Assembly: GCF_016584665.1 (NCBI RefSeq)
Contig: NZ_BBJB01000023.1
Coordinates: 1 to 64,000 of the forward strand
From: Pseudanabaena sp. lw0831
Lineage (GTDB): Bacteria; Cyanobacteriota; Cyanobacteriia; Pseudanabaenales; Pseudanabaenaceae
Direction: 5' to 3'
DNA: 64,000 bases
Shown one piece after another: positions 1 to 64,000 of the stretch. The notes beneath the pieces were generated by a model that saw nothing but the letters and a program-made list of their open reading frames with translations, did no database searches and was not told the origin of the DNA. Every line of letters begins with the position of its first letter. The first letter of the stretch is position 1. The position numbers and the translations under genes are program-made.

Positions 1-523
1 AACGGATTAATTCCCCATGTTCAAAACCTCGGTCGGCAAGTAAGGTCACCGTGCTTTGCGGTGGCAATAGGGTGAGTACTTGTTCTAATACTGGACGATA
101 ATCCTCAAAGCCAACTGTGGCACTGCGATGTTCCAGCACTACTTGCGCCAAGCCAATCGACCTTCCTCCCCAAATCAAGCATACTTCTATTAAACAAAAT
201 TTATCCCACAGCATACTCGTATCTAGAACCAGTTCTAACGATGCTCCTGCAAATGCTTGCAGAAAGTGCTTCAGCAATGGGTTATAGAATGTTTCAGGGA
301 TGATGTGCGGATTATGCACAAAGTAGTTTAGTCTTTCCATTTGGCTCCTTGCTTTGCAGTCCCGATGGCTCAAATAGGGCAACCAATGACTAAGACTTGC
401 ACTTCCTGATTGTAATATTGCGGCTACTGCCTCAGCAAATCCTTGCAGATGTCGTTTGTCTTTTGGCTTAATCCATTGACGCATTTGTTGTTGTAGTTGA
501 AGATAGAGGTGGGGTATTTGCAT
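1..523 (-). CDS. Partial DDE transposase (IS4-like), cut by the left edge of the window
   Basis: An open frame of 174 codons runs leftward from an ATG at 523 to the window edge with no stop, so only the N-terminal part is visible. It has the pattern of a DDE-type transposase: a first acidic position at Asp101 in LDTSMLW and a second at Asp164 in LADRGFEHGEL. The final Glu would lie outside the window. The N-terminus, with a Trp/Lys-rich start and a conserved HWLPYLSHRD-type segment, resembles cyanobacterial IS4-superfamily transposases. Its upstream (right) end must lie between 524 and about 630, next to a truncated-looking gene, which suggests the element inserted there. The terminal inverted repeat could not be identified because the other end is missing. 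The transposase class is fairly sure; the exact IS family is not. Confidence 0.75.
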   Translation of the reverse strand, partial: MQIPHLYLQLQQQMRQWIKPKDKRHLQGFAEAVAAILQSGSASLSHWLPYLSHRDCKARSQMERLNYFVHNPHIIPETFYNPLLKHFLQAFAGASLELVLDTSMLWDKFCLIEVCLIWGGRSIGLAQVVLEHRSATVGFEDYRPVLEQVLTLLPPQSTVTLLADRGFEHGELIR

Positions 524-632
524 GAGAACTTTTGTTGAGGAACTTGAGTATCTCATGTTTTGCCCTTTCCCTATCTCCTGTCTCATTATGAGAATCTATG
601 TGTGTCAATGCTTTCAAGACTTTTCTGCACCA
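524..632. mobile_element. Probable right end of the insertion sequence
   Basis: These 109 bases lie between the transposase start and the stop of the next gene. They should contain the transposase promoter and the right terminal repeat of the element. A short palindrome (TCTCAT-TA-TGAGA) sits near 580. The boundary cannot be placed without the other end of the element. Confidence 0.35.
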
Positions 633-965
633 CTAAGCTCCACTAATAACAAGATCGTATTGTGCAGATGGAGAACGAAAACTTTTAACATTTGTATAGC
701 CTCGCAAACCACAAAAACAAATTAAAGCGATCTCTTCTAACAGATAACCAGCTTTTGTTATTTCTTCTTGTTTTGGTTTTGGTAAATCCAAAAATATTTT
801 GAGTTGATTTAGATACTCATCTAAAAGAGGAATTGGTATATATAAATGTGAGACACAACGACTAACTGCTAGTTCTGGAATATTTTTCCCTTGCTTTCTT
901 AGTTCTTCCAGTTGTTCTAAAACTTCAGCAAATTGGTCACATAGTTGTTCTACTGACAAACTCAT
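633..965 (-). CDS. Unknown protein with nuclease-like C-terminus, probably truncated
   Basis: This 110-residue protein is the last gene of a three-gene minus-strand operon. Its ATG overlaps the stop of the preceding gene by 4 bp (ATGA), which implies coupled translation. Residues 1-60 look helical. The end, GLRGYTNVKSFRSPSAQYDL (85-104) followed by VISGA, resembles the core of a restriction-endonuclease-like fold, with Asp104 in a DLVISG strand, but the expected downstream ExK strand is missing. The same frame stays open for about 50 codons past the TAG stop, reading WCRKVLKALTHIDSHNE. This suggests a longer gene interrupted by a nonsense change and then by the neighbouring insertion sequence. 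The nuclease reading is from memory of such motifs and is uncertain. It could also be an intact small protein. Confidence 0.5.
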   Translation of the reverse strand: MSLSVEQLCDQFAEVLEQLEELRKQGKNIPELAVSRCVSHLYIPIPLLDEYLNQLKIFLDLPKPKQEEITKAGYLLEEIALICFCGLRGYTNVKSFRSPSAQYDLVISGA

Positions 966-1324
966 ATAAATTCAATTGGGTCAAGTGCTGTAACCCTAAC
1001 ATCAAAAGATAGCTCAGAATAATCCTCTACTTCTTCTTCACACAAAGAACAATGCCAAGGTAGTTTGGGGAATCCAGTGCCGTATGGAATTGCACCTGCT
1101 GGAACAGATGGATCACAATTATGATAAATGAGCAAAGAACTTTTAGTTCGCTCAGAAAGCCCTAAAAGTGTCAGTATCAGTAACGCCGTAGAGTATTTTA
1201 ATCCTAAGCTTGCAGCGAGTTGATGAGGCATCATATTACTACCTGCTTGACTAAAGTGTTTGCTAAGTAATAATTTTTGATAATCATCTAACTTTATTGA
1301 ATCGTCACAAGTAAAAAGAGTCAT
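962..1324 (-). CDS. Unknown protein with a short zinc-type CxxC motif
   Basis: The 120-residue product is the middle gene of the three-gene operon. A strong AGGAG lies 6 bases before the ATG, and the start overlaps the end of the upstream gene by 20 bp. Residues 15-60 (QKLLLSKHF, PHQLAASLGLKYSTALLILT) look like a winged-helix or helix-turn-helix segment. Residues 90-96 (WHCSLCE) give a CxxC pair that could hold half of a zinc site. I do not recognise the family. The tight overlaps on both sides mean it works with its two neighbours. A regulatory or adaptor role in a small defence-like system is a guess from its layout beside a transposase and a toxin-antitoxin pair. Confidence 0.55.
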   Translation of the reverse strand: MTLFTCDDSIKLDDYQKLLLSKHFSQAGSNMMPHQLAASLGLKYSTALLILTLLGLSERTKSSLLIYHNCDPSVPAGAIPYGTGFPKLPWHCSLCEEEVEDYSELSFDVRVTALDPIEFI

Positions 1325-2465
1325 CTTTTTCTCCTAACTCAATCTCATTTATTAAGAAGTCTAACGCTCCAGTACTACCTCCGTATTCTATATAGCAATG
1401 CAAATGGATTAAAGCATCTGGCTGCTCTGATTTAGGTTTAGCACCAAAATAGCAATGCGCTTTGAAAACAAATTCTTTTTTATGTTCTTTGTCAGATATT
1501 TCATTACCAGTAATTACATTTCGTCTATCCAATCGAAACTCATAAGACTTAGTACCCCACTCTCGTATGATTGTTCTTAAAATTGCGTTTTCAACATCAG
1601 AGAATTTGGGCGAATCCTCTAATGCCTCTAATCCTAGTGATTCAATAGCAGATTTAGCTAATTGTTTTGAAAGTGCCTGTAATCCACTAACGTCAATGTC
1701 AGAACTTCCAGAACTACGGGCATTTAGAGCTACCCCAGACGCTTCAGCACGAATACGCAAATGCGCCCATTCATACTTAAAACCTCCTATTGCTTTATTA
1801 AGATATTTATCCCATAAATCTGATAATACAAGTTTATATAAGTTTGGATTTTCCCACTCTCCCTTAAATAGTTCTTTTAGCTCATCAAAAAACTGAGGGA
1901 TATATTTCCAATATGTAAATTGATTTTGTTTTAGAGTTTCATCATTATCCTCATAGACAGAACTGCTAAATCCATTCCAATGTAATGAAATATATCCATC
2001 CCCAATCTCAGCAGCTACCATCCAGCGAATATTTTGACTGAGATCTAATTTGCGGGCTTCACCTATACCAATAAAAGAGGGATTGGAGACTTTATGAACT
2101 CGGATGTACCATTTCTTATTTCTCTCTTTATTAAAAATCGTACCATACCACTTCTCATCTCCAAAATTCCTGAGTAAAAATGCAACATCAGCAAGTTGAG
2201 GTTCTTCTAAGTGCTTACCCACTTGAAAGCTTAACCATTGTTTAGGCTGTTCTATATATGCTAACAAAACGTCATTTTCAGAAATCACACCATCATTTAG
2301 TGCATATATAATTTCATTAACCAAACCTTCCTTTCCCTGACTAGTTTTTCCTGAAGGGAATATTTTTTTTAGCGTGCTGGTAGTAAATTCAGGGCTTGCC
2401 AAAAAATGACGGAGAAAATCTATGCCAGAAAATCCATTATCAACAAAAGCTTTAACACCACTCAT
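1305..2465 (-). CDS. Unknown 386-residue protein, first gene of a three-gene operon
   Basis: This protein opens the minus-strand operon and has no recognised family. It begins with an acidic/aromatic segment (SGIDFLRHFLASPEFTTSTL) and has a central region rich in Trp and Tyr, including SLHWNGFSSSVY. A Ser-rich stretch (ARSSGSSDIDVSG, around 249-261) precedes a C-terminal part with paired strands (IHLHCYIEYGG). No Walker, helicase, methylase or nuclease signature is visible. It overlaps the next gene by 20 bp. The low-GC codon use differs little from its neighbours. The product may be a sensor or structural component of the operon. Confidence is high that it is a gene and low about its function. 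Confidence 0.6.
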   Translation of the reverse strand: MSGVKAFVDNGFSGIDFLRHFLASPEFTTSTLKKIFPSGKTSQGKEGLVNEIIYALNDGVISENDVLLAYIEQPKQWLSFQVGKHLEEPQLADVAFLLRNFGDEKWYGTIFNKERNKKWYIRVHKVSNPSFIGIGEARKLDLSQNIRWMVAAEIGDGYISLHWNGFSSSVYEDNDETLKQNQFTYWKYIPQFFDELKELFKGEWENPNLYKLVLSDLWDKYLNKAIGGFKYEWAHLRIRAEASGVALNARSSGSSDIDVSGLQALSKQLAKSAIESLGLEALEDSPKFSDVENAILRTIIREWGTKSYEFRLDRRNVITGNEISDKEHKKEFVFKAHCYFGAKPKSEQPDALIHLHCYIEYGGSTGALDFLINEIELGEKDDSFYL

Positions 2466-2667
2466 ACTTTATTAGACTAAATAATGTAAGCATTGTATTA
2501 CCAAAACCTTAAAGATCAATACATCCATTTGCTATATTTAGCTAAGTTTATTTTTGCAACCATGGATATTTTGTGTATAAAATGTTCGTACAATAAACTA
2601 GATTGTGCTAAGGAAGGTTTGAGAAAAAGCTTTGAGATTAAAAGTGCTAATTTGATTAGCTCCACTA

Positions 2668-2707
2668 GCGATCGCACTTTACTTTCACAGAGATTAAAGA
2701 GGCGATC
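2668..2707 (+). repeat. 40-bp direct repeat, left copy
   Basis: This copy starts with GCGATCGCACTTTACTTTCA and ends in GAGGCGATC. It matches 3387-3426 at 38 of 40 positions in the same orientation. It lies 13 bp past the end of the toxin gene, so the toxin-antitoxin pair is exactly bracketed by the two copies. The rest of 2466-2720 shows no gene I can support. Confidence 0.85.
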
Positions 2708-2720
2708 TCTTCACGAAGTA

Positions 2721-3086
2721 TTACAAATCCAAAACCTGTCTTACTCCATCAATAATCGGCAAATATTCGTTAATATTTAGGCTGCCCAAATAGCCAATTA
2801 CCCTCTGTATATCTACCGCACGTATTTGGTCGCACAAAGCAACCGACTTTTGAGGCAGTCCCGCTGTTCCAGATGGAATAATTGGATATAGCACAGGATT
2901 TCTCTTACCCCAAACTCCGAACTGAGTAGTTAATGGAACCACAACCACAACAGAATAACGAACATCTCCCAAAGGTACACCAACAATAACAGCAGGTCTT
3001 CTCCCTTCCTGTTCATGTCCTTTAGGATTATGGGAAGGCAGGTTGACAAAAACAATATCACCACATTTGAGAGGCTGACTATTCAA
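2721..3086 (-). CDS. MazF/PemK-type endoribonuclease toxin
   Basis: The product is a type II toxin of the MazF/PemK family, expected to cleave RNA and be held inactive by the adjacent antitoxin. Diagnostic features are CGDIVFVNLP near the start (first beta strand) and HEQEGRRPAVIVGVP (the family's Glu-x2-GxRPAVIV motif). A VVVVPLTTQ strand and a C-terminal helix ending near DGVRQVLDL follow. The longer open frame overlaps the antitoxin by some 80 bp. I place the start at TTG 3086 (or ATT 3089), 5 bp after the antitoxin stop, with AGGA suitably upstream, giving about 121 residues, the normal family length. It sits directly downstream of the antitoxin as in most such operons. The exact start codon is uncertain. 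Confidence 0.82.
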   Translation of the reverse strand: MNSQPLKCGDIVFVNLPSHNPKGHEQEGRRPAVIVGVPLGDVRYSVVVVVPLTTQFGVWGKRNPVLYPIIPSGTAGLPQKSVALCDQIRAVDIQRVIGYLGSLNINEYLPIIDGVRQVLDL

Positions 3087-3091
3087 AATCT

Positions 3092-3343
3092 CTATCCTGC
3101 TTTTACCACTAAACCAATACCAGAAATATATTCCACTGGCTTCATACTGGGCATTCCACCCTCGCCCCAATCATACTCAGGTAAATTACCGCCTAAATCT
3201 GCATCTAACCAAGATTGAGACTCTAGATCATTTGGGGCAAAATTTTCTGTTTTTGATAACTCAGTCGCTAGAAACTGAATAGCCCTAAGCTTGTCGGAAG
3301 GGTTTAGTTTTTGCAGATTCGGCAATAACTCGGTGAAGGTCAT
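3092..3343 (-). CDS. Antitoxin partner of the MazF-type toxin
   Basis: This 83-residue protein precedes the toxin by 5 bp, the usual antitoxin-toxin order. It starts MTFTELLPNLQKLNPSDKLR, an amphipathic helical segment like that of cyanobacterial addiction-module antitoxins. Its acidic C-terminal half (LDADLGGNLPEYDWGEGG) could bind the basic toxin. No clear AbrB or ribbon-helix-helix motif is seen, so the family is unassigned and the role rests mainly on position. Autoregulation of the operon is typical of such pairs but no operator was identified. Both 40-bp direct repeats lie outside the pair, one upstream of this gene. Confidence 0.65.
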   Translation of the reverse strand: MTFTELLPNLQKLNPSDKLRAIQFLATELSKTENFAPNDLESQSWLDADLGGNLPEYDWGEGGMPSMKPVEYISGIGLVVKAG

Positions 3344-3386
3344 AATTGTAAACTCAGAATAACCGCTTACTTTATTTTACTTGCTG

Positions 3387-3426
3387 GCGATCGCACTTTA
3401 CTTTCACCGAGATTAGAGAGGCGATC
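3387..3426 (+). repeat. 40-bp direct repeat, right copy
   Basis: This is the second copy of the repeat at 2668-2707, with two mismatches (at repeat positions 22 and 31). It contains a complete HIP1 octamer at its start and another overlapping its end. It lies upstream of the antitoxin gene and just beyond the 3' end of the DUF815 ATPase gene. Confidence 0.85.
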
Positions 3427-3436
3427 GCATTACATT

Positions 3437-4771
3437 TCAACTCTTAAGTTCTAAATCTGCTTGCAAAAAATCGACAAATTGCTGGGCAGTACGACCCGAT
3501 TGACCATTATGGCGAGTAGCCCATTGCAAGGCGCGAAAATTGAGATCATCATCCAACAATTCAATACCTGCACGCTTTGCGAGGTGATGCACGATTTTGA
3601 GATAGATTTCTTGGTCGGCTTGCAGGAATGTCAGGGTTAAGCCAAAGCGATCGCTTAGAGATAACTTTTCCTGCATTGTGTCCCAAGGATTGACTTCTTT
3701 ACTATCGCTAAGATCTCTCAGGCTAGGGCGATCGCTAAAATATTCACGCAATAAATGACGACGATTGGAAGTTGCATAAACCAAAAGATTATTGGGCTGT
3801 GCAGAAAGGTTTCCTTCCAGAACTACCTTGAGAGCCTTATAGTCTTCGCTCTCTTCCTCAAAGGACAAGTCATCCACAAAAATGATAAATTTCTGTGGAA
3901 CTTGACGCAGAATCTCGGCAATGATGGGCAGATCTTTAAGATCATTTTTAGCGACTTCGACTAGACGTAAACCGCGATCGCGATAGGCATACATCAATGA
4001 CTTAACCATTGAAGATTTGCCAGTGCCTCGACTGCCATAGAGCAAGGTATGCAACCCATGATAGCCAGCTAAAAAAGCTTCTGTATTCTTGTACAGAGTC
4101 TGTCTTTGTGACTCGTAGCCGATTAGATCGGATAGCTGAACCAAATCGGGATAGGCAATCCCCTCCAGATGACCTTTGCACCAACGGAATGCATCGTAAT
4201 CAGTAAATATCCCTGTGCCTGAATGTTTGTAATAATTGGCTAACTCTGGCAAGAGTTGCGTCCAGTCATCGGTGGATTGAAATTTGAGAATCAGCGATCG
4301 CTTAACTTCCGAAAGTCTCGATATATTACTTTCTGACAATTGCAAGGTCACAGGGCGATCGCCAAAAGATTCTATACAATCAACTAGCTTATCTCCGCCC
4401 CAAAGACTAATCTCTTCTAGGACTTGGAGATCATGCTTGGCGGCAGCGACCAATGATTGAGATAACAACTTAAATTCTGTGGTTTGCGCTTGCTGACTAA
4501 AGGGATTTTCAGAGGTCAGAATTTGCGAAATTAGATAGTCTCGCCAATTGTAGCCTGTTGAGGCAATCGCCCGAAACCATCTTCCATAGGCAAATAAATA
4601 GCTAAGCCGCCGCGAGCTATTTTCATGACCATCTAAAGCGAAGTTGGCAAGGCTATGCAATAACTTCACATAGGCTTCCCACGTTTCTTGCTCTAAAACA
4701 TTTTGGTAAAGCAGTAATGAGGCGATTCTCACTTGCTTTGTATAAATCGATTGCCGCGTCTCTTCAAGCAT
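3437..4771 (-). CDS. DUF815-family AAA-type ATPase
   Basis: This 444-residue protein is a P-loop ATPase of the DUF815 type, a conserved family of unknown cellular role. Walker A is at 246-253 (GSRGTGKS), preceded by HGLHTLLY. Walker B is at 296-301 (FIIFVDD) and is followed by LSFEEESEDYKALK. A sensor-like Asn sits in VYATSNRRHLLREYF, and Arg residues follow that may serve as an arginine finger. The N-terminal 210 residues are helical and cyanobacterium-specific. The C-terminal lid includes ATRHNGQSGRTAQQFVDFLQ, typical of the family. The gene is about 35 bp downstream of a small conserved gene on the same strand, so the two may be cotranscribed. Family assignment is firm; function is unknown. 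Confidence 0.85.
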   Translation of the reverse strand: MLEETRQSIYTKQVRIASLLLYQNVLEQETWEAYVKLLHSLANFALDGHENSSRRLSYLFAYGRWFRAIASTGYNWRDYLISQILTSENPFSQQAQTTEFKLLSQSLVAAAKHDLQVLEEISLWGGDKLVDCIESFGDRPVTLQLSESNISRLSEVKRSLILKFQSTDDWTQLLPELANYYKHSGTGIFTDYDAFRWCKGHLEGIAYPDLVQLSDLIGYESQRQTLYKNTEAFLAGYHGLHTLLYGSRGTGKSSMVKSLMYAYRDRGLRLVEVAKNDLKDLPIIAEILRQVPQKFIIFVDDLSFEEESEDYKALKVVLEGNLSAQPNNLLVYATSNRRHLLREYFSDRPSLRDLSDSKEVNPWDTMQEKLSLSDRFGLTLTFLQADQEIYLKIVHHLAKRAGIELLDDDLNFRALQWATRHNGQSGRTAQQFVDFLQADLELKS

Positions 4772-4805
4772 ATCTACATCAAGTTAATTTCGTAAGGAAT
4801 GCACT

Positions 4806-5090
4806 TCACAAATAATCTTGAAACTCTTCCCATGTTATCCCTTGTTGGAGATAGTTAGGCTGATTTGGTTTATAGGGTGCGACGAGGCGATCAATGGTCA
4901 ATATTTCGGCGCGATCGCTAATTACTGACACATCAGGATCAAAGGCTGTCGATCGCATCAAAGAGCTTGAAAAGCCCTTGAAAATCATTACTTCATCAAG
5001 TTCATCATCAATTTTTAGCTTGACCAGTAAAACTTCTTGAGGATGGTTACTACTATATATTTCTAATTGTTGACCTTGATTTGCAGGCAT
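4806..5090 (-). CDS. Small conserved cyanobacterial protein
   Basis: This 94-residue acidic protein has the look of a small conserved cyanobacterial/plastid family. It has an N-terminal beta-rich part (LEIYSSNHPQEVLLVKLKID), a central FKGFSSSLMRSTAFDPDVSV segment, and ends in TWEEFQDYL. It has no signal peptide, membrane segment or catalytic motif. It precedes the DUF815 ATPase on the same strand with a short gap, which suggests cotranscription. I do not assign a function. Confidence 0.6.
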   Translation of the reverse strand: MPANQGQQLEIYSSNHPQEVLLVKLKIDDELDEVMIFKGFSSSLMRSTAFDPDVSVISDRAEILTIDRLVAPYKPNQPNYLQQGITWEEFQDYL

Positions 5091-5209
5091 AGTACAAATG
5101 ATTTTTATTTTAAGTTTAGGTTAGGCGGTGCAGATTTCTAGAATATATTAGGAACTCAGCCTGTAGTGATACTGTCAACAAAATAAAGTAATTTCAAAGT
5201 TTTTAGCAT

Positions 5210-6778
5210 ATGTGGAAACCTCGATCGCCCAAATTTGTGATCCATGCTTTACCGATCGCCATTCTGACCTTACCTTTAGTAAGCTTCTCAGCGATCGCGC
5301 AAAACACTTTTGGACTTGCTGGAGAGGATGGCAATCGCGGTCAAGATGGGCGCAATGGTCGAGATGGGCAAGACCTCAAAATTGTTGGTGATGGGAAGCC
5401 TGCTGCTTATAATCTCACAGGCACAATTGGCGAAGATGCTGAAGATGGAATTGCAGGGCGATCGGCTAGTAGTTGTGAGCAGCCTCGTCGGACTCAATTC
5501 TCTCTAATTGGTGCATCTGGTGGTAGTGGGGGCATCGGCGGTAATGGCGGCAATGGTGGACGTGGGGGCAATGCCACTATTTTTTACACTGATATTGCAG
5601 CGCTCCAGATGCTCGAAATCCTTAACAATGGCGGAAAGGGTGGGCGTAATGGCCGCGGCGCTCTCGGTGGAAAGGGTTGTGACTGCCAAGAAACTTCTTG
5701 GACAATTACGACCTGTACTACAGAAGTCGAGCGCAGATCAGCTAAAGATCCAAATGCTCCTTGGCAACATTATTCTAGCCATTCGAGAGTTTGCTCAACA
5801 TCAGGCGACAATTTTGGGGAGAACATTTTGTCTAGTCTTTTAAGTAATGTTTTGCCATCTTCAAAACAACCTAGCAGCGATGGTAATTGGGTCTATCGCA
5901 GTAAAAAGGAACAATCCAGCAGTGCTTCTTATTCTTGTCAGAGTGGTCGCGATGGACTGACAAGTAATAACGGACTTGAAGGAAAAACTGGTCCCTATGG
6001 ACAAATTACACTTGTACCGCGTTTAGATATTCCTGCGGAGATTACAAGCGATCGCGCTGCTCTCGGAATAGCGATCGGCAAAAAAGTGGGACTAATTAAA
6101 AATATTTGGGTTGAGAGAAGTGGCTTGACACGTCTACTTCGGGCTAGTTCTGACGTGCCAGATACATACACCTATCTCAAAGATACGGCACGACTTTTTT
6201 ATCGATTTGATTGGGCGGCAAAAGAAACTCCTGTGGCTTTAGGAGTCGATCTCGTCGAAATTGGGGCAAAGGTAAATGTCCGCAATGAGAATGCAGAGCT
6301 TGAATACCAACTACCAGGAACATTGGAATATCAAGTTATTCCTGAGAATAATCTTCAAGTGGTGAAGATTACAGGCGGGTTTAATCCAGATCGTGTTAGT
6401 TCATTCCAATTGCAAACTATCTCAGGTGTTGGCACTGATAATCAATTAATACTTAGCGATCGCGGAAATGTGCGCGAGTTACTCAAAGAGACACAAATCG
6501 AAGTGGAATGTTTTAGTAAGCAATCGGCAACGGGTGTAGTCGCTGGCGATTATGTTAAACGTCGCAAGGTTACCTTCAAAATTCCACCGAAACTAGAGCC
6601 TAGCGAGGGAGCGAAAGTTAATGGCAATAGTTACACTTTGCCCGTTGGTCGTTATTGCTCACCTTGGCTAAAAGCTGATTACAATGCAGCTTATGGAATT
6701 GTGATCAATCAAACCACCAAGAGCGGCGCAAAATATAATCAAAGTATCGACTCTGCTTTTATCGTTGGGAAAAACTAA
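5210..6778 (+). CDS. Secreted Gly-rich, collagen-like protein
   Basis: The 522-residue product starts with a basic n-region and a hydrophobic stretch ending SFSAIAQ, a good Sec signal peptide of about 30 residues. Residues 34-60 carry collagen-like G-x-D/N-G steps (GEDGNRGQDGRNGRDGQD). A second Gly-rich run around 100-120 (GGIGGNGGNGGRGGN) follows, and more at 138-155. A cysteine-containing segment (CDCQETSW, then CTTE, CSTSGD, SCQSGRDG) suggests disulphides. The C-terminal 250 residues look like mixed beta structure. It is likely an exported surface or sheath component. Its stop overlaps the next ATG by one base (TAATG), which couples it to a nuclease-like gene. No enzymatic motif is seen. 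Confidence 0.65.
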   Translation: MWKPRSPKFVIHALPIAILTLPLVSFSAIAQNTFGLAGEDGNRGQDGRNGRDGQDLKIVGDGKPAAYNLTGTIGEDAEDGIAGRSASSCEQPRRTQFSLIGASGGSGGIGGNGGNGGRGGNATIFYTDIAALQMLEILNNGGKGGRNGRGALGGKGCDCQETSWTITTCTTEVERRSAKDPNAPWQHYSSHSRVCSTSGDNFGENILSSLLSNVLPSSKQPSSDGNWVYRSKKEQSSSASYSCQSGRDGLTSNNGLEGKTGPYGQITLVPRLDIPAEITSDRAALGIAIGKKVGLIKNIWVERSGLTRLLRASSDVPDTYTYLKDTARLFYRFDWAAKETPVALGVDLVEIGAKVNVRNENAELEYQLPGTLEYQVIPENNLQVVKITGGFNPDRVSSFQLQTISGVGTDNQLILSDRGNVRELLKETQIEVECFSKQSATGVVAGDYVKRRKVTFKIPPKLEPSEGAKVNGNSYTLPVGRYCSPWLKADYNAAYGIVINQTTKSGAKYNQSIDSAFIVGKN

Positions 6779-7425
6779 TGGTTGTTAGTACAGGAATTAC
6801 AGACGCAATTCATAGTTTGAACGATTTAAGCGATCGCTTAAATTTACGTCAAGCTGATAGCGACAATTTTTTTAGCGAATGGGAAGAAAACTTTCCAGAA
6901 CTAACTGAGTTAGAAACAGCAGGTGTTGCTAAGCTCAAACAGCGTTATGACTATCAAAGAATGGATGGGCTATTATTAGAAGGCACTATTCAAGTCGCTG
7001 TAGTATCTCCTTTGTTAGAGCTAGCAGGATTTCTCGATGCTCCATATCGGATGTATTCGCCCTACGGAATTATGTTAGAGCTTGATGATTCCGAGGAAAT
7101 ATTACGTGGCTTTATCGATATGCTCGTTATTCAACAAAAACTCTGGATTTTAGTAGTCGAGTCTAAACGGACTAGTATTTCTGTGCTAGCAGCTATACCG
7201 CAGTTATTGGCTTATATGTTGGCAAGTCCCAATGGACAAAGTGCTAAGCCATCTTACGGTTTAGCTACCAATGGGGATGAATTTGTATTCCTGAAGCTAA
7301 CCCATGATGATGCGCCTCAATATGATGTATCGCGTACTTTTTCCTTATTTCCTAGACAACATGAACTCCGTAAAGTCCTCCAAATCCTCAAGCGATTGGG
7401 GCTAGCTGTACTGGAAGCGCTGTAA
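6778..7425 (+). CDS. Solo HsdR-N-like PD-(D/E)XK nuclease-domain protein
   Basis: This 215-residue protein resembles the N-terminal nuclease domain of type I restriction subunit R, present in cyanobacteria as a stand-alone protein. The core reads GFIDMLVIQQKLWILVVESK: an Asp strand followed by an E-S-K triad, the PD-(D/E)XK pattern. Next come a helix with IPQLLAYMLASP and SYGLATNGDEFVFLKL, which is typical of this group. There is no helicase domain, and no HsdM or HsdS gene is nearby, so this is not a restriction system. Translation is coupled to the upstream secreted protein through TAATG. Whether it cuts DNA in the cell is unknown. Confidence 0.7.
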   Translation: MVVSTGITDAIHSLNDLSDRLNLRQADSDNFFSEWEENFPELTELETAGVAKLKQRYDYQRMDGLLLEGTIQVAVVSPLLELAGFLDAPYRMYSPYGIMLELDDSEEILRGFIDMLVIQQKLWILVVESKRTSISVLAAIPQLLAYMLASPNGQSAKPSYGLATNGDEFVFLKLTHDDAPQYDVSRTFSLFPRQHELRKVLQILKRLGLAVLEAL

Positions 7426-7561
7426 ATAAATAATGGTTTTGGCGAACTGATGATCAATAGGATTTACAGTGCTATAGGCACTATAAATCTTAAGTTGAGT
7501 AGTTTTAAGGCCCCTTCTATGAGATTCTGGTATCAATACAGACTATGCACAATCTGCAAAA

Positions 7562-8257
7562 ATGCTTATGAGTTCGATTCGTGTTGTCCTAATTGAAGAC
7601 CATGACCTGACCCGCATGGGCATGAAGATCGCCTTGCAACAGCAGGGAGAACTTGTGTTTGTTGGCGAAGCTGCCACGGGCGCGGAAGGTGTGTCTCTGG
7701 TAAATAGCCAACATCCTGATGTGGCGATCGTTGATTTGGGCTTGCCTGATATGGATGGCGTAGAAGTAACGCGCCAAATCAAGGCGGCGGCTACTGATGC
7801 AGGACGAGCCACTAAAGTTTTAATTTTGACCTTGACCGATAGCCAAGAAACCGTACTCGCTGCTTTTGCCGCAGGTGCAGATTCCTACTGCATCAAAGAT
7901 ATTAGTTCCGAAAATCTGGTGCAAGCACTGAAGCTAACTGCTGAGGGCAACTCATGGATCGATCCTGCGATCGCAAGTATTGTCTTACAGCAGGTACGTC
8001 GTCGCGAAGCAACTGTGGAAATTGATGCTGCTGAGGCAGACTACAAGCAAGTCCTTGCCGCTACGCCATTAACTGAGCGTGAGCTAGAAGTGCTATCTGA
8101 GATTGTCAATGGCAATAGCAATGCCGAGATTGCTGAGCGCCTTTACATTACAGTGGGCACTGTCAAAACCCATGTACGCAATATTTTGAACAAGCTATGC
8201 GCTGATGATCGCACTCAAGCCGCCGTCCGCGCCCTCAGAGCAGGATTAGTTAAATAA
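7562..8257 (+). CDS. NarL/LuxR-type response regulator, probably Rre1/Ycf29
   Basis: This is a two-component transcription regulator of 231 residues. The receiver domain (6-125) has acidic Glu12/Asp13, phospho-acceptor Asp58 (IVDLG), a Thr near 90-92 and Lys112 (YCIKDI). The C-terminal LuxR-type HTH (about 165-228) shows LTERELEVLSEIVNGNSNAE and VGTVKTHVRNILNKL. The overall sequence matches the cyanobacterial Rre1/Ycf29 group, known from other cyanobacteria to act with Hik2-like kinases in stress responses. The name is a likely rather than proven match. A second ATG at 7568 (MSSIRVV) is an equally good start. The gene stands alone and ends in a strong hairpin that begins within its last codons. 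Confidence 0.85.
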   Translation: MLMSSIRVVLIEDHDLTRMGMKIALQQQGELVFVGEAATGAEGVSLVNSQHPDVAIVDLGLPDMDGVEVTRQIKAAATDAGRATKVLILTLTDSQETVLAAFAAGADSYCIKDISSENLVQALKLTAEGNSWIDPAIASIVLQQVRRREATVEIDAAEADYKQVLAATPLTERELEVLSEIVNGNSNAEIAERLYITVGTVKTHVRNILNKLCADDRTQAAVRALRAGLVK

Positions 8258-8294
8258 AAGATAAGACGGCGCGATGCGCCGTCTTATCTTTTAT
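8254..8294 (+). terminator. Perfect 19-bp-arm hairpin after the response regulator
   Basis: Two 19-base arms (ATAAAAGATAAGACGGCGC and its complement) flank a 3-base loop GAT. The left arm includes the last bases of the coding sequence. The GC-rich inner stem and T-rich outer arm fit an intrinsic terminator. It belongs to the class of very long perfect hairpins seen throughout this window. Confidence 0.8.
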
Positions 8295-8363
8295 TTATAA
8301 AAATTTATCTTAATTAAACCATTCAGGTTTTATATATGGATGTATAGATTTTAAGGTGCATCT

Positions 8364-10238
8364 ATGATCTTTTCGCTTTTGAGTGGTGTTGCCAGAGCAT
8401 TAAATTTCGTTTCAGCGAAGTTAACAGACTTAGCGAATTTAATATTAAGGCGATCGCAGTCGAGTAAATATCCGCTTTTGCCTCAGAATGATCCCGCAAT
8501 TACTCAGCGTCAAGCATCCCTAAATCAATCTAGGCAACTCTATCAATACAACTACACCTACATTGAGTCGCTACCAATGGTGGAGAAGGTTCCTAAGAAT
8601 GAGAGGTTTTCTCTATCTTGGGGATTATTAGTTGGGAAGGTCGTGGTCAAGGTTTTGTTAAATGATCGCGCTAATCCTTCGGCATTCATTGATAAGGAGA
8701 AATCTAAAGCCCAACAACTGGACTTCTCAAAGCGTTTGCTAGAAGCTAGTATGTCTCATTCAGAAAATGCCCTAGTAGAACTATTGTCTGACTTGCCAAC
8801 AATTCTTGAAGATGAGCCAATTGATTTAGAAGGGACAAATATTCAAGAATATAACGATCTTTTTTGGATTATTCCTCTACCTGCAATCAGCCAAAATTTT
8901 AAGAGCAATTCCGAATTTGCAAGGTTGCGCGTCGCTGGATTTAATCCGCTAGTGATTCAACAGGTTAAGGCTTTGGATGCGCGATTCCCATTGACTGAGG
9001 CGCAATTCCAGAAGGTTTTGACTGGTGATTCTTTAGCTGTGGCAGGAGCAGAAGGGCGATTGTATTTGGCGGATTATGTAGAACTAACTGCGATCGCAGG
9101 TGGTAATTTTCCTAAATCAGAGCAGAAATACATCAATGCACCTTTAGCTCTATTTGCGATTCCCAAAGGGAAGAAGAGTCTGACTCCGATCGCAATTCAA
9201 CTGGGACAAGATCCGAATACCAATCCGATCTTTTTGAAACAAGATGGTGATGAGCCAAACTGGATGCTGGCTAAAACCGTTGTCCAAATCGCCGATGCTA
9301 ATTACCATGAACTAATTAGTCATTTGGGTAGAACGCATCTATTTATCGAGCCTTTTGCGATCGCGACAAATCGCCAACTCGCCAGCAATCATCCTCTATA
9401 TGTTTTACTAAAGCTGCATTTCCAAGGTACTTTGGCGATCAATGATGCGGCTCAATCTGGACTGATTAATGCAGGTGGAACCATTGATAGTCTATTGGCA
9501 GGCACGATTGGCTCTTCTCGCGCTCTGTCAGTACATGGTGTCAAAACCTATAACTTTGATGAGGCGATGCTGCCTGTAGCGCTGAAGAAGAGAGGCGTTG
9601 ATGATCCAAACCTATTGCCAGACTATCCCTATCGCGATGATGCTTTATTGGTTTGGGATGCGATCGCGACTTGGGTTAAGAGCTATCTATCCATCTATTA
9701 CTTCAATGACAATGATGTGATTAGAGATTCAGAACTGCAAGCTTGGGTACAGGAAATCATCTCTGATAATGGCGGTCGTGTAACTAGTTTCGGACAGAGT
9801 GGACAGATTCGCACTTTTGATTATTTAGTCAATGCAGTGACTTTGCTGATCTTTACTGGTAGCGCTCAACATGCGGCAGTGAACTTCCCTCAAGGTGACT
9901 TGATGCTTTATACTCCTGCATTTCCTCTCGCGGGCTATACTCCTGCCCCAACTAAAACCACAGGTGCAAGCGAGGCAGATTTTTTTGCAATGCTGCCTCC
10001 AATCGATCAGGCTAAGAGTCAATTAACAATGACTTATATTCTTGGTTCGGTCTATTACACGACCTTGGGTGAGTATGGCACTAATTATTTTAATGACGAT
10101 CGCATTCAGCAGCCTTTACGTGATTTTCAAGATCAGTTAAAGGCGATCGAGTCCACAATCAAGTCTCGCAATGAAACACGAGTTGCAGACTATAACTATT
10201 TGAGACCATCACGAATTCCCCAAAGCATCAATATCTAA
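8364..10238 (+). CDS. Lipoxygenase
   Basis: This 624-residue enzyme is a lipoxygenase, a non-heme iron dioxygenase that makes hydroperoxides from polyunsaturated fatty acids. All expected iron ligands are visible: His320 and His325 (HLGRTH), His503 and Asn507 (HAAVN), and a C-terminal Ile (IPQSINI). The preceding WMLAK and following IEPFAIATNRQL are family hallmarks. There is no obvious N-terminal PLAT domain or fused peroxidase domain, and no signal peptide is convincing. AGG lies 8 bases before the ATG. It is flanked by hairpins on both sides and appears monocistronic. The stop codon lies inside the 35-bp palindrome that follows. Substrate position-specificity cannot be read by eye. Confidence 0.93.
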   Translation: MIFSLLSGVARALNFVSAKLTDLANLILRRSQSSKYPLLPQNDPAITQRQASLNQSRQLYQYNYTYIESLPMVEKVPKNERFSLSWGLLVGKVVVKVLLNDRANPSAFIDKEKSKAQQLDFSKRLLEASMSHSENALVELLSDLPTILEDEPIDLEGTNIQEYNDLFWIIPLPAISQNFKSNSEFARLRVAGFNPLVIQQVKALDARFPLTEAQFQKVLTGDSLAVAGAEGRLYLADYVELTAIAGGNFPKSEQKYINAPLALFAIPKGKKSLTPIAIQLGQDPNTNPIFLKQDGDEPNWMLAKTVVQIADANYHELISHLGRTHLFIEPFAIATNRQLASNHPLYVLLKLHFQGTLAINDAAQSGLINAGGTIDSLLAGTIGSSRALSVHGVKTYNFDEAMLPVALKKRGVDDPNLLPDYPYRDDALLVWDAIATWVKSYLSIYYFNDNDVIRDSELQAWVQEIISDNGGRVTSFGQSGQIRTFDYLVNAVTLLIFTGSAQHAAVNFPQGDLMLYTPAFPLAGYTPAPTKTTGASEADFFAMLPPIDQAKSQLTMTYILGSVYYTTLGEYGTNYFNDDRIQQPLRDFQDQLKAIESTIKSRNETRVADYNYLRPSRIPQSINI

Positions 10239-10309
10239 AACCCGAACCAATAAATTTTTTAAAAGTGTTGCTTCGCAACACTTTTAAAAAATTTATTGGT
10301 TCGGGTTTT
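10237..10309. repeat. Perfect 35-bp-arm palindrome (element A) overlapping the lipoxygenase stop
   Basis: Two perfect 35-base arms flank the loop TTC. The core AAAAGTGTTGC-TTC-GCAACACTTTT is identical to that of the element at 59841-59889, and the outer part AACCCGAACCAATAA is shared with its flank. Directly after it lies AGCGCAAAGC, a module that also adjoins the other copies. It could terminate transcription, but shared sequence with distant copies suggests a dispersed element. Confidence 0.9.
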
Positions 10310-10349
10310 AGCGCAAAGCCTCGATACCTATCTAATCTGAGAAACTTCA

Positions 10350-11600
10350 ATGCCAGAAAAGCTCAGCAAAAAACGCTATTCCACAAACCTGTTTGATATC
10401 ACTCAGGACATTATTGGTGCGTTGCCGCTCAAATTGGTGGAGCAATGGCTGAGCAGCGAACAAACCTATGAGAATGCGTTACAAATACTTGAGAGTCACA
10501 AAGTCCAAGGATATAGTGTATCTTCTGACTCAGTTGGACTCACTAAGCTGACGCAGCAAAAGGGATTATTAGAGATTTTAGCAATCATTAATCAACCGAA
10601 AAAAATTTTACATGGCTACGGAAAAGCGATCGGGGGAGAAAGTGTAGGGATTTGGGCAGCGGACAATACACAGATGTTCTATCCAGATTCTCTTAGTGCA
10701 TCTACCCTTGTTTCCACACTCCTAACGATCCAAGATGCGATCGCAAACAGTTGCCAAATCAAAATTGGTATTGGTGCTCATTATGGTAATTTCTATTCGA
10801 TTAGTGGTGGTTTGTATGGAGTAGAAGCAGATGAGATTGAAGAAATAGCTGAGAATCATACCTGTGGTGGGGAGATCTTAATCAGCCAAGCGATATGCGA
10901 TCTCCTACCATCAAATCACAACTTCACGATAGAGAAACGCGGTGATTTAAATCCGACAATTGGCAATATTTATCGAGTATTAGATGGCGAGAGATTATCA
11001 GGATTACAGCCAATCGATCACCGTTATCCAATTCCCTATTCTGAGGATTTTTATGCTGATTTATTGGAATATGAAACTCGACTAACCGATCAAAATTTTG
11101 CTCATGCCTTAGTAGATAGGTATATTCAACATAAAGTAGTGGTGCTAATCGAAAGTAAAAATGAAGTAGTAGAGACCCATGAAGTTTCAATGTTCAATCA
11201 GCTTTCATTCTCTGCTTTAATGAAAGATATCGGTTTGCGACTGCTAGACAAAAAAGCTGCTGCGGAAATTAAAGTGCTTAGCTCATTAGGAATTTATGCT
11301 TTTGATGATGCGATCGAGTCGGTGAAATTTGCCCAAACATTTCGTCAAGAGTTAGCAAAACAAGATATCACTTGTCGGATTGGAATTGATCAAGGTGAAG
11401 TTCTTATTTTTAATCTACCATTCGGCACTAGAGATATTGCGGGAAGCCCTGTTAATGTAGCTTCCAAGATAGCTCAAGACAAAGGCGAATTTGGTAAACT
11501 ATATTTGAGTACATCGATGCGTGCTCTAGTAGATGTGAGTGGATTTAAAGAAATTAAGTACAGTATTTCTGGAGTAGAGCTAACTTCCTATGAAGGGTAA
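10350..11600 (+). CDS. Protein with two degenerate class III cyclase-like domains
   Basis: The 416-residue product appears to hold two nucleotide-cyclase-fold domains in tandem. The first (about 55-205) includes KIGIGAHYGNFYSISGGLYG and GGEILISQAICDLL. The second (about 270-405) includes CRIGIDQGEVLIF, followed by DIAGSPVNVASKIAQ and GKLYLSTSMRALV, both typical of the cyclase C-terminal half. The metal-binding Asp pair and the transition-state Arg/Asn are not clearly kept, so it is probably a sensor or pseudo-enzyme rather than an active cyclase. There is no membrane segment. It overlaps the following TPM-domain gene by 11 bp, so the two are likely coexpressed and may work together at the membrane. 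Confidence 0.6.
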   Translation: MPEKLSKKRYSTNLFDITQDIIGALPLKLVEQWLSSEQTYENALQILESHKVQGYSVSSDSVGLTKLTQQKGLLEILAIINQPKKILHGYGKAIGGESVGIWAADNTQMFYPDSLSASTLVSTLLTIQDAIANSCQIKIGIGAHYGNFYSISGGLYGVEADEIEEIAENHTCGGEILISQAICDLLPSNHNFTIEKRGDLNPTIGNIYRVLDGERLSGLQPIDHRYPIPYSEDFYADLLEYETRLTDQNFAHALVDRYIQHKVVVLIESKNEVVETHEVSMFNQLSFSALMKDIGLRLLDKKAAAEIKVLSSLGIYAFDDAIESVKFAQTFRQELAKQDITCRIGIDQGEVLIFNLPFGTRDIAGSPVNVASKIAQDKGEFGKLYLSTSMRALVDVSGFKEIKYSISGVELTSYEG

Positions 11601-13287
11601 TGTAACCAAAATCTTCTGTGTAATATTTTTGCTATGGGCAATCCTATTGCCTATAGCTCCTTTACAAGCAATTCCCATTAGTGATATTCCTAATCCCAGA
11701 AGAGTAAATGGAACTTGGGTTAGTGATGTCGCAAATGTTCTGAGTGCTGATACCGAAGCACATCTCAATAAACGAATTTCGCAACTAGCTGCAAATAACG
11801 GTTCAGAAATCGCTGTGGTGACCGTGCCAGATACGACTCCAGCCAGCACTGTCAAAGCATATGCTACGGAGTTGTTTAATACTTGGGGAATTGGTAAACG
11901 CGGATTTGATAATGGCGTGCTATTTCTGGTCGCAGTCAAGGAACGACGAATTGAAATAGAAACTGGGCGCGGTATTTCTCCCTATATTAGCGATCGCCAA
12001 GTAAAGCAAATTATCGAAGATCAGATTACTCCTGAGTTTAAGCGTCAGAACTATGATCGCGGGGTCATAAATGGCGTGGAGGAAGTATCAGGACGTTTAG
12101 AGAAAATTAATTTTTATCCTTTCCCCTTTTTTTCGATTTACAGCAGCATCGGACTGGTGGGCATAGCGATCGCTATTAGCGGCGTGATATTGATCGTTAT
12201 CAAAATTAGAGAGTGCAGACAAACATTGCCTACTGTGAAGCAGCAAATCCTCCCTAGTTCTGTTGTTTTTCAGCTACATATTCCTCAATTGACGGAATTT
12301 ACCAGTTTAGGAATGTTGCTACTGGTATTTGGGCTAGTTACGATTACCATTAGCATTAATGCATGGGTCTTGTCGCAGGAATCACTGACTAGCTTATTTA
12401 TTCAGCCAATCAATCAATTTTTAGTCACGATATTGATTAACTCGATCGTCGCTTTTGCATCTCTTGCTATTTGGTTAAGTATTGAAAAATTTTGGTTGGC
12501 TCAATTGACTACCATTTTCCAAACTCCAATTCAGCGCTATGAAACAAGTCGCTTTGGCTTAGAATTATTCAGAAATTCTGGGTTGATTCTTGTTTTTCAT
12601 TTCCCTGCTCTGGCTGTGCTGTGGGTAATCATCAGTACTTCGATTTTGCTAACTATTCCTAGACACTCGTTATTTGCATTGACAAGCTTACTTTTGGCGA
12701 TGGGATATCAATTTCTATGGCTGTACCTAGTTAATGACATGTATATTGACAGGAGCTTAGCTAGAGAGAAGTATTTTTGTCAAAACTGTCGAAATCTAGT
12801 TCAGCATCTAGCCTCAGATATAACTGATCAGTACTTGACCAAGCCAGAGTTAAAGGCTATCGAGTTGGGGAATGCTACTTACACAGTATATTCTTGCGAT
12901 CGCTGTTATCCTCAAACTCGCGATCGCCAACATGTTTATTGCCAGCCCAATATTTTAAACGAAGATGCAGTTTGCCCAAAATGTAGCTATCCGACATTGA
13001 TTGACGCAGAACTCAAACAATCTCGCAGAACCAAGAAATTCCCCAAAAAAGCTTCCAAAGATGCGATCAGTATGCGTCAATGTCAAAACTGTTTCCATGA
13101 AGAACCTGTCTATCCATTTATTCCTAAACCTGTGAGTTATGCTAGTAGTTCAGATTATTCCAGTTCTAGCGATAGTTCTAGTAGTAATTCTAGTAGCTAT
13201 GATTCCTATGATTATGGAAGCTCGTCTTCTAGCAGTGACTTTGGCGGCGGCAGTAGCGATGGTGGCGGCGCTGGTGGCGATTGGTGA
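11590..13287 (+). CDS. TPM-domain membrane protein with Zn-ribbons and Ser/Gly tail
   Basis: The 565-residue product begins with a signal peptide (about 1-28, ending APLQA). A TPM domain follows at about 38-165 (WVSDVANVLS, GSEIAVVTVPDT, NGVLFLVAVKERRIEIETGRG), a fold linked in other organisms to photosystem II repair (TLP18.3) and membrane-protein turnover. After it come several membrane segments (about 170-192, 235-258, 275-297 and a pair at 325-375). Four CxxC pairs (CQNC, CDRC, CPKC, CQNC) follow, likely zinc ribbons. The tail is Ser-rich and ends FGGGSSDGGGAGGDW, as in YgcG-type proteins. Its stop abuts the stop of convergent lnt with no gap. Confidence 0.8.
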   Translation: MKGNVTKIFCVIFLLWAILLPIAPLQAIPISDIPNPRRVNGTWVSDVANVLSADTEAHLNKRISQLAANNGSEIAVVTVPDTTPASTVKAYATELFNTWGIGKRGFDNGVLFLVAVKERRIEIETGRGISPYISDRQVKQIIEDQITPEFKRQNYDRGVINGVEEVSGRLEKINFYPFPFFSIYSSIGLVGIAIAISGVILIVIKIRECRQTLPTVKQQILPSSVVFQLHIPQLTEFTSLGMLLLVFGLVTITISINAWVLSQESLTSLFIQPINQFLVTILINSIVAFASLAIWLSIEKFWLAQLTTIFQTPIQRYETSRFGLELFRNSGLILVFHFPALAVLWVIISTSILLTIPRHSLFALTSLLLAMGYQFLWLYLVNDMYIDRSLAREKYFCQNCRNLVQHLASDITDQYLTKPELKAIELGNATYTVYSCDRCYPQTRDRQHVYCQPNILNEDAVCPKCSYPTLIDAELKQSRRTKKFPKKASKDAISMRQCQNCFHEEPVYPFIPKPVSYASSSDYSSSSDSSSSNSSSYDSYDYGSSSSSSDFGGGSSDGGGAGGDW

Positions 13288-14826
13288 TTATGCAATAAAG
13301 CGATGCTTAGCATAAATGGCAATGCTGGTAATACAAAGCAACGGTGTCAACCAATCACCCCATAAGACATATAAAGTCTTGGTATCGCGCAAATAAACTG
13401 TTTCCAGATGGGTTTCATAGGTATTTACATCCGATAGCCAAATCGTGCGCCCATTCGGATCAACAAAGCCAGAATAGCCAGTATTAGTAGCTCTAACTGC
13501 CCAGCGATCGCTTTCAATTGCTCTTGCTACATCTTGAGCATGGTGTTGCGCCGACATATAAGAAGCAAAGTGAGAATTATTAGAAGCAGAGAGAATTAAC
13601 CTCCCCCCTGCGGCGGTTTGGAAACGGAAAGTTGCTGGATAAGCCGACTCATAGCAAATCCCCACAATGAAACGTCCCCAAGGTGTATCAACAAGTTGCT
13701 CGCTCGAACCTGCATCGACTTCGCCTCTAAGCGGAGATAAGCGCTTAATCAGACTTCCTAATATTGGTTTAAAGGGAATATATTCCCCTACTGGCACAAG
13801 CCGCACTTTGTCATATTGACCGAGAATCTTATCTGAGCCATCAATCAAAAATAGACTATTAGTATAATTATTCGGATCTTCCGCATTGGGATTGCGAGTC
13901 GTGCCAAAGCCTCCCAGCCAGACAGGAACGCGATATTTCTTCACTGCGAGATCAAAAGATTCGCGACGAGCATCATAGTTAGGATAGAGAAAAGAAATTG
14001 CGGTTTCAGGAGTGACGATCATCTCTGCTCCTGACTGAGCTAGCTTTTCATAGCCTTTGGTATAGTTATTAACTGCGATCTCCCATCCTCTCGGTTTGAC
14101 CGTGAGCGCATTGGGGAAATCCCCCTGAATGATTCCTGCTTTGATGGCTTGTCCATTGCTTCTTACCATGCGATCGCTTTGCATTTCCCAAGCACCATAA
14201 CCCGCGATCGCAATTAACAAAGAAATCGCCGCGATTGCATAGCGTCGTCTTTCAGCCCAAGTTCTATGTAAAAGAATTTCCGCAAATAATCCATTAATTG
14301 CCACAATCGCCGTAGTCATAGTCTGCTGTCCAGAGATACGGCTAATTTGTAACAACAGCAAATCATGGGGGCTCTGGGTATAGCCAAGCGCCGTCCAGTA
14401 AAGTGGCCCCCAACTCCACACAATTTCTAATCCACTAAACATCGCACAAGCAATAATTACCCGACTAGTTACATTGAGCTTCTGCGTGAACAATGACATT
14501 CCCCCAGCCCATAAGCCCGACAATACCGCACCCCACCCCGTAATCAACAACCAAACCAAAGTTGCAATCCAAAAACTCGTCCACCAAGGCACACCCATCC
14601 ATTCCATCGGATGCACACTCGTAATCCAAAATAGCGCCATACCGTGATAGCAAAATCCCCACATTGCTCCCATAGCGATCGCCTCTTTGACCTTCAGATT
14701 TTGAGCCAGCATCCACAGAGGAATCAGGGCAATCCATGCTAGCCACCATTGACTAAATGGATCAGGTGTAAGTCCCATCAGTACACCACCTAGAGCGGCA
14801 AACAGGAGATTTTGCAAATTTCGCAT
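13288..14826 (-). CDS. lnt: Apolipoprotein N-acyltransferase
   Basis: Lnt adds the third acyl chain to the N-terminal Cys of lipoproteins in the cytoplasmic membrane. The 512 residues match the family length. The N-terminal half has six or so membrane segments. The C-terminal carbon-nitrogen hydrolase domain keeps the catalytic triad Glu274 (TPETA), Lys340 (YDKVRLVPVGEYIPF) and Cys391 (GICYES). The gene is convergent with the TPM gene and divergent from the methyltransferase cluster. The 126 bp upstream (14827-14952) must hold both promoters. Confidence 0.93.
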   Translation of the reverse strand: MRNLQNLLFAALGGVLMGLTPDPFSQWWLAWIALIPLWMLAQNLKVKEAIAMGAMWGFCYHGMALFWITSVHPMEWMGVPWWTSFWIATLVWLLITGWGAVLSGLWAGGMSLFTQKLNVTSRVIIACAMFSGLEIVWSWGPLYWTALGYTQSPHDLLLLQISRISGQQTMTTAIVAINGLFAEILLHRTWAERRRYAIAAISLLIAIAGYGAWEMQSDRMVRSNGQAIKAGIIQGDFPNALTVKPRGWEIAVNNYTKGYEKLAQSGAEMIVTPETAISFLYPNYDARRESFDLAVKKYRVPVWLGGFGTTRNPNAEDPNNYTNSLFLIDGSDKILGQYDKVRLVPVGEYIPFKPILGSLIKRLSPLRGEVDAGSSEQLVDTPWGRFIVGICYESAYPATFRFQTAAGGRLILSASNNSHFASYMSAQHHAQDVARAIESDRWAVRATNTGYSGFVDPNGRTIWLSDVNTYETHLETVYLRDTKTLYVLWGDWLTPLLCITSIAIYAKHRFIA

Positions 14827-14952
14827 AGAAAAGCCAAATAATCTTTATATTGTAATTCTACAATTTTCGCATTTATTCCTGAATAGCAGTCTGCTACAAT
14901 GCGATCGCATTTATTAAACGACAATCATCAGTAGATTTCAGGCTAACTTTAC

Positions 14953-16284
14953 ATGACTGATCCACAATCTGACCTACTAGATAAAATACGGCAGCAATTT
15001 GATAGTAGTCCATATCCTAGAATCCCTCTTGATAAATCCCCCAAAAACGATCCAAATGAACTATATATTCACAACCTAGTAACTTCTTTCTACTTAAGAG
15101 ATCAAAAAGTTATAGATACTAAAGGAAGAGTTATTTTAGATGCAGGATGTGGTTCTGGTTATAAGTCTCTCATTTTAGCTGAAGCAAACCCAGGGGCAAA
15201 AATAGTTGGAGTAGATATATCCGCAGAATCTATTAAGTTAGCACAACAACGTTTAGAACATCATGGTTTTGATAACGTGGAATTTCTTGCCACATCAATC
15301 GAAGAATTACCATCTTTAGGTTGTCAATTTGATTATATAAATTGTGATGAATTGTTATATCTTTTTCCTGAGCCTGCGATCGCTCTAAAGTCGATGCAGT
15401 CAGTATTAAAACCTGACGGCATAATTCGCAGTAATTTACATAGTTCTATCCAGAGAGCTAATTTTTTTCGCGCTCAAAAAATGTTTAGAATGATGGGTTT
15501 ATTGGATGAAAATCCAGAAGATCTAGAGGTCGAAATTGTTGTGGAGACAATGCAAGCTTTAAAAGACAATGTTTTGCTAAAAGCTCAAACTTGGGACACT
15601 AAATATACAGTGCAAGAAAATAAGCAAGATATCTTGATGAATCACTTATTCCAAGGCGATAAGGGCTATACGATCTCCGACCTTTTTGATGCTTTAAGAT
15701 TATCCGATCTAGAGTTTATTAGTATGGTAAACTGGCGCGAATGGGATTTTAGAGATTTATTTAAAGAAGGAGATAATTTGCCTGTCTTTTTGGGGATGAG
15801 CTTACCAGATCTATCGATAGAGGATCGATTACAAATGTATGAACTAATCCATCCAATTCATCGGTTATTAGATTTTTGGTGTGGTCATCCGCAGCAAGCT
15901 CAATCCTTCGTTCCTTTTAGCGAATGGAGTGGTTTCGATTGGCAGACTGCAAAAATTTATCTACATCCTCAACTAAATACTTCTAATTTTAGAGAAGATC
16001 TAATAACTAATGTGACTGGTTGTGGGATTCTTAGTCTTAATAAATATCTATCAACACATAAACAAGTTGTGACACTTGACAGCTCAATGGCTACTTGTCT
16101 ATTACCTTTATTGGATGCACCACAGTCTATGCTCTCTCTAGTTGAACGTTGGAAGCAATTTAGACCTGTAGATCCTGTGACTTTGCAGCCTATAGATCAT
16201 GAGAAAGCTTTTCAGTTAGTCCAAAATACAGTAAAGTCTCTAGAAAGTCTGGATTACCTCATGCTGGAACTTCAATCTCACTAA
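14953..16284 (+). CDS. SAM-dependent methyltransferase with C-terminal regulatory-like domain
   Basis: This 443-residue protein has a class I methyltransferase core at its N-terminus. Motif I is LDAGCGSGYKS (62-72), followed by VGVDISAESIKLAQQRL (motif II and helix) and DYINCDELLYLF. The remaining 200 residues (YTISDLFDALRLSDLEFISM, later HPIHRLLDFWCGHP) resemble the C-terminal regulatory domain of some bacterial protein or peptide methyltransferases. The substrate is unknown. It opens a plus-strand row of four methyltransferases leading toward glycosyltransferase and pilin genes, which suggests a role in modifying surface glycans or proteins. The gap to the next gene is 33 bp, so cotranscription is likely. 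Confidence 0.8.
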   Translation: MTDPQSDLLDKIRQQFDSSPYPRIPLDKSPKNDPNELYIHNLVTSFYLRDQKVIDTKGRVILDAGCGSGYKSLILAEANPGAKIVGVDISAESIKLAQQRLEHHGFDNVEFLATSIEELPSLGCQFDYINCDELLYLFPEPAIALKSMQSVLKPDGIIRSNLHSSIQRANFFRAQKMFRMMGLLDENPEDLEVEIVVETMQALKDNVLLKAQTWDTKYTVQENKQDILMNHLFQGDKGYTISDLFDALRLSDLEFISMVNWREWDFRDLFKEGDNLPVFLGMSLPDLSIEDRLQMYELIHPIHRLLDFWCGHPQQAQSFVPFSEWSGFDWQTAKIYLHPQLNTSNFREDLITNVTGCGILSLNKYLSTHKQVVTLDSSMATCLLPLLDAPQSMLSLVERWKQFRPVDPVTLQPIDHEKAFQLVQNTVKSLESLDYLMLELQSH

Positions 16285-16317
16285 TATTTATCTCAATTTT
16301 TTACAAAGGATTTAGTC

Positions 16318-17898
16318 ATGGAATTAGCCTCTATCTCTAGCGATCTCTATCTTGAATATATTTTCAGCCACTATCCTGACATTGACGCAGACATTTTGTC
16401 ATCTGTCGAAGCGATCTTTGAAAGTACTAACTGGGATAGTCCTGAGACTTCTCTAGATTGGAATAACTTAGCTGTTATAGATTTGATTGAAGCTGAGCAA
16501 CTTGAAGATTTAGAGGCAAAAACAAAACTAATCCAGATGGCAATGGGAAAACTGGAGAAAGGATTTAGCCTAGATACAAGCCCGTATTGTGCTGCTCATT
16601 ATCTGCTTATTCAAAGTATGTTGAGAGAAAACACGAAGGCAACTAATTTAGCTTTAAATACCACTATTACTACATTCCAGTCTGCACATTTATATACTCA
16701 AAATGCTTTGCTAGGATTAGTTTACCTACCTCCATCTGCTCGAAATTCAATTGAATTTGAGCTTATTTTAAATGCAGATAATGGTTTCACTCAGGCGTTA
16801 ATGCTACTAGCAGAGGCGTTGTGGCGATCTCAATTTGTGTTTTACAATCCTTCAGGAATACGCTTTTTAAGAATAGCTAATCAGCTTTTTTCAGGTAGCC
16901 TCACTATTTGCTTGATGCTGGGTATTGCCGAACTAATGACTGGGCAACTTGAAGGAATTGTGTATTTGCATCACGCGCAACAACTAATCCCACTTTACGC
17001 GCCAATTTTGCAAGCACTTTATCTTGGCTATCGTAGTATTGGCGATTTTAAAACCGCTGCATATTGGCTAGAGACGGCCAATAACTGTTGTCTAAATCAA
17101 AATAGTGATGCAGCTGAGTGGCAATGGACAAAATTGGCTATAGACAGCAAAATCACCTATGTTGCTTTCGATCAAGATTTGGTACTTGCCGTTGAGCCGA
17201 CCTTTCGCAGTATTGTTACGGGCGTGTTAGTCGCTCAAGGCGACTGGTTTGAGAGCGAGATTGAGTTTTGGCGCAACTGGATTCGAGAAGGCATGGCAGT
17301 GATTGATGTAGGAGCAAATGCTGGTGTGTACACATTTAGTGCGGCGCAAAGAGTGGGAGAGACGGGTTTGGTCTTGGCAGTTGAACCATTTTCGCAATGT
17401 GTGAGTTATCTCAATGAAACTTGTCAAGTTAATCAAATTGATTGGGTAAAAGTTTGTGCAGGTGCGGCTAGCGATCGCAATGGCAAAGCAAAACTATCGC
17501 TGAGTGCGGCGAGTGAGCTTAATGAACTAATTGCTGAAGATGATGATAAATCTAGAGATGCTGGTAGCTTTGAAGAAGTTGAATGTTTTACGTTGGATAG
17601 CCTAATTGAAAAATATGAGGTAAGTCGAGTTGACTTTCTCAAGATTGATGCGGAGGGTCATGAACTCCAAGTCTTGAAAGGAAGCGATCGCCTTCTTACA
17701 GACTTTGCTCCAATCATCCTCTATGAAAATATTGCAGCAGATCAAGGTAGTAATTTACCTGTTGCAGATTTTCTCAGAAGTATTGGTTATCAACTATTTC
17801 GCTATCAGCCCTATTTACAAAAGTTGATCCCTGTAGATGTTAATGCTGACTTTCAGGGTAGCCTAAACGTTATTGCTTTACCTAAGAACTATCTTTAA
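16318..17898 (+). CDS. FkbM-family methyltransferase with N-terminal TPR-like region
   Basis: The 526 residues split in two. Residues 1-290 are helical and repeat-like, consistent with a TPR-type protein-binding region. Residues 310-520 form an FkbM-type SAM methyltransferase: VIDVGANAGVYTFSAA (from about 327), AVEPFSQCVSYLNE, and FLKIDAEGHELQVLKG (near 440). FkbM enzymes commonly O-methylate sugars or polyketides, and in surface loci they modify glycans. A good AAGGA precedes the ATG. It follows the class I methyltransferase by 33 bp. The TPR part recalls the OGT proteins encoded nearby and may bind the same targets. Confidence 0.85.
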   Translation: MELASISSDLYLEYIFSHYPDIDADILSSVEAIFESTNWDSPETSLDWNNLAVIDLIEAEQLEDLEAKTKLIQMAMGKLEKGFSLDTSPYCAAHYLLIQSMLRENTKATNLALNTTITTFQSAHLYTQNALLGLVYLPPSARNSIEFELILNADNGFTQALMLLAEALWRSQFVFYNPSGIRFLRIANQLFSGSLTICLMLGIAELMTGQLEGIVYLHHAQQLIPLYAPILQALYLGYRSIGDFKTAAYWLETANNCCLNQNSDAAEWQWTKLAIDSKITYVAFDQDLVLAVEPTFRSIVTGVLVAQGDWFESEIEFWRNWIREGMAVIDVGANAGVYTFSAAQRVGETGLVLAVEPFSQCVSYLNETCQVNQIDWVKVCAGAASDRNGKAKLSLSAASELNELIAEDDDKSRDAGSFEEVECFTLDSLIEKYEVSRVDFLKIDAEGHELQVLKGSDRLLTDFAPIILYENIAADQGSNLPVADFLRSIGYQLFRYQPYLQKLIPVDVNADFQGSLNVIALPKNYL

Positions 17899-18000
17899 AT
17901 TAACGATCTTGCTATACTGCCAGCCTAGATACTCATGTTAGAAGCTGTCTTGAAGTATAGCGAAACTACAAAACTTACACATTTCTAAGAGTCAATACAC

Positions 18001-18834
18001 ATGCAAAAAAAAGCTAATGACAATGATCTTTTAGGACGATTTAGAGAAATCGTATCAGATCCGCTTAACTTGGCGATCCAGAGAGACCCTCGCGCTGGCT
18101 TTGTAGATGGTGATTTTGTTTATCTTCATAACGGATTAAGAGTTCCAGTGCTTGGTTCTTACGCCTATTATGGACAATTTAGCTCGATTCTTGTCATAAA
18201 TCGTGGAGTCCATGAACCTCTTGAAGAATTTGTATTCCAAGAAGTTGTCAAGCATCTTCCGACTGCGCCACTAATGCTTGAACTTGGAGCTTACTGGGGA
18301 CATTACTCGATGTGGCTAAAACTAGTTCACCCAAATTCTACTGTTCATCTAGTAGAACCAGAATTGCAAAATATTAACGCGGGCAAGCATAATTTCCAGC
18401 TTAATGGATTTAACGGTGAATTTATACAGGCTTTCGTCGGAAAAAATCAATTTGGAGTCGATCAATATTTGGCAGAAAAAGGGATTGAGAAGCTTACCAT
18501 ACTTCATTCTGATGTTCAAGGATATGAAATAGAAATGTTGGAAGATTGTACCAAATCCTTGAAAAGTCAAGCGATCGACTATCTCTTTATTTCAACTCAT
18601 TCTCAAAAACTACATCTTGATGTTATCAGTTTACTTGAGGGGTTCAATTATCGAATTGAAATATCATCTGATTTTGATAATGGCACTACTTCTTGTGATG
18701 GCTTTATCTTTGCATCTAATCCTTCTATTGAACCCATATTTCAAGAATTTGCTCCTCTAACTAGAGTTGAAATTACAGATGCACAGCCAGATTTTCTAGT
18801 TGACTATCTATTTAATGTTATGTTGAACAACTAG
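18001..18834 (+). CDS. FkbM-like methyltransferase
   Basis: This 277-residue protein is a compact FkbM-like enzyme. The SAM motif is LELGAYWGHYSMW (about 93-105), followed by HLVEPELQNINAGKHN, and the later HSDVQGYEIEML segment (about 168-179) replaces the usual KIDVEGxE. The first residue pair of motif I (ELGA rather than DVGA) is slightly unusual but still acidic. It lies in line with two other FkbM-like genes and is separated by about 100 bp from the previous one. The substrate is unknown; sugar O-methylation of a surface glycan is a reasonable guess. Confidence 0.75.
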   Translation: MQKKANDNDLLGRFREIVSDPLNLAIQRDPRAGFVDGDFVYLHNGLRVPVLGSYAYYGQFSSILVINRGVHEPLEEFVFQEVVKHLPTAPLMLELGAYWGHYSMWLKLVHPNSTVHLVEPELQNINAGKHNFQLNGFNGEFIQAFVGKNQFGVDQYLAEKGIEKLTILHSDVQGYEIEMLEDCTKSLKSQAIDYLFISTHSQKLHLDVISLLEGFNYRIEISSDFDNGTTSCDGFIFASNPSIEPIFQEFAPLTRVEITDAQPDFLVDYLFNVMLNN

Positions 18835-18882
18835 ATTAAAATGATACTAATCAATCATTTATAAAAAGCCAAGGATTCTTTT

Positions 18883-19857
18883 ATGTCAGTATTTCTTCCA
18901 ATTTTAAAGAGAAACGGTCGTTTAGACCACATTCAAATGACTGTTTGTAATGTCGGATCGCGCAAATTAAGCAGTCAAGATGACTATGCTAGCCAAGGAT
19001 GGCAAATATTTGCACCAAACTTAAGTATCTATGGATTTGATGCTGATGGTAATACTTGTGACGAAGCTAACGCAGAACTTGAAGCCAGAGAGATTAACTG
19101 GAAAGAAATACACTTTCCTCTAGCGATTGGCAAAGCGATCGAACAGAGAACTCTTTACATTACGAAAGATCCCATGTGCATTTCCTTGTATCCGCCAAAC
19201 GAACCATATTTAGAACGCTTAGCTGGGCTATCAGAAGTAGCCAATTTAGATTTTAGTATTGAAATTGACACGACAACTTTAGATCGATTCTGTCAAGACG
19301 AGGAAATTAATGAAATTGATTTTCTGCAAATTGACGTTCAGGGTGCGGATCTTGATGTTTTAGAGGGGGCGAATAAGATTTTGAATAGTGGTACTCTGGC
19401 TATACAAGTTGAGGTAATATTTTCGCATTTATATAAAAATCAACCACTATTCGCTGATGTCGATACTTTCTTGAGAAAGAATGACTTTACCCTGTTCGAT
19501 TTAACTCGAGCATATGGACTTCGTGCGCGATCGCCAATTCGCTCAACAGTAAGAGCAGGACAATTACTTTGGGGTGATGCTTACTATTTTCGCGATCTAA
19601 TTCGTGAAGATATGGACGGACATCTAAAATCACCAGATCGGATGTTGAAGTTAGCTTGTATTGCTGATATCTTGAATTTCCCTGACTATGCATTAGAAAT
19701 ATTGGAATACCTAACATTGCAATATGGGAGTCAAGACTCAAATTACAACTTCGCTGACAATATTATCGAAGGCTTAGCTCAGTTTCCAGATCTAGTTGCT
19801 CAGGGACTAAACTCTTTAGCTGTTGTAGTCAAAATTCAAGATTACGCTAGCAATTAA
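18883..19857 (+). CDS. FkbM-like methyltransferase with C-terminal helical extension
   Basis: This is the third FkbM-like protein in a row (324 residues). It has CNVGSRKLSSQ near 22-32 in place of the standard DVGAN, YGFDADGNTCDEANAELEAR as the second motif, and FLQIDVQGADLDVLEGA near 146-162. The C-terminal 100 residues (MLKLACIADILNFPDYALEI) look like a helical tail. GGAT lies just before the start. It ends 32 bp before the convergent OGT gene. The degenerate motif I leaves open whether it is active. Confidence 0.72.
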   Translation: MSVFLPILKRNGRLDHIQMTVCNVGSRKLSSQDDYASQGWQIFAPNLSIYGFDADGNTCDEANAELEAREINWKEIHFPLAIGKAIEQRTLYITKDPMCISLYPPNEPYLERLAGLSEVANLDFSIEIDTTTLDRFCQDEEINEIDFLQIDVQGADLDVLEGANKILNSGTLAIQVEVIFSHLYKNQPLFADVDTFLRKNDFTLFDLTRAYGLRARSPIRSTVRAGQLLWGDAYYFRDLIREDMDGHLKSPDRMLKLACIADILNFPDYALEILEYLTLQYGSQDSNYNFADNIIEGLAQFPDLVAQGLNSLAVVVKIQDYASN

Positions 19858-19889
19858 TTTAGCTAGAACTAAAACTCAGTAGTGGCAAT

Positions 19890-21740
19890 TCATAAATTAT
19901 CACTACTTACGGCTAACTGATGATCGGTATAGATCTCCCACATTTGTTCATAAGCAGATTCCATATCCCTCGTGAACTTCTCAGCATTCCACAAAGGCGA
20001 AGTTTTACGAGATTCTTTCAGTTTCCAAAACACTTGCTTTCGCAAAGCCTCATCTGTACCTAGACGAATACCCCAATCAATATACTCTTGATCGCTCCAA
20101 GAAATTCCTTCGGTCACTCCTGCATTGATCATCATGGTGTAACTATTTCGAGCAGCAAATTGTTCGCCAACTTTTGTAACCATGGGAATACACATCCACA
20201 AAGCTTCCATTGTGGTAGTTGCGCCATTATAGGGATAAGTATCTAAAATCACGTCAGCAATGTCTAAATTAGCGCGATGTTCGGCTTCGGTAGTTACCTG
20301 AGGCAAAAATATGAGGCGATCATCACTTATGCCTTCTGATTTAGCAATTTCCACAAAAAAGTTTTTAAGTCCCTGTTGATCGGATAGTCCCTTAACTAAT
20401 AGATAACTATTAGGTACAGATTTAATAATCTGCATTTGCAGTCTGATGTTGTCAGGATGTCGTTTATATCCTGATTGAGAACTTAGATAAACGATCGCAT
20501 CGAGCGGAATATTAAACTGATTGCGGTGTATCGTTGGGAAAAGCACCTCAAAGCTATCAACGGCAATGTAAGTATTCGGTAACCGCCAAATCTTCTCTGA
20601 GTAATATTTCTGAGCATGTTCTGGCAACACATAAGGATCGGCAATAAAGTAATCAATCGCAGGTAAGCCCGAAGCATCTAATCCTAGCCAAGTCACTTGT
20701 ACAGGCGCAGGTTTGAGCGCCATTACCTGACAAGATATATCTAAAGTAATGCTGTCAAGATCGACGAGAATATCAATCTCATCTTCTGCTATTTGTTTAG
20801 CGATCGCGGTTGCATCAGATCCAAATTTGTAGGACTTATGGCAATAGTCAGCAATAAATTCCCTGACTGAATCAGATGCATTAAGCTGATCGAACACGAA
20901 ATAAGCATGAATATTAAATTTCTTAAGATCGTGATGTCTGAAAATCCATCTTGCCAACCACCCAACGGAATGTCTGCGTAAGCAATGGGACAAATAGCCA
21001 ATTTTAAGTGGTCGCTTGTCAGTATTTCGGGTTACTGGAATCGGTAAGGTTGGTAAACTGTTTTGGTAAACTTTCGCTAATTCATTTTGTAAAGTTCGAT
21101 TTCTATTGGGATCGTCTTTGAGATAAGGCAAAAAGAAAGTAGAAACAAGTAGACGAGATATATCAGTGGAATTAGTATTGACGGGCTGTTCTTGAATTAA
21201 GGATTGAATCAAATCTAATTGGCTATCCGCCAACGCAAAAATTTCTTGCCATTGACTTCCTAAACAAAGCAAAGAATTTAAAATTATGTGATTTACATAA
21301 ATCTGATTTGGTAAATCTTGAACTAGTTTGCGACATTGCTTGGCTACTTCTATACATTTTTTATGTTCCAAACTCAGACCATAAAATCTTGCTAATTCAG
21401 CCAACAAATAGATGTTTTCTAGTTCTAAACCCACCCCTGCTTCTAGAATACTTATAGCCATATCGTATCTATTAAGATTTAGCCCAAATCTCCTAGAAAC
21501 ATCTTGGAGAAATTGTACAAATTCATTTTTACTAGACTCACTCTCATCAATAGTTATCCACCAAGTTATTTGCGCTTCTTCTATTAGACCTTGAAACAAA
21601 AGACATAAACCTAAGTACCAATAGTGAGATTTGACATCAGGTTCTAGCTCAGCCGCTTTTTCATAAAGCTCAGCAGCTTCAGGATATTGGCTCTCAACAA
21701 ATAATTTGTAGGCACTATTGATCAATTTATCTTTATCCAT
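19890..21740 (-). CDS. SPINDLY/OGT-type TPR glycosyltransferase (copy 1)
   Basis: The 616-residue product has N-terminal TPR-like helices (AAELYEKAAELEPDVKSHYW) and a C-terminal glycosyltransferase-41 domain. Landmarks are RPLKIGYLSHCLRRHSVGWL, QVTWLGLDASGLPAIDYFIA, YSEKIWRLP, and YSSQ-like YLSSQSGYKRHP. The nucleotide-sugar region ends ILDTYPYNGATTTMEALW. Such enzymes O-glycosylate Ser/Thr of proteins with GlcNAc or related sugars. The reading frame is open farther upstream, but ATG 21740 has GGGAG 7 bases before it and overlaps the previous gene by only 8 bp, so I use it. It is a tandem paralogue of the next gene. Confidence 0.87.
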   Translation of the reverse strand: MDKDKLINSAYKLFVESQYPEAAELYEKAAELEPDVKSHYWYLGLCLLFQGLIEEAQITWWITIDESESSKNEFVQFLQDVSRRFGLNLNRYDMAISILEAGVGLELENIYLLAELARFYGLSLEHKKCIEVAKQCRKLVQDLPNQIYVNHIILNSLLCLGSQWQEIFALADSQLDLIQSLIQEQPVNTNSTDISRLLVSTFFLPYLKDDPNRNRTLQNELAKVYQNSLPTLPIPVTRNTDKRPLKIGYLSHCLRRHSVGWLARWIFRHHDLKKFNIHAYFVFDQLNASDSVREFIADYCHKSYKFGSDATAIAKQIAEDEIDILVDLDSITLDISCQVMALKPAPVQVTWLGLDASGLPAIDYFIADPYVLPEHAQKYYSEKIWRLPNTYIAVDSFEVLFPTIHRNQFNIPLDAIVYLSSQSGYKRHPDNIRLQMQIIKSVPNSYLLVKGLSDQQGLKNFFVEIAKSEGISDDRLIFLPQVTTEAEHRANLDIADVILDTYPYNGATTTMEALWMCIPMVTKVGEQFAARNSYTMMINAGVTEGISWSDQEYIDWGIRLGTDEALRKQVFWKLKESRKTSPLWNAEKFTRDMESAYEQMWEIYTDHQLAVSSDNL

Positions 21741-23937
21741 TGTGAATCTCCCACATTTGTCTATAGGCATTTTCCATCTCTTTAGCGAACTGTCTACCAT
21801 CCCAAAGCGATGAAGTTTTACGAGATTGACGGAGCTTCCAAGCAACGGTTTGCCTTAATTGTGGATCCATACCGAACTTTACGCCCCATTCCACATATTC
21901 TTGAACATTCCAGGCAATTCCTTCGGTTATACCAGCATTCATCATCATCGTATAGCTATTGCGGGCAACAAACTGTTCTCCAACCTGTGTAACCATAGGT
22001 ATCCCCATCCATAAGGTTTCCATGGTTGTGGTTGCTCCATTATAAGGATATGTGTCTAACACAATATCGGCGATCGCCATATTAGCTCGATGTTCGGCTT
22101 CAAACTTGGCAAATGGTAAGAATTTAAGATAATCTCGTTCAACCCCTTCCGAATCAGCAATTTCATAAAAGAAGTTTTGCATAGAGGTCTCATCTGCTAG
22201 CCCTTTAATTATGAAGTAACTATTAGGAACTTTCCGAATAATTTGCAGTTGCGCTCGAACTATATCAGGATGACGTTTATAACTTTTTTGAGAACTAAAA
22301 TAAACGATCGCATCAGCGGGAATATCCAGATCGGATCGGCGTAAGGTGGCAATTGAAGTTTCAAAGCCATCAACAGCTATGTAAGTTTTAGGTAAGCGCC
22401 AAATTTTTTCTGAATAATATTCTTGAGCATTTTCGGGTAGAACGTATGGATCGGCTATATAGTAGTCAATTGCTGGTAACCCTGAAGCATCCCATCCCAA
22501 CCAACTAACTTGTAGAGGGGCTGGCTTAAGCGCAAGAATATCGCAGCAATTTCCTGAAGTCATACTTTCAAGATCGACTAACAAATCAATCCGATCGCGA
22601 TCTATTTGTTCAGCAACTAAAAAGTTATCACCCCAATAATCTACGCCTTCCCTAAAGGATTTATGCATTTGGCGTACATACCATTCTTGCAAAAAATCTT
22701 TACATTGACTGTATTCGGGGAAATATCCATAAATTTCAAAAGAGTCTCGATCGAAGTGTTGAAACAGCGATCGAGCGAGCCATCCAACCGAATGCTGTCT
22801 TAAACTAGTTGCGAGATATCCAATTCTGAGTTTGGAGCTTTTTAGACTTCTTGGGCTTTCTTTTCTTAATCGTTGATTATTTTGAAATCTTTGGGTAATT
22901 TCAGACTGATAATGTTGCATATTCGATTGAACCAAGCTCATAACCTTGTTTTGAATGGCTCGGTTATCTTGAGGCATATCCTGAATATACGGTGCAAAGA
23001 AACAAGACATGCAGATATAAGTTACGTAAAACCGATTCATGTCAACAGGATTTTGCTGAACTAAATCAGACAGCAAAGATTGATATTTAGCAAAAATCAC
23101 CTTTATTTCTTGCCAATTACCTCCTGCGCTCATAATTGCACTCAAAAGCAAATGATAAGCAATCGTTTGATCAAGGCTTTCAGGAAATTTGACGATAATA
23201 TTGCGAGCAACTTCAAGAGCTTCATTATAACGATCGTGCTTAATATAAAGCTGGACTAAGAACCCTAAAACCATAATGCTATCAGGGCAAAGTTGCAGAC
23301 ACATATCAACAAATTTCAGAGATATATCTAGTCTCAATTTTTGGCTAAAAGCAGCATAAATCAGTTTACTCGTCCCAACTTCTTTGTTTTGAACATAGGG
23401 TATACAGGAAGATATAAATCCTAAATAAAAGGACATAACTTCTTCAGATGTTGCCTGAGAAATTGGCGTAAACGAAATATTTTCAATTAGTTGTAGTAGA
23501 GCATTATCATTTATATCTATACCTGATTGGATTAGATTGATTAAGTCAAGCTCTTGTAAAGTTTGAATGTTAAATATTTGAAGCTGAAGATATAAGTATA
23601 CGATTTGCACCAAGTTCTCAAAGTTTTGGGGCATTATTCGACGTATATTTTGACGAATTGTTAAAGAAACTTGATATTCTTTTAATTCTTCCTGACGATC
23701 AGCCTCTCTCCTTAAAATTTCATAAAGTTCTTTAGTATATAGGTCGGCATCACTAGAATTTTTTAATCCAAGAGTCCAAATATTGTCAGCTTCTTCATCT
23801 TTTGATTGTAATAAAAAGGCTAATCCCAAATAATAATAACCTTCGCCAACATTTGGATATAGTTCAATCCCTTGTTTGCTATAGCTGATAATTTGGTCGT
23901 AATCATTTTGTAATAGAAGTTCTTGCCAGTTAGTCAT
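21733..23937 (-). CDS. SPINDLY/OGT-type TPR glycosyltransferase (copy 2)
   Basis: This 734-residue paralogue is transcribed before copy 1. It starts with MTNWQELLLQNDYDQIISYS, TPR-like helices including YYYLGLAFLLQ, and a longer helical middle. The GT41 domain shows RIGYLATSLRQHSVGWLARS, QVSWLGWDASGLPAIDYYIA, YSSQKSYKRHP-like YFSSQKSYKRHP, and VLDTYPYNGATTTMETLW. ATG 23937 is preceded by AAAGG at a good distance. The longer open frame to 24108 would run through a hairpin and is rejected. Upstream on the same strand lies a pilin gene, so the pilin is a plausible glycosylation target. The acceptor and the sugar are not readable from sequence. Confidence 0.87.
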   Translation of the reverse strand: MTNWQELLLQNDYDQIISYSKQGIELYPNVGEGYYYLGLAFLLQSKDEEADNIWTLGLKNSSDADLYTKELYEILRREADRQEELKEYQVSLTIRQNIRRIMPQNFENLVQIVYLYLQLQIFNIQTLQELDLINLIQSGIDINDNALLQLIENISFTPISQATSEEVMSFYLGFISSCIPYVQNKEVGTSKLIYAAFSQKLRLDISLKFVDMCLQLCPDSIMVLGFLVQLYIKHDRYNEALEVARNIIVKFPESLDQTIAYHLLLSAIMSAGGNWQEIKVIFAKYQSLLSDLVQQNPVDMNRFYVTYICMSCFFAPYIQDMPQDNRAIQNKVMSLVQSNMQHYQSEITQRFQNNQRLRKESPRSLKSSKLRIGYLATSLRQHSVGWLARSLFQHFDRDSFEIYGYFPEYSQCKDFLQEWYVRQMHKSFREGVDYWGDNFLVAEQIDRDRIDLLVDLESMTSGNCCDILALKPAPLQVSWLGWDASGLPAIDYYIADPYVLPENAQEYYSEKIWRLPKTYIAVDGFETSIATLRRSDLDIPADAIVYFSSQKSYKRHPDIVRAQLQIIRKVPNSYFIIKGLADETSMQNFFYEIADSEGVERDYLKFLPFAKFEAEHRANMAIADIVLDTYPYNGATTTMETLWMGIPMVTQVGEQFVARNSYTMMMNAGITEGIAWNVQEYVEWGVKFGMDPQLRQTVAWKLRQSRKTSSLWDGRQFAKEMENAYRQMWEIHNG

Positions 23938-23971
23938 TAGTATTACCTTTGTAATTAAGTAGTCTAGATAC

Positions 23972-24021
23972 CACAAAACTGGTTGCAAAAAAACGAAAAG
24001 TCTTTTGCAACCAGTTTTGTG
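23972..24021 (-). terminator. 19-bp-arm hairpin between pilin and OGT genes
   Basis: Perfect 19-base arms (CACAAAACTGGTTGCAAAA and complement) flank a 12-base A-rich loop. It lies 3' of the pilin gene and just 5' of the OGT gene on the same strand. It probably ends most pilin transcripts while allowing some read-through, which would give abundant pilin and low glycosyltransferase. Confidence 0.75.
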
Positions 24022-24120
24022 CTTAAGTAAAGTAAAAGTTGAGCCTCTATATCTGTAAAAGTCAACTTCACTTGCAGTCGCAGAGAGTCTACAAATCAGT
24101 TCAGACAAAACATCTGGGGA

Positions 24121-24777
24121 CTACTGGATAGCAGTATAGCCAAGTGTTGTAGTACCAATAGTTGTGTTACATAGTGGGGCTGCAGCTACATTTGGAGTAA
24201 TGTATACAGCACCAGTCTGGACAGCTAGTTGGCTTCCTGCATTAACAGCAGGTAAATTAGCTTCACAAAGTGTGGCTAATGTAGTAGCTTCATTACTACC
24301 AGTTGGAGTCGAAACACTAACTTGACCTGTATAGGATTTTAGAGGTGAGCTAGCACCGCCTGTCATGGCATCAGCAACAGTACCAGTACCAGAAACAGCA
24401 CCAGTTGGAGTTGCTACACCAAAAACATTGGCAGATTGAGAAGTTCCACTAACAGTCTTGCCTCCATTTCTGGCAATTCCATAGCCATAGTTCTCTGTGG
24501 TGAAAGCAATACCGACACCAAGAGAACCTAGGTTAGGTGCAAATTGTTGTTTTTCTAGGTAATAAGCTTGTTGAGAACGGTTCATGGAGCCAGTGTAGGT
24601 TTTGGCTTCAGATTGACGAGCTTTAGATGCTTGGTTAAGGAAAGAAGGAAGCGCGATCGCAGCTAGAATACCGATGATGATGATAACAACGAGAAGTTCA
24701 ATGAGGGTGAAGCCCTTTTCGCCATTCTTCTTGTTGAGGATGTGTTGAATGAGCTTGGTCTTAAATTCAGATTTCAT
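24121..24777 (-). CDS. Type IV pilin-like protein (PilA/GspG type)
   Basis: This 218-residue prepilin has a positively charged leader, a cleavage site after Gly22 (KNGEKG/FTLIE), the conserved Glu27 (mature Glu5), and the hydrophobic helix LLVVIIIIGILAAIALPSF. The next part, ARQSEAKTYTGSMNRSQQAY, is typical of cyanobacterial major pilin PilA. The globular part is rich in Gly, Ser and Thr, with Cys residues near the end (TLCEANL, APLCNTT) that can form the C-terminal disulphide. Ser/Thr-rich stretches are potential O-glycosylation sites for the adjacent OGT enzymes. It is followed by a strong hairpin and preceded by about 280 bp with two more hairpins. Confidence 0.92.
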   Translation of the reverse strand: MKSEFKTKLIQHILNKKNGEKGFTLIELLVVIIIIGILAAIALPSFLNQASKARQSEAKTYTGSMNRSQQAYYLEKQQFAPNLGSLGVGIAFTTENYGYGIARNGGKTVSGTSQSANVFGVATPTGAVSGTGTVADAMTGGASSPLKSYTGQVSVSTPTGSNEATTLATLCEANLPAVNAGSQLAVQTGAVYITPNVAAAPLCNTTIGTTTLGYTAIQ

Positions 24778-24917
24778 GAGTCTTTATCCCGTGAATGTCA
24801 AGATTGTTTAGCGGTTTGCTTGTGAAAGTAACTTACCCACAAAAAAACAGGATGATATCACTCCAGTAAAAATATTTTTTGATTGTATAGCAACGCAAGA
24901 GACAGCTAGGACAAATC

Positions 24918-24972
24918 AAAACCCAAAAGATGAGTGACGGCGCGAAGCGCCGCCACTCATCTTTTGGGTTTT
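24918..24972. terminator. Long hairpin between the two pilin genes
   Basis: Arms of about 26 bases starting AAAACCCAAAAGATGAGTG pair around a GAA loop inside a CGGCGC-GAA-GCGCCG core, with one mismatch. It shares the AACCCAAAAG outer module and the GCGAAGC loop type with other long hairpins here. It lies upstream of one pilin and downstream of the other, so it may be a second terminator or a mobile palindrome. Confidence 0.75.
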
Positions 24973-25008
24973 ATGTCCTAAGCAAAACTTACATTGTTAT
25001 AAAAAACA

Positions 25009-25048
25009 AAAAAGCTAGATTAGTGCAAAGCACTGCTCTAGCTTTTTG
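25009..25048 (-). terminator. Intrinsic terminator of the second pilin gene
   Basis: The stem AAAAAGCTAGA...TCTAGCTTTTT with an inner TAGTGC/GCACTG and AAA loop is followed on the minus strand by a T run. It begins 13 bp after the stop of the upstream pilin gene. Confidence 0.8.
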
Positions 25049-25060
25049 CTTTTTAAGTTT

Positions 25061-25627
25061 TTATTCGTCCAAGGAAAAGTTGAGAGGGCATACCATGGTT
25101 TGTGAAGTGGCATTAAGCGATCCAGGAGGAATAGCAATATTAGGGGCATTGGCAATACAAAAAATGGTGTCTATTCTGACTACCCCAGGTATCCCAACAA
25201 CACCAACAAAAGCCTTTAAATTTGGGGATGCTGGTGTTGCGACATTAGTCACAATTTGATCTATCTGGACCGGGATGGTATTTCCATTAACATCGCCCGT
25301 AATCACAGAATAAGTGAAATTAGCTGATGATATATTTGCTCCCACATTCAGTTTAGTTATATCGCTAGCAAACGTCTTTTTTTCCAGATAATAAGCTTGT
25401 TGCAGGCGGCTCATCGTTCCAATAAATGATTTAGCTTCGGCAAATCTTGCCTTATTGGCTTGATTGATAAATGAGGGCAGTGCGATCGCGGCTAGCAAAC
25501 CAATAATAACGATCACAACTAACAACTCAATCAGCGTAAAGCCCTGCTCATCTGGGGCTTGATCTTTACTGAAACGGCGATCCCGAAGCCATAAACTAAC
25601 GATAAATTCTAAATGTCTGAAGTCCAC
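25061..25627 (-). CDS. Type IV pilin-like protein (second copy)
   Basis: This 188-residue prepilin has a longer leader of 29 residues, then G/FTLIE with Glu34 and the helix LLVVIVIIGLLAAIALPSF. Next is KARFAEAKSFIGTMSRLQQA, closely related to the neighbouring pilin. The C-terminal part carries FCIANAP and MVCPLNFSLDE, giving a Cys pair. The start is a GTG at 25627 with AGG upstream; no ATG is available before the leader. It sits head-to-tail with the other pilin gene. It could be a minor pilin or an alternative major pilin. Confidence 0.88.
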   Translation of the reverse strand: MDFRHLEFIVSLWLRDRRFSKDQAPDEQGFTLIELLVVIVIIGLLAAIALPSFINQANKARFAEAKSFIGTMSRLQQAYYLEKKTFASDITKLNVGANISSANFTYSVITGDVNGNTIPVQIDQIVTNVATPASPNLKAFVGVVGIPGVVRIDTIFCIANAPNIAIPPGSLNATSQTMVCPLNFSLDE

Positions 25628-25692
25628 TGTCCCATACCTACGACTAACTTATATCCTTTTCCCTCAGATCAAGTTACCCAGTTTTCAGAGAT

Positions 25693-26274
25693 TTAAATCG
25701 ATCCAAAATATTCCAAAATATTAAGGATTCTAATTTCTAGACTGATCGTATCCCTAAGATTACAAAATACATTTGCCTTAAGCCGCGAATCGCGACATAA
25801 CCCAATCACTAAAACATTAATATGCTCAATGTATGCGGCATTCAGCGCCGCCTTGCCATCTTCATATACAAGTGGGATACCTGGTTGAATGATGGCAAGA
25901 TTTTGAAAAAATTGATTGGTACTGGCAAAGCAGCGATCTATATATTGACTAAGCAAATCGAAATCCACCTCAGTTTTACCCTGAATATCAGCGAGGGTAT
26001 AGGCGATCATATCGATGGGAGTGCGATCGCTAACAAATGGTACTGCTGAATTTTGCCAAACCTGCTCGGCAGCATCCAAAACATGATTCTGTACAAATAA
26101 CCTTGTTTTAAAGTCCATTGGCTCCGCAGGATCTAAGCCAAGTTGGGCAAAAACTTGGCTGGTCGTGGTGCGAACAAAGGGGATATTTAGTCGTGAGGCG
26201 ATTGCGATCGCCAATGTTGTTTTGCCTGTGCGATGTGCGCCACAGAGCCCCAGATTACTATTAAGTTTAAACAT
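25693..26274 (-). CDS. Small P-loop NTPase/kinase-like protein
   Basis: The 193-residue product starts MFKLNSNLGLCGAHRTGKTT, with the Walker A loop right at the N-terminus (about 11-19). A Walker-B-like or DRTPID segment (FVSDRTPIDMIAY) follows, as in NadR-like or deoxynucleoside-kinase-like P-loop proteins. There is no transmembrane segment. I choose ATG 26274, which overlaps the preceding gene by 8 bp, over the longer frame to 26325. The substrate is unknown. It is cotranscribed with the small DUF29-like gene upstream. Confidence 0.7.
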   Translation of the reverse strand: MFKLNSNLGLCGAHRTGKTTLAIAIASRLNIPFVRTTTSQVFAQLGLDPAEPMDFKTRLFVQNHVLDAAEQVWQNSAVPFVSDRTPIDMIAYTLADIQGKTEVDFDLLSQYIDRCFASTNQFFQNLAIIQPGIPLVYEDGKAALNAAYIEHINVLVIGLCRDSRLKANVFCNLRDTISLEIRILNILEYFGSI

Positions 26275-26521
26275 CTTCTGGACCGATACCCAAAGCTCGT
26301 AAACGCTCCGCAAGGCGATTAGCACGTTGACTTTCTTGCTCAGCTAGTTGCTGCTGAGCTTCAGCGCGTCTACGACCCGCCAAACCTTCTAACTCCTCTA
26401 TCAAATTTTCAATATCGAGAGATTTTAAATCACCCTTCTTTAACTGTGCGATCACTGTTTCAAACCACAGATTAAGATCAAGATCGTACAGTGATGTATT
26501 TCGGGCAATTGTTTGAGTCAT
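26267..26521 (-). CDS. DUF29-like N-terminus joined to a Uma2-type C-terminal tail
   Basis: This 84-residue protein begins like DUF29 proteins (SLYDLDLNLWFETVIAQLKK and SLDIENLIEELEGLAG). After about residue 45 it switches to a charged coiled coil ending AERLRALGIGPEDV. That ending is typical of the C-terminal tail of cyanobacterial Uma2-family nucleases (RAxRLAxxLRxLGIxPDxL). It is much shorter than a normal DUF29 protein of about 150 residues. AGGAG 9 bases before ATG 26521 supports the start. It may be a hybrid formed by recombination between two highly repeated families. A function is not proposed. Confidence 0.6.
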   Translation of the reverse strand: MTQTIARNTSLYDLDLNLWFETVIAQLKKGDLKSLDIENLIEELEGLAGRRRAEAQQQLAEQESQRANRLAERLRALGIGPEDV

Positions 26522-26711
26522 TGGGTTCGCTCCTGCGATCTCTAATCTCAATTTATTTTAATCTCAAAATTAAGTATAAGCGTTCACCTTTACTGTCCTA
26601 ATTCATATGGCGATCGCCCTTTGCTCTGGATGAGATTCTTGAAGTGAAATTTTAATGCGCAAAATTATTTTTTGCACTTAGCACTTTCTGTAGTAACATA
26701 GATATTCGCAA

Positions 26712-26785
26712 CGGGATGTAGCGCAGCTTGGTAGCGCGCCTGCTTTGGGAGCAGGATGCCGTAGGTTCGAATCCTATCATCCCGA
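26712..26785 (+). tRNA. tRNA-Pro (anticodon TGG)
   Basis: A complete cloverleaf is visible: acceptor CGGGATG pairs with CATCCCG and is followed by discriminator A. The D arm GCGC-AGCTTGGTA-GCGC, the anticodon arm CCTGC-TTTGGGA-GCAGG with anticodon TGG, and the T arm GTAGG-TTCGAAT-CCTAT all fold. CCA is not encoded. It stands alone between minus-strand genes, with a short T-rich region downstream. Confidence 0.97.
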
Positions 26786-26828
26786 CTTAAAAAGAAAAAA
26801 TTCAAAAAGCGTCAGCTATGGCTCTTTT

Positions 26829-27347
26829 TTATTTGCTAGCAAAAACTTGTAAATCCTGCGATCGCGTAAATTGTTTGCGCCATGCCGTAATGCCGCCTGT
26901 CAGAGTCGAAGCTTGATAACCGCGATCACGAAGATACCTATTCGCTTTAATCGATCTCATTCCCGAAGTACAGTACAAAACTACCTTTGGTTGAGCTTGA
27001 TGCTTTTTTTCATAGCGTTCCACAATATTCTTAACCCGTTGAATACCCACCTCACCCTCAATTTCGGGTAATGGCACAAGCTCACTATTAGCAATATGAT
27101 CTTCTGCATATTCGCTCTGAGATCGCACATCGATTAAAACTACAGATTTGAGTTTGCTACTAGCCAACTCCTCAATAGAGATTTGCGGCGTACTAAAGCT
27201 TTGCAAATACACTGACAAGCTCATTTGATGTTGATATGCAGCAATGCTCAAAATCCCAGCAGTAGCAACTAGCAACGATCCAACTAAGGCTAAGGGGATT
27301 AAATATCTACGCTTAGAGACAAATTCCTGAAAATCACTTGTCTGCAT
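26829..27347 (-). CDS. Membrane-anchored rhodanese-domain protein
   Basis: This 172-residue protein has a membrane segment at about 15-36 (YLIPLALVGSLLVATAGILS) and a single rhodanese domain from about 55. The domain reads LIDVRSQSEYAEDHIANSEL and has the active-site loop CTSGMRS with Cys126, then GYQASTLTGGITAWR. It may transfer sulphur or bind a partner at the membrane. It overlaps the upstream sterol-desaturase-like gene by 14 bp and so is translationally linked. No more specific role can be given. Confidence 0.85.
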   Translation of the reverse strand: MQTSDFQEFVSKRRYLIPLALVGSLLVATAGILSIAAYQHQMSLSVYLQSFSTPQISIEELASSKLKSVVLIDVRSQSEYAEDHIANSELVPLPEIEGEVGIQRVKNIVERYEKKHQAQPKVVLYCTSGMRSIKANRYLRDRGYQASTLTGGITAWRKQFTRSQDLQVFASK

Positions 27348-28113
27348 TTTTCTTATTCCAATTTTTAAACGGATAAATTAAATGATTAAAATAATTTGTT
27401 GAGGCATTTAATCTGGTTCCATATAGTTTTGGTTGTTCATTCTCAGGCATATACAAAGTTCCAAATATATAATCAAGAATTGGTAACTGTACGGCTAGAT
27501 TTTGAGCGTATTTCTGTGGATAGCGATCATGATGCCAACGATGAAATTCTGGCGTAGCAATAAGCCATTTTAAAATCGGAAACTTCACTCGAACATTGGC
27601 ATGGATAAAAAAGGCGATCGCACTCGAAAAAATTATATAAATTGCCAAAGCCTCTGATGAAAACCCTAGCAAGTAAAGGGGAATCATCTGGCAAGCCTTG
27701 GTTAGAATCTGCTCAAAAGGATGGACACGTACTGTGGCAAGCCAATCAATATGAGTAGAACTATGATGGATTACATGAAATTGCCATAACCAAGGAACAG
27801 TATGCAATAGTCGATGAGCGAAATAAAAGCACAAATCGCCAATGAATATAGCTACAGTTACTTGCAAAACAAGGGTTTGTTGACCGACAAATTTAGACAA
27901 TATCGGTATTGAGCCTTGGCTCATCAATACAAATATAATTAATAGTTTTGTTGTGCCATGACCAATGAAATAACCTGAAAAATAGTAACAAAGATCCGTG
28001 AACCAACCTTCACGCAATAGTTTTTGGTGATGAAATGCTAATGCTTTTTCAATCGGTACGAATACAAAGACAAGGATTAGTATTCCTTTGATAACATCAG
28101 GGATTTCCATCAT
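27334..28113 (-). CDS. Sterol desaturase/fatty acid hydroxylase family membrane protein
   Basis: This 259-residue integral membrane protein has the histidine clusters of the fatty acid hydroxylase superfamily: HRLLH, HVIHHSS and HRWHHDRYPQKYAQNLA. These ligate a diiron centre for lipid hydroxylation or desaturation. Several membrane segments surround them. GTG 28125 is also possible; ATG 28113 or 28110 fits better, though no clear ribosome site is present. It is coupled to the rhodanese gene. The lipid or carotenoid substrate is unknown. Confidence 0.85.
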   Translation of the reverse strand: MMEIPDVIKGILILVFVFVPIEKALAFHHQKLLREGWFTDLCYYFSGYFIGHGTTKLLIIFVLMSQGSIPILSKFVGQQTLVLQVTVAIFIGDLCFYFAHRLLHTVPWLWQFHVIHHSSTHIDWLATVRVHPFEQILTKACQMIPLYLLGFSSEALAIYIIFSSAIAFFIHANVRVKFPILKWLIATPEFHRWHHDRYPQKYAQNLAVQLPILDYIFGTLYMPENEQPKLYGTRLNASTNYFNHLIYPFKNWNKKNADK

Positions 28114-28140
28114 GATTCCAATCACTAATTCTGCGTATGG

Positions 28141-29085
28141 TTAAGTATTTACAGCCATTTTTTTAATCTCTGAATTAATTTCAGGTTTTTTAGCGATCGC
28201 CTCATTTACATCCATTACATCCATTACATCCATAGAAAAACCTTTAGGAAACTTGCAATTTTTAAAAGTTGCACCATACCAATCCACACCTTGCAGATTT
28301 GCATCTAAAAAATCACAATTTTCTAAGTGTGAATTTACAAATTGCGCATTTTCTAAATCTGCACCACGGAAAGAAGTCATCGCTGACATTTTGACTTTTG
28401 TAAAATGCAGATTAAAAGCCTTGGTTGCCAAAACAGCAGGCAAAAGTGCAAGTACTGCAAATAAGATTGCATAGTGAATTTCGTGATGTTTGATCCAGCT
28501 ATAGCCAGCCGAAATTGCTGACGAAACTCCCACTGACATCCATACCATACCCACTGCGATCGCCCCTTTTTTATAGCCCAGATATAGCCCGAAAAGAGAC
28601 ATCACAAACGCGGCAATCATCACACCTATACCGACCACCGTCAAAGCTGTAGAGTTAATGGCAGCGATCACCATTAACCCAATTAGCCCCATGTATATAA
28701 TAAAAAGCCTTCTTTGAGACATTGCAGCGGCTGTCGCAAAAGCAAACATCCAAACAAATGGATTTGTCATCCACCCATAGGGATTTGCGACTTCACCACC
28801 ACAGCCAACTAAAACAAGTTGTCCTGAAGCCCACGCAGCTAATCCAAGGGGAACGCCCAAAATGATATGCAGCGACATTTGTATGATCTGCTTTTGGAAA
28901 TTCTGCTTATCTCGACTGATCGCTGTTTCCGAGAAATCAGAGCTAACTAGACTCGCACCTCGAAAATCACAACTTTTCAATCTTGAGCCTGTAAAGTCAG
29001 CCTTCTTTTCTTCGCCTTTACGAAATTCATTTTGAAACGATTGATTCTGAAAGTCACGATAACGATAATTTACGTAGTTATCCAT
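28141..29085 (-). CDS. Pentapeptide-repeat membrane protein
   Basis: The 314-residue product has pentapeptide-repeat segments at both ends (KADFTGSRLKSCDFRGASLV near 30-50; SFRGADLENAQFVNSHLENC near 245-265). They flank a central region with five or six hydrophobic segments (about 70-225). GAGG lies 7 bases before the ATG. The C-terminal end contains MDVMDVMDV, encoded by three tandem 9-base units. A scaffold role in membranes is possible. It lies in the same orientation as the hydroxylase and the pilin-like gene. Confidence 0.75.
   Translation of the reverse strand: MDNYVNYRYRDFQNQSFQNEFRKGEEKKADFTGSRLKSCDFRGASLVSSDFSETAISRDKQNFQKQIIQMSLHIILGVPLGLAAWASGQLVLVGCGGEVANPYGWMTNPFVWMFAFATAAAMSQRRLFIIYMGLIGLMVIAAINSTALTVVGIGVMIAAFVMSLFGLYLGYKKGAIAVGMVWMSVGVSSAISAGYSWIKHHEIHYAILFAVLALLPAVLATKAFNLHFTKVKMSAMTSFRGADLENAQFVNSHLENCDFLDANLQGVDWYGATFKNCKFPKGFSMDVMDVMDVNEAIAKKPEINSEIKKMAVNT
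28206..28233 (-). repeat. Three tandem 9-bp units within a coding sequence
   Basis: TTACATCCA is repeated three times without mismatch (the last unit ends in T). On the minus strand it encodes Met-Asp-Val repeats near the C-terminus of the pentapeptide protein. Because the unit is a multiple of three, copy changes would alter length but not frame. Confidence 0.9.
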
Positions 29086-29122
29086 CGGTCAACCTCTTTG
29101 TTAAGTTAGTTTAGCGAGACAG

Positions 29123-29746
29123 CTAATTTAGCGCTACAGTTCCCTCAGCACATGTTGGAGTCCCATTTTGGAGAAATGGATTTGGTAGCTTTTGCTTTAC
29201 ACCAGTTTTGGGAGATTCACAAAGAATAGTGACCGTAGTTAGCTCTTTTTTGGCACTTGGCTGTGATTCTGATGTTTGATTTACCTTTTGATTGGAGCCT
29301 TGAGATGTTTGAGATTTTTCAGGTACAACAAATACTGCTCCGACAAAACTTTTTACATTGTCATTTTTAGGAACACCGTATTGATAAGTGACAAGATCAA
29401 AACTTTGCACCTGAAATTTAAAGTTATCAGTTTCTTCTTTTATCCCAAGTTCTAACGCAGGAATCGATCGCCCAAAAGTTTGTTTTTCAGACCAAAATGC
29501 TTGCTGCGCTCTATTCATACTCCCCACATACGTTCTGCCCTCAGAACTCCTAGCCTTATTTCCACAACCACTAAAAGAGGGTAACGCCAAAGCAATTAGT
29601 CCAAACCCCAACGAACCATAAATAATCAAACGCATAATCCATCGTCTGGCTTTTTTTGGCTTTGGTGGGGTGGCTGTATCTTGTGGCAGATCAGCGACCA
29701 GATCATGATCAAGTTCTGGCTGGTTAAGTTCAACTTGTCTAATCAT
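29123..29746 (-). CDS. Pilin-like protein lacking the prepilin cleavage motif
   Basis: This 207-residue protein is clearly related to the two pilins nearby: ALPSFSGCGNKARSSEGRTY is followed by VGSMNRAQQAFWSEKQTFGRS, and Cys residues occur near the end (ILCESP, PTCAEG). However, the segment before the helix reads KKARRWIMRLIIYGSLGFGLI, with no GFTLIE and no Glu5. It has a cytoplasmic N-terminal tail of about 45 residues that is Pro/Lys-rich. It is therefore probably not processed by prepilin peptidase and may stay in the membrane as an anchored pilin-like regulator or chaperone. ATG 29746 is chosen because AGG lies 8 bases upstream; a TTG at 29767 is the alternative. Confidence 0.75.
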   Translation of the reverse strand: MIRQVELNQPELDHDLVADLPQDTATPPKPKKARRWIMRLIIYGSLGFGLIALALPSFSGCGNKARSSEGRTYVGSMNRAQQAFWSEKQTFGRSIPALELGIKEETDNFKFQVQSFDLVTYQYGVPKNDNVKSFVGAVFVVPEKSQTSQGSNQKVNQTSESQPSAKKELTTVTILCESPKTGVKQKLPNPFLQNGTPTCAEGTVALN

Positions 29747-30195
29747 GGCTATTACCTGTGGCTGCAAATTGCTGTTTCAATGATATTGCACTAATTTTTA
29801 AGATAAAGATGCGATCGCGATCGCGTCTTTTGGTGAGAATTATTACAAAACTTATTTCTAACAACTATAAGTATAAATACTTAGTTTGCTAACACAAATA
29901 TCAAGACCAATTTTGGCTCATTAATGCATTTTTGAAATGACTTGATTTAGTGCTGCTATATTGTTAACTAATATATTAATTTATTAGCACCTATCCCTAA
30001 GAGTGTAGATGCGAAACTCCTTAACACTTTTTTAAGATTTATTTTCAAATCTATATACTTTATAAATCCATGTCAAACCTTTGTTTAGCAAGGATTTGCG
30101 GGTTTTAAGTATTTTATAAGAAGTCAAACGTAAAGATGTGTTAAGCTAATTTAAAATCCATATAAATACTCGTAGTTAAAGCAGGATTTAAGATT
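29747..30195. promoter_or_regulatory. 449-bp AT-rich region upstream of psbD
   Basis: This stretch separates the divergent pilin-like gene and psbD. It holds no open frame I can support (the longest is a 27-codon frame starting at a doubled CGATCG run near 29810). It should contain the psbD promoter and a long 5' leader, with candidate TATA-like boxes near 30050-30066. The psbD ribosome site AGGATTTAAGATT lies directly before its ATG. No clear HLR1 repeat was found by eye. Confidence 0.45.
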
Positions 30196-31257
30196 ATGAC
30201 CATTGCAATGGGCAGGTCGCAAGAAGTCGAAAGAGGATGGTTTGATGTCATCGACGACTGGCTAAAGCGCGACAGATTTGTATTTATTGGCTGGAGTGGC
30301 TTATTGCTATTCCCAACCGCATTTTTATCTATTGGTGGCTGGTTTACTGGCATCACCTTTGTATCATCTTGGTATAGCCACGGTTTAGCTTCTAGTTTCC
30401 TCGAAGGCTGCAACATCTTGACCGTCGCAGTATCTTCTCCACCGTTAAGCGTTGGACATTCCTTATTACTACTGTGGGGACCTGAAGCCCAAGGTGACTT
30501 CACCCGTTGGTGTCAAATTGGTGGTTTATGGACATTCCTCGCACTTCACGGTGCATTTGCACTGATCGGCTTCATGCTGCGTCAGTTTGAAATTGCTCGT
30601 CTAGTCGGTATCCGTCCTTATAATGCGATCGCATTCTCTGGCCCTATCGCTGTATTCGTATCCGTATTCTTGATGTACCCCTTGGGGCAATCTGGTTGGT
30701 TCTTCGGTCCAACCTTCGGCGTAGCTGGCATCTTTCGCTTCATCTTATTCTTACAAGGTTTTCACAACTGGACTCTGAACCCCTTCCACATGATGGGCGT
30801 AGCAGGTATTCTAGGTGGAGCATTGCTATGTGCAATTCACGGCGCAACCGTTGAGAATACATTGTTTGAAGATGGCGACACCTCAAACACCTTTAAAGCT
30901 TTCAACCCAACCCAATCTGAAGAAACCTATTCCATGGTTACAGCTAACCGCTTCTGGAGCCAAATCTTCGGTATTGCTTTCTCCAACAAGCGTTGGTTGC
31001 ACTTCTTCATGCTGTTCGTTCCAGTAACTGGACTATGGTTTAGCAGCGTTGGTATTGTCGGACTAGCATTGAACTTGCGTGCTTATGACTTCGTATCTCA
31101 AGAAGTTCGCGCCGCAGAAGATCCTGAATTTGAAACCTTCTACACCAAGAACTTGCTCTTGAACGAAGGTATTCGCGCTTGGATGGCTCCTCAAGATCAG
31201 CCAGCCGAAAGATTCATCTTCCCTGAAGAAGTATTGCCTCGCGGTAACGCACTATAA
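30196..31257 (+). CDS. psbD: Photosystem II reaction centre protein D2
   Basis: D2 binds the plastoquinone QA, one half of P680 and the non-heme iron in photosystem II. All key residues are kept, shifted by +1: Tyr161 (TyrD, in FLMYPLGQ), His190 and His198 ([14 protein letters not shown]), His215 ([11 protein letters not shown]), Trp254 and His269 (RWLHFF). The length is 353, one more than usual, because of an extra residue near position 10 ([10 protein letters not shown]). Several normally fixed positions differ, for example [10 protein letters not shown] for SSPPEAFGHS, and [14 protein letters not shown] precedes the ATG. Unlike in most cyanobacteria, the gene does not overlap psbC; a terminator-like hairpin and 218 bp lie between them. 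Confidence 0.97.
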
Positions 31258-31267
31258 ATTTGAAGCT

Positions 31268-31303
31268 AAAAAATTGCTTGCAGCCTGTTGCAAGCAATTT
31301 TTT
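31268..31303 (+). terminator. Hairpin between psbD and psbC
   Basis: Perfect 15-base arms (AAAAAATTGCTTGCA and complement) surround a 6-base loop, and the right arm ends in TTTTTT. This has the form of an intrinsic terminator 11 bp after the psbD stop, so psbC probably depends partly on its own promoter. Confidence 0.82.
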
Positions 31304-31475
31304 AAGGATAATTGCAAAATTTAGCTATCAGAAATCAGTACGGTTCTACTAGTTTTTGGATTATGATGAATCTCATCAAACGTCTAAACGTTAGCAGCTA
31401 ACAATCTGATAGCTGATAGCTTAAAAATTATTTGCACTTTAAACCTATAAAAAAATTTTCTGGAGATAACCTCTC
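31304..31475 (+). promoter_or_regulatory. Probable psbC promoter and leader
   Basis: These 172 bp hold no gene. They contain the partly complementary segments GCTATCAGAAATCAG and CTGATAGCTGATAGC, which could fold in the leader. CTGGAGATAACC gives a ribosome site before the GTG start. An in-frame TAA just before the GTG rules out an upstream extension of psbC. Confidence 0.5.
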
Positions 31476-32867
31476 GTGACGACGACCATTAACTTAAACT
31501 CGCTAGGAGTGGGTGGGCGCACACAGGATACATCGGGCTTTGCTTGGTGGTCTGGCAACGCAAGACTCATAAACCTTTCTGGCAAACTGCTGGGTGCTCA
31601 TGTCGCTCATGCTGGTTTGATTGTATTCTGGGCTGGCGCAATGACTTTGTTTGAAGTCGCGCACTTTATTCCCGAAAAGCCAATGTACGAGCAAGGATTT
31701 ATCCTTCTTCCTCACCTTGCTACCCAAGGTTGGGGCGTTGGTGCTGGCGGTGAGGTTGTGGATATTTTTCCATACTTCGTAGTTGGCGTTTTACACCTTA
31801 TTTCTTCGGCGGTACTTGGCTTTGGTGGAATTTACCATGCTTTGCGTGGACCTGAAGTCTTAGAAAACTACTCTTCCTTCTTTGGTTACGACTGGAAAGA
31901 CAAAAACCAAATGACCAACATTATCGGGTATCACCTGATCTTGTTAGGTTGTGGTGCATTACTGCTCGTATTCAAGGCTATGTTCTTTGGTGGTCTCTAT
32001 GATACATGGGCACCTGGTGGTGGCGATGTACGTGTGATCACTAATCCTACTATCAACCCAGTTGTTGTCTTTGGCTACCTGCTTAATTCACCCTTTGGTG
32101 GAGAAGGGAACATCGTTGGTGTTGATAATCTTGAAGATGTAGTCGGCGGACATATCTGGATCGGTTTAGTCTGCATTACTGGCGGTATTTGGCATATCCT
32201 CACTAAACCTTTTGGTTGGGCGCGTCGTGCCCTTGTTTGGTCTGGTGAAGCATACCTCTCTTACAGTCTTGGTGCATTGAGCTTTATGGCTTTCATTGCG
32301 ACTTGCTTTGTATGGTTTAACAACACCGTTTATCCTAGCGAATTCTTTGGACCTACTGCTGCTGAAGCTTCGCAGTCTCAAGCTTTCACTTACCTTGTCC
32401 GCGACCAAAAATTGGGCGCAAACATTGCAACCTCTCAAGGTCCTACTGGTTTAGGTAAGTACTTGATGCGTTCTCCTTCGGGCGAAATCATCTTCGGTGG
32501 TGAAACAATGCGTTTCTGGGATTTCCGAGGTCCTTGGTTAGAGCCGCTTCGTGGTCCTAACGGCTTGGATATCGACAAACTTAAGAATGATGTTCAACCT
32601 TGGCAAGTACGTCGCGCTGCTGAGTACATGACTCACGCTCCTTTGGGTTCCTTAAACTCGGTTGGTGGTGTTATAACTGAAATCAATGCGGTAAACTTTG
32701 TTTCGCCTCGTTCTTGGTTGTCTACTTCCCACTTCGTATTGTCCTTCATGTTCTTAGTTGGTCACCTATGGCACGCTGGTCGCGCTCGCGCGGCTGTTGC
32801 TGGCTTTGAAAAGGGTATTGATCGTAAGGATGAAGCTGTACTATCGATGCCTGCGCTCGATAAATAA
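31476..32867 (+). CDS. psbC: Photosystem II CP43 core antenna protein
   Basis: CP43 carries antenna chlorophylls and helps hold the oxygen-evolving cluster. The 463 residues match the family from [20 protein letters not shown] onward, ending VLSMPALDK. Glu343 and Arg346 in [14 protein letters not shown] correspond to the CP43 Glu354/Arg357 cluster ligands. The large lumenal loop and the six membrane helices are intact. It starts with GTG, as psbC often does, and a Thr-rich N-terminus follows (VTTTINLNS), consistent with an acetylated Thr in the mature form. It is separated from psbD rather than nested in it. Confidence 0.97.
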
Positions 32868-32875
32868 ATCAAAAG

Positions 32876-32900
32876 ATAAGAGGTGCTGTTCACCTCTTAT
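32876..32900 (+). terminator. psbC hairpin terminator 1
   Basis: Arms ATAAGAGGTG and CACCTCTTAT flank CTGTT, 8 bp after the psbC stop, followed by T/A-rich sequence. Confidence 0.75.
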
Positions 32901-32913
32901 TAATTCTTATTAA

Positions 32914-32957
32914 TAAAAAAAAGAAAGGTAGTGATTAGTACTGCCTTTCTTTTTTTG
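32914..32957. terminator. Bidirectional terminator between psbC and ycf65
   Basis: An 18-base stem, AAAAAAAAGAAAGGTAGT with one mismatch, has A and T runs on both sides. It can end transcription of psbC rightward and of ycf65 leftward; ycf65 stops 15 bp away. Confidence 0.82.
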
Positions 32958-32972
32958 TTTTCGCGATAATTA

Positions 32973-33272
32973 CTAGTTACTACCAGTAAATATAACGTCA
33001 GGGAATTTACCTTGAGCTTCTGTCATGGGGCGGTTTTTCCCCTCTTGTTGCCAGTAATTAATTACTTCGGTTGCCTTATTTAAAATTTCAATCCGATCTT
33101 GATCGGCAATCCAAGGCTTGCTTTCCATTTCTGTTTTAAGTTGATCCCAAGCATCATCACGGGGCCAAAAGAAATACTTGGTGAGAGGGCTGAAACCTTT
33201 GCCAACGACTTGATCGACAGCAAGAGCTACATTATTCTCTAACCATAAGATTTTTAGAATAAACTGGGACAA
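32973..33272 (-). CDS. ycf65: Ribosome-associated protein PSRP-3/Ycf65
   Basis: This 99-residue protein matches PSRP-3 (Ycf65, cS23), a 30S ribosomal subunit component of cyanobacteria and plastids. Hallmarks are [39 protein letters not shown], and [20 protein letters not shown]. The length is normal. It is convergent with psbC and divergent from the HAD-hydrolase gene, with a short shared upstream region. Confidence 0.92.
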
Positions 33273-33332
33273 TGCTACCTACCTCCAAGAAAAGTTAAAT
33301 TACATATTAAAGTAGCGATCTTGCAATATAAC

Positions 33333-34127
33333 ATGATTGAAACCTCTAAAGTTGACTTAAAACTATTAAGCTCAAGTATTTTTGCATTTGATATTGATGG
33401 CGTGATTCGTGATGTATCGGGTTCTTATCGCCGAGCACTAGCAGATACGGTTGAATATTTTACAAATGCAGCTTATCGTCCTACCCCAGAAGAAATCGAC
33501 GAGTTAAAAGCTGAAGGAGTTTGGAACAATGACTGGGAAGCCTCACAGGAGTTAATTAAGCGATATTTTCAAGGTCTAGGCAAAGAGATCGCAATCTCCT
33601 ATGAAACGATTGTGGAATTTTTTCAGGGTCGTTATCGGGGCAGAAATTCTGACTGGTCAGATGGATATATTGCGACAGAGCCGTTGATCGCGACAACGGA
33701 ATATTTTCGGGGATTGACGATCGCAGGGATTGGTTGGGGATTTTTTAGTGGGGCGACAAGGGCTTCAGCTAGTTATGTCTTGCAGCGCCTAGCAATTGAT
33801 GCGCCTGTGTTGATTGCCATGGAAGATGCTGCGGGTAAACCAGATCCCACGGGACTTTTACTTGCCGTGAAGCAAATTGAACTTAGACAAGATAAATCGG
33901 CAACTTTTGTTGTCTATGTTGGTGATACGGTGGCGGATATGCTGACGGTGGTAAAGGCTAGGATTTATGATCCTAGTTATCAATATCTTGCTGTTGGTGT
34001 GATTCCGCCCCATGTGGCTGAAGATTTACGCGATCGCTATGCAGCTTTACTCAAAAAGAATGGTGCCGATCTCGTTTTGAATAATGTTCTAGAGCTAACG
34101 CCACAGTTTAATCTATTGCAAAGTTAG
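33333..34127 (+). CDS. HAD-family hydrolase (cyanobacterial type)
   Basis: The 264-residue product is a HAD-superfamily IA hydrolase/phosphatase. The DxD nucleophile motif is FAFDIDGVIRD (Asp20 and Asp22), followed by SGSYRRALADTVEYF as in the cyanobacterial-specific HAD group. Later come a motif II Ser/Thr (GFFSGATRAS), KPDPTGLL (Lys of motif III) and YVGDTVADM (motif IV acidic pair). A TTG at 33321 is possible, but ATG 33333 gives a normal N-terminus. The substrate is unknown. Confidence 0.85.
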   Translation: MIETSKVDLKLLSSSIFAFDIDGVIRDVSGSYRRALADTVEYFTNAAYRPTPEEIDELKAEGVWNNDWEASQELIKRYFQGLGKEIAISYETIVEFFQGRYRGRNSDWSDGYIATEPLIATTEYFRGLTIAGIGWGFFSGATRASASYVLQRLAIDAPVLIAMEDAAGKPDPTGLLLAVKQIELRQDKSATFVVYVGDTVADMLTVVKARIYDPSYQYLAVGVIPPHVAEDLRDRYAALLKKNGADLVLNNVLELTPQFNLLQS

Positions 34128-34131
34128 ATAT

Positions 34132-34175
34132 ATACCAAAGCACAAAAGTGTGACGACACTTTTGTGCTTTGGTAT
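34132..34175 (+). terminator. 20-bp-arm hairpin after the HAD gene
   Basis: Perfect arms ATACCAAAGCACAAAAGTGT and complement flank loop GACG, directly after the stop codon. The CCAAAGCACAAAAGTGT arm echoes the AACCAA...AAAAGTGTT arms of other elements in the window. Confidence 0.85.
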
Positions 34176-34234
34176 TAAATAAGCGTTAACATAGATCTGG
34201 CTTTACAAGCTATTACCTTGTTAAGAAAAAATTT

Positions 34235-34576
34235 ATGTCAGATTCCCAGCAATATTATTTCGTGGCTGCTAGCCGTAAGTATTTGTGTGAATACGAAGGG
34301 AAACCTTTGAGTGAGACGCTATCGGAGCGTCGGCGCAATTTTGAGGCTCGCAATAAGGAAATTAATTTTTGGTTGGTTGAGCAACCTGCTTTTCTAGAAG
34401 CACCTGAGATGGCAAGCATTAAAAAGCAAATTCCTCAACCTGCGGCGGCGATCATTACAACTGATCCAAATACGATGCGTTGGCTGAAGTTAAGGCTTGA
34501 GTTTGTGGTGACAGGCGAATTTACTGCGCCTAGTGCCTCAATTACACAGCCTTTGGCTTCTTTATCGTTTGCATAA
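34235..34576 (+). CDS. ycf54: Ycf54, Mg-protoporphyrin monomethylester cyclase subunit
   Basis: Ycf54 stabilises the aerobic cyclase AcsF/CycI in chlorophyll synthesis. The 113 residues show the family pattern: YYFVAASRKYLCEYEGKPL, LSERRRNFEARNKEINFWLV, EQPAFLEAPEMA, IPQPAAAIITTDPNTMRWLK, and LRLEFVVTGEF. It lies alone between hairpin regions and is likely its own transcription unit. Confidence 0.93.
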   Translation: MSDSQQYYFVAASRKYLCEYEGKPLSETLSERRRNFEARNKEINFWLVEQPAFLEAPEMASIKKQIPQPAAAIITTDPNTMRWLKLRLEFVVTGEFTAPSASITQPLASLSFA

Positions 34577-34585
34577 TAATGAATA

Positions 34586-34745
34586 ACCCCGCCGCAAGCG
34601 GACGGGGTATCAAATTCTTTTTTACTAGAATTACTCACACCGCAGAGCGGTGGGGGATTTACCCTCTTAGTTTAAATAAAAAATAGAGCGTACAAAGTAC
34701 GCTCTATTTTTGGTACAAGAAAAGCCGCCATATGGCGGCTTTTCT
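34586..34745. repeat. Cluster of four hairpins in 160 bp after ycf54
   Basis: ACCCCGCCGC-AA-GCGGACGGGGT (34586-34608), CACCGC-AGA-GCGGTG (34638-34652), a perfect 15-base arm hairpin with AAA loop (34679-34711) and a perfect 14-base arm hairpin centred on CATATG (34718-34745) follow one another. The last two look like terminators. Four in a row before the PP2C gene insulate it from ycf54. Confidence 0.75.
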
Positions 34746-34766
34746 ATTAGATTAATGTGCTAAGGT

Positions 34767-35735
34767 GTGACCTTAAATTTGCTGATCAAATTGCCGATCG
34801 CTACAGATATTGTGTTTAGATCTTTTTGCAATAATTCTTTTTCTGGTTCGCATTCTCAGTATGGGGCTGCAAATTTTGGCTTTAAGTCGATCTCTACTAC
34901 TACTCGAAAATATAGCGATCGCAGTTTATATAATTTATCTGCCAATGCTGAGCCACAAACTTTAGAATCAAAAAAATCACATTTTGATGTTGATCTTATT
35001 CAAAGTTTTTCAGTTCAGAAAGCAGGTAATGCGATCGTCGAATGTGAAGATATTTGGAATTGTGTAAAACATAATCCGATGGTGTCGGTCGCTTTATCGG
35101 ATGGGGCAACTGAGTCTTCATTTACAAGGGAATGGGCAAGAGCCTTAGTTATGGCTTTTACAGATCGCCAGTTGCCTTGGCAAGAAATTTATGCTTGTGC
35201 CACAACTTGGCTATTACCATTACAAACAACTTGGCAGCAATGGTTAGGACAGCAAGATTTGTCTTGGTTTGCCAAACGTAAAGCAGGGGAAGGGGCTTTT
35301 GCGACTTTTGTGAGCTTGGAAGTGTTTGCAGATTTAAGTTGGAAATCTCTTGCAGTGGGAGATTCTTGTTTGTTTGTGGTGCGCGATTGCACTTTGCAAA
35401 AAAGCTTTCCTTTACAAAATAGTCATGAATTTAATAATCGTCCAAGGCTGATCGGAACCAATGTCAAGGCGGCGAATATTAATATTTCGCAAATTCATGG
35501 AGTTGCAAAATTTGGAGATCACTTTTATTTAGCGACCGATGCGATCGCCTGTTGGATTCTTAAGCAAATAGAAGCAAATCAAGATCCTTGGGTAAAATTA
35601 GAACAGATCAGGACACAAGATTTGTTTGCAAAATGGGTGACTGAATTGCGCGATCGCCATGAAATAGCCAACGACGATACAACCTTGTTGTGCCTCAAAA
35701 TTCAGGATGAAACCGAAGTGCATTGTGAGTCATGA
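34767..35735 (+). CDS. PP2C-like serine/threonine phosphatase
   Basis: This 322-residue protein resembles the PPM/PP2C phosphatases found beside kinases in cyanobacterial phosphorylation modules. SVALSDGATESSF (near 108-120) provides the metal-binding Asp-Gly pair, LAVGDSCLFVV the second motif, and NDDTTLLCLK the last Asp motif. The start is unsure: GTG 34767 opens the frame but has a poor ribosome site, and the first 60 residues may not be translated. Its stop overlaps the kinase ATG (ATGA), so the phosphatase and kinase are made together and probably act on the same target. Confidence 0.75.
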   Translation: MTLNLLIKLPIATDIVFRSFCNNSFSGSHSQYGAANFGFKSISTTTRKYSDRSLYNLSANAEPQTLESKKSHFDVDLIQSFSVQKAGNAIVECEDIWNCVKHNPMVSVALSDGATESSFTREWARALVMAFTDRQLPWQEIYACATTWLLPLQTTWQQWLGQQDLSWFAKRKAGEGAFATFVSLEVFADLSWKSLAVGDSCLFVVRDCTLQKSFPLQNSHEFNNRPRLIGTNVKAANINISQIHGVAKFGDHFYLATDAIACWILKQIEANQDPWVKLEQIRTQDLFAKWVTELRDRHEIANDDTTLLCLKIQDETEVHCES

Positions 35736-37663
35736 CAGATATTCAAGCTTGGCCATTAAATATTGACTTTACGATCGCGGTGCAAAATCCCCACCTCTGC
35801 TTTGTCGATCCTGAGCTTAAGCAAGCAAGCACTGCCAAAAATTCACGGGGGCGAGTCTTGTTATGGTCGGGAAACTTCGCCACTGTCTACAAGCTAACTA
35901 AGGGAAATCGCTCTTGGGCAGTGCGTTGCTTTACGAGGATTCCCCAATCAGATGTTCAGCAGCGATACAGGTTAATCAGCGAATATCTCAGCCAGCATCC
36001 AATTCCTTACTTAGTTGATTTTGAATTCCTGACTCAAGGAATCCTCGTCAAAGGCGAATGGTATCCGATTCTGAAAATGGATTGGGTGCAAGGCTCAGAA
36101 ATAGATCGTTATATTGGCGAATATATTGACGATTCACAAGTTCTATTGCGTTTAGATCGGCAATTGAAACAACTGCAAAAAGATCTGCAACAGGTGGGGA
36201 TCGCCCATGGCGATTTGCAGCATGGAAATATCATGGTTGACTCTGAGGGAGAGCTAAAGCTGGTTGACTATGACGGTATGTATGTTCCCGCATTGCGAGG
36301 GGCTCCGCCCCTTGAGGTGGGGCATCCTAACTATCAGCCACCGATGCGATCTTCCAAGGACTTTGGCGATCGCCTTGATGAATTTTCTTTTGAGGTAATT
36401 TCCTTATCACTTCGCGCTTTAGCAAGTCAACCTAATCTTTGGGAGACATTCCATGAAGATAATAAAAATTTGATTTTTCGGCAAAACGATTTTCAAGAGC
36501 CTGAGTTATCCCCTGTGTTTCAGTCGATCTCCAATATCCCTGATGATGAAACCCGTGAACTATGCGATCGCCTGATCCGCCGATGTCATGGCGAAGATCG
36601 GCAAGACCAGCCTGAGCAGCCATTACGAAGAGACAAACTTATAGTTACGCAATATAAGATGTTTTTAGTTTTGGGATTAGCTGTCTTCGCTATTGTTTGC
36701 CTTATTTTTTGGCCGGCAAAAAAAAATCCATCGCAACCTCAGCCTCCCGTAACTAACATTCCCACAAATCCGCCATTAAGCTCTCCTTCTCCCACAAATC
36801 CCCCCACTCCCGTCGCTGTGGCAGCCCCAAAACTAATCCCAATCACAGCTGCAACTTTACAAGCTAAATATGCCGAGGGTCAGCGCGATTTTCGCTATGT
36901 GCAGTTGACTGGCAATCAAGGCGATCGCATACAAGGTCAAGACTTTAGCAATATTAACCTCAGTGGTTCAGTCCTAGAGCGAGTCGATTTACGCCAAGTC
37001 ATCTTTAAAAATGCAAATTTGAGCGGCATTAAAATCGTTAAAGTCGATCTCCGAGGCGCTGATCTGAGTAATTCTAGTCTTGTTGACGCAAACTTATCTT
37101 TTTCTAATCTGACTGAAGCAAATTTATCTCAAGCAAATTTATTGCGGGCAAACTTATCACAGTCCAAATTAGTCTCAGCGCTTTTACCAAAAGCAGAGCT
37201 AATGAGATCAAATCTGAGTGAAGCCGATCTCAGTTCGGCAAATCTCAAAGGCGCAAATTTAGTACTTGCAAACCTTCGCAAAGCTAATCTAGTTAAGGCA
37301 AATCTGAGTGAGAGTAATTTAGGTGCAGCTAATCTGAGTGAGGCGATCTTAGATGAAGCCGATTTATCCTCAGCAGACTTGCGATCGGCGGAGCTACACT
37401 TGACGAATCTTTCTAATGCAAATCTGAGTTCGGCTAATCTAACAGCAGCGAAACTAGTTTTGATCGAGTTTGCAGGGGCAAATCTTAATGGAGCAAATTT
37501 TCGCAATGCGATCGTTGAAAATATTGGCAGCATCGAAGCGGCAAATTTTACTAATGCTTTAAATCTTGCTCCAAATATTCGCAAGTATTTCTGCTCTTTA
37601 GCTTCTGGCAACGCTGCTGAGACTGGGATCTCTACAAAATCAACTCTTAATTGTTTGCCATGA
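35732..37663 (+). CDS. Kinase-like membrane protein with C-terminal pentapeptide repeats
   Basis: The 643 residues have a kinase-like domain (1-300), a single membrane segment (about 308-328, MFLVLGLAVFAIVCLIFW), a Pro-rich linker (330-365) and about 200 residues of pentapeptide repeats (A-N/D-L-x-x, 395-610). In the kinase part, GNFATVYKL is a weak Gly loop, the usual AxK is WAVRC, and HGDLQHGNIMV keeps the catalytic Asp and the Asn. DYDGMYV stands where DFG is expected. The missing invariant Lys may mean a low-activity or atypical kinase. The repeats would lie outside the membrane. It is coupled to the PP2C gene by a 4-bp overlap. Confidence 0.8.
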   Translation: MTDIQAWPLNIDFTIAVQNPHLCFVDPELKQASTAKNSRGRVLLWSGNFATVYKLTKGNRSWAVRCFTRIPQSDVQQRYRLISEYLSQHPIPYLVDFEFLTQGILVKGEWYPILKMDWVQGSEIDRYIGEYIDDSQVLLRLDRQLKQLQKDLQQVGIAHGDLQHGNIMVDSEGELKLVDYDGMYVPALRGAPPLEVGHPNYQPPMRSSKDFGDRLDEFSFEVISLSLRALASQPNLWETFHEDNKNLIFRQNDFQEPELSPVFQSISNIPDDETRELCDRLIRRCHGEDRQDQPEQPLRRDKLIVTQYKMFLVLGLAVFAIVCLIFWPAKKNPSQPQPPVTNIPTNPPLSSPSPTNPPTPVAVAAPKLIPITAATLQAKYAEGQRDFRYVQLTGNQGDRIQGQDFSNINLSGSVLERVDLRQVIFKNANLSGIKIVKVDLRGADLSNSSLVDANLSFSNLTEANLSQANLLRANLSQSKLVSALLPKAELMRSNLSEADLSSANLKGANLVLANLRKANLVKANLSESNLGAANLSEAILDEADLSSADLRSAELHLTNLSNANLSSANLTAAKLVLIEFAGANLNGANFRNAIVENIGSIEAANFTNALNLAPNIRKYFCSLASGNAAETGISTKSTLNCLP

Positions 37664-37669
37664 ATCAAC

Positions 37670-37734
37670 ATAAAAACCAATATTTTTTTCAGGGGTGGCG
37701 AAGCCCCCCCCCTGAAAAAAATATTGGTTTTTAT
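37670..37734. terminator. Long hairpin after the kinase gene
   Basis: Arms of about 30 bases (starting ATAAAAACCAATATTTTTTT) flank GAA in a GTGGC-GAA-GCC core with one mismatch. It overlaps nothing coding and separates the kinase from the convergent GNAT gene. It has the AACCAAT outer module and the GCGAAGC loop seen at other elements. Confidence 0.8.
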
Positions 37735-37745
37735 ATAAGCGATCG

Positions 37746-38255
37746 CTATTCGCATTCTTGGAACTCGAATCGGTATTTGACGATTCCACGACAACCATCC
37801 AAAGCGCTATTTTTCAATTCTAAGACCATAAACAAATCATCTGGAACTAGGTACTCACACTTTAGTCCCTTTTCTTTTGCGGAAATAAATCCGAAACGTG
37901 AATAGTATTCTGGATATCCCAACACCACCACAGCTTTGCATCCTAAATCAGAGCATTTCTCTAAACTATGTTTAATCAATAGAGATCCAATTCCCTGCCG
38001 TTGATATTGAGGCAATATTGCTAATGGTGCTAATCCAAGAATCATTAATTCTTCAGAGCGTTTTTCGTCGATCGTAACGGGACTAAAGAAAATATGACCA
38101 ACAATTTGTTCTGATTCTATAGCAACAAAAGAAAGTGTATTGTCAATTCCCCTTAACTGATCGACTAAGTTAGCCTCATTCTCTCGTCCAAAGGCTGCGA
38201 TATTAACCGTACGAATTGCATCTATATCTTCTGGACGTTCGTCTTGAATTTCCAT
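37746..38255 (-). CDS. GNAT-family N-acetyltransferase
   Basis: This 169-residue acetyltransferase has the acetyl-CoA signature LPQYQRQGIGSLLIKHSLEK preceded by MILGLAPLAI. VVVLGYPEYYSRFGF follows, as in the YhbS-like group. The longer frame to 38330 crosses a perfect palindrome, so ATG 38255 is used. The substrate is unknown. It is convergent with the kinase gene across a long hairpin. Confidence 0.85.
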   Translation of the reverse strand: MEIQDERPEDIDAIRTVNIAAFGRENEANLVDQLRGIDNTLSFVAIESEQIVGHIFFSPVTIDEKRSEELMILGLAPLAILPQYQRQGIGSLLIKHSLEKCSDLGCKAVVVLGYPEYYSRFGFISAKEKGLKCEYLVPDDLFMVLELKNSALDGCRGIVKYRFEFQECE

Positions 38256-38287
38256 CAGTTTAGGTAAATAAAATAGTCCCTTAGATA

Positions 38288-38315
38288 ATAGGTCACGGCG
38301 ATCGCCGTGACCTAT
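38288..38315. repeat. 28-bp perfect palindrome centred on HIP1
   Basis: ATAGGTCACGGCGATCGCCGTGACCTAT is split into two 14-base arms meeting at GGCGATCGCC. It lies between the divergent GNAT and grpE genes and has no loop, so as DNA it could be a symmetric protein-binding site as well as a hairpin. Confidence 0.8.
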
Positions 38316-38425
38316 GTTTAGACCTATCAAAAAGTAAAAGTGGTAAAAGGTAATTACTATTACTTTTTGGTTTTATGTCACCAACGGCTATAAGTTGTCT
38401 CAGATAAAGAGTAAAATCGATATAA

Positions 38426-38442
38426 TTGACTAAAATCGTCAA
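38426..38442. promoter_or_regulatory. TTGAC-N7-GTCAA inverted repeat upstream of grpE
   Basis: A short perfect inverted repeat lies about 70 bp before grpE. Its first half also resembles a -35 box (TTGACT). No CIRCE element is seen. It may be a weak operator or chance. Confidence 0.25.
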
Positions 38443-38513
38443 AATTAACACTTAAATTTTAACTCTTAGCAATTTACTGCTAGTCTAAAAAGCGCTAAAA
38501 GAGTATCACCGTA

Positions 38514-39266
38514 ATGATCGAAGAAGAAAACAACCTAATTTCTGACGACCTCATCGACGAAGATGATGAGGTGCTTGAGTCTCGGCTGCAACAACTTGCA
38601 ACCGAAGAATTAAATCAAATCACAAATCCAGAAACGTCTGTGCCAGAGGACTCTCAAGCATCCGCGACTACAAGCGAATCAAAACCTGAAGCAAGTAAAG
38701 CAACAGCAGCAGCAGCAGCAACGCTAGACAAAATTAATGGTTTAATCGCTGAGTCAACATCGCTTAGAGAGCAGTTAGATGATCGCAAGCAGCAATACTT
38801 ACGACTCTATGCCGACTTCGAGAATTTTCGCAAACGTACAGAGCGCGATAAAGAAGAGCAAGAAGGCACAATTACAGGCAAGATCCTCAAAAAAATATTG
38901 CCTGTAGTTGACGATTTTGAACGGGCGCAGTTACAAATTTCACCAAAAACTGATGGTGAAGCATCAATTCACAAAAGTTATCAATCTGTATACAAGCAGT
39001 TACTCAAATGCCTCAAAGAGACAGGTGTAGTAAGAATGGAGTGTGTTGGTCAAGGCTTTGACCCTAATTTCCATGAAGCAATTATGCAAGAACCATCGTC
39101 TGAATATGACGAAGGCATAATTACTGAGGAATTGCGCCCAGGATATTTAGTCAGTGACGACCGAGTTTTGCGACATTCTCTGGTTAAGGTATCATCTGGG
39201 AAAATTGATGGTGGTGGTGCACCCTCTGAAAGTACTTCTGAAGATAGCTCAAGCGAATCTAACTAA
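38514..39266 (+). CDS. grpE: Nucleotide exchange factor GrpE
   Basis: GrpE speeds ADP release from DnaK. The 250-residue protein has an acidic, low-complexity N-terminus (to about 70), then the long coiled coil with DRKQQYLRLYADFENFRKRT. The beta domain contains VRMECVGQGFDPNFHEAIMQ and GYLVSDDRVLRHSLVKVS. The C-terminal tail is Ser-rich. It is followed by dnaK 115 bp downstream on the same strand, the usual chaperone order. dnaJ is not in the window. Confidence 0.95.
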   Translation: MIEEENNLISDDLIDEDDEVLESRLQQLATEELNQITNPETSVPEDSQASATTSESKPEASKATAAAAATLDKINGLIAESTSLREQLDDRKQQYLRLYADFENFRKRTERDKEEQEGTITGKILKKILPVVDDFERAQLQISPKTDGEASIHKSYQSVYKQLLKCLKETGVVRMECVGQGFDPNFHEAIMQEPSSEYDEGIITEELRPGYLVSDDRVLRHSLVKVSSGKIDGGGAPSESTSEDSSSESN

Positions 39267-39381
39267 AACAAATATTTCAAGATTGCGATCGCGATTGCAT
39301 CTTGAAATGCATTCTTAGGGTACATTATTCAGAAATTCATTAAGCTAAACTTTTAAAAAGCTTTTAACGGAACTTGCGATT

Positions 39382-41241
39382 ATGTCGAAAGTAATTGGGA
39401 TCGACCTTGGTACGACAAACAGTTGTGTTTCTGTTTTAGAGGGTGGTAAGCCTGTTGTCATCTCTAGTGCAGAGGGGGGACGAACCACACCGAGTATTGT
39501 CGCTTTTGTTAAAGACAGCAACGAGCGAATTGTTGGGCAGGTTGCTAAGCGCCAATCGGTTACCAACTCTGTAAATACGGTTTACAGTATCAAGCGTTTT
39601 ATTGGTCGTAGCTGGGACGAGACTGAACAGGAGCGCAGCCGCGTTCCTTATACTGCAGTCAAGGGTAAAGATAACACTGTCGATGTCCAGATTGGCGATC
39701 GCGCCTACACTCCCCAAGAAATATCGGCAATGATCTTGCAAAAGCTGAAGCAAGATGCCGAAAACTATCTAGGTGAAGAAGTGACACAAGCGGTTATTAC
39801 CGTACCTGCCTATTTTACCGATACTCAGCGCCAAGCTACCAAGGATGCTGGCGCAATTTCGGGCATGGAGGTATTGCGCATTGTCAACGAACCTACGGCT
39901 GCGGCTCTAGCCTATGGATTGGACAAGCAAGATCAAGATCAGATTGTTCTAGTGTTTGACCTTGGCGGCGGTACGTTTGATGTGTCCGTACTACAACTTG
40001 GCGATGGTATTTTTGAAGTCAAGGCTACTTCAGGAAATAATCACCTTGGTGGTGATGACTTTGACGCAGTGATCGTGGATTGGATGGTTGCGGACTTCAA
40101 GCAAAAAGAAGGTATTGACTTAACTGCAGATAAGACTGCCTTGCAGCGTCTCAAAGAAGCCGCAGAAAAAGCCAAAATCGAGCTTTCTAGCGCACCTTCA
40201 ACTTTAATTAGCTTGCCATTTATTGCCTCTGATGCCACGGGACCAAAGACTATTGAACTAGACTTTACCCGATCTAAATTTGATGAGATTACGGCATCCT
40301 TAGTCAAATCAACACTCGAACCAACGGCTCAAGCTCTCAAAGATGCGGGGTTATTACCGAAAGAAATCAATCGGATTATTTTGGTTGGTGGCTCCACCCG
40401 TATTCCTTCAGTACAGGATGCGATCTCCAGATTTTTTGATGGCAAAAAACCAGACCAATCGGTTAACCCTGATGAAGCTGTTGCGATCGGCGCTGCTGTG
40501 CAAGCGGGGATATTAGGCGGCGAGGTGAAGGATCTCTTATTACTAGACGTAATTCCCCTTTCAATCGGACTAGAAACTCAAGGCGGTGTATTTACTAAAA
40601 ACCTAGAACGTAACACCACCATCCCTACTAGCAAGTCCCAGATTTTCTCCACCGCAGTTGACAATCAATCGGCAGTAGAAATCCATGTCCTCCAAGGCGA
40701 ACGGGCTATGGCAAAGGACAATAAGAGCCTCGGCAAATTTGAGCTAGAAGGCATTCGTCCCGCACCTCGAGGTATTCCGCAGATCGAAGTTTCTTTTGAT
40801 ATTGACGCTAACGGTATTCTCAAGGTATCAGCGCGAGATATTGATACTGGGGTTGAGCAAAGTATTAGCATCACCAACACAGGTGGCTTGAGCCCTAGCG
40901 AAATTGAGAGAATGCGGATGGAAGCTGAGGTCTATTCTGAGGAAGATGACGCTCGTCGTGAATTAGCGAATATGCGTAACCAAGCATCCAACCTGATTCG
41001 CACTGTTGAAGAAATCCTCAGAGACAATGGACCCTCGGTGATCACTACAAGTTTGCGCGAACCTACGCTCAAAAACATGGAAGCTCTCAAGAATTTATAT
41101 GAAGCTGAAGAAGCTACCTATGAAGACATCCAAACTGCAATTAAACCGTTGCAGCAATCACTATTTGAAGTGACTCAAACAGTTGAGAAGTACTCTCAAG
41201 TTGAGCGGGTGAAGCAAAAACCAGGCGACAGCTTAGAATAA
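39382..41241 (+). CDS. dnaK: Hsp70 chaperone DnaK
   Basis: This 619-residue DnaK begins [20 protein letters not shown] and has the phosphate-binding [20 protein letters not shown] and adenosine motif [13 protein letters not shown]. The linker [19 protein letters not shown] leads into the substrate-binding domain. It is somewhat shorter than the usual 635 or so, ending KPGDSLE without a long acidic or Gly-rich tail. Cyanobacteria have several DnaK paralogues, and this shorter one cannot be numbered by eye. It follows grpE and ends in a clean terminator. Confidence 0.95.
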
Positions 41242-41244
41242 AAC

Positions 41245-41273
41245 TGAAGGGCGATGCTTTACATCGCCCTTCA
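41245..41273 (+). terminator. dnaK terminator
   Basis: Arms TGAAGGGCGATG and CATCGCCCTTCA flank CTTTA, just after the stop, with a T-rich tail. Confidence 0.85.
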
Positions 41274-41389
41274 ATTTTACTGCGATCGCAAAGCGCTGTA
41301 TGATGACAAAGTTACACTTGTATTTTTGGCTACAGTTGTCGTATTTCAACATAGACAATTAACGCTTATTCTGTAAACCGTGAGCCGCT

Positions 41390-42358
41390 ATGTCACTGTT
41401 TGATTGGTTTGCTGAAACCCGTTCCCGTGCAGGTGAAGCATATCACCGCAAGACTCCTAATCTAAATCAAAATTCTCAAGAACGTGAAATTCCTGACGGT
41501 TTATGGCACAAATGTTCTAGTTGTGGCGCATTAACTTATGTAAAAGATCTAAAAATCAATTTGATGGTTTGTCCAGAATGTGGTCATCACAATCAGGTCA
41601 ATGCCTATGAGCGCATAGCTCAGTTGATTGATTCTGGTACATGGCAAGAAATGGATGCAGATTTAACTTCCTGCGATCCCCTAGGTTTTAAAGATCGTAA
41701 ACCTTATATAGATCGCATCAAAGAATATAAGCAAAAAACTGGTTTAAGTGATGGGGTGATCACTGGAACTGGCAAGATCGATGGCTGTGATGCTGCAATG
41801 GCAGTAATGGATTTTCGCTTTATGGGCGGCAGTATGGGATCGGTAGTCGGTGAAAAAATTACCCGTATGCTAGAGACTGCGACTGCAAAACGTTTTCCTG
41901 CTTTGATATTTTGTGCTTCGGGTGGAGCACGGATGCAAGAGGGGATTTTGAGCTTAATGCAGATGGCGAAGACTTCGGCAGCTCTGGAGCGTCATCGGCA
42001 AGCTAATTTACTTTATATCCCCGTTTTGACAAATCCCACTACGGGCGGCGTGACTGCGAGTTTTGCCATGCTCGGCGATATTATTCTGGCTGAACCTAAA
42101 GCTTTAATCGGTTTTACAGGGCGGCGAGTCATCGAGCAGACCCTCAAGCAAAAAATTCCTGAAGGTTTTCAATCATCAGAATATTTGCTCGATCATGGTT
42201 TTGTAGATGCGGTTGTACCAAGAACTAAGCTCAAGCAAAGTTTGGCAATGATTTTGAAAATGCATCAGCCGCAAGAGTTAATTGCTAATAATCAAAATCT
42301 TAATGGTGCTACTAAGTCGGGAACCCATGCTATGTCTGATAGTTCGCTAAGCTTATGA
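41390..42358 (+). CDS. accD: Acetyl-CoA carboxylase carboxyltransferase subunit beta
   Basis: AccD forms with AccA the carboxyltransferase that makes malonyl-CoA for fatty acid synthesis. The 322 residues include the N-terminal zinc ribbon Cys42, Cys45, Cys61, Cys64 (KCSSCGALT and MVCPECGHH) and the core [19 protein letters not shown]. The oxyanion region follows as [20 protein letters not shown] and [15 protein letters not shown]. The stop lies within the left arm of the palindrome that follows. Confidence 0.97.
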
Positions 42359-42407
42359 ACCAATTTTTGAGTGGCGCGGCGAAGCCGCGCCACTCAAAAA
42401 TTGGTTC
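42357..42407. terminator. 24-bp-arm perfect hairpin after accD
   Basis: Perfect arms begin GAACCAATTTTTGAGTGG and meet at GCGCGGC-GAA-GCCGCGC. The left arm overlaps the accD stop. The GAACCAAT outer module and GCGAAGC loop link it to the wider palindrome family. Confidence 0.85.
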
Positions 42408-42450
42408 TTATCTATATTTAATTAAGGGACATACAGAAAATAATTGATCC

Positions 42451-42491
42451 CAAAAATGTTGAGGTGGGCTAAGCCCACCTCAACATTTTTG
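42451..42491. terminator. 20-bp-arm hairpin at the 3' end of nagA
   Basis: Perfect arms CAAAAATGTTGAGGTGGGCT and complement. The right arm covers the last codons of nagA, so the coding sequence ends inside a terminator-like palindrome. Confidence 0.82.
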
Positions 42492-43556
42492 TGTTTTATA
42501 TGGATCATTTTTTCGTTGGATTCCCCTAATTTCACAGACGAACGAAGTAGGCCCGGCTCGTCCGGGAGACGAGAACGAGTACCTACACCAAGTTAGCCTC
42601 TGAGGTGCATCTGGAGCGATCGCTAGATTTATGGCAAGGCGTGGAGAGTCAATCGCTAACTTAATTGCGTTTTCTGGTTCACAAACTCCCCACTCGATCA
42701 GGTTATTCACAGCTTTAATTAGAGGAAGAGTCGTACCTGAGAGCGTTCCATCGGGTAATCGCGCTGTGCCATTTTTAATCGTAATCTGGCGATCGTCCCA
42801 AGGATAAGTGCCATCAGCTAAGCCAAGAGGTGCAAGCGCATCGCTGACTAGAAAAACTTTGTTTGTCATTCGATAAAGCAGTTTTACCATCTGTGGTGAA
42901 ACATGAACGCCATCGGCGATTAACCCACACCAAACCCGATCGCTTAAAATTGCTTCTCCTAATAAACCGACATCGCGATGATGCAGACTAGGCATCGCAT
43001 TAAAGGCATGAGTCACCATCGTGGCTCCTTGCTCGACCGCCATTCTCGTTTGTTCTGCATTTGCCATAGAGTGACCTAGGCTGACGATGATATTGCGATC
43101 GCGTAAATATTTTATGGTTTCGCCTGTGGGATCGAGTTCGGGCGCTAGGGTGACAAGTTTAATTATTTCGGTGTAATCGCCTAATACTTGCTGCAATGTA
43201 TCGAGATTAAGCGGTAATAAATGTTGCTGAGGATGTGCGCCCCTTTTGTCGGGATGAAGAAATGGCCCTTCGAGATGTACGCCTAAAATTTTGGCTTCGA
43301 GAGGATTAGGATTTCGCTTTTGATTGGCGATCGCTTCAGCTAGAAAAAGTAGAGATCGATGAGTTTGCTCAATTGATGTAGTAACAAGTGTAGGCAAAAA
43401 TCCATCCAGTCCCTGTTGATATAAAAACTGACAAATTTCTGGTAATTTGAGTGCGCGATCGCGATTTAGGTCATTAAAAGGAATACCTAAAGCTCCATTA
43501 ATTTGGAGATCGATCGCTCCTTGGGTAGAACAAATAATTTCGCGTAAACCTGTCAT
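42480..43556 (-). CDS. nagA: N-acetylglucosamine-6-phosphate deacetylase
   Basis: NagA removes acetyl from GlcNAc-6-phosphate in amino-sugar recycling. The 358-residue protein keeps the metal and active-site motifs: DLQINGALGIPFNDL, GVHLEGPFLHPDKRGAH, SLGHSMANAEQ, THAFNAMPSLHHRD, and the catalytic Asp in FLVSDALAP. The frame is open to 43718, but ATG 43556 fits the family start and avoids a hairpin. After the normal ending near PQRLTW the protein continues for about 35 residues of unusual Ser/Arg/Gly-rich sequence that runs into a palindrome. This suggests the original stop was displaced by inserted sequence. Confidence 0.9.
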   Translation of the reverse strand: MTGLREIICSTQGAIDLQINGALGIPFNDLNRDRALKLPEICQFLYQQGLDGFLPTLVTTSIEQTHRSLLFLAEAIANQKRNPNPLEAKILGVHLEGPFLHPDKRGAHPQQHLLPLNLDTLQQVLGDYTEIIKLVTLAPELDPTGETIKYLRDRNIIVSLGHSMANAEQTRMAVEQGATMVTHAFNAMPSLHHRDVGLLGEAILSDRVWCGLIADGVHVSPQMVKLLYRMTNKVFLVSDALAPLGLADGTYPWDDRQITIKNGTARLPDGTLSGTTLPLIKAVNNLIEWGVCEPENAIKLAIDSPRLAINLAIAPDAPQRLTWCRYSFSSPGRAGPTSFVCEIRGIQRKNDPYKTQKC

Positions 43557-43601
43557 GCTAGTTTCAACTTGAGAATTTAAAACCCTTATTGGGTTTGGTT
43601 T

Positions 43602-43639
43602 CCAATTCCCGAAAGTGTAGGTACACTTTCGGGAATTGG
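43602..43639. terminator. 18-bp-arm hairpin between the DUF561 gene and nagA
   Basis: Perfect arms CCAATTCCCGAAAGTGTA and complement with a GG loop lie directly 3' of the DUF561 gene and 46 bp before nagA, both on the minus strand. A smaller AAACCC-TTATT-GGGTTT stem lies beside it at about 43579-43595. Confidence 0.8.
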
Positions 43640-43641
43640 TA

Positions 43642-44406
43642 TTACACGATCGCCTGATTAGCAACGTTGCTGTTGATCGCTTCACCCAATGATTCTTTAA
43701 GAGCGCGAACGGTCGCAATCATGGAAACTACATCATTCAATTGGTTAACTGCGGAACCAACGCCAACACCTGAAGCGCCAGCAGCGATCGCCATCGGTGC
43801 AGTGATATTGCTCAAACCAGAAGCGCACATTACGGGGATGGAAACTGCGCGGCTAATGGCATGGGCAGCAGCAAGGGTAGGTGATGCTTTTTCGATCGCA
43901 CCGAGGATACCCGCATGAGTTGGAGCCGAGCTTGTACCGCCTTCGGTTTGGATGATGTCAGCACCGATCGCTTCGAGTTTCTCGGCGAGTGTGACTTGCT
44001 CATCGAGAGGTAAGGTGTGAGGAACTGTTACCGAGATAGCGGTATGTGGTAATAAGGCTCTGGTTTCTTCGGTCAAAGCAATGATTTCATCAGCGGTGAA
44101 AATCCGACCTTGAGTGTAGAAGCTATCATAGTTACCGATTTCGACGAGATCTGCCCCATTAGCAACAGCATCAGCCAATTGTTGAGCATTCACTGCGGAT
44201 ACACAAATAGGCAAGGAGCAATTAGCCTTAGCGATCGCAATTAGTTCAGCATCAGCAGCAATATCAACAAATGTAGCGCCACCGCGATCGGCTGCTTGCA
44301 CGACCATTTTCACGGAGTTGCGATCGAAGTTGTGAAGCCCGCTAATAATCTTGAGGGTGTTGCGGCGGCTAAAGGCGGTTGCTAAGGTAAGAGGTAAACG
44401 AGACAT
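43642..44406 (-). CDS. DUF561/Ycf23-type TIM-barrel-like protein
   Basis: This 254-residue protein fits the DUF561 family, which includes plastid Ycf23. Signatures are NTLKIISGLHNFDRNSVKMV, DRGGATFVDIAADAELIAIA, LPICVSAVN, GADLVEIGNYDSFYTQGRIF, IIQTEGGTSS and VPVMCASGLSNIT-like IPVMCASGLSNITAPMAIAA. The pattern suggests a TIM barrel, possibly a sugar- or thiazole-related enzyme; its reaction is unknown. ATG 44406 is preferred over an ATG four codons earlier whose AGG is too close. Confidence 0.82.
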   Translation of the reverse strand: MSRLPLTLATAFSRRNTLKIISGLHNFDRNSVKMVVQAADRGGATFVDIAADAELIAIAKANCSLPICVSAVNAQQLADAVANGADLVEIGNYDSFYTQGRIFTADEIIALTEETRALLPHTAISVTVPHTLPLDEQVTLAEKLEAIGADIIQTEGGTSSAPTHAGILGAIEKASPTLAAAHAISRAVSIPVMCASGLSNITAPMAIAAGASGVGVGSAVNQLNDVVSMIATVRALKESLGEAINSNVANQAIV

Positions 44407-44471
44407 AATCTTTGTCATCCTAATAGACTGAATATATGATGTAGGACTACTTTAACGTGATTTTGCGTAAA

Positions 44472-44519
44472 ACCCAAAGAGTGTAAGACTTCGCTTTGCG
44501 CCACCTCACACTCTTTGGG
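44472..44519. terminator. Imperfect hairpin containing the GCGCAAAGCG-type module
   Basis: Outer arms CCCAAAGAGTGT and ACACTCTTTGGG pair; the loop region includes CTTCGCTTTGCGCC, the module seen beside other elements. The right side overlaps the last codons of the next minus-strand gene. Confidence 0.65.
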
Positions 44520-45024
44520 GATATGTAATACCAAAGAAATGTTGTTGAATTACCATCCCTAAGGTTGCGTCTCCTAAAGGCAATTGACCATTAAGCACAT
44601 ACTGATGATTCTGCCAGATGGTCTGCAACTCTTGCTCTTTGATCTCCATCTCGGCAGCAGGAAATAATTGTAAATGCCGATCGTAGCGAATCATTTCTCT
44701 AGTGCGATTTAAATTATTCGCAGAAAAGACTGTAGTTCGTTCCCAATCTTCCATTTCACCTTCTACACACATCCAAGTAGATTGGCAACCATCGGAAAGC
44801 CAAGCCAGTTTGCGCAAAATCACGCCATCTAGAGAGTGTTCATAATCTAATTGATCATTGCTAGTGTCGATCGCAATAAAAATCACCTCGCCAAATTCTT
44901 CTGAAAGCTCTTGGGTTAAATATTCCTCTCCCTCGAATATTCCATCCATATAGCGATCGCCAAAATCACAGACAATCCAGTCTGAATTAGGAATTGGCTC
45001 AGGCTTTGGAAGTTTTTCTTGCAC
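44506..45024 (-). CDS. Conserved hypothetical protein
   Basis: This 172-residue soluble acidic protein has no recognised family. It contains DWIVCDFGDRYMDGIFEGEE, VIFIAIDTSNDQLDYEHSLD and a C-terminal LPLGDATLGMVIQQHFFGIT. No catalytic motif is visible. It is on the strand opposite gap1 and has a hairpin at its 3' end. It is likely a real gene because the frame is long and its codon use is like that of its neighbours. Confidence 0.65.
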   Translation of the reverse strand: MQEKLPKPEPIPNSDWIVCDFGDRYMDGIFEGEEYLTQELSEEFGEVIFIAIDTSNDQLDYEHSLDGVILRKLAWLSDGCQSTWMCVEGEMEDWERTTVFSANNLNRTREMIRYDRHLQLFPAAEMEIKEQELQTIWQNHQYVLNGQLPLGDATLGMVIQQHFFGITYPQRV

Positions 45025-45121
45025 TTTGGCGATCGGTTGCTGAGTTTTCAGAAAGTAAGAATTTTAAAAAAAACTCATAGAAGTTACCCTAATTCAACAA
45101 GTTAAGATGTACTAACTTTAA

Positions 45122-45232
45122 ACTAAACAATTTCCCTTTGTCCAAGATGCAACTAAAGACTTAAGTGATTGGGATATCGCTGATACTGTTGGTTGGGATC
45201 GCTATATTTATATTCAAACCCTGACATATTAA
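45122..45232 (+). pseudogene. Possible C-terminal gene remnant
   Basis: A 36-codon open frame with no possible start reads FPFVQDATKDLSDWDIADTV followed by GWDRYIYIQTLTY and a stop. The composition is protein-like, but nothing recognisable lies upstream in frame (TAA at 45119). It may be the tail of a lost gene or chance. The rest of 45025-45309 shows no gene. Confidence 0.25.
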
Positions 45233-45273
45233 TGTTCTGGGGCTTTGAGACTATAGAACTTGGGTTAGCATAA

Positions 45274-46335
<1,062 letters not shown>

Positions 46336-46341
46336 ATCCTA

Positions 46342-46379
46342 AAAAGGTAAGGGCAATTCATGAATTGCCCTTACCTTTT
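46342..46379 (+). terminator. gap1 terminator, perfect 38-bp palindrome
   Basis: Arms of 19 bases (AAAAGGTAAGGGCAATTCA and complement) meet without a spacer, 7 bp after the gap1 stop, ending in TTTT. Confidence 0.85.
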
Positions 46380-46443
46380 GGTTAGCTTATTTTATGGAGG
46401 AGGTGATCGCACATTTACAGCAATTGCCGATCAGACGAGCCAC

Positions 46444-46516
46444 AAGAAAAACCATAAAAGCGTTGCAAAGCAACGCTTTTATGGTTTTTCTTGGTTTGGG
46501 TTTGAGCGCAAAGCGC
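46444..46516. repeat. Palindromic element D with GCGCAAAGCGC module
   Basis: Perfect 23-base arms (AAGAAAAACCATAAAAGCG then TTGC-AAA-GCAA) are followed by GGTTTGGGTTTGAGCGCAAAGCGC. The second part is the reverse complement of the AGCGCTTTGCGCTCAAACC module found beside the elements at 57428 and 59817. Confidence 0.82.
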
Positions 46517-46652
46517 ATTTATATCATCGATCGCCTGTGATGACAGTCACCACTATGTCAACTTAGATCGAACACAATTAAAGTAGGAGTGAAGCATAGG
46601 ATCTCATAATTGCAACTCATTTTAATCCTTTTTTGTGGAAATCCTTAGGTCT

Positions 46653-47645
46653 ATGAAAACACAACAATTCTCAGACAAGGAAAATCTTAGCCTTGAGCAG
46701 GGTGCTACTCGTGAAGAGATAGAAAAGCCAAAGCTAGATCCCGAACTGCTCAAGCAATTGCATAGTCTGGATCAGCATCCTCAACGCTTGCCGATCTTCA
46801 TTGCTTTGTACTTAGCAGCAGCGTTTGCTTTGTATGGATTGGTACAGGCGATCGCTACACCTTGGGTGTACATTCTCTGCTTACCTTTGTATCTATTAGC
46901 AGCAGCCTCTCTACATGGGATTAGTCTGTTCACCCATGAAGGAGTGCATGGGGTACTGAGTCGTAATTATCAGTGGAATCGATGGCTGAGTATTTTTTGT
47001 GCATTACCCGTTGGGCAAAACTTCTCGGCATACAAAGTGTTACATCTTAAGCACCACAAGCACTTAGGTATAGAAGGTGATCCTGATCATTACAAGAACT
47101 ACACCAAATGGAACTGGCTAACATTTTTTATGCATTGGGGTAGATTGATCATTGGTTATCCTGTTTACATTATTGCGATTCCGATCCTTGGGTTTTGGCA
47201 GGGAAATAAATCTGAACGAGTATGGATTGCGATCGAAGTAGCCTTGCTTGGCTTATTAGTTACGGCGGTGCTGCGATCGCCTATTCCCACAGCATTCTTA
47301 ATTCATGGTTGGTTGATTCCGATGCTTTGGATTAATACAATGGTCAATATTCGCGGGATGAGTCAGCATACATTGCTCGAACATGAGGCAGATTTAGTTC
47401 GCGGAACCCGCACGATTTTGACGATTCCTTTAGTGAGATTTTTTATGTGTAATGAAAATTATCATTTAGAGCATCATCTTTATCCCGCCGTACCTTGGTA
47501 TCATCTACCACGTCTCCATCAAGAGCTAAAGTCAGATCTTGTTCAACAGGGAGCACCATACATTCCTTCTTATTTTTCTTTTGTACAAGACTTTATCGCC
47601 GCCAGCTTGCAGCGTCAGCCCGTCGGTACTGTGGTGATTAATTGA
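46653..47645 (+). CDS. Fatty acid desaturase-like membrane enzyme
   Basis: The 330-residue product is a membrane diiron desaturase/hydroxylase. Histidine boxes are HEGVHG (about 95-100), HLKHHKH (131-137) and NYHLEHHLYP (near 276-285). Four or more membrane segments are present. The frame also opens at GTG 46635, but ATG 46653 has AGG upstream. It is the first of four tightly packed genes and overlaps the next open frame. Substrate could be a fatty acyl chain, a carotenoid or another lipid. Confidence 0.85.
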   Translation: MKTQQFSDKENLSLEQGATREEIEKPKLDPELLKQLHSLDQHPQRLPIFIALYLAAAFALYGLVQAIATPWVYILCLPLYLLAAASLHGISLFTHEGVHGVLSRNYQWNRWLSIFCALPVGQNFSAYKVLHLKHHKHLGIEGDPDHYKNYTKWNWLTFFMHWGRLIIGYPVYIIAIPILGFWQGNKSERVWIAIEVALLGLLVTAVLRSPIPTAFLIHGWLIPMLWINTMVNIRGMSQHTLLEHEADLVRGTRTILTIPLVRFFMCNENYHLEHHLYPAVPWYHLPRLHQELKSDLVQQGAPYIPSYFSFVQDFIAASLQRQPVGTVVIN

Positions 47646-47659
47646 CGCAGGAAATCAAT

Positions 47660-48394
47660 ATGCAAACTTTAATCGGAAAACCGATCGCTAATCCGAGAAT
47701 CCAGCAATATCCTGAATTGGCTCTCGAAGATTTAGGCGAGTTACCATCTCTGCAATCAGCCGTATTGTGGATCGCAGAAGTTTATGACTTTAATAAGCAT
47801 CCCTATATGCTCTGGATGGAAGAGCCCACAACCGATCGCAATTCTTTTCGGCGCAGCCAACTTCCATTCCGTTTTGCCGTTGAGTCTTTCTCTCAGCCAT
47901 TAGCTGCGGTGTTAGCCCGAACTGAGACTCTAGAGACACGCTTGCCATTACTAGCAAATATTACGGAAGAGCATGGTCATGGCGATCGCTGGCGATCGCA
48001 CAAATACACTTTTCAGCAGTACCTTCGTGCTTTGGGAGCAACTGAATGCGAACTCAATTCACCTTGTACTATGCCAGTATTGGCGTTTAATCAATCGATT
48101 TTGACCTATTGCCTAATGCAGTCAGGAGAATCGGGAGCAGCGATGCTCGGCATGATCGAATATCTCTATGTTGGGATCAGTGCCGCGATCGCCAGAACTT
48201 TCCATCAACGTGGCTGGACATCTGTGGGTAGTCAGTCACACTATGCATTCCATGAAAAGATGGATACTGAACATGCGAGAGACTTGCTGTTATTAGCAGA
48301 AGCAGGTTGGGAAGATCCGCGTTCTCGTCGGCAAGTATTGCAAGGATTAATGCTTGGCGCTCACTATTTCTGGAGTTTATATCGTGATTTGTAA
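47660..48394 (+). CDS. Heme-oxygenase-like diiron oxidase (iron-containing redox enzyme)
   Basis: This 244-residue protein fits the heme-oxygenase-like diiron oxidase (HDO) group, which includes UndA decarboxylases and related oxidases. Likely iron ligands are in NITEEHGHGDRWRSH and FHEKMDTEHARDLLLLAEAG, with an intermediate Glu in LGMIEYLYVG. AGGA lies 7 bases before ATG 47660; a TTG at 47642 is less likely. It overlaps the DUF3419 gene at its end. The reaction is unknown; oxidative N-modification, cleavage or decarboxylation of an amino-acid- or fatty-acid-derived substrate are possible. Confidence 0.75.
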   Translation: MQTLIGKPIANPRIQQYPELALEDLGELPSLQSAVLWIAEVYDFNKHPYMLWMEEPTTDRNSFRRSQLPFRFAVESFSQPLAAVLARTETLETRLPLLANITEEHGHGDRWRSHKYTFQQYLRALGATECELNSPCTMPVLAFNQSILTYCLMQSGESGAAMLGMIEYLYVGISAAIARTFHQRGWTSVGSQSHYAFHEKMDTEHARDLLLLAEAGWEDPRSRRQVLQGLMLGAHYFWSLYRDL

Positions 48395-49481
48395 CTCCAG
48401 TTTGGCAATCACCTCAGAAATAGCCTTCTCGCAAGTGCGCGAAGATCCTCGGATTGAATTGCGTGTAATCCAAGAGTTAGCCAAGCGTCAGCAAAACCCG
48501 CTAAGGGTGCTTTTGGTGGCTTCAGGTGGTTGCACCGCCTTAAGTTTGCTGTCACATCCTGCGATCGCTAAAATCGAGGCGGTAGATCTTAATCCCGCCC
48601 AACTACATCTCGTCGAACTACGTCGCCAAGCCTTACTGCATTTATCTTTGGATGATCAATTGCAATTAATTGGCGTAGATAAATCCGCAAGTGATCGCGA
48701 TCGGCTCAGTCTCTATGCCAGCTTCAGTTCAAATTTACCTGCGAGTACAAAAGCCTTTTGGGATGCAAGACTGGAACAGATTGAGTTTGGCGTTAATCAA
48801 GTCGGACGCTTTGAACAACTATTTCGTCAACTTGCAGAAAAGTTTGCCCAGATTGGAATCGAACCTTTGCAAGAACAGTTAATGGCAGTTCAACATCCGC
48901 AATGGCGTGATATTTTTGAGCAGGTATTTGAGCGCGATCGACTCATCCAAGCCTTTGGCGAAGCTGCCGTTAACTACTCGATGGATCGCAGCTTTGGCGA
49001 GCATTTTGCCGATGTATTTGCTCAAGCTTTACAGCGCTTTATCCCCAATCAGAATTATTTTTTAACTCAAGTCTGGGGCGATCGCTATACGTCAAATCTC
49101 ACAGGAGAGGGAGTTCCTCTTTATCTCCAAGCATCCGCCCAAAATGATATTCGCACATTAGGAACAGAGCGATTACAGCTACATCAGGGCGCTTTTGTTG
49201 ATTGCCTTCAGAAACTCGCCAAAACAGAAAAATTCGACCTGATTCAGTTTTCTAATATCTCAGACTGGATGCCTCTAAGCAATCTACATCAAATGCTAAA
49301 CGAGATAGTCAACTGCCTAAGTTCGGGCGGCGCGATCATCGGGCGGAGACTCAATGGCGACCATAATTTAGCAGCTATCATGTCCGAGCATATTACGATT
49401 GATCGCTCACTTAGTCAGGAATTGCTAGCTAGCGATCGCTCTTTTTTCTATCGTGAAGTTGTTGTAGGATTTCGGTCATGA
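48384..49481 (+). CDS. DUF3419-family protein, BtaA-like aminocarboxypropyltransferase candidate
   Basis: This 365-residue protein belongs to DUF3419, the family of BtaA, which transfers the 3-amino-3-carboxypropyl group of SAM to diacylglycerol in betaine-lipid synthesis. The SAM-binding loop is RVLLVASGGCTALSLLSHP, then IEAVDLNPAQLHLVELR, and the family's C-terminal FDLIQFSNISDWM follows. I start at GTG 48384, with GGAG 9 bases upstream and an 11-bp overlap with the previous gene. No BtaB-like N-methyltransferase lies next to it, so betaine lipid is not the obvious product. Confidence 0.75.
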   Translation: MICNSSLAITSEIAFSQVREDPRIELRVIQELAKRQQNPLRVLLVASGGCTALSLLSHPAIAKIEAVDLNPAQLHLVELRRQALLHLSLDDQLQLIGVDKSASDRDRLSLYASFSSNLPASTKAFWDARLEQIEFGVNQVGRFEQLFRQLAEKFAQIGIEPLQEQLMAVQHPQWRDIFEQVFERDRLIQAFGEAAVNYSMDRSFGEHFADVFAQALQRFIPNQNYFLTQVWGDRYTSNLTGEGVPLYLQASAQNDIRTLGTERLQLHQGAFVDCLQKLAKTEKFDLIQFSNISDWMPLSNLHQMLNEIVNCLSSGGAIIGRRLNGDHNLAAIMSEHITIDRSLSQELLASDRSFFYREVVVGFRS

Positions 49482-50281
49482 AGTTCCATCGTATTGAGTT
49501 CGCAGAACGTTCTCTATTTCAAGCTGGAATTGAGGCAATCGAACAAACTGCTTTCTATCCATTAGGAAATGATTTCTTTCAACTCGATCATGGTGATAAT
49601 TACTTTGCCTTTTTTGATCGTCTCGGCGCTGTAAGTTACTTTGTTGCCCTAGATGGCGATCGCGTGGCAGCCGTTGGTGCAGGAATATTGAGACAAGTGC
49701 CTTACCGTCAGGATCAACCAGCATGTTTAGCTTGGTATCTCTGCGATTTAAAAGTCCATCCCGACTATCAGCGGCAACATCTTTCGATGAGGATTTTGCA
49801 TCATGCTTTACCAGCTTGTATAGGAGAATGCGATCGCGGTTATGCAATATCGATGAATGCAGGTGATGGTAAACCTAATCGTCTTGTACGTGTTTACGAG
49901 AAGTTTAATCTGGTGCGGTTTCGCTGCTCGTCTATATTGGGGATCTATAGTGTAGATGCGGAAGTAATGCGATCGCTAGAACCGATACTCATTAAATATC
50001 GCGGTAACATCTCTTATCTCTCTCTAAAAGGCATTAAAGATTTAAAACTAAAAAGTAATGGAGAAATGTTGCCATTACTGCATGTACAGTGGGGTGATCG
50101 CCTGCCAGCCGAGATTTCGGCTCCCGTCGCTGGATATACCCATATGTTCTGTGTGCCTAGAGGTGATGACTTAGCGATCGCCCTTGCCAATCAGAATGTA
50201 TTTCCTAATGCGATCGCTAGTTTGGTCAGTCATGGCATGGATGAAAGTGATTGGCGATTTATTCTAACTAGCGATATTTGA
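49478..50281 (+). CDS. GNAT-family acyltransferase
   Basis: The 267-residue product has a GNAT acetyl-CoA motif (LCDLKVHPDYQRQHLSMRIL) and a C-terminal extension of 110 residues (MLPLLHVQWGDRLP, HMFCVPRGDDLAIALA). Its ATG overlaps the previous stop by 4 bp, so it is the last gene of the four-gene operon. It may acylate an amino group made by the DUF3419 enzyme. A hairpin follows at 50280-50316. Confidence 0.78.
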   Translation: MKFHRIEFAERSLFQAGIEAIEQTAFYPLGNDFFQLDHGDNYFAFFDRLGAVSYFVALDGDRVAAVGAGILRQVPYRQDQPACLAWYLCDLKVHPDYQRQHLSMRILHHALPACIGECDRGYAISMNAGDGKPNRLVRVYEKFNLVRFRCSSILGIYSVDAEVMRSLEPILIKYRGNISYLSLKGIKDLKLKSNGEMLPLLHVQWGDRLPAEISAPVAGYTHMFCVPRGDDLAIALANQNVFPNAIASLVSHGMDESDWRFILTSDI

Positions 50282-50316
50282 TTTGTCAGTGATGTAACAT
50301 TCATCGCTGACAAATC
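50280..50316. terminator. Terminator of the four-gene operon
   Basis: Arms GATTTGTCAGTGATG and CATCGCTGACAAATC (one mismatch) flank TAACATT. It begins at the GNAT stop and ends just before the stop of the convergent secreted-protein gene, so it may serve both. Confidence 0.75.
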
Positions 50317-50317
50317 A

Positions 50318-50803
50318 TTATCTACTTCTCTTATTTGAGGGAATTCCTAACGCTTTTCTTACCTTTTTATCTATTTCTGGTTTGGGGACATAGTAAACAT
50401 GCAGCATAGATGAATAATTCCAATACTGATAATTGGTTGGCTTGCATTGGCTAAAGATATCTCGCATCAAGCTCAAATCACTTGAAGAAATAGCAACATT
50501 ACCCTGTGAGCCAACAGAAGTAAAGTCACCAATAATCTGTCCATTTACTTGAGAGTCCAAAGCTGCAACCCACTCACAAATCGCAGTACTGTTAAAGTTG
50601 AAGCAGCTACCCACTCCACATTGGTCAAGATTGCTAATAAGCCCTCTAATTGCTGTCTTTACTTGCTCAGTAGACTTGATAGAATCAACAAATTTTTGAA
50701 GATCCCCCGACTGAGCTTCAGTCGGTAGAGGCATTGATGTAGAAATCAAACATATTGCTGAAGTAACAAAAAATTCAGTAAGCCTTGAGTTGATAATTGT
50801 CAT
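50318..50803 (-). CDS. Secreted hypothetical protein
   Basis: This 161-residue protein has a signal peptide (about 1-31, ending PLPTEAQ). The rest contains four Cys (QCGVGSCFNFNSTAICEW and FSQCKPTNY) that can pair outside the cytoplasm. HVYYVPKPEIDKKVRKALGI forms the C-terminus. No family is recognised. Confidence 0.65.
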   Translation of the reverse strand: MTIINSRLTEFFVTSAICLISTSMPLPTEAQSGDLQKFVDSIKSTEQVKTAIRGLISNLDQCGVGSCFNFNSTAICEWVAALDSQVNGQIIGDFTSVGSQGNVAISSSDLSLMRDIFSQCKPTNYQYWNYSSMLHVYYVPKPEIDKKVRKALGIPSNKRSR

Positions 50804-50960
50804 AAAAGTTAATATTTAACCTGTAGAGAAAAGTAGAATACATGAATCTGATCATGTTCTTGGAATTGTTTCGCTCCTTGTCTATTTTTATCCTGCCACC
50901 AGAGAAAATGGTATAATTATAGAGTGAAAAGATAAAATTATTCATTGAGGAATCACCGAT

Positions 50961-51275
50961 ATGTATACCATCGATCGCAAAGAAATGAAGGTAGCAGATA
51001 GTCGTAGTGATAGCAGTGAGCTACCCTCCGTAAAAGTTCCAGAAGCAGTTACAGAAACAACTTTTGAACCTACCCCCAATCCAAGTATTCCCATCTCAAG
51101 CGGTTATACCGTAGATGATCAGGGACTACTGAATAACTATGCAATTCTGACACCGATGTATATAGAAGAGCCTACTCTTCCAACTGCTGAAGAGCGACTT
51201 CGCTCTAAATCTCAAGTTGTATTCGCTATTTTGCTCACAGCAATGGCAATATTTATCGCTCTCGTCGTAAGTTAA
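50961..51275 (+). CDS. Small thylakoid-type protein of the ssl1498 light-harvesting-like family
   Basis: This 104-residue protein has one C-terminal membrane segment (QVVFAILLTAMAIFIALVVS). It is preceded by GYTVDDQGLLNNYAILTPMY and PTAEERLRSKS, the pattern of the ssl1498 family of small light-harvesting-like proteins. The first 45 residues are an acidic extension. GAGGA precedes the ATG. It is probably a thylakoid membrane protein involved in photosystem handling. Confidence 0.75.
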   Translation: MYTIDRKEMKVADSRSDSSELPSVKVPEAVTETTFEPTPNPSIPISSGYTVDDQGLLNNYAILTPMYIEEPTLPTAEERLRSKSQVVFAILLTAMAIFIALVVS

Positions 51276-51419
51276 GATTTAACATGCCTTAAATGACTCA
51301 AGAAAATCCCTTATCTCCTAGCCCTTTCTCCTAAGTCAAAGAAAGAGAGTAGGGATTTTTCTTGACTTCTACTTTTTGAGTGGGAAAATTGCATTGATAT
51401 CTAGGTTTAGGATAATGGC

Positions 51420-54173
51420 ATGGAGAAAGTTTCAACAAATAATTTAACAAATCAAATGTGTGCTGGCGATCCCGCTCATGATATTTGGAAAAGACAGCGG
51501 CATCCCCTTGACTGTATTTTTCATCCTCGCTCTGTTGCTGTGATTGGAGCAAGTGAACGAGAAGGAAGTGTGGGGAGAACATTGCTTTGGAACTTAATTC
51601 GCAGTCCCTTTGGGGGCACTGTTTTTCCAGTTAATCCTCAGCGTCATAGCGTATTGGGAATTAAGTCCTATCCAGATATCGCTAGTGTTCCCGAAGTAGT
51701 TGATCTAGCCGTAATTGCAACACCTGCGGCGACAGTCCCTCAGGTGATTCGTGAATGTGTGGCGGTCGGAGTGAAAGGGGCAATAATTGTTTCGGCGGGG
51801 TTCAAAGAAATTGGAGAGGCGGGGACAGCGTTAGAACAGCAAGTTCTCGCTGAAGCAAGACGGGGTGGAATGCGAATTATTGGACCAAATTGTCTTGGAG
51901 TCATGAATCCACTGGCAGGACTAAATGCCACCTTTGCGGGTACGATCGCTCGTGCGGGTAACGTTGCTTTCATTAGTCAAAGTGGAGCGCTCTGCACTTC
52001 GATTTTAGACTGGAGCCTCGGCGAAAATGTGGGATTTAGTGCCTTTGTTTCCATCGGCTCGATGCTGGATGTGGGCTGGGGTGATTTGATTGAATATCTC
52101 GGTGATGATCCCCACACCCACAGCATAGTTTTATATATGGAATCAATTGGCGATGCTCATGCCTTTCTATCGGCAGCTCGTGAAGTTGCGATGGATAAAC
52201 CGATTATTGTATTGAAAGTTGGACATACGGAAGCGGCAGCGAAAGCTGCTGCCTCACACACTGGGGCTTTGACAGGTAGTGACGAAGTGCTAAATGCAGC
52301 ATTTCGTCGTTGTGGGGTATTGCGCGTACATACGATCTCTGATCTCTTTGATATGGCAGAAATTCTCGCCAAACAACCGCGCCCCAAGGGGAATCGCCTC
52401 TCGATTGTCACCAATGCTGGGGGACCAGGCGCGATCGCAACGGATGCTCTGATCAGTGGCGGTGGTGAATTGTCTGAACTAGCTCCAGAAACATTGCAGC
52501 AGCTAGATCAATTTTTGCCTCCCCAATGGAGTCATCATAATCCCATTGATATTTTGGGCGATGCTAATAGCGATCGCTATGCTAAAACCCTAGAGGTTGT
52601 GGCAAATGATCCCAACAGCGATGGATTGCTCGTAATCTTGACTCCGCAAGCGATAACTAATCCCACCCAGACTGCGGAAAAGCTCAAGGCTTATAGTCAA
52701 TTAGGTAAGCCAGTTTTAACAAGTTGGATGGGCGGCGCAGAAATTGCCGCAGGGACGCAAATTCTCAATCAAGCTAATATTCCCACCTATCCCTATCCCG
52801 ATACTGCCGTCAGATTGTTTAACTATATGTGGCGGTATACCTATAATCTGCGTAGTATTTATGAAACTCCATCCTTACCTGCGGATTCCGATCAGTACGC
52901 ACCCGATCGCCTTCTTGCCGAGAAAATTTTAGCGCCAGCCATCAGTAGCGATCGCAGTCTGTTAACTGAGTATGAATCCAAGAAACTACTCGCTGCCTAT
53001 GGAATTCCCACTGTACAAACCGAAATCGCTACAAGCGATCTGGAAGCTGTAGAAATCGCCGATCGCTTTGGTTATCCTGTTGTTCTTAAACTCCATTCCG
53101 AGATTATCACTCACAAGACGGATGTAGGTGGGGTGCGTCTTAATCTCGAAGATGCAGCAGCCGTTACTCGCGCTTTTATGGCGATCGCATCCAAGGTTCG
53201 AGCTATAAATCCTCAAGCCTTTTTGGGTGTAACTGTGCAACCGATGGTCAAAATAGAAGGCTATGAACTGATTTTAGGCAGTAGTCTCGATCCGCAGTTC
53301 GGCGCGGTAATGCTTTTTGGTATGGGTGGTCAGCTAGTAGAAATATTTCAAGATCGGGCACTTGCCTTGCCGCCATTAAATACCACTTTAGCGCGACGAA
53401 TGATGGAACAAACTCGCATCTATCAAGCTTTGCAAGGAGTTAGGGGGAGGAAGGCGATCAACCTCGCAAAACTTGAACAGTTATTGGTTAACTTCAGCCA
53501 ATTAATTGTCGAACAGCCCCAGATCCGTGAAATTGATATCAATCCTCTGACGGTTTCGCCTGAGTGCATGATTGCTCTAGATGCACGAGTAGTTCTTCAC
53601 ACCACAGATATTGCCCAGCGCCCAGCTCCTGCCATTCGCCCCTATCCTACAAAGTATGTGCAGCCGTGGGAATCCCTAAAAGGCGATCGCCTCACGATTC
53701 GCCCTATTCGTCCTGAAGATGAGCCGCTTATGGTTCAGTTCCATCAAAGTCTTTCAGAAGAGAGTGTCTATTTGCGTTATGCTCACATGGTTAAGCTCAA
53801 GCAGCGGATTGCCCATGAACGCTTAACCCGAATTTGCTTCATTGATTACGATCGCGAAATGCTTTTAGTCGCTGATTCTAAAAATCTGCAAACTTCCGAG
53901 CATGAGATTTTGGCGGTAGCAAGGTTGAGTAAGTTACATGGCACAACCGAAGCCGAATTTGCACTAATCGTTAGCGATCGCTATCAGCATCAAGGTTTAG
54001 GCACAGAGCTATTAAGAAGACTTTTAGAGGTCGGTAAAGAAGAAAAACTCAGTGCGATCGTTGGTTATATCTTGAATAGCAATGACAAAATGCAAAGTAT
54101 CTGTCGCAATTTAGGATTTCAGTTACATCCAGATCGGCAGGAAGGAATGTTAAAAGCTGTTTTTGTGCCGTAA
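51420..54173 (+). CDS. ADP-forming acyl-CoA synthetase fused to a GNAT (Pat-like)
   Basis: The 917-residue product joins four parts: a CoA-binding domain (about 30-160, [19 protein letters not shown]), a ligase-CoA domain (180-330, including the phospho-His region [12 protein letters not shown]), an ATP-grasp domain (about 490-700, [20 protein letters not shown]) and a C-terminal GNAT domain (about 740-915, [18 protein letters not shown] and [18 protein letters not shown]). This is the arrangement of Pat-type protein lysine acetyltransferases with an acetyl-CoA-sensing region. AGGA precedes the ATG. It stands alone. Confidence 0.9.
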
Positions 54174-54312
54174 AGCCAACTTAGATTTGTGACTAAAAAA
54201 ATAAGACTTTACAATCTGGGGTTAGATTTGCTAAGCTAGATACTCGTCGCCTAAATTAAAATGCGCCAAACTACAGCATAATTAAGAACAATACTTTGCT
54301 ACCAAAATAAGC

Positions 54313-54504
54313 ATGACTCAAATAATCGTTGGTGAAAATGAAGGGATTGAATCGGCTCTGCGTCGATTTAAGAAAAAAATCCAGAAAGCTGGCTTACTAG
54401 CAGATATTCGTCGCTGTCAGTACCATGAGACCGCAGGCGAAAAACGTAAGCGTAAAGCTGAAAATGCTAAGCGTAGAGGTCGTTTTCGCCGTCGCGATAG
54501 TTAA
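54313..54504 (+). CDS. rpsU: 30S ribosomal protein bS21
   Basis: The 63-residue basic protein matches S21: [20 protein letters not shown], then [20 protein letters not shown] and a Lys/Arg-rich end. It is a single gene with a short terminator. The 139 bp upstream contain no other gene. Confidence 0.96.
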
Positions 54505-54507
54505 TAG

Positions 54508-54534
54508 AAAAGGAGTGCAATGCGCTCCTTTTTT
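54508..54534 (+). terminator. rpsU terminator
   Basis: AAAAGGAG and CTCCTTTT pair around TGCAATGCG, followed by a T run; it starts 4 bp after the stop. Confidence 0.85.
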
Positions 54535-54539
54535 TGTGG

Positions 54540-55061
54540 CTAATAGCCAACGCCTAGTAATTTATTTTCACGCCGAAATTGGCTTGGCAACATCACATTA
54601 GTACCATTTGCCCAGACACCTAAGAGATCGCCTTGTGCTTGTGCTTCAATTTCCTCATAGCCTTGGCAATCCTTTTCTTGGAGGCGATCGTAATGGGCTA
54701 GCCCCAGAGAAACCATAACTTTGTTAGCATTTTGTCCACCCGCTAAAACTTCGGCAGTGTAACGCCCAAATTTATCTTTTTTGAATACTTTTAGATAAAT
54801 CTCTTCATCGTAAAGGATGTTTTGCAACACTTTGCGAGCATGTTGTCCCTCGGATTGCAGTAATTCAGGCGCATCAATACAAGCAAGGTGAACTTTAGTT
54901 TTGATGCCCCGATCTACAAGGGTGATGTTATCGCCATCAAAAACTCTAACTGCGAAGGATGCAGCCCATGTAGGCTGAGTCGAGATCGCGATATATGCGA
55001 AGTTGATGACCGCAATCAAGACAAGCTGCTGAAATTTATTTACAAAATTAGCAAGGGACAT
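54540..55061 (-). CDS. Secreted thermonuclease-like (SNase) protein
   Basis: This 173-residue protein has a signal peptide (about 1-33, ending QPTWAAS) and an SNase domain: FAVRVFDGDNITLV, KVHLACIDAPEL, ARKVLQNIL, VFKKDKFGRYTAEVLAGGQN, and GLAHYDRL. The usual first catalytic Arg (xRLxGIDAPE) reads HLACIDAPE here, so activity may differ. It should act outside the cytoplasmic membrane on nucleic acids. It is convergent with rpsU. Confidence 0.85.
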   Translation of the reverse strand: MSLANFVNKFQQLVLIAVINFAYIAISTQPTWAASFAVRVFDGDNITLVDRGIKTKVHLACIDAPELLQSEGQHARKVLQNILYDEEIYLKVFKKDKFGRYTAEVLAGGQNANKVMVSLGLAHYDRLQEKDCQGYEEIEAQAQGDLLGVWANGTNVMLPSQFRRENKLLGVGY

Positions 55062-55125
55062 TTATGGGAATTACAGAGGGCTTAGATTAATCATATAGCT
55101 GTCGCAACCACGCGCTTTTTCGGCT

Positions 55126-55626
55126 TTAGGTGGCGGCGATCGCAAATTCGCCACGACACTTTGCGCCGCCATCAGAGATCGCTAGTTCATGGAGCGTAAA
55201 TTCATTGCCGAGTTTATGCACAAGGGCTTCTAGTAATGCGTGAATCTCTTGATCGCTATTGGCTACAGGAGGTGTATCAGCAGCGATCGCTTCTAAGAAA
55301 ATTGGTGACTTAAGGCAACTTTGAAAGTCTTCGGCTGAAAGCTCGACATCCATCGTGACGTGGATGGAATCAAGTAATCGTAAGGTCTCACCTTTGATGA
55401 TTTGGGAAATATTTAGATGAATAGACTCGGCGCATAGATCGATATTGGTGATCGCTAAGCCTTTATATTTAGCCCCCACCCCGATGACTGTGGCTTTGGG
55501 GATATCACCGCTTAAAATTTGACGACTTTTGCCAGCGATCGCAATTTCGATGGTTTCGATATGCTCGACCTGCGATCGCAACCATAGTTTAATAATAGGA
55601 ATTAATACAGAACTAACAGCAGACAT
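55126..55626 (-). CDS. DUF2993 (LmeA-like) protein
   Basis: This 166-residue protein matches DUF2993, common in cyanobacteria and related to LmeA-like lipid-binding proteins. VEHIETIEIAIAGKSRQILS and IPKATVIGVGAKYKGLAITN are typical, as is LNISQIIKGETLRLLDSIHV. The N-terminus has only a weak hydrophobic segment. It is divergent from the sigma-factor operon. Its molecular role is unknown. Confidence 0.78.
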   Translation of the reverse strand: MSAVSSVLIPIIKLWLRSQVEHIETIEIAIAGKSRQILSGDIPKATVIGVGAKYKGLAITNIDLCAESIHLNISQIIKGETLRLLDSIHVTMDVELSAEDFQSCLKSPIFLEAIAADTPPVANSDQEIHALLEALVHKLGNEFTLHELAISDGGAKCRGEFAIAAT

Positions 55627-55740
55627 TGTGAGTTGAACCTATTTAAGGTTTTGGCAGTCAAAACTAATAGCTTAGAAATAAGTTAAACCTGCCAATATTG
55701 TCTAAATAAGTATAGATGCTCATACGGATGTTCGCCATAG

Positions 55741-56352
55741 ATGTTCAGAGCGGTAAAAACAGATATCAGAGAATCACCTCAGACCGATCCCGATCTCGCG
55801 ATTGTGCAAGCTTGCTTGCAGGGTGATCCCCATGGGTTTAAAAAACTTTATCAGCGTCATCATCAAAAGGTGCGCTCAACGCTCTACCAGCTATGTGGCT
55901 CCGATAGTCTAGATGATTTGGTGCAGGATGTGTTTTTACGCGCATGGAAAGGACTATCTAAGTTTCGGCAGTCCTCCCAGTTTTCGACGTGGCTCTATCG
56001 GATTGCCTTTAACGTGGCAAGCGATCGCCGTAAAGCTCTAGCCAAAATGCGATCGCGCAATATCTCTGTCGAAGATGAGCAATTAGAAAATCTCGCTGAC
56101 GATGCGATCGCCCGTGAAAGTGATTCGCAACCGAGCTTAACCCAAATGCATTATCAAGACCTAATGCAACGCGGTTTGGCTAAGCTAAGCGAAGATCATC
56201 GCGCCGTATTGGTTCTGCATGATCTAGAGGAGTTACCGCAAAAAGATATTGCCGAAATTTTATCTATTCCTGTCGGCACGGTGAAATCGCGGTTATTTCA
56301 TGCCCGTAGTGCCATCAAAAAGTTTTTAGAAGCGCAAGGAGTCGAGTTATGA
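55741..56352 (+). CDS. ECF-type RNA polymerase sigma factor
   Basis: This 203-residue sigma-70 family protein has region 2 (GFKKLYQRHHQKVRSTLYQL, LDDLVQDVFLRAWKGLSKFR, FSTWLYRIAFNVASDRRK) and region 4 (LSEDHRAVLVLHDLEELPQK, DIAEILSIPVGTVKSRLFHA). It lacks regions 1 and 3, so it is an extracytoplasmic-function type. It overlaps the next gene, a membrane anti-sigma-like protein, by 4 bp. The signal is probably envelope stress, judging by the Spy-like third gene. Confidence 0.92.
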   Translation: MFRAVKTDIRESPQTDPDLAIVQACLQGDPHGFKKLYQRHHQKVRSTLYQLCGSDSLDDLVQDVFLRAWKGLSKFRQSSQFSTWLYRIAFNVASDRRKALAKMRSRNISVEDEQLENLADDAIARESDSQPSLTQMHYQDLMQRGLAKLSEDHRAVLVLHDLEELPQKDIAEILSIPVGTVKSRLFHARSAIKKFLEAQGVEL

Positions 56353-56795
56353 AAAACAAATATTCTCAAGATTTTCCAGAACACTTTGGCGAAGACCCTA
56401 GTGAAAATTCTAATGACTCCTTATTGTCTTTTCTCAAACAAAATAAACCGATCGCTCCATCCCCAGCCCCAAATTTTGAGAAACAGCTATTTGCTGAAAT
56501 CAGTAAATATCCACAGCGATCGCCAAAATCTTCTAACGCAAATTTACGCCGTTGGCTGCCTTGGGCGTTATTGCTCCCCGTCGCGATCGCTACAGGGATT
56601 ACTTTTAATTGGGCAACGAACCGATCGCAGTATCAAATGGCAAGTATTAGCGAATCTGAAAAAGCTGAGATCGAGCAGTCGCTGATTAGCAGTTGGAATA
56701 TGACCGATGACATGACCTATCAAGCGGTTAATACTGCACCTAATTCCTCAGATACACAGCTTTTGAGTGAGTTAGCACCTCTTGAATATGAGTAA
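56349..56795 (+). CDS. Probable membrane anti-sigma factor
   Basis: The 148-residue product has a cytoplasmic half (1-72), one membrane segment (about 73-95, WLPWALLLPVAIATGITFNW) and a short external part rich in Ser and Glu. It directly follows and overlaps the sigma gene, the standard anti-sigma arrangement. A zinc-binding HxxxCxxC motif is absent, so it is not a ZAS-type anti-sigma factor. The role rests on position and topology. Confidence 0.7.
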   Translation: MKNKYSQDFPEHFGEDPSENSNDSLLSFLKQNKPIAPSPAPNFEKQLFAEISKYPQRSPKSSNANLRRWLPWALLLPVAIATGITFNWATNRSQYQMASISESEKAEIEQSLISSWNMTDDMTYQAVNTAPNSSDTQLLSELAPLEYE

Positions 56796-57429
56796 ACAGC
56801 CGAGAAATATTATGTTTAAATCAAAAGTTTTTCAATATTGCGCGATCGCGACCGCCGTAGTTGCCGCCAGTGGTACTATTTGGGCGAGTAAGGCAAACTT
56901 GCAGTTGCAATCAGCGCAATCTCAAATTCAAGCGAAATCTCAAGTTCAATCTCAAGCCAGCCCTGAAAATAAATCAGAATCAGAACCCGAAATATTAGCC
57001 CAAAGGCAGGATCGTCCTGAAAATGGCGATATGCCTTCAGGTAGGATGCTCAAACAATTAAATTTATCAACTGAGCAGTTACAAAAGCTTAAGGCAATTC
57101 GCGATCGCGATCTTGCGCGGATTCGAGAGCTTGCTCAACAATCCAGTCAGGCGAATACGGAGTTACGAGATTTACTAGCAGGGTCTGAAAGCAGTGATGT
57201 AGTTCGGGCTAAGCATAATCAAGCGCTAAATCTCCAGCAAGAATTACGCAAGCAACATTTCGAGCGAATGTTAGCCATGCGCGAAATCTTGACCCCACAA
57301 CAGCGATCGCAGCTCAAAGAAATCATACAAAAAGAGCGACCAAATCACCCCAGAGAGAGCATGAAAGACCGTATCCAAAATCGCATGAAAAAACGTCTAG
57401 ATAATCTAGGCGATCGCCCAACCCTCTAG
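56788..57429 (+). CDS. Spy/CpxP-like periplasmic protein (LTxxQ family)
   Basis: This protein of about 213 residues has an N-terminal hydrophobic export signal (VFQYCAIATAVVAASGTIWA) followed by a Gln-rich spacer. It then has two LTxxQ-type repeats: LNLSTEQLQKLKAIRDRDLA and ILTPQQRSQLKEIIQKE, in long helices like those of Spy/CpxP chaperones. The start is taken at ATG 56788, overlapping the anti-sigma stop; ATG 56812 is also plausible. It may feed back on the sigma/anti-sigma pair by sensing unfolded envelope proteins, as CpxP does. Confidence 0.8.
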   Translation: MSKQPRNIMFKSKVFQYCAIATAVVAASGTIWASKANLQLQSAQSQIQAKSQVQSQASPENKSESEPEILAQRQDRPENGDMPSGRMLKQLNLSTEQLQKLKAIRDRDLARIRELAQQSSQANTELRDLLAGSESSDVVRAKHNQALNLQQELRKQHFERMLAMREILTPQQRSQLKEIIQKERPNHPRESMKDRIQNRMKKRLDNLGDRPTL

Positions 57430-57503
57430 CGCTTTGCGCTCAAATCCAAAGCAATAAATGTTTTAAAAGTGTTACTAAGCAACATTTTTAAAACATTTAT
57501 TGC
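57428..57503. repeat. Palindromic element C, degenerate copy
   Basis: TAGCGCTTTGCGCTCAAATCC (57427-57447, first 20 bases shared with the flank at 59816) is followed by arms GCAATAAATGTTTTAAAA and complement around GTGTTACTAAGCAACAT. It resembles elements A and B (GTGTTGCTTCGCAACAC) with several changes. It starts at the stop codon of the Spy-like gene. Confidence 0.82.
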
Positions 57504-57507
57504 TTCA

Positions 57508-57540
57508 TAAAAAAAGCACTGCGAATCTGTGCTTTTTTTT
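57508..57540 (+). terminator. Terminator after element C
   Basis: AAAAAAAGCAC and GTGCTTTTTTTT flank TGCGAATCT, followed by T. It probably ends the sigma-factor operon. Confidence 0.8.
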
Positions 57541-57686
57541 GATCGGTGTAAATACCTAACGCGAAGAAATTGTTAAATCCCTCCGCCAAATCTAGAACTG
57601 CACTTAATATAATCTCTAGCTATTACAAATACTTCTGTTGAGTTTTATCAAGATTCACGAAGAAAGCCTGAAACTCATAAACTTGC

Positions 57687-58691
57687 ATGACTGACTCTTT
57701 ATCTTCTTATAAATCAGCACAAGCGGCTGAAACCTCTACTAATAGTAGTTCTGAAAGTACAAACCGATTCATAGAGCCAGTTGTATTGATCCATCGCATG
57801 GCGCTTGGGATTGCGATCGCAACTTGGATGTTGATGGCGATCGGTAGTGCGACTCGCGTGATGAATGCAGGCTTGGCTTGCCCCGATTGGCCCCTGTGCT
57901 ATGGTTCAGTATTGCCCGCAGAGCAAATGAACCTGCAAGTATTTTTAGAATGGTTTCATCGTCTAGTTGCCTCTACAGTTGGGTTTGCCACGATTGTTTT
58001 GTTTAGTGCAAGCTGGTATTTCCGCACATCTTTGCCGAAATGGCTACCTTGGACGACATCGGGATCTCTATCTCTGGTGGTTTTTCAGGGGATTTTAGGT
58101 GGACTGACGGTAACGCAGTTATTACGGTTTGATATCGTCACAGCCCACTTGGGGACGGGGCTATTATTTTTTTCTAGTTTGCTAGCGATCGCCACAGCTT
58201 TAACTAATCAAGCTAGTTTTGATGGACTGCTTCTCAAGTCGTCAAAACTAGCTTGGCTTGGCTTAACAGCCGCATTTTTAGTGTATTTACAAAGTATTCT
58301 TGGTGCATTGGTCGCCTCACAATGGGCTTTACACCAATGCTTTGCTACACAGAATATGTGTATTGTTTTGAATGCACACTTGATTGGTGTGATTCCAGCT
58401 ACCCTTGCTAGTATTGCGGTTGTGTTAACGGTTTGGCTAAATAAGGCGATCCCCCCTGTATTAAACCGCTTGGCAACGATCACAGGTTTACTAGTAATTG
58501 CGCAGGTAGCGATCGGCTATGCCACTTATAAACTGCACCTACAGGTCGAACCGCTTACCATTGCTCACCAAGCCACAGGTTCAGCATTGCTCGGAACCCT
58601 CGTTTGCTTTGCAGTGTTAGCATTTAGAGCTACCAGACAAGACCAATCTTTAATCCAAGAACAGAATCAAGCGCAACCTGCGATTCGCTAA
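57687..58691 (+). CDS. ctaA: Heme A synthase
   Basis: CtaA/COX15 oxidises heme O to heme A for cytochrome oxidase. The 334-residue membrane protein has about eight helices and the conserved heme-ligand His residues in VVLIHRMALG, LEWFHRLVAS, IVTAHLGTGL and TIAHQATGSA. AGLACPDWPLCYG is a family hallmark with a Cys pair. It is followed by ctaB in 37 bp, forming a heme A operon. The oxidase genes themselves are not in the window. Confidence 0.95.
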   Translation: MTDSLSSYKSAQAAETSTNSSSESTNRFIEPVVLIHRMALGIAIATWMLMAIGSATRVMNAGLACPDWPLCYGSVLPAEQMNLQVFLEWFHRLVASTVGFATIVLFSASWYFRTSLPKWLPWTTSGSLSLVVFQGILGGLTVTQLLRFDIVTAHLGTGLLFFSSLLAIATALTNQASFDGLLLKSSKLAWLGLTAAFLVYLQSILGALVASQWALHQCFATQNMCIVLNAHLIGVIPATLASIAVVLTVWLNKAIPPVLNRLATITGLLVIAQVAIGYATYKLHLQVEPLTIAHQATGSALLGTLVCFAVLAFRATRQDQSLIQEQNQAQPAIR

Positions 58692-58728
58692 CTGTAATAA
58701 CTGCGAAATATTTTAGGAGTTAAGCGCA

Positions 58729-59754
58729 ATGCAAGAAACAGCAATTCAAGAATTGAACATCTCAGAAACAGCGATCGCAGAAAATATCTTTGCTAAAGCC
58801 AATCAATCTTCAAGTCGTAACTGGCGAGAGGTTATTCAAGATTATACGGAACTAACTAAACCACGCATTATCGTCTTGTTGCTAATCACCACCGCAGGGG
58901 CGATGTGGATTGCTTCTGAAGGAAAAGTGGATGCATTTTTGATGTTTATTACAGTTTTAGGCGGGGCGATCGCAGCGGCTTCGGCAAATGCGATTAACTG
59001 TCTATACGATCGCGATATCGATGCCAAAATGGAGCGCACTAGCTGGAGACCAATTCCATCGGGTCGAATTCAACCTCTTAATGCGCTGATTTTTGCGATC
59101 GTCTTAGCGATTATTTCCTTCGCCTTGCTGACTGTATATGCAAATCTCCTTGCCGCTTGTCTAGCGATGTCTGGGATCGCTACCTATGTGGGTGTTTACA
59201 CAATTTGGCTCAAACGTTCCAGCACTCAAAATATCGTCATTGGTGGCGCAGCAGGTGCGATCCCGCCCTTAGTTGGTTGGGCGGCGGTAACTGGCGAACT
59301 AAGTTGGGCAGCTTGGGTTTTATTTGCGATTATTTTTGTGTGGACTCCACCGCATTTCTGGGCTTTGGCATTAATGATTCGTGATGAATATGCCAAGGTG
59401 GGGGTACCAATGCTGCCAGTCGTCAAGGGCGCTGAAGTGACGGCTGATCAAATTTTGCTTTACACATTGTTGTTGGTTCCTGTATCGCTGTTGCTAGTTT
59501 ATCCTTGCAATGTCATGGGTTTAGTCTATGCATTGTCGGCTGTTGGGCTGGGTGGTGCATTTATTTATAAAGCAACCAAGTTACTAAAAGAACCAAGCGA
59601 TCGCACAGTAGCGCGATCGGTGTTCAAATATTCGATTCTATATTTAGGGTTACTTTGTGTAGCGATGGGAATTGATAGCTTGCCAGTTGCTCATATCTCT
59701 GGGGAGCAAGCGATATCTTTACTCCAAACTACAATCGCAATTCTCATTCCATAA
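58729..59754 (+). CDS. ctaB: Protoheme IX farnesyltransferase
   Basis: CtaB/COX10 makes heme O from heme B and farnesyl diphosphate. The 341-residue protein has the prenyl-binding motif [15 protein letters not shown] (NxxxDxxxD type), [19 protein letters not shown] at the start, and [26 protein letters not shown] choice is clear: GGAG lies before ATG 58729. It follows ctaA. Confidence 0.96.
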
Positions 59755-59816
59755 AGAAAATGCTCTTTGCATATCTTTTTTATGACAAGAGTAAAAGGTC
59801 GGGGGGCAATGCCTAC

Positions 59817-59889
59817 AGCGCTTTGCGCTCAAACCCGAACCAATAATTCTTTAAAAGTGTTGCTTCGCAACACTTTTAAAGAATTATTG
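59817..59889. repeat. Palindromic element B
   Basis: AGCGCTTTGCGCTCAAACCC leads into GAACCAATAATTC. Perfect 23-base arms (59841-59863 and 59867-59889) flank TTC, with the same AAAAGTGTTGC-TTC-GCAACACTTTT core as element A. The outer right arm (TAGTTCGTTTG) is a decayed copy of the expected GTTCGGGTTTG. It lies between ctaB and the histidine kinase; no gene occupies 59755-59999. Confidence 0.85.
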
Positions 59890-59999
59890 TAGTTCGTTTG
59901 ATCGAAAATTGCTGTAAATAATTTAGATTCGGTAGGGGCTGTAGATGGTGCGTGATAGCCCTAGACTTCGGCTATTGCAGAAATTTCTTCCACGTAACA

Positions 60000-62900
60000 T
60001 CAGTGATTAAATTCTCTGGATTGGAATATTTGATATATATAGTTATACTGCTCTTCTATATTCTTTAAAAGAACGGCAATTTTGGCGACATCTTCACTAG
60101 TATGTTCATTGGACTTAATCAGCTTTATGCATATAGATTGCAGGGCTTGGCAAGAATTACAAAGCCGAATCGCGCCAAAGGTTCCACTTCCACCCTTGAG
60201 AACATGATTTTCCTCTTCTATAGCCACAAAGTCTTGTTTTGTAAAAGCTTCCTTCATTTTGGCGATCGCATATGCAGAATGTTCTAAGTAAACATTGATT
60301 AACTCATCTAAATTCTCTGTGCCCACAGAATCTTCTAGACTCGCTAAGGTCGATAAGTCAATGGGAGGTTGACTATGATCAACAAAGAGGAGTTGATGTT
60401 GGGGAATTCTTTGTAGAGCCGCAATTAAACTTTTGGTTTGTAAAGGCTTAGTGAGATAGTCGTCCATACCTGCATTCAAGGCGAAATCTCGCGATTCTGA
60501 GAAAGCATTTGCCGATAGCCCGATAATCCAAGGTTGATGATTTGGGATTTGACGGATAGTTTTAGTCGCATTCAATCCATTCATGATTGGCATTTGGATA
60601 TCCATAAAGATCAGATCGTAGGATTGGCTTAAAAATTGATTGACGGCTCTCTGCCCATTTTCAACAGCATCTGCTTGATAGCCTAAATTTTCAAGCATCA
60701 CTAATAGAATCTTTTGATTTACAGGATTATCTTCTACAACCAAGATTTTCAATGGATAACACTTAGCAAAATTCTCGTCACCCAAAATATTATCGATTTC
60801 AGATGAAGATTGAGAAATTAGTTGGGGATTTGGATAGGAAAATGTTATGGCTTTTTGGTTAGTAAAAACATTGAGAAACGCTTGATAGAGTTTTGATGTA
60901 GATATTGGCTTAGTGATGCAATCTCTAAAGTAGGTGGAATTGGTATTTTCGTTGATAACTACATTGATTGGAGTTAGGAGAATTAAAATTAAATTAGGAA
61001 AAACCTCTTTAATACTTTTGGCAAGTTCTAACACATCAATTTCAGAGCCATCAGCCTCCACTAATTGTCGATCAATTAAAACTGCCTCAAAGTTAGATGT
61101 TATGAGCAATTGCAAAGCGTCAGTTGCCGTGTATGCGGCTTGGATGGTTATTTCCCATGGTTGAACATACAAAGCGATCGCCTGTTGGAGTGTGGAATTA
61201 GTATTAACGCATAAAATGCTTTTGCCTTTTAGTTCTGGAGAGATCGCAGTGGTTGCATCTAAATCTTCAATGATTGCTTGAACACGAATAGAGAAGCTGA
61301 AAGTTGAACCCTCACCGACTTTGCTGCTCACCCCAATTTCGCCACCCATCAGTTCACAAAGCTGCTTGCAAATCGCCAACCCCAAGCCAGTGCCGCCATA
61401 TTGTCGCGCAATCGAATTATCGGCTTGACTAAATGCTTTAAAAAGTCTGGAGATCGCTTCGGGTGCAATGCCGATGCCTGTATCGCGCACCTCAAATTGC
61501 AATTCGTAAGTGTTAGTCTCGCGATCAATTAATAGTGAGTTTACCGTAATTACAATTTCCCCAGATTCCGTAAATTTTATGGCATTACTAACTAAATTGA
61601 CGAGGATTTGACGTAAGCGCGGATAGTCTCCTAGTAACTGTTGCGGGATATCTAGACTAATAAGTGGGATCAGTTCGATAAACTTCTCAGCCGTGCGCGA
61701 TGCCATTAGCTCTAGAACTTCTTCGATGCATTGATGAAGTCTAAAAGGTCGTTCTTCGAGTTCAAAATGTCCTGACTCAATTCGTGAAAAATCGAGAATA
61801 CTATTGATTACCGATAGTAGAACTTCGCCGCCTTGACGAATAGTATTGACATACTCCTGTTGTTGGCGAGATAGGGCAGTTCTTTGTAAAATCTCGGTCA
61901 TCCCAATCACGGCATTCATCGGCGTGCGGAGTTCATGACTCATGATGGCAAGAAACTCGCCTTTAGATCTGTTTTCCGCTTCAGCAACCTGTCCTGCTAT
62001 CAGTTTTGCTTCAACAATTTTGCGATCGGTCACATCCTCTACGACCACAACAAATTGAATTGGGTTACCATTTTCATCTCTCACTAATCCGAACCGACTA
62101 ATCACATCGATCTCATGACCATGTTTATGAATGTATTGTTTCTCGACTTGGACACTAGTTACTTCATGATTTACTAGAAGATGTATGGCAGTCAAAGTTT
62201 TTTCGACAGAGTTAGGATGTGTCAGTTCGATCACCTTCATATTCAGCAGTTCTTGGTCGGGATAGCCAAATGTTTGGCAGAAACCTTGATTGACTGTTAA
62301 AATCTTACCTTGTAAATCAAAGGTAGCAATTCCAACTGGAGCATTGGAAATCGTTAATTTGAGTAAGGTTTCATTCTGAAGTAGTTTTGATTCGGTAAGT
62401 TTGCGATCGCTAATATCAAAAGCAGAACCACGTAAAACCTGAGTTTTGCCGTCCGTTGCCAAGCCAAGGTGAGCAGTATCACGCACCCAAATAATTTTCC
62501 CTTGGCTGTTAATCATCCGATATTCACAACAAAAATGCTCTCCAGTTTCGATAGTGTGACGAACTTCCTGATAAACGCGATCGCGATCTTCAGGATGCAC
62601 ATAATCAGCCCAAACATTAAAAAATCCTGCATTCCATTCTGAAGGTGTTACATCCAAAAGCTCTTGTATTTGCGGACTAATATAAGCAAATTCTGGGCTA
62701 TTGTTGATCGGTGATACATAGGAAACATTAGGAATTTGCTCGACTAAAGATCGATATTGCTGAATCCATCTGTACAAAACTTCATAGGCATGATCCGCTT
62801 CTTCTAATTGCTCCAATAAACTACGATCGCGATTTACTCTTTGCAAAGCGATCTCAATCTGCATAGCGATTTGTTGCAGCATCAGCACATCATCTTGATC

Positions 62901-63383
62901 CCATGCGCCTTGCAATGAATCTCCATCCAAAACTACGCATTGATGCAATATCAAAAATCCCCATAGTGGTTGATCTCCCACTCTCTCTGACAAAACAATT
63001 GGTACAAGTAAGTAAGCCTTACTTGCAAATATTTCAGCTAAGTTAATCTCGCATCTAGTCACCCCCGCAGTATAGAAATCAATGATTTTCCTTGTTATGT
63101 CCTGCCCCCATTGATATTCTTCTCTCAGCAGATTTTCAATCTGCTCTTGCGAACAAGGCTCACAATTTGGCGCGATCGCTTCTGCCACGATCTTGCCACT
63201 AATTCCCATTCCATTATGACGATCTATAAATTTATCTAGCTGATAGATTGCGACATGCCCTACCTGAACTAAATTTAGTAATTTTGCGGTGACCCCCTGA
63301 AAAATCTTTTCTTCGTTGTCAGACTGACGCATACTCTGCAAAATTTCTGAGCAAAGTAACATCCTCGATCTTACTTTTTCCAT
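60000..63383 (-). CDS. Hybrid sensor histidine kinase with two receivers and an HPt domain
   Basis: The 1127 residues contain, in order: a GAF-like domain (about 10-190), two PAS domains (about 205-330 and 340-455, with PAC-type [10 protein letters not shown] and [10 protein letters not shown]), HisKA ([20 protein letters not shown]), and a HATPase domain ([40 protein letters not shown]). Then come a degenerate receiver (LCVNTN lacks the acidic pair, though LIDRQL keeps an Asp) and a complete receiver ([29 protein letters not shown]). A C-terminal HPt has its His in [15 protein letters not shown]. It is soluble. No partner regulator is adjacent. Confidence 0.92.
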
Positions 63384-63733
63384 CCCTACACCTGAAATAA
63401 TGAGCTAAACTACTTATCTTTGTTCCTATTTCTAGTTTCTAGCATCCCATAATTATCATCTTATTTAGAGCAAAATAACTCATGAAAATCGTTTTGTGTA
63501 TAGTTTGCAAGGTTTATAAGTAATATCATTTTTTTATAAAATATAGATTAGTTTAGCACTCTCTTTGCGACGAAGTTGTGCAACGCTTGTTTCTCAGCAA
63601 TTTTCATTCTAAAAATCAGCGCCTGCGCTGCTCAAAAAATAAAATCAACTCCAAAACGAGAATTGCTGCTTTTCTCTATGTTTGTAGATTTGTTACACTG
63701 GCTAAAGAAGTAATCAACTAATTGCCAGTCATT
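63384..63733. promoter_or_regulatory. 350-bp divergent intergenic region
   Basis: It separates the histidine kinase and the TldD/PmbA gene and should hold both promoters. I see no supported gene in it. A short AGCGC-CT-GCGCT stem lies near 63619. The last 60 bp contain TTGTTACACT-like boxes that could be the tldD promoter. Confidence 0.4.
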
Positions 63734-64000
63734 ATGATCAGTACCTTGCTCCAGACCAAAGAGCTAGCAAATCTGCAATATTCTCCAGTAAGCGATCGCT
63801 TTGACGAAACATGGGAAGCCCCACTCTCGATCTTGTTGGGACTCGGTCGCTCCGCAGGAGCTGATTTTGTGGAGTTTTTCCTAGAGCGAAATAATTACAT
63901 TAGCTGTCTCGCTGAAGATGACACGATTACCAGCATCTCGCCACGTTTATCCACAGGAGCAGGGATTCGCGCCTTCAAAGGCAAAGCTGATTGCTATGTC
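63734..64000 (+). CDS. tldD: TldD/PmbA-type metalloprotease, 5' part only
   Basis: An open frame of 89 codons starts at ATG 63734 and runs off the right edge. It reads [20 protein letters not shown], then [20 protein letters not shown] and [15 protein letters not shown]. This is the N-terminal domain of TldD/PmbA proteins, which process peptides such as modified or toxic ones. The C-terminal HExxxH zinc motif would lie outside the window. TldD is preferred over PmbA by the GAGIRAF pattern, but this is not certain. Confidence 0.82.

Follow-up and report, generated by a model that had tools for sequence, protein, structure and literature searches.

A conserved four-gene cassette of cyanobacteria with a three-gene counterpart on a Mycobacterium plasmid: a candidate pathway to an aminocarboxypropyl metabolite

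Organization and conservation of the cassette

The window analyzed here is a stretch of 64,000 nucleotides of Pseudanabaena sp. lw0831 (contig NZ_BBJB01000023.1, positions 1 to 64,000), from a host genome of 5.26 Mb in 118 contigs that contains a single DUF3419 gene. The open reading frames and the sequence place four genes head to tail at 46653-50281, in the order DES-HDO-DUF3419-GNAT (Table 1). The tight packing described in the initial annotation was indeed borne out, with overlaps of 11 bp between HDO and DUF3419 and 4 bp between DUF3419 and GNAT, as was its statement that no BtaB methylase adjoins the cassette. It is to be noted that a further in-frame GTG for DES lies at 46635, and that the tabulated HDO start is the one kept in homologues, with AGGA ahead of it, an upstream TTG at 47642 being possible. 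By Pfam analysis, three of the proteins scored well above the respective cut-offs, i.e., 135 bits to FA_desaturase for DES, 64 bits to Haem_oxygenas_2 for HDO, and 138 bits (cut-off 28) to DUF3419.

Table 1. Coding regions of the cassette, in positions of the window.
Gene	Coordinates	Strand	Length	Start codon	Description
DES	46653..47645	+	330 aa	ATG	membrane desaturase/hydroxylase-like protein
HDO	47660..48394	+	244 aa	ATG	heme-oxygenase-like dimetal oxidase
DUF3419	48384..49481	+	365 aa	GTG	SAM enzyme; candidate 3-amino-3-carboxypropyl transferase
GNAT	49478..50281	+	267 aa	ATG	GNAT-fold acyltransferase-like protein

Relatives of the cassette were sought by a pattern scan of one genome per species in 84,980 species; the patterns were short and exact, so that only close relatives are captured. 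The scan returned 17 loci, every one of them cyanobacterial, with Pseudanabaena strains as the nearest relatives. When the window genes were mapped onto these loci and onto two further genomes of the phylum, the order DES-HDO-DUF3419-GNAT was found to be kept in 14 complete loci besides the window, and the loci with fewer genes stop at a contig edge, with the exception of the one termed L028. The carriers include Pseudanabaena, Leptolyngbya, Symplocastrum, Scytonematopsis, Calothrix, and others. At least nine distinct contexts were seen in the immediate flanks, and clustering of all ORFs within 7 kb revealed no further gene common to most loci. Since the order is constant in the 14 complete loci while the neighbors change, the association of the four genes is far beyond chance, and the concern that the genes might be unlinked elsewhere did not materialize.

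The co-occurrence mapping that had been suggested with the initial annotation pointed the same way. Among 386 sampled genomes of the phylum, the close DUF3419 clade was present in three, GNAT in the identical three, and HDO in these three plus one orphan copy (genome G062), while the remaining DUF3419 loci in the phylum had no HDO, DES, or GNAT nearby, save one 14-bit GNAT match. All four genes are under purifying selection, with dN/dS values, measured against three relatives, of 0.065-0.166 overall and 0.065-0.08 for DES. Overall, the constant order, the changing contexts, and the low dN/dS uphold the earlier view of an operon, here seen to be conserved and under selection. In a genome of the same genus that lacks the cassette (G344), different genes lie downstream of the GAPDH gene. 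In L028, DES, HDO, and the beginning of DUF3419 were removed by a deletion whose junction bears short inverted GGCACTGGTCAG...CTGACCAGTGCC ends, so that the pathway can be lost. Contig scans found no HDO or GNAT relatives in viral contigs, and no common NtcA, Pho, or Fur-like site was found upstream of the cassettes.

Family placement of the four proteins

The DUF3419 protein shares its domain and SAM motif with the BtaA family. Kept in common are ASGGCT (glycine-rich), D(L)N, an ED motif, and, at the C-terminus, D..S..Y. BtaA, the diacylglycerylhomoserine synthase, is a known aminocarboxypropyl transferase (PMC10491745). Within the family, however, the BtaA-like placement of the initial annotation was not upheld. 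A BtaA-BtaB arrangement is present on a Sinorhizobium plasmid (L083), in which a DUF3419 protein with a methyltransferase directly downstream scored 382 bits to PF11899, as against 138 bits for the cassette enzyme, and the two proteins are 24.7% identical. In the tree, the cassette DUF3419s, together with the L043 protein and a mycobacterial one, were split from the L083 BtaA and 18 others with a support of 100/99, a strong hint, though no proof, of a separate branch outside BtaA; long branches on both the mycobacterial and the BtaA side mean that the split may partly be an artefact. Grouping with the mycobacterial protein, away from BtaA, weakens the betaine-lipid reading. The neighborhoods also differ in that BtaA adjoins BtaB, whereas the cassette enzyme is linked to HDO and GNAT instead. 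Transfer of an aminocarboxypropyl group by the cassette enzyme is what we infer from its distant relative BtaA, the sole source of this assignment. PDB sequence searches retrieved no clear relative of the DUF3419 protein, and the same was true of DES and GNAT.

The HDO model (pLDDT 82.7) adopts the heme-oxygenase fold, and its matches comprise CADD (1rcw; Z 23.0 over 208 residues), HrmI (Z 20.6 over 222 residues, rmsd 3.4), BesC (Z 17.7), and UndA (Z 16.8); CADD is the closest solved relative (E 1e-6 to 2e-9). A 3His/3carboxylate metal site may be proposed, consisting of E103 or E104, H114 (or H105), E167, H198, D202, and H205, of which H198-x3-D202-x2-H205 and E167 are clear, while the first-helix Glu (E103/E104) and the His (H105/H114) are ambiguous by sequence. 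The ligand candidates are invariant across cyanobacterial, mycobacterial, and Streptomyces homologues. Most HDOs of known function have amino acids or fatty acids as substrates, and a reaction is known for about a dozen only (PMC13108848).

With three His boxes (H95EGVH, H131LKHH, and H271LEHH), invariant in 13 aligned orthologues, and an FA_desaturase domain, DES belongs to the membrane di-iron desaturase/hydroxylase superfamily. Its scores fell far below every curated subfamily cut-off. The best NCBIfam match, at 74.6 bits against a cut-off of 380, was the model (NF041365) of GntB, the guanitoxin arginine hydroxylase of the FA_desaturase family, and the CrtR model (NF045688) gave 40.7 bits against 475; the host's own CrtR is located elsewhere (L121, 478 bits). 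On these cut-offs, DES as a guanitoxin-type arginine hydroxylase or as CrtR was rejected. In a tree that took in the paralogues of the genome and GntB-like proteins, DES formed its own clade, separate from GntB, with its nearest relative (from genome G197), apart from the host paralogues that match DesA-type models and on the GntB/CrtR side of the family. By this tree, DES is placed outside the acyl-lipid desaturase branches. The family and the membrane type given for DES in the initial annotation stood, and an acyl-lipid assignment is not supported. The G197 relative adjoins a GH3-type ligase, and its neighbors suggest small-molecule chemistry, although they prove nothing. On plasmids, the DES matches led to MocD/MocE-type Rhizobium genes and not to RtxC.

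By sequence, GNAT is borderline (20.5 bits against the Pfam cut-off of 20.7), but its predicted fold is that of a GNAT, with Z of about 12-13 to many GNATs; the model has a pLDDT of 77.8 and a wide spread among five models. Since short, tandem, and long GNATs and N-myristoyltransferases all align at Z of about 12-13, no subfamily can be called. The match to tabtoxin-resistance acetyltransferase (Z 13.2, 154 residues, rmsd 3.4), for example, is one among many at that level. The protein has a YPLGxDxF..HGxxYxxFF signature and a conserved C-terminal end. Its CoA loop is degenerate, reading Q98-R-Q-H-L-S in the window and R-R-G-L-T-P in Mycobacterium where Q/R-x-x-G-x-G/A would be usual, and because the usual glycines are missing in both the cyanobacterial and the mycobacterial proteins, GNAT may be no acetyltransferase at all; an acyl-ACP or another donor is possible.

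A DUF3419-HDO-GNAT core on a Mycobacterium plasmid

With the cassette DUF3419 as query, tblastn against plasmids led to the Mycobacterium riyadhense plasmid NZ_OY970457, where an MMPL-family transporter lies in one run with DUF3419, an 'iron-containing redox enzyme', and GNAT. Profiles of the cyanobacterial cassette matched the mycobacterial DUF3419, HDO, and GNAT at 85, 149, and 49 bits, respectively, and the signature YPLG-D-F-I-HG-Y-FF recurs in the mycobacterial GNAT, as does the C-terminal end of the cassette protein. No desaturase was found beside the NZ_OY970457 trio, and in the data searched here DES was seen within the set in cyanobacteria only. Because this plasmid holds DUF3419-HDO-GNAT without an adjoining desaturase, these three genes are the core in the genomes searched, and DES is an added step. 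The proposal that the four genes form one set therefore stood as regards their conserved linkage, but is better worded as a three-gene core plus DES. HDOs of this subfamily also occur apart from the trio: on Streptomyces plasmids they adjoin an EF-hand gene, and neither DUF3419 nor GNAT is annotated there. MMPL transporters are a family that often exports lipids. The MMPL neighbor in Mycobacterium and the membrane-type DES both suit a lipid product no less than a small metabolite.

A candidate pathway and its competitors

The explanation that we regard as the best, and which taken as a whole is about evenly poised between right and wrong, is a self-contained operon, moving between genomes or often lost, that would make a SAM-derived aminocarboxypropyl metabolite, oxidized and N-acylated, the reactions being those of the respective families. 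In this pathway, DUF3419 would convert an acceptor and SAM to a 3-amino-3-carboxypropyl (homoserine-type) adduct, and HDO would oxidize the metabolite or its acceptor by means of O2 and two metal ions; in cyanobacteria, DES would act as a membrane di-iron hydroxylase or desaturase and oxidize the metabolite again. GNAT would then acylate the amino group, and in Mycobacterium a putative MMPL exporter adjoins the core. The order of the steps and the nature of the substrate are as provisional as the reactions themselves. As product, a non-proteinogenic amino acid or a small amphiphile is slightly favored over a bulk membrane lipid.

Such a lipid is nonetheless the competitor to be considered most seriously, unlikely as we judge it: DUF3419 would place homoserine on a glycerolipid in the manner of BtaA, GNAT would N-acylate it in analogy to ornithine-lipid-type acyl transfer, and HDO and DES would oxidize or desaturate the acyl chains. 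The membership of DUF3419 in the BtaA family and of DES in the FA_desaturase family, and the transporter next to the mycobacterial trio, are consistent with this route. However, DUF3419 falls outside the branch of the BtaA that has an adjoining BtaB, DES lies near CrtR/GntB-type proteins and not the host DesA-type paralogues, the cassette has neither BtaB nor an acyl-handling gene, and the common upstream Pho box that phosphate-starvation lipid remodeling might show is lacking. BtaA chemistry yields homoserine ethers. By analogy with RtxC, an amino acid antimetabolite of the oxyvinylglycine or aminooxy type may be envisaged, for which DUF3419 would join an HDO-made alcohol or N-hydroxy acceptor to the aminocarboxypropyl unit, DES would desaturate the resulting homoserine ether to a vinyl ether in an RtxC-like manner, and GNAT would mask the amine. 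We consider this product improbable; some HDOs are N-oxygenases, with HrmI among the closest folds to our HDO, and the tabtoxin-resistance enzyme is one of the many GNATs matched by our GNAT model, but the mycobacterial set has no adjoining desaturase and every link is an analogy. The likeness to the rhizobitoxine pathway (RtxA/RtxC) is one of logic and not of sequence, in that a homoserine ether would be the substrate of a desaturase-type enzyme; RtxA is not known to be a DUF3419 enzyme, and we know of no HDO in that pathway. RtxC is the desaturase that completes rhizobitoxine (PMC6304460).

Two other explanations carry less weight still. DUF3419 might use SAM otherwise, either cyclizing it to an amino acid with an azetidine or cyclopropane ring or transferring its methyl group, with the remaining genes tailoring the product. 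SAM-cyclizing enzymes do exist (PMC10491745) and the cassette DUF3419 clade is far from BtaA, but no sequence link of DUF3419 to known SAM cyclases was found, and the SAM and C-terminal motifs of the family are kept, which makes this use of SAM a slim prospect. Slimmer by far is the prospect that HDO makes p-aminobenzoate at its own expense, like the self-sacrificing synthases CADD and NePabS, and that folate or an aminobenzoate product is what the operon provides for. In CADD, Tyr27 is sacrificed and Lys152 is the amine donor (PMC11965152). HDO shares with these enzymes the fold, in which CADD is its best solved relative, as well as the position of the sacrificial tyrosine, which corresponds to the invariant Tyr49, and probably the 3His/3carboxylate pattern. 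On the other hand, the Lys152 position is Ile177 in HDO and a lysine in no aligned homologue, so that the reaction of CADD is unlikely here; in addition, the score to the CADD model TIGR04305 was 24.4 bits against a cut-off of 200, the gene neighborhood differs, and the cassette has no folate genes. HDO as a CADD-type synthase was thus rejected on account of the missing amine-donor lysine.

The preferred operon, making an oxidized and N-acylated aminocarboxypropyl metabolite, has a partial parallel in mangotoxin (MboA) and other natural-product clusters, where an HDO likewise belongs to a small tailoring operon (PMC13185094), although the Mbo system relies on ATP-grasp ligases together with a redox partner, and the cassette has neither. 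A described pathway with DES-HDO-DUF3419-GNAT was not found in the literature searched, mostly that outside subscription journals, and the titles and abstracts of the papers in it that mention DUF3419 gave no setting like the cassette. Thus, the initial impression that no recognized pathway uses these four genes together still holds for that literature: the enzyme families are known, but no product was found described for their combination. We put forward, as less likely than not, the wider possibility of a new class of natural-product pathway common to cyanobacteria and mycobacteria. Here, a DUF3419 enzyme distinct from BtaA would aminocarboxypropylate a small HDO-oxidized acceptor, giving a novel kind of amino-acid antimetabolite or lipid (e.g., an oxyvinylglycine or an aminooxy compound). 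Within the DUF3419 family, a function has so far been assigned to BtaA only. The carriers include culturable cyanobacteria and a Mycobacterium plasmid, and an operon of three to four genes is small enough to be expressed whole, which would tie the DUF3419 and HDO families to a product; one pathway would then join two very distant phyla.

Cassette-type enzymes in other settings

An orphan copy of the cassette-type heme-oxygenase-like oxidase (HDO; 349 bits), with a large kinase upstream, was found in a genome containing neither the close type of DUF3419 nor the cassette's GNAT. HDOs of the cassette subfamily were also located on two Streptomyces linear plasmids, on each of which the gene is immediately preceded by that of an EF-hand protein. 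The closest relative of the cassette desaturase (DES) outside the cassette adjoins a GH3-type ligase and an uncharacterised 243-aa protein.

Deletion site and mycobacterial plasmid

A deletion in one Pseudanabaena MAG took away DES and HDO together with the beginning of DUF3419; the inverted ends at this site are IS- or MITE-like. On the Mycobacterium riyadhense plasmid, PE/PPE genes and a group II intron occur in the vicinity of the DUF3419-HDO-GNAT trio, as do a tandem array of three tyrosine recombinases and a protein of very large size with an adenylation domain.

Coordinates of features in the comparison loci (own numbering)
Locus	Position	Feature
L028	6840-7020	Inverted ends
L049	2095-7059	Separate DUF3419 cluster
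L052, L054, L055, L080		Separate DUF3419 cluster
L075	8618-9355	Orphan HDO
L084	1-30001	Trio surroundings
L085	14292-15678	EF-hand protein and HDO pair
L086	14292-15690	EF-hand protein and HDO pair
L142	4237-7696	DES relative with its neighbours

A separate DUF3419 cluster

A cluster distinct from the cassette joins DUF3419 to an AMP-binding ligase and a 296-aa GNAT-like protein, with a membrane kinase-like protein additionally present at several of its loci. Conserved across cyanobacteria, other phylum lineages and a Roseinatronobacter plasmid, it appears to be another DUF3419 pathway, the second, that has yet to be described.
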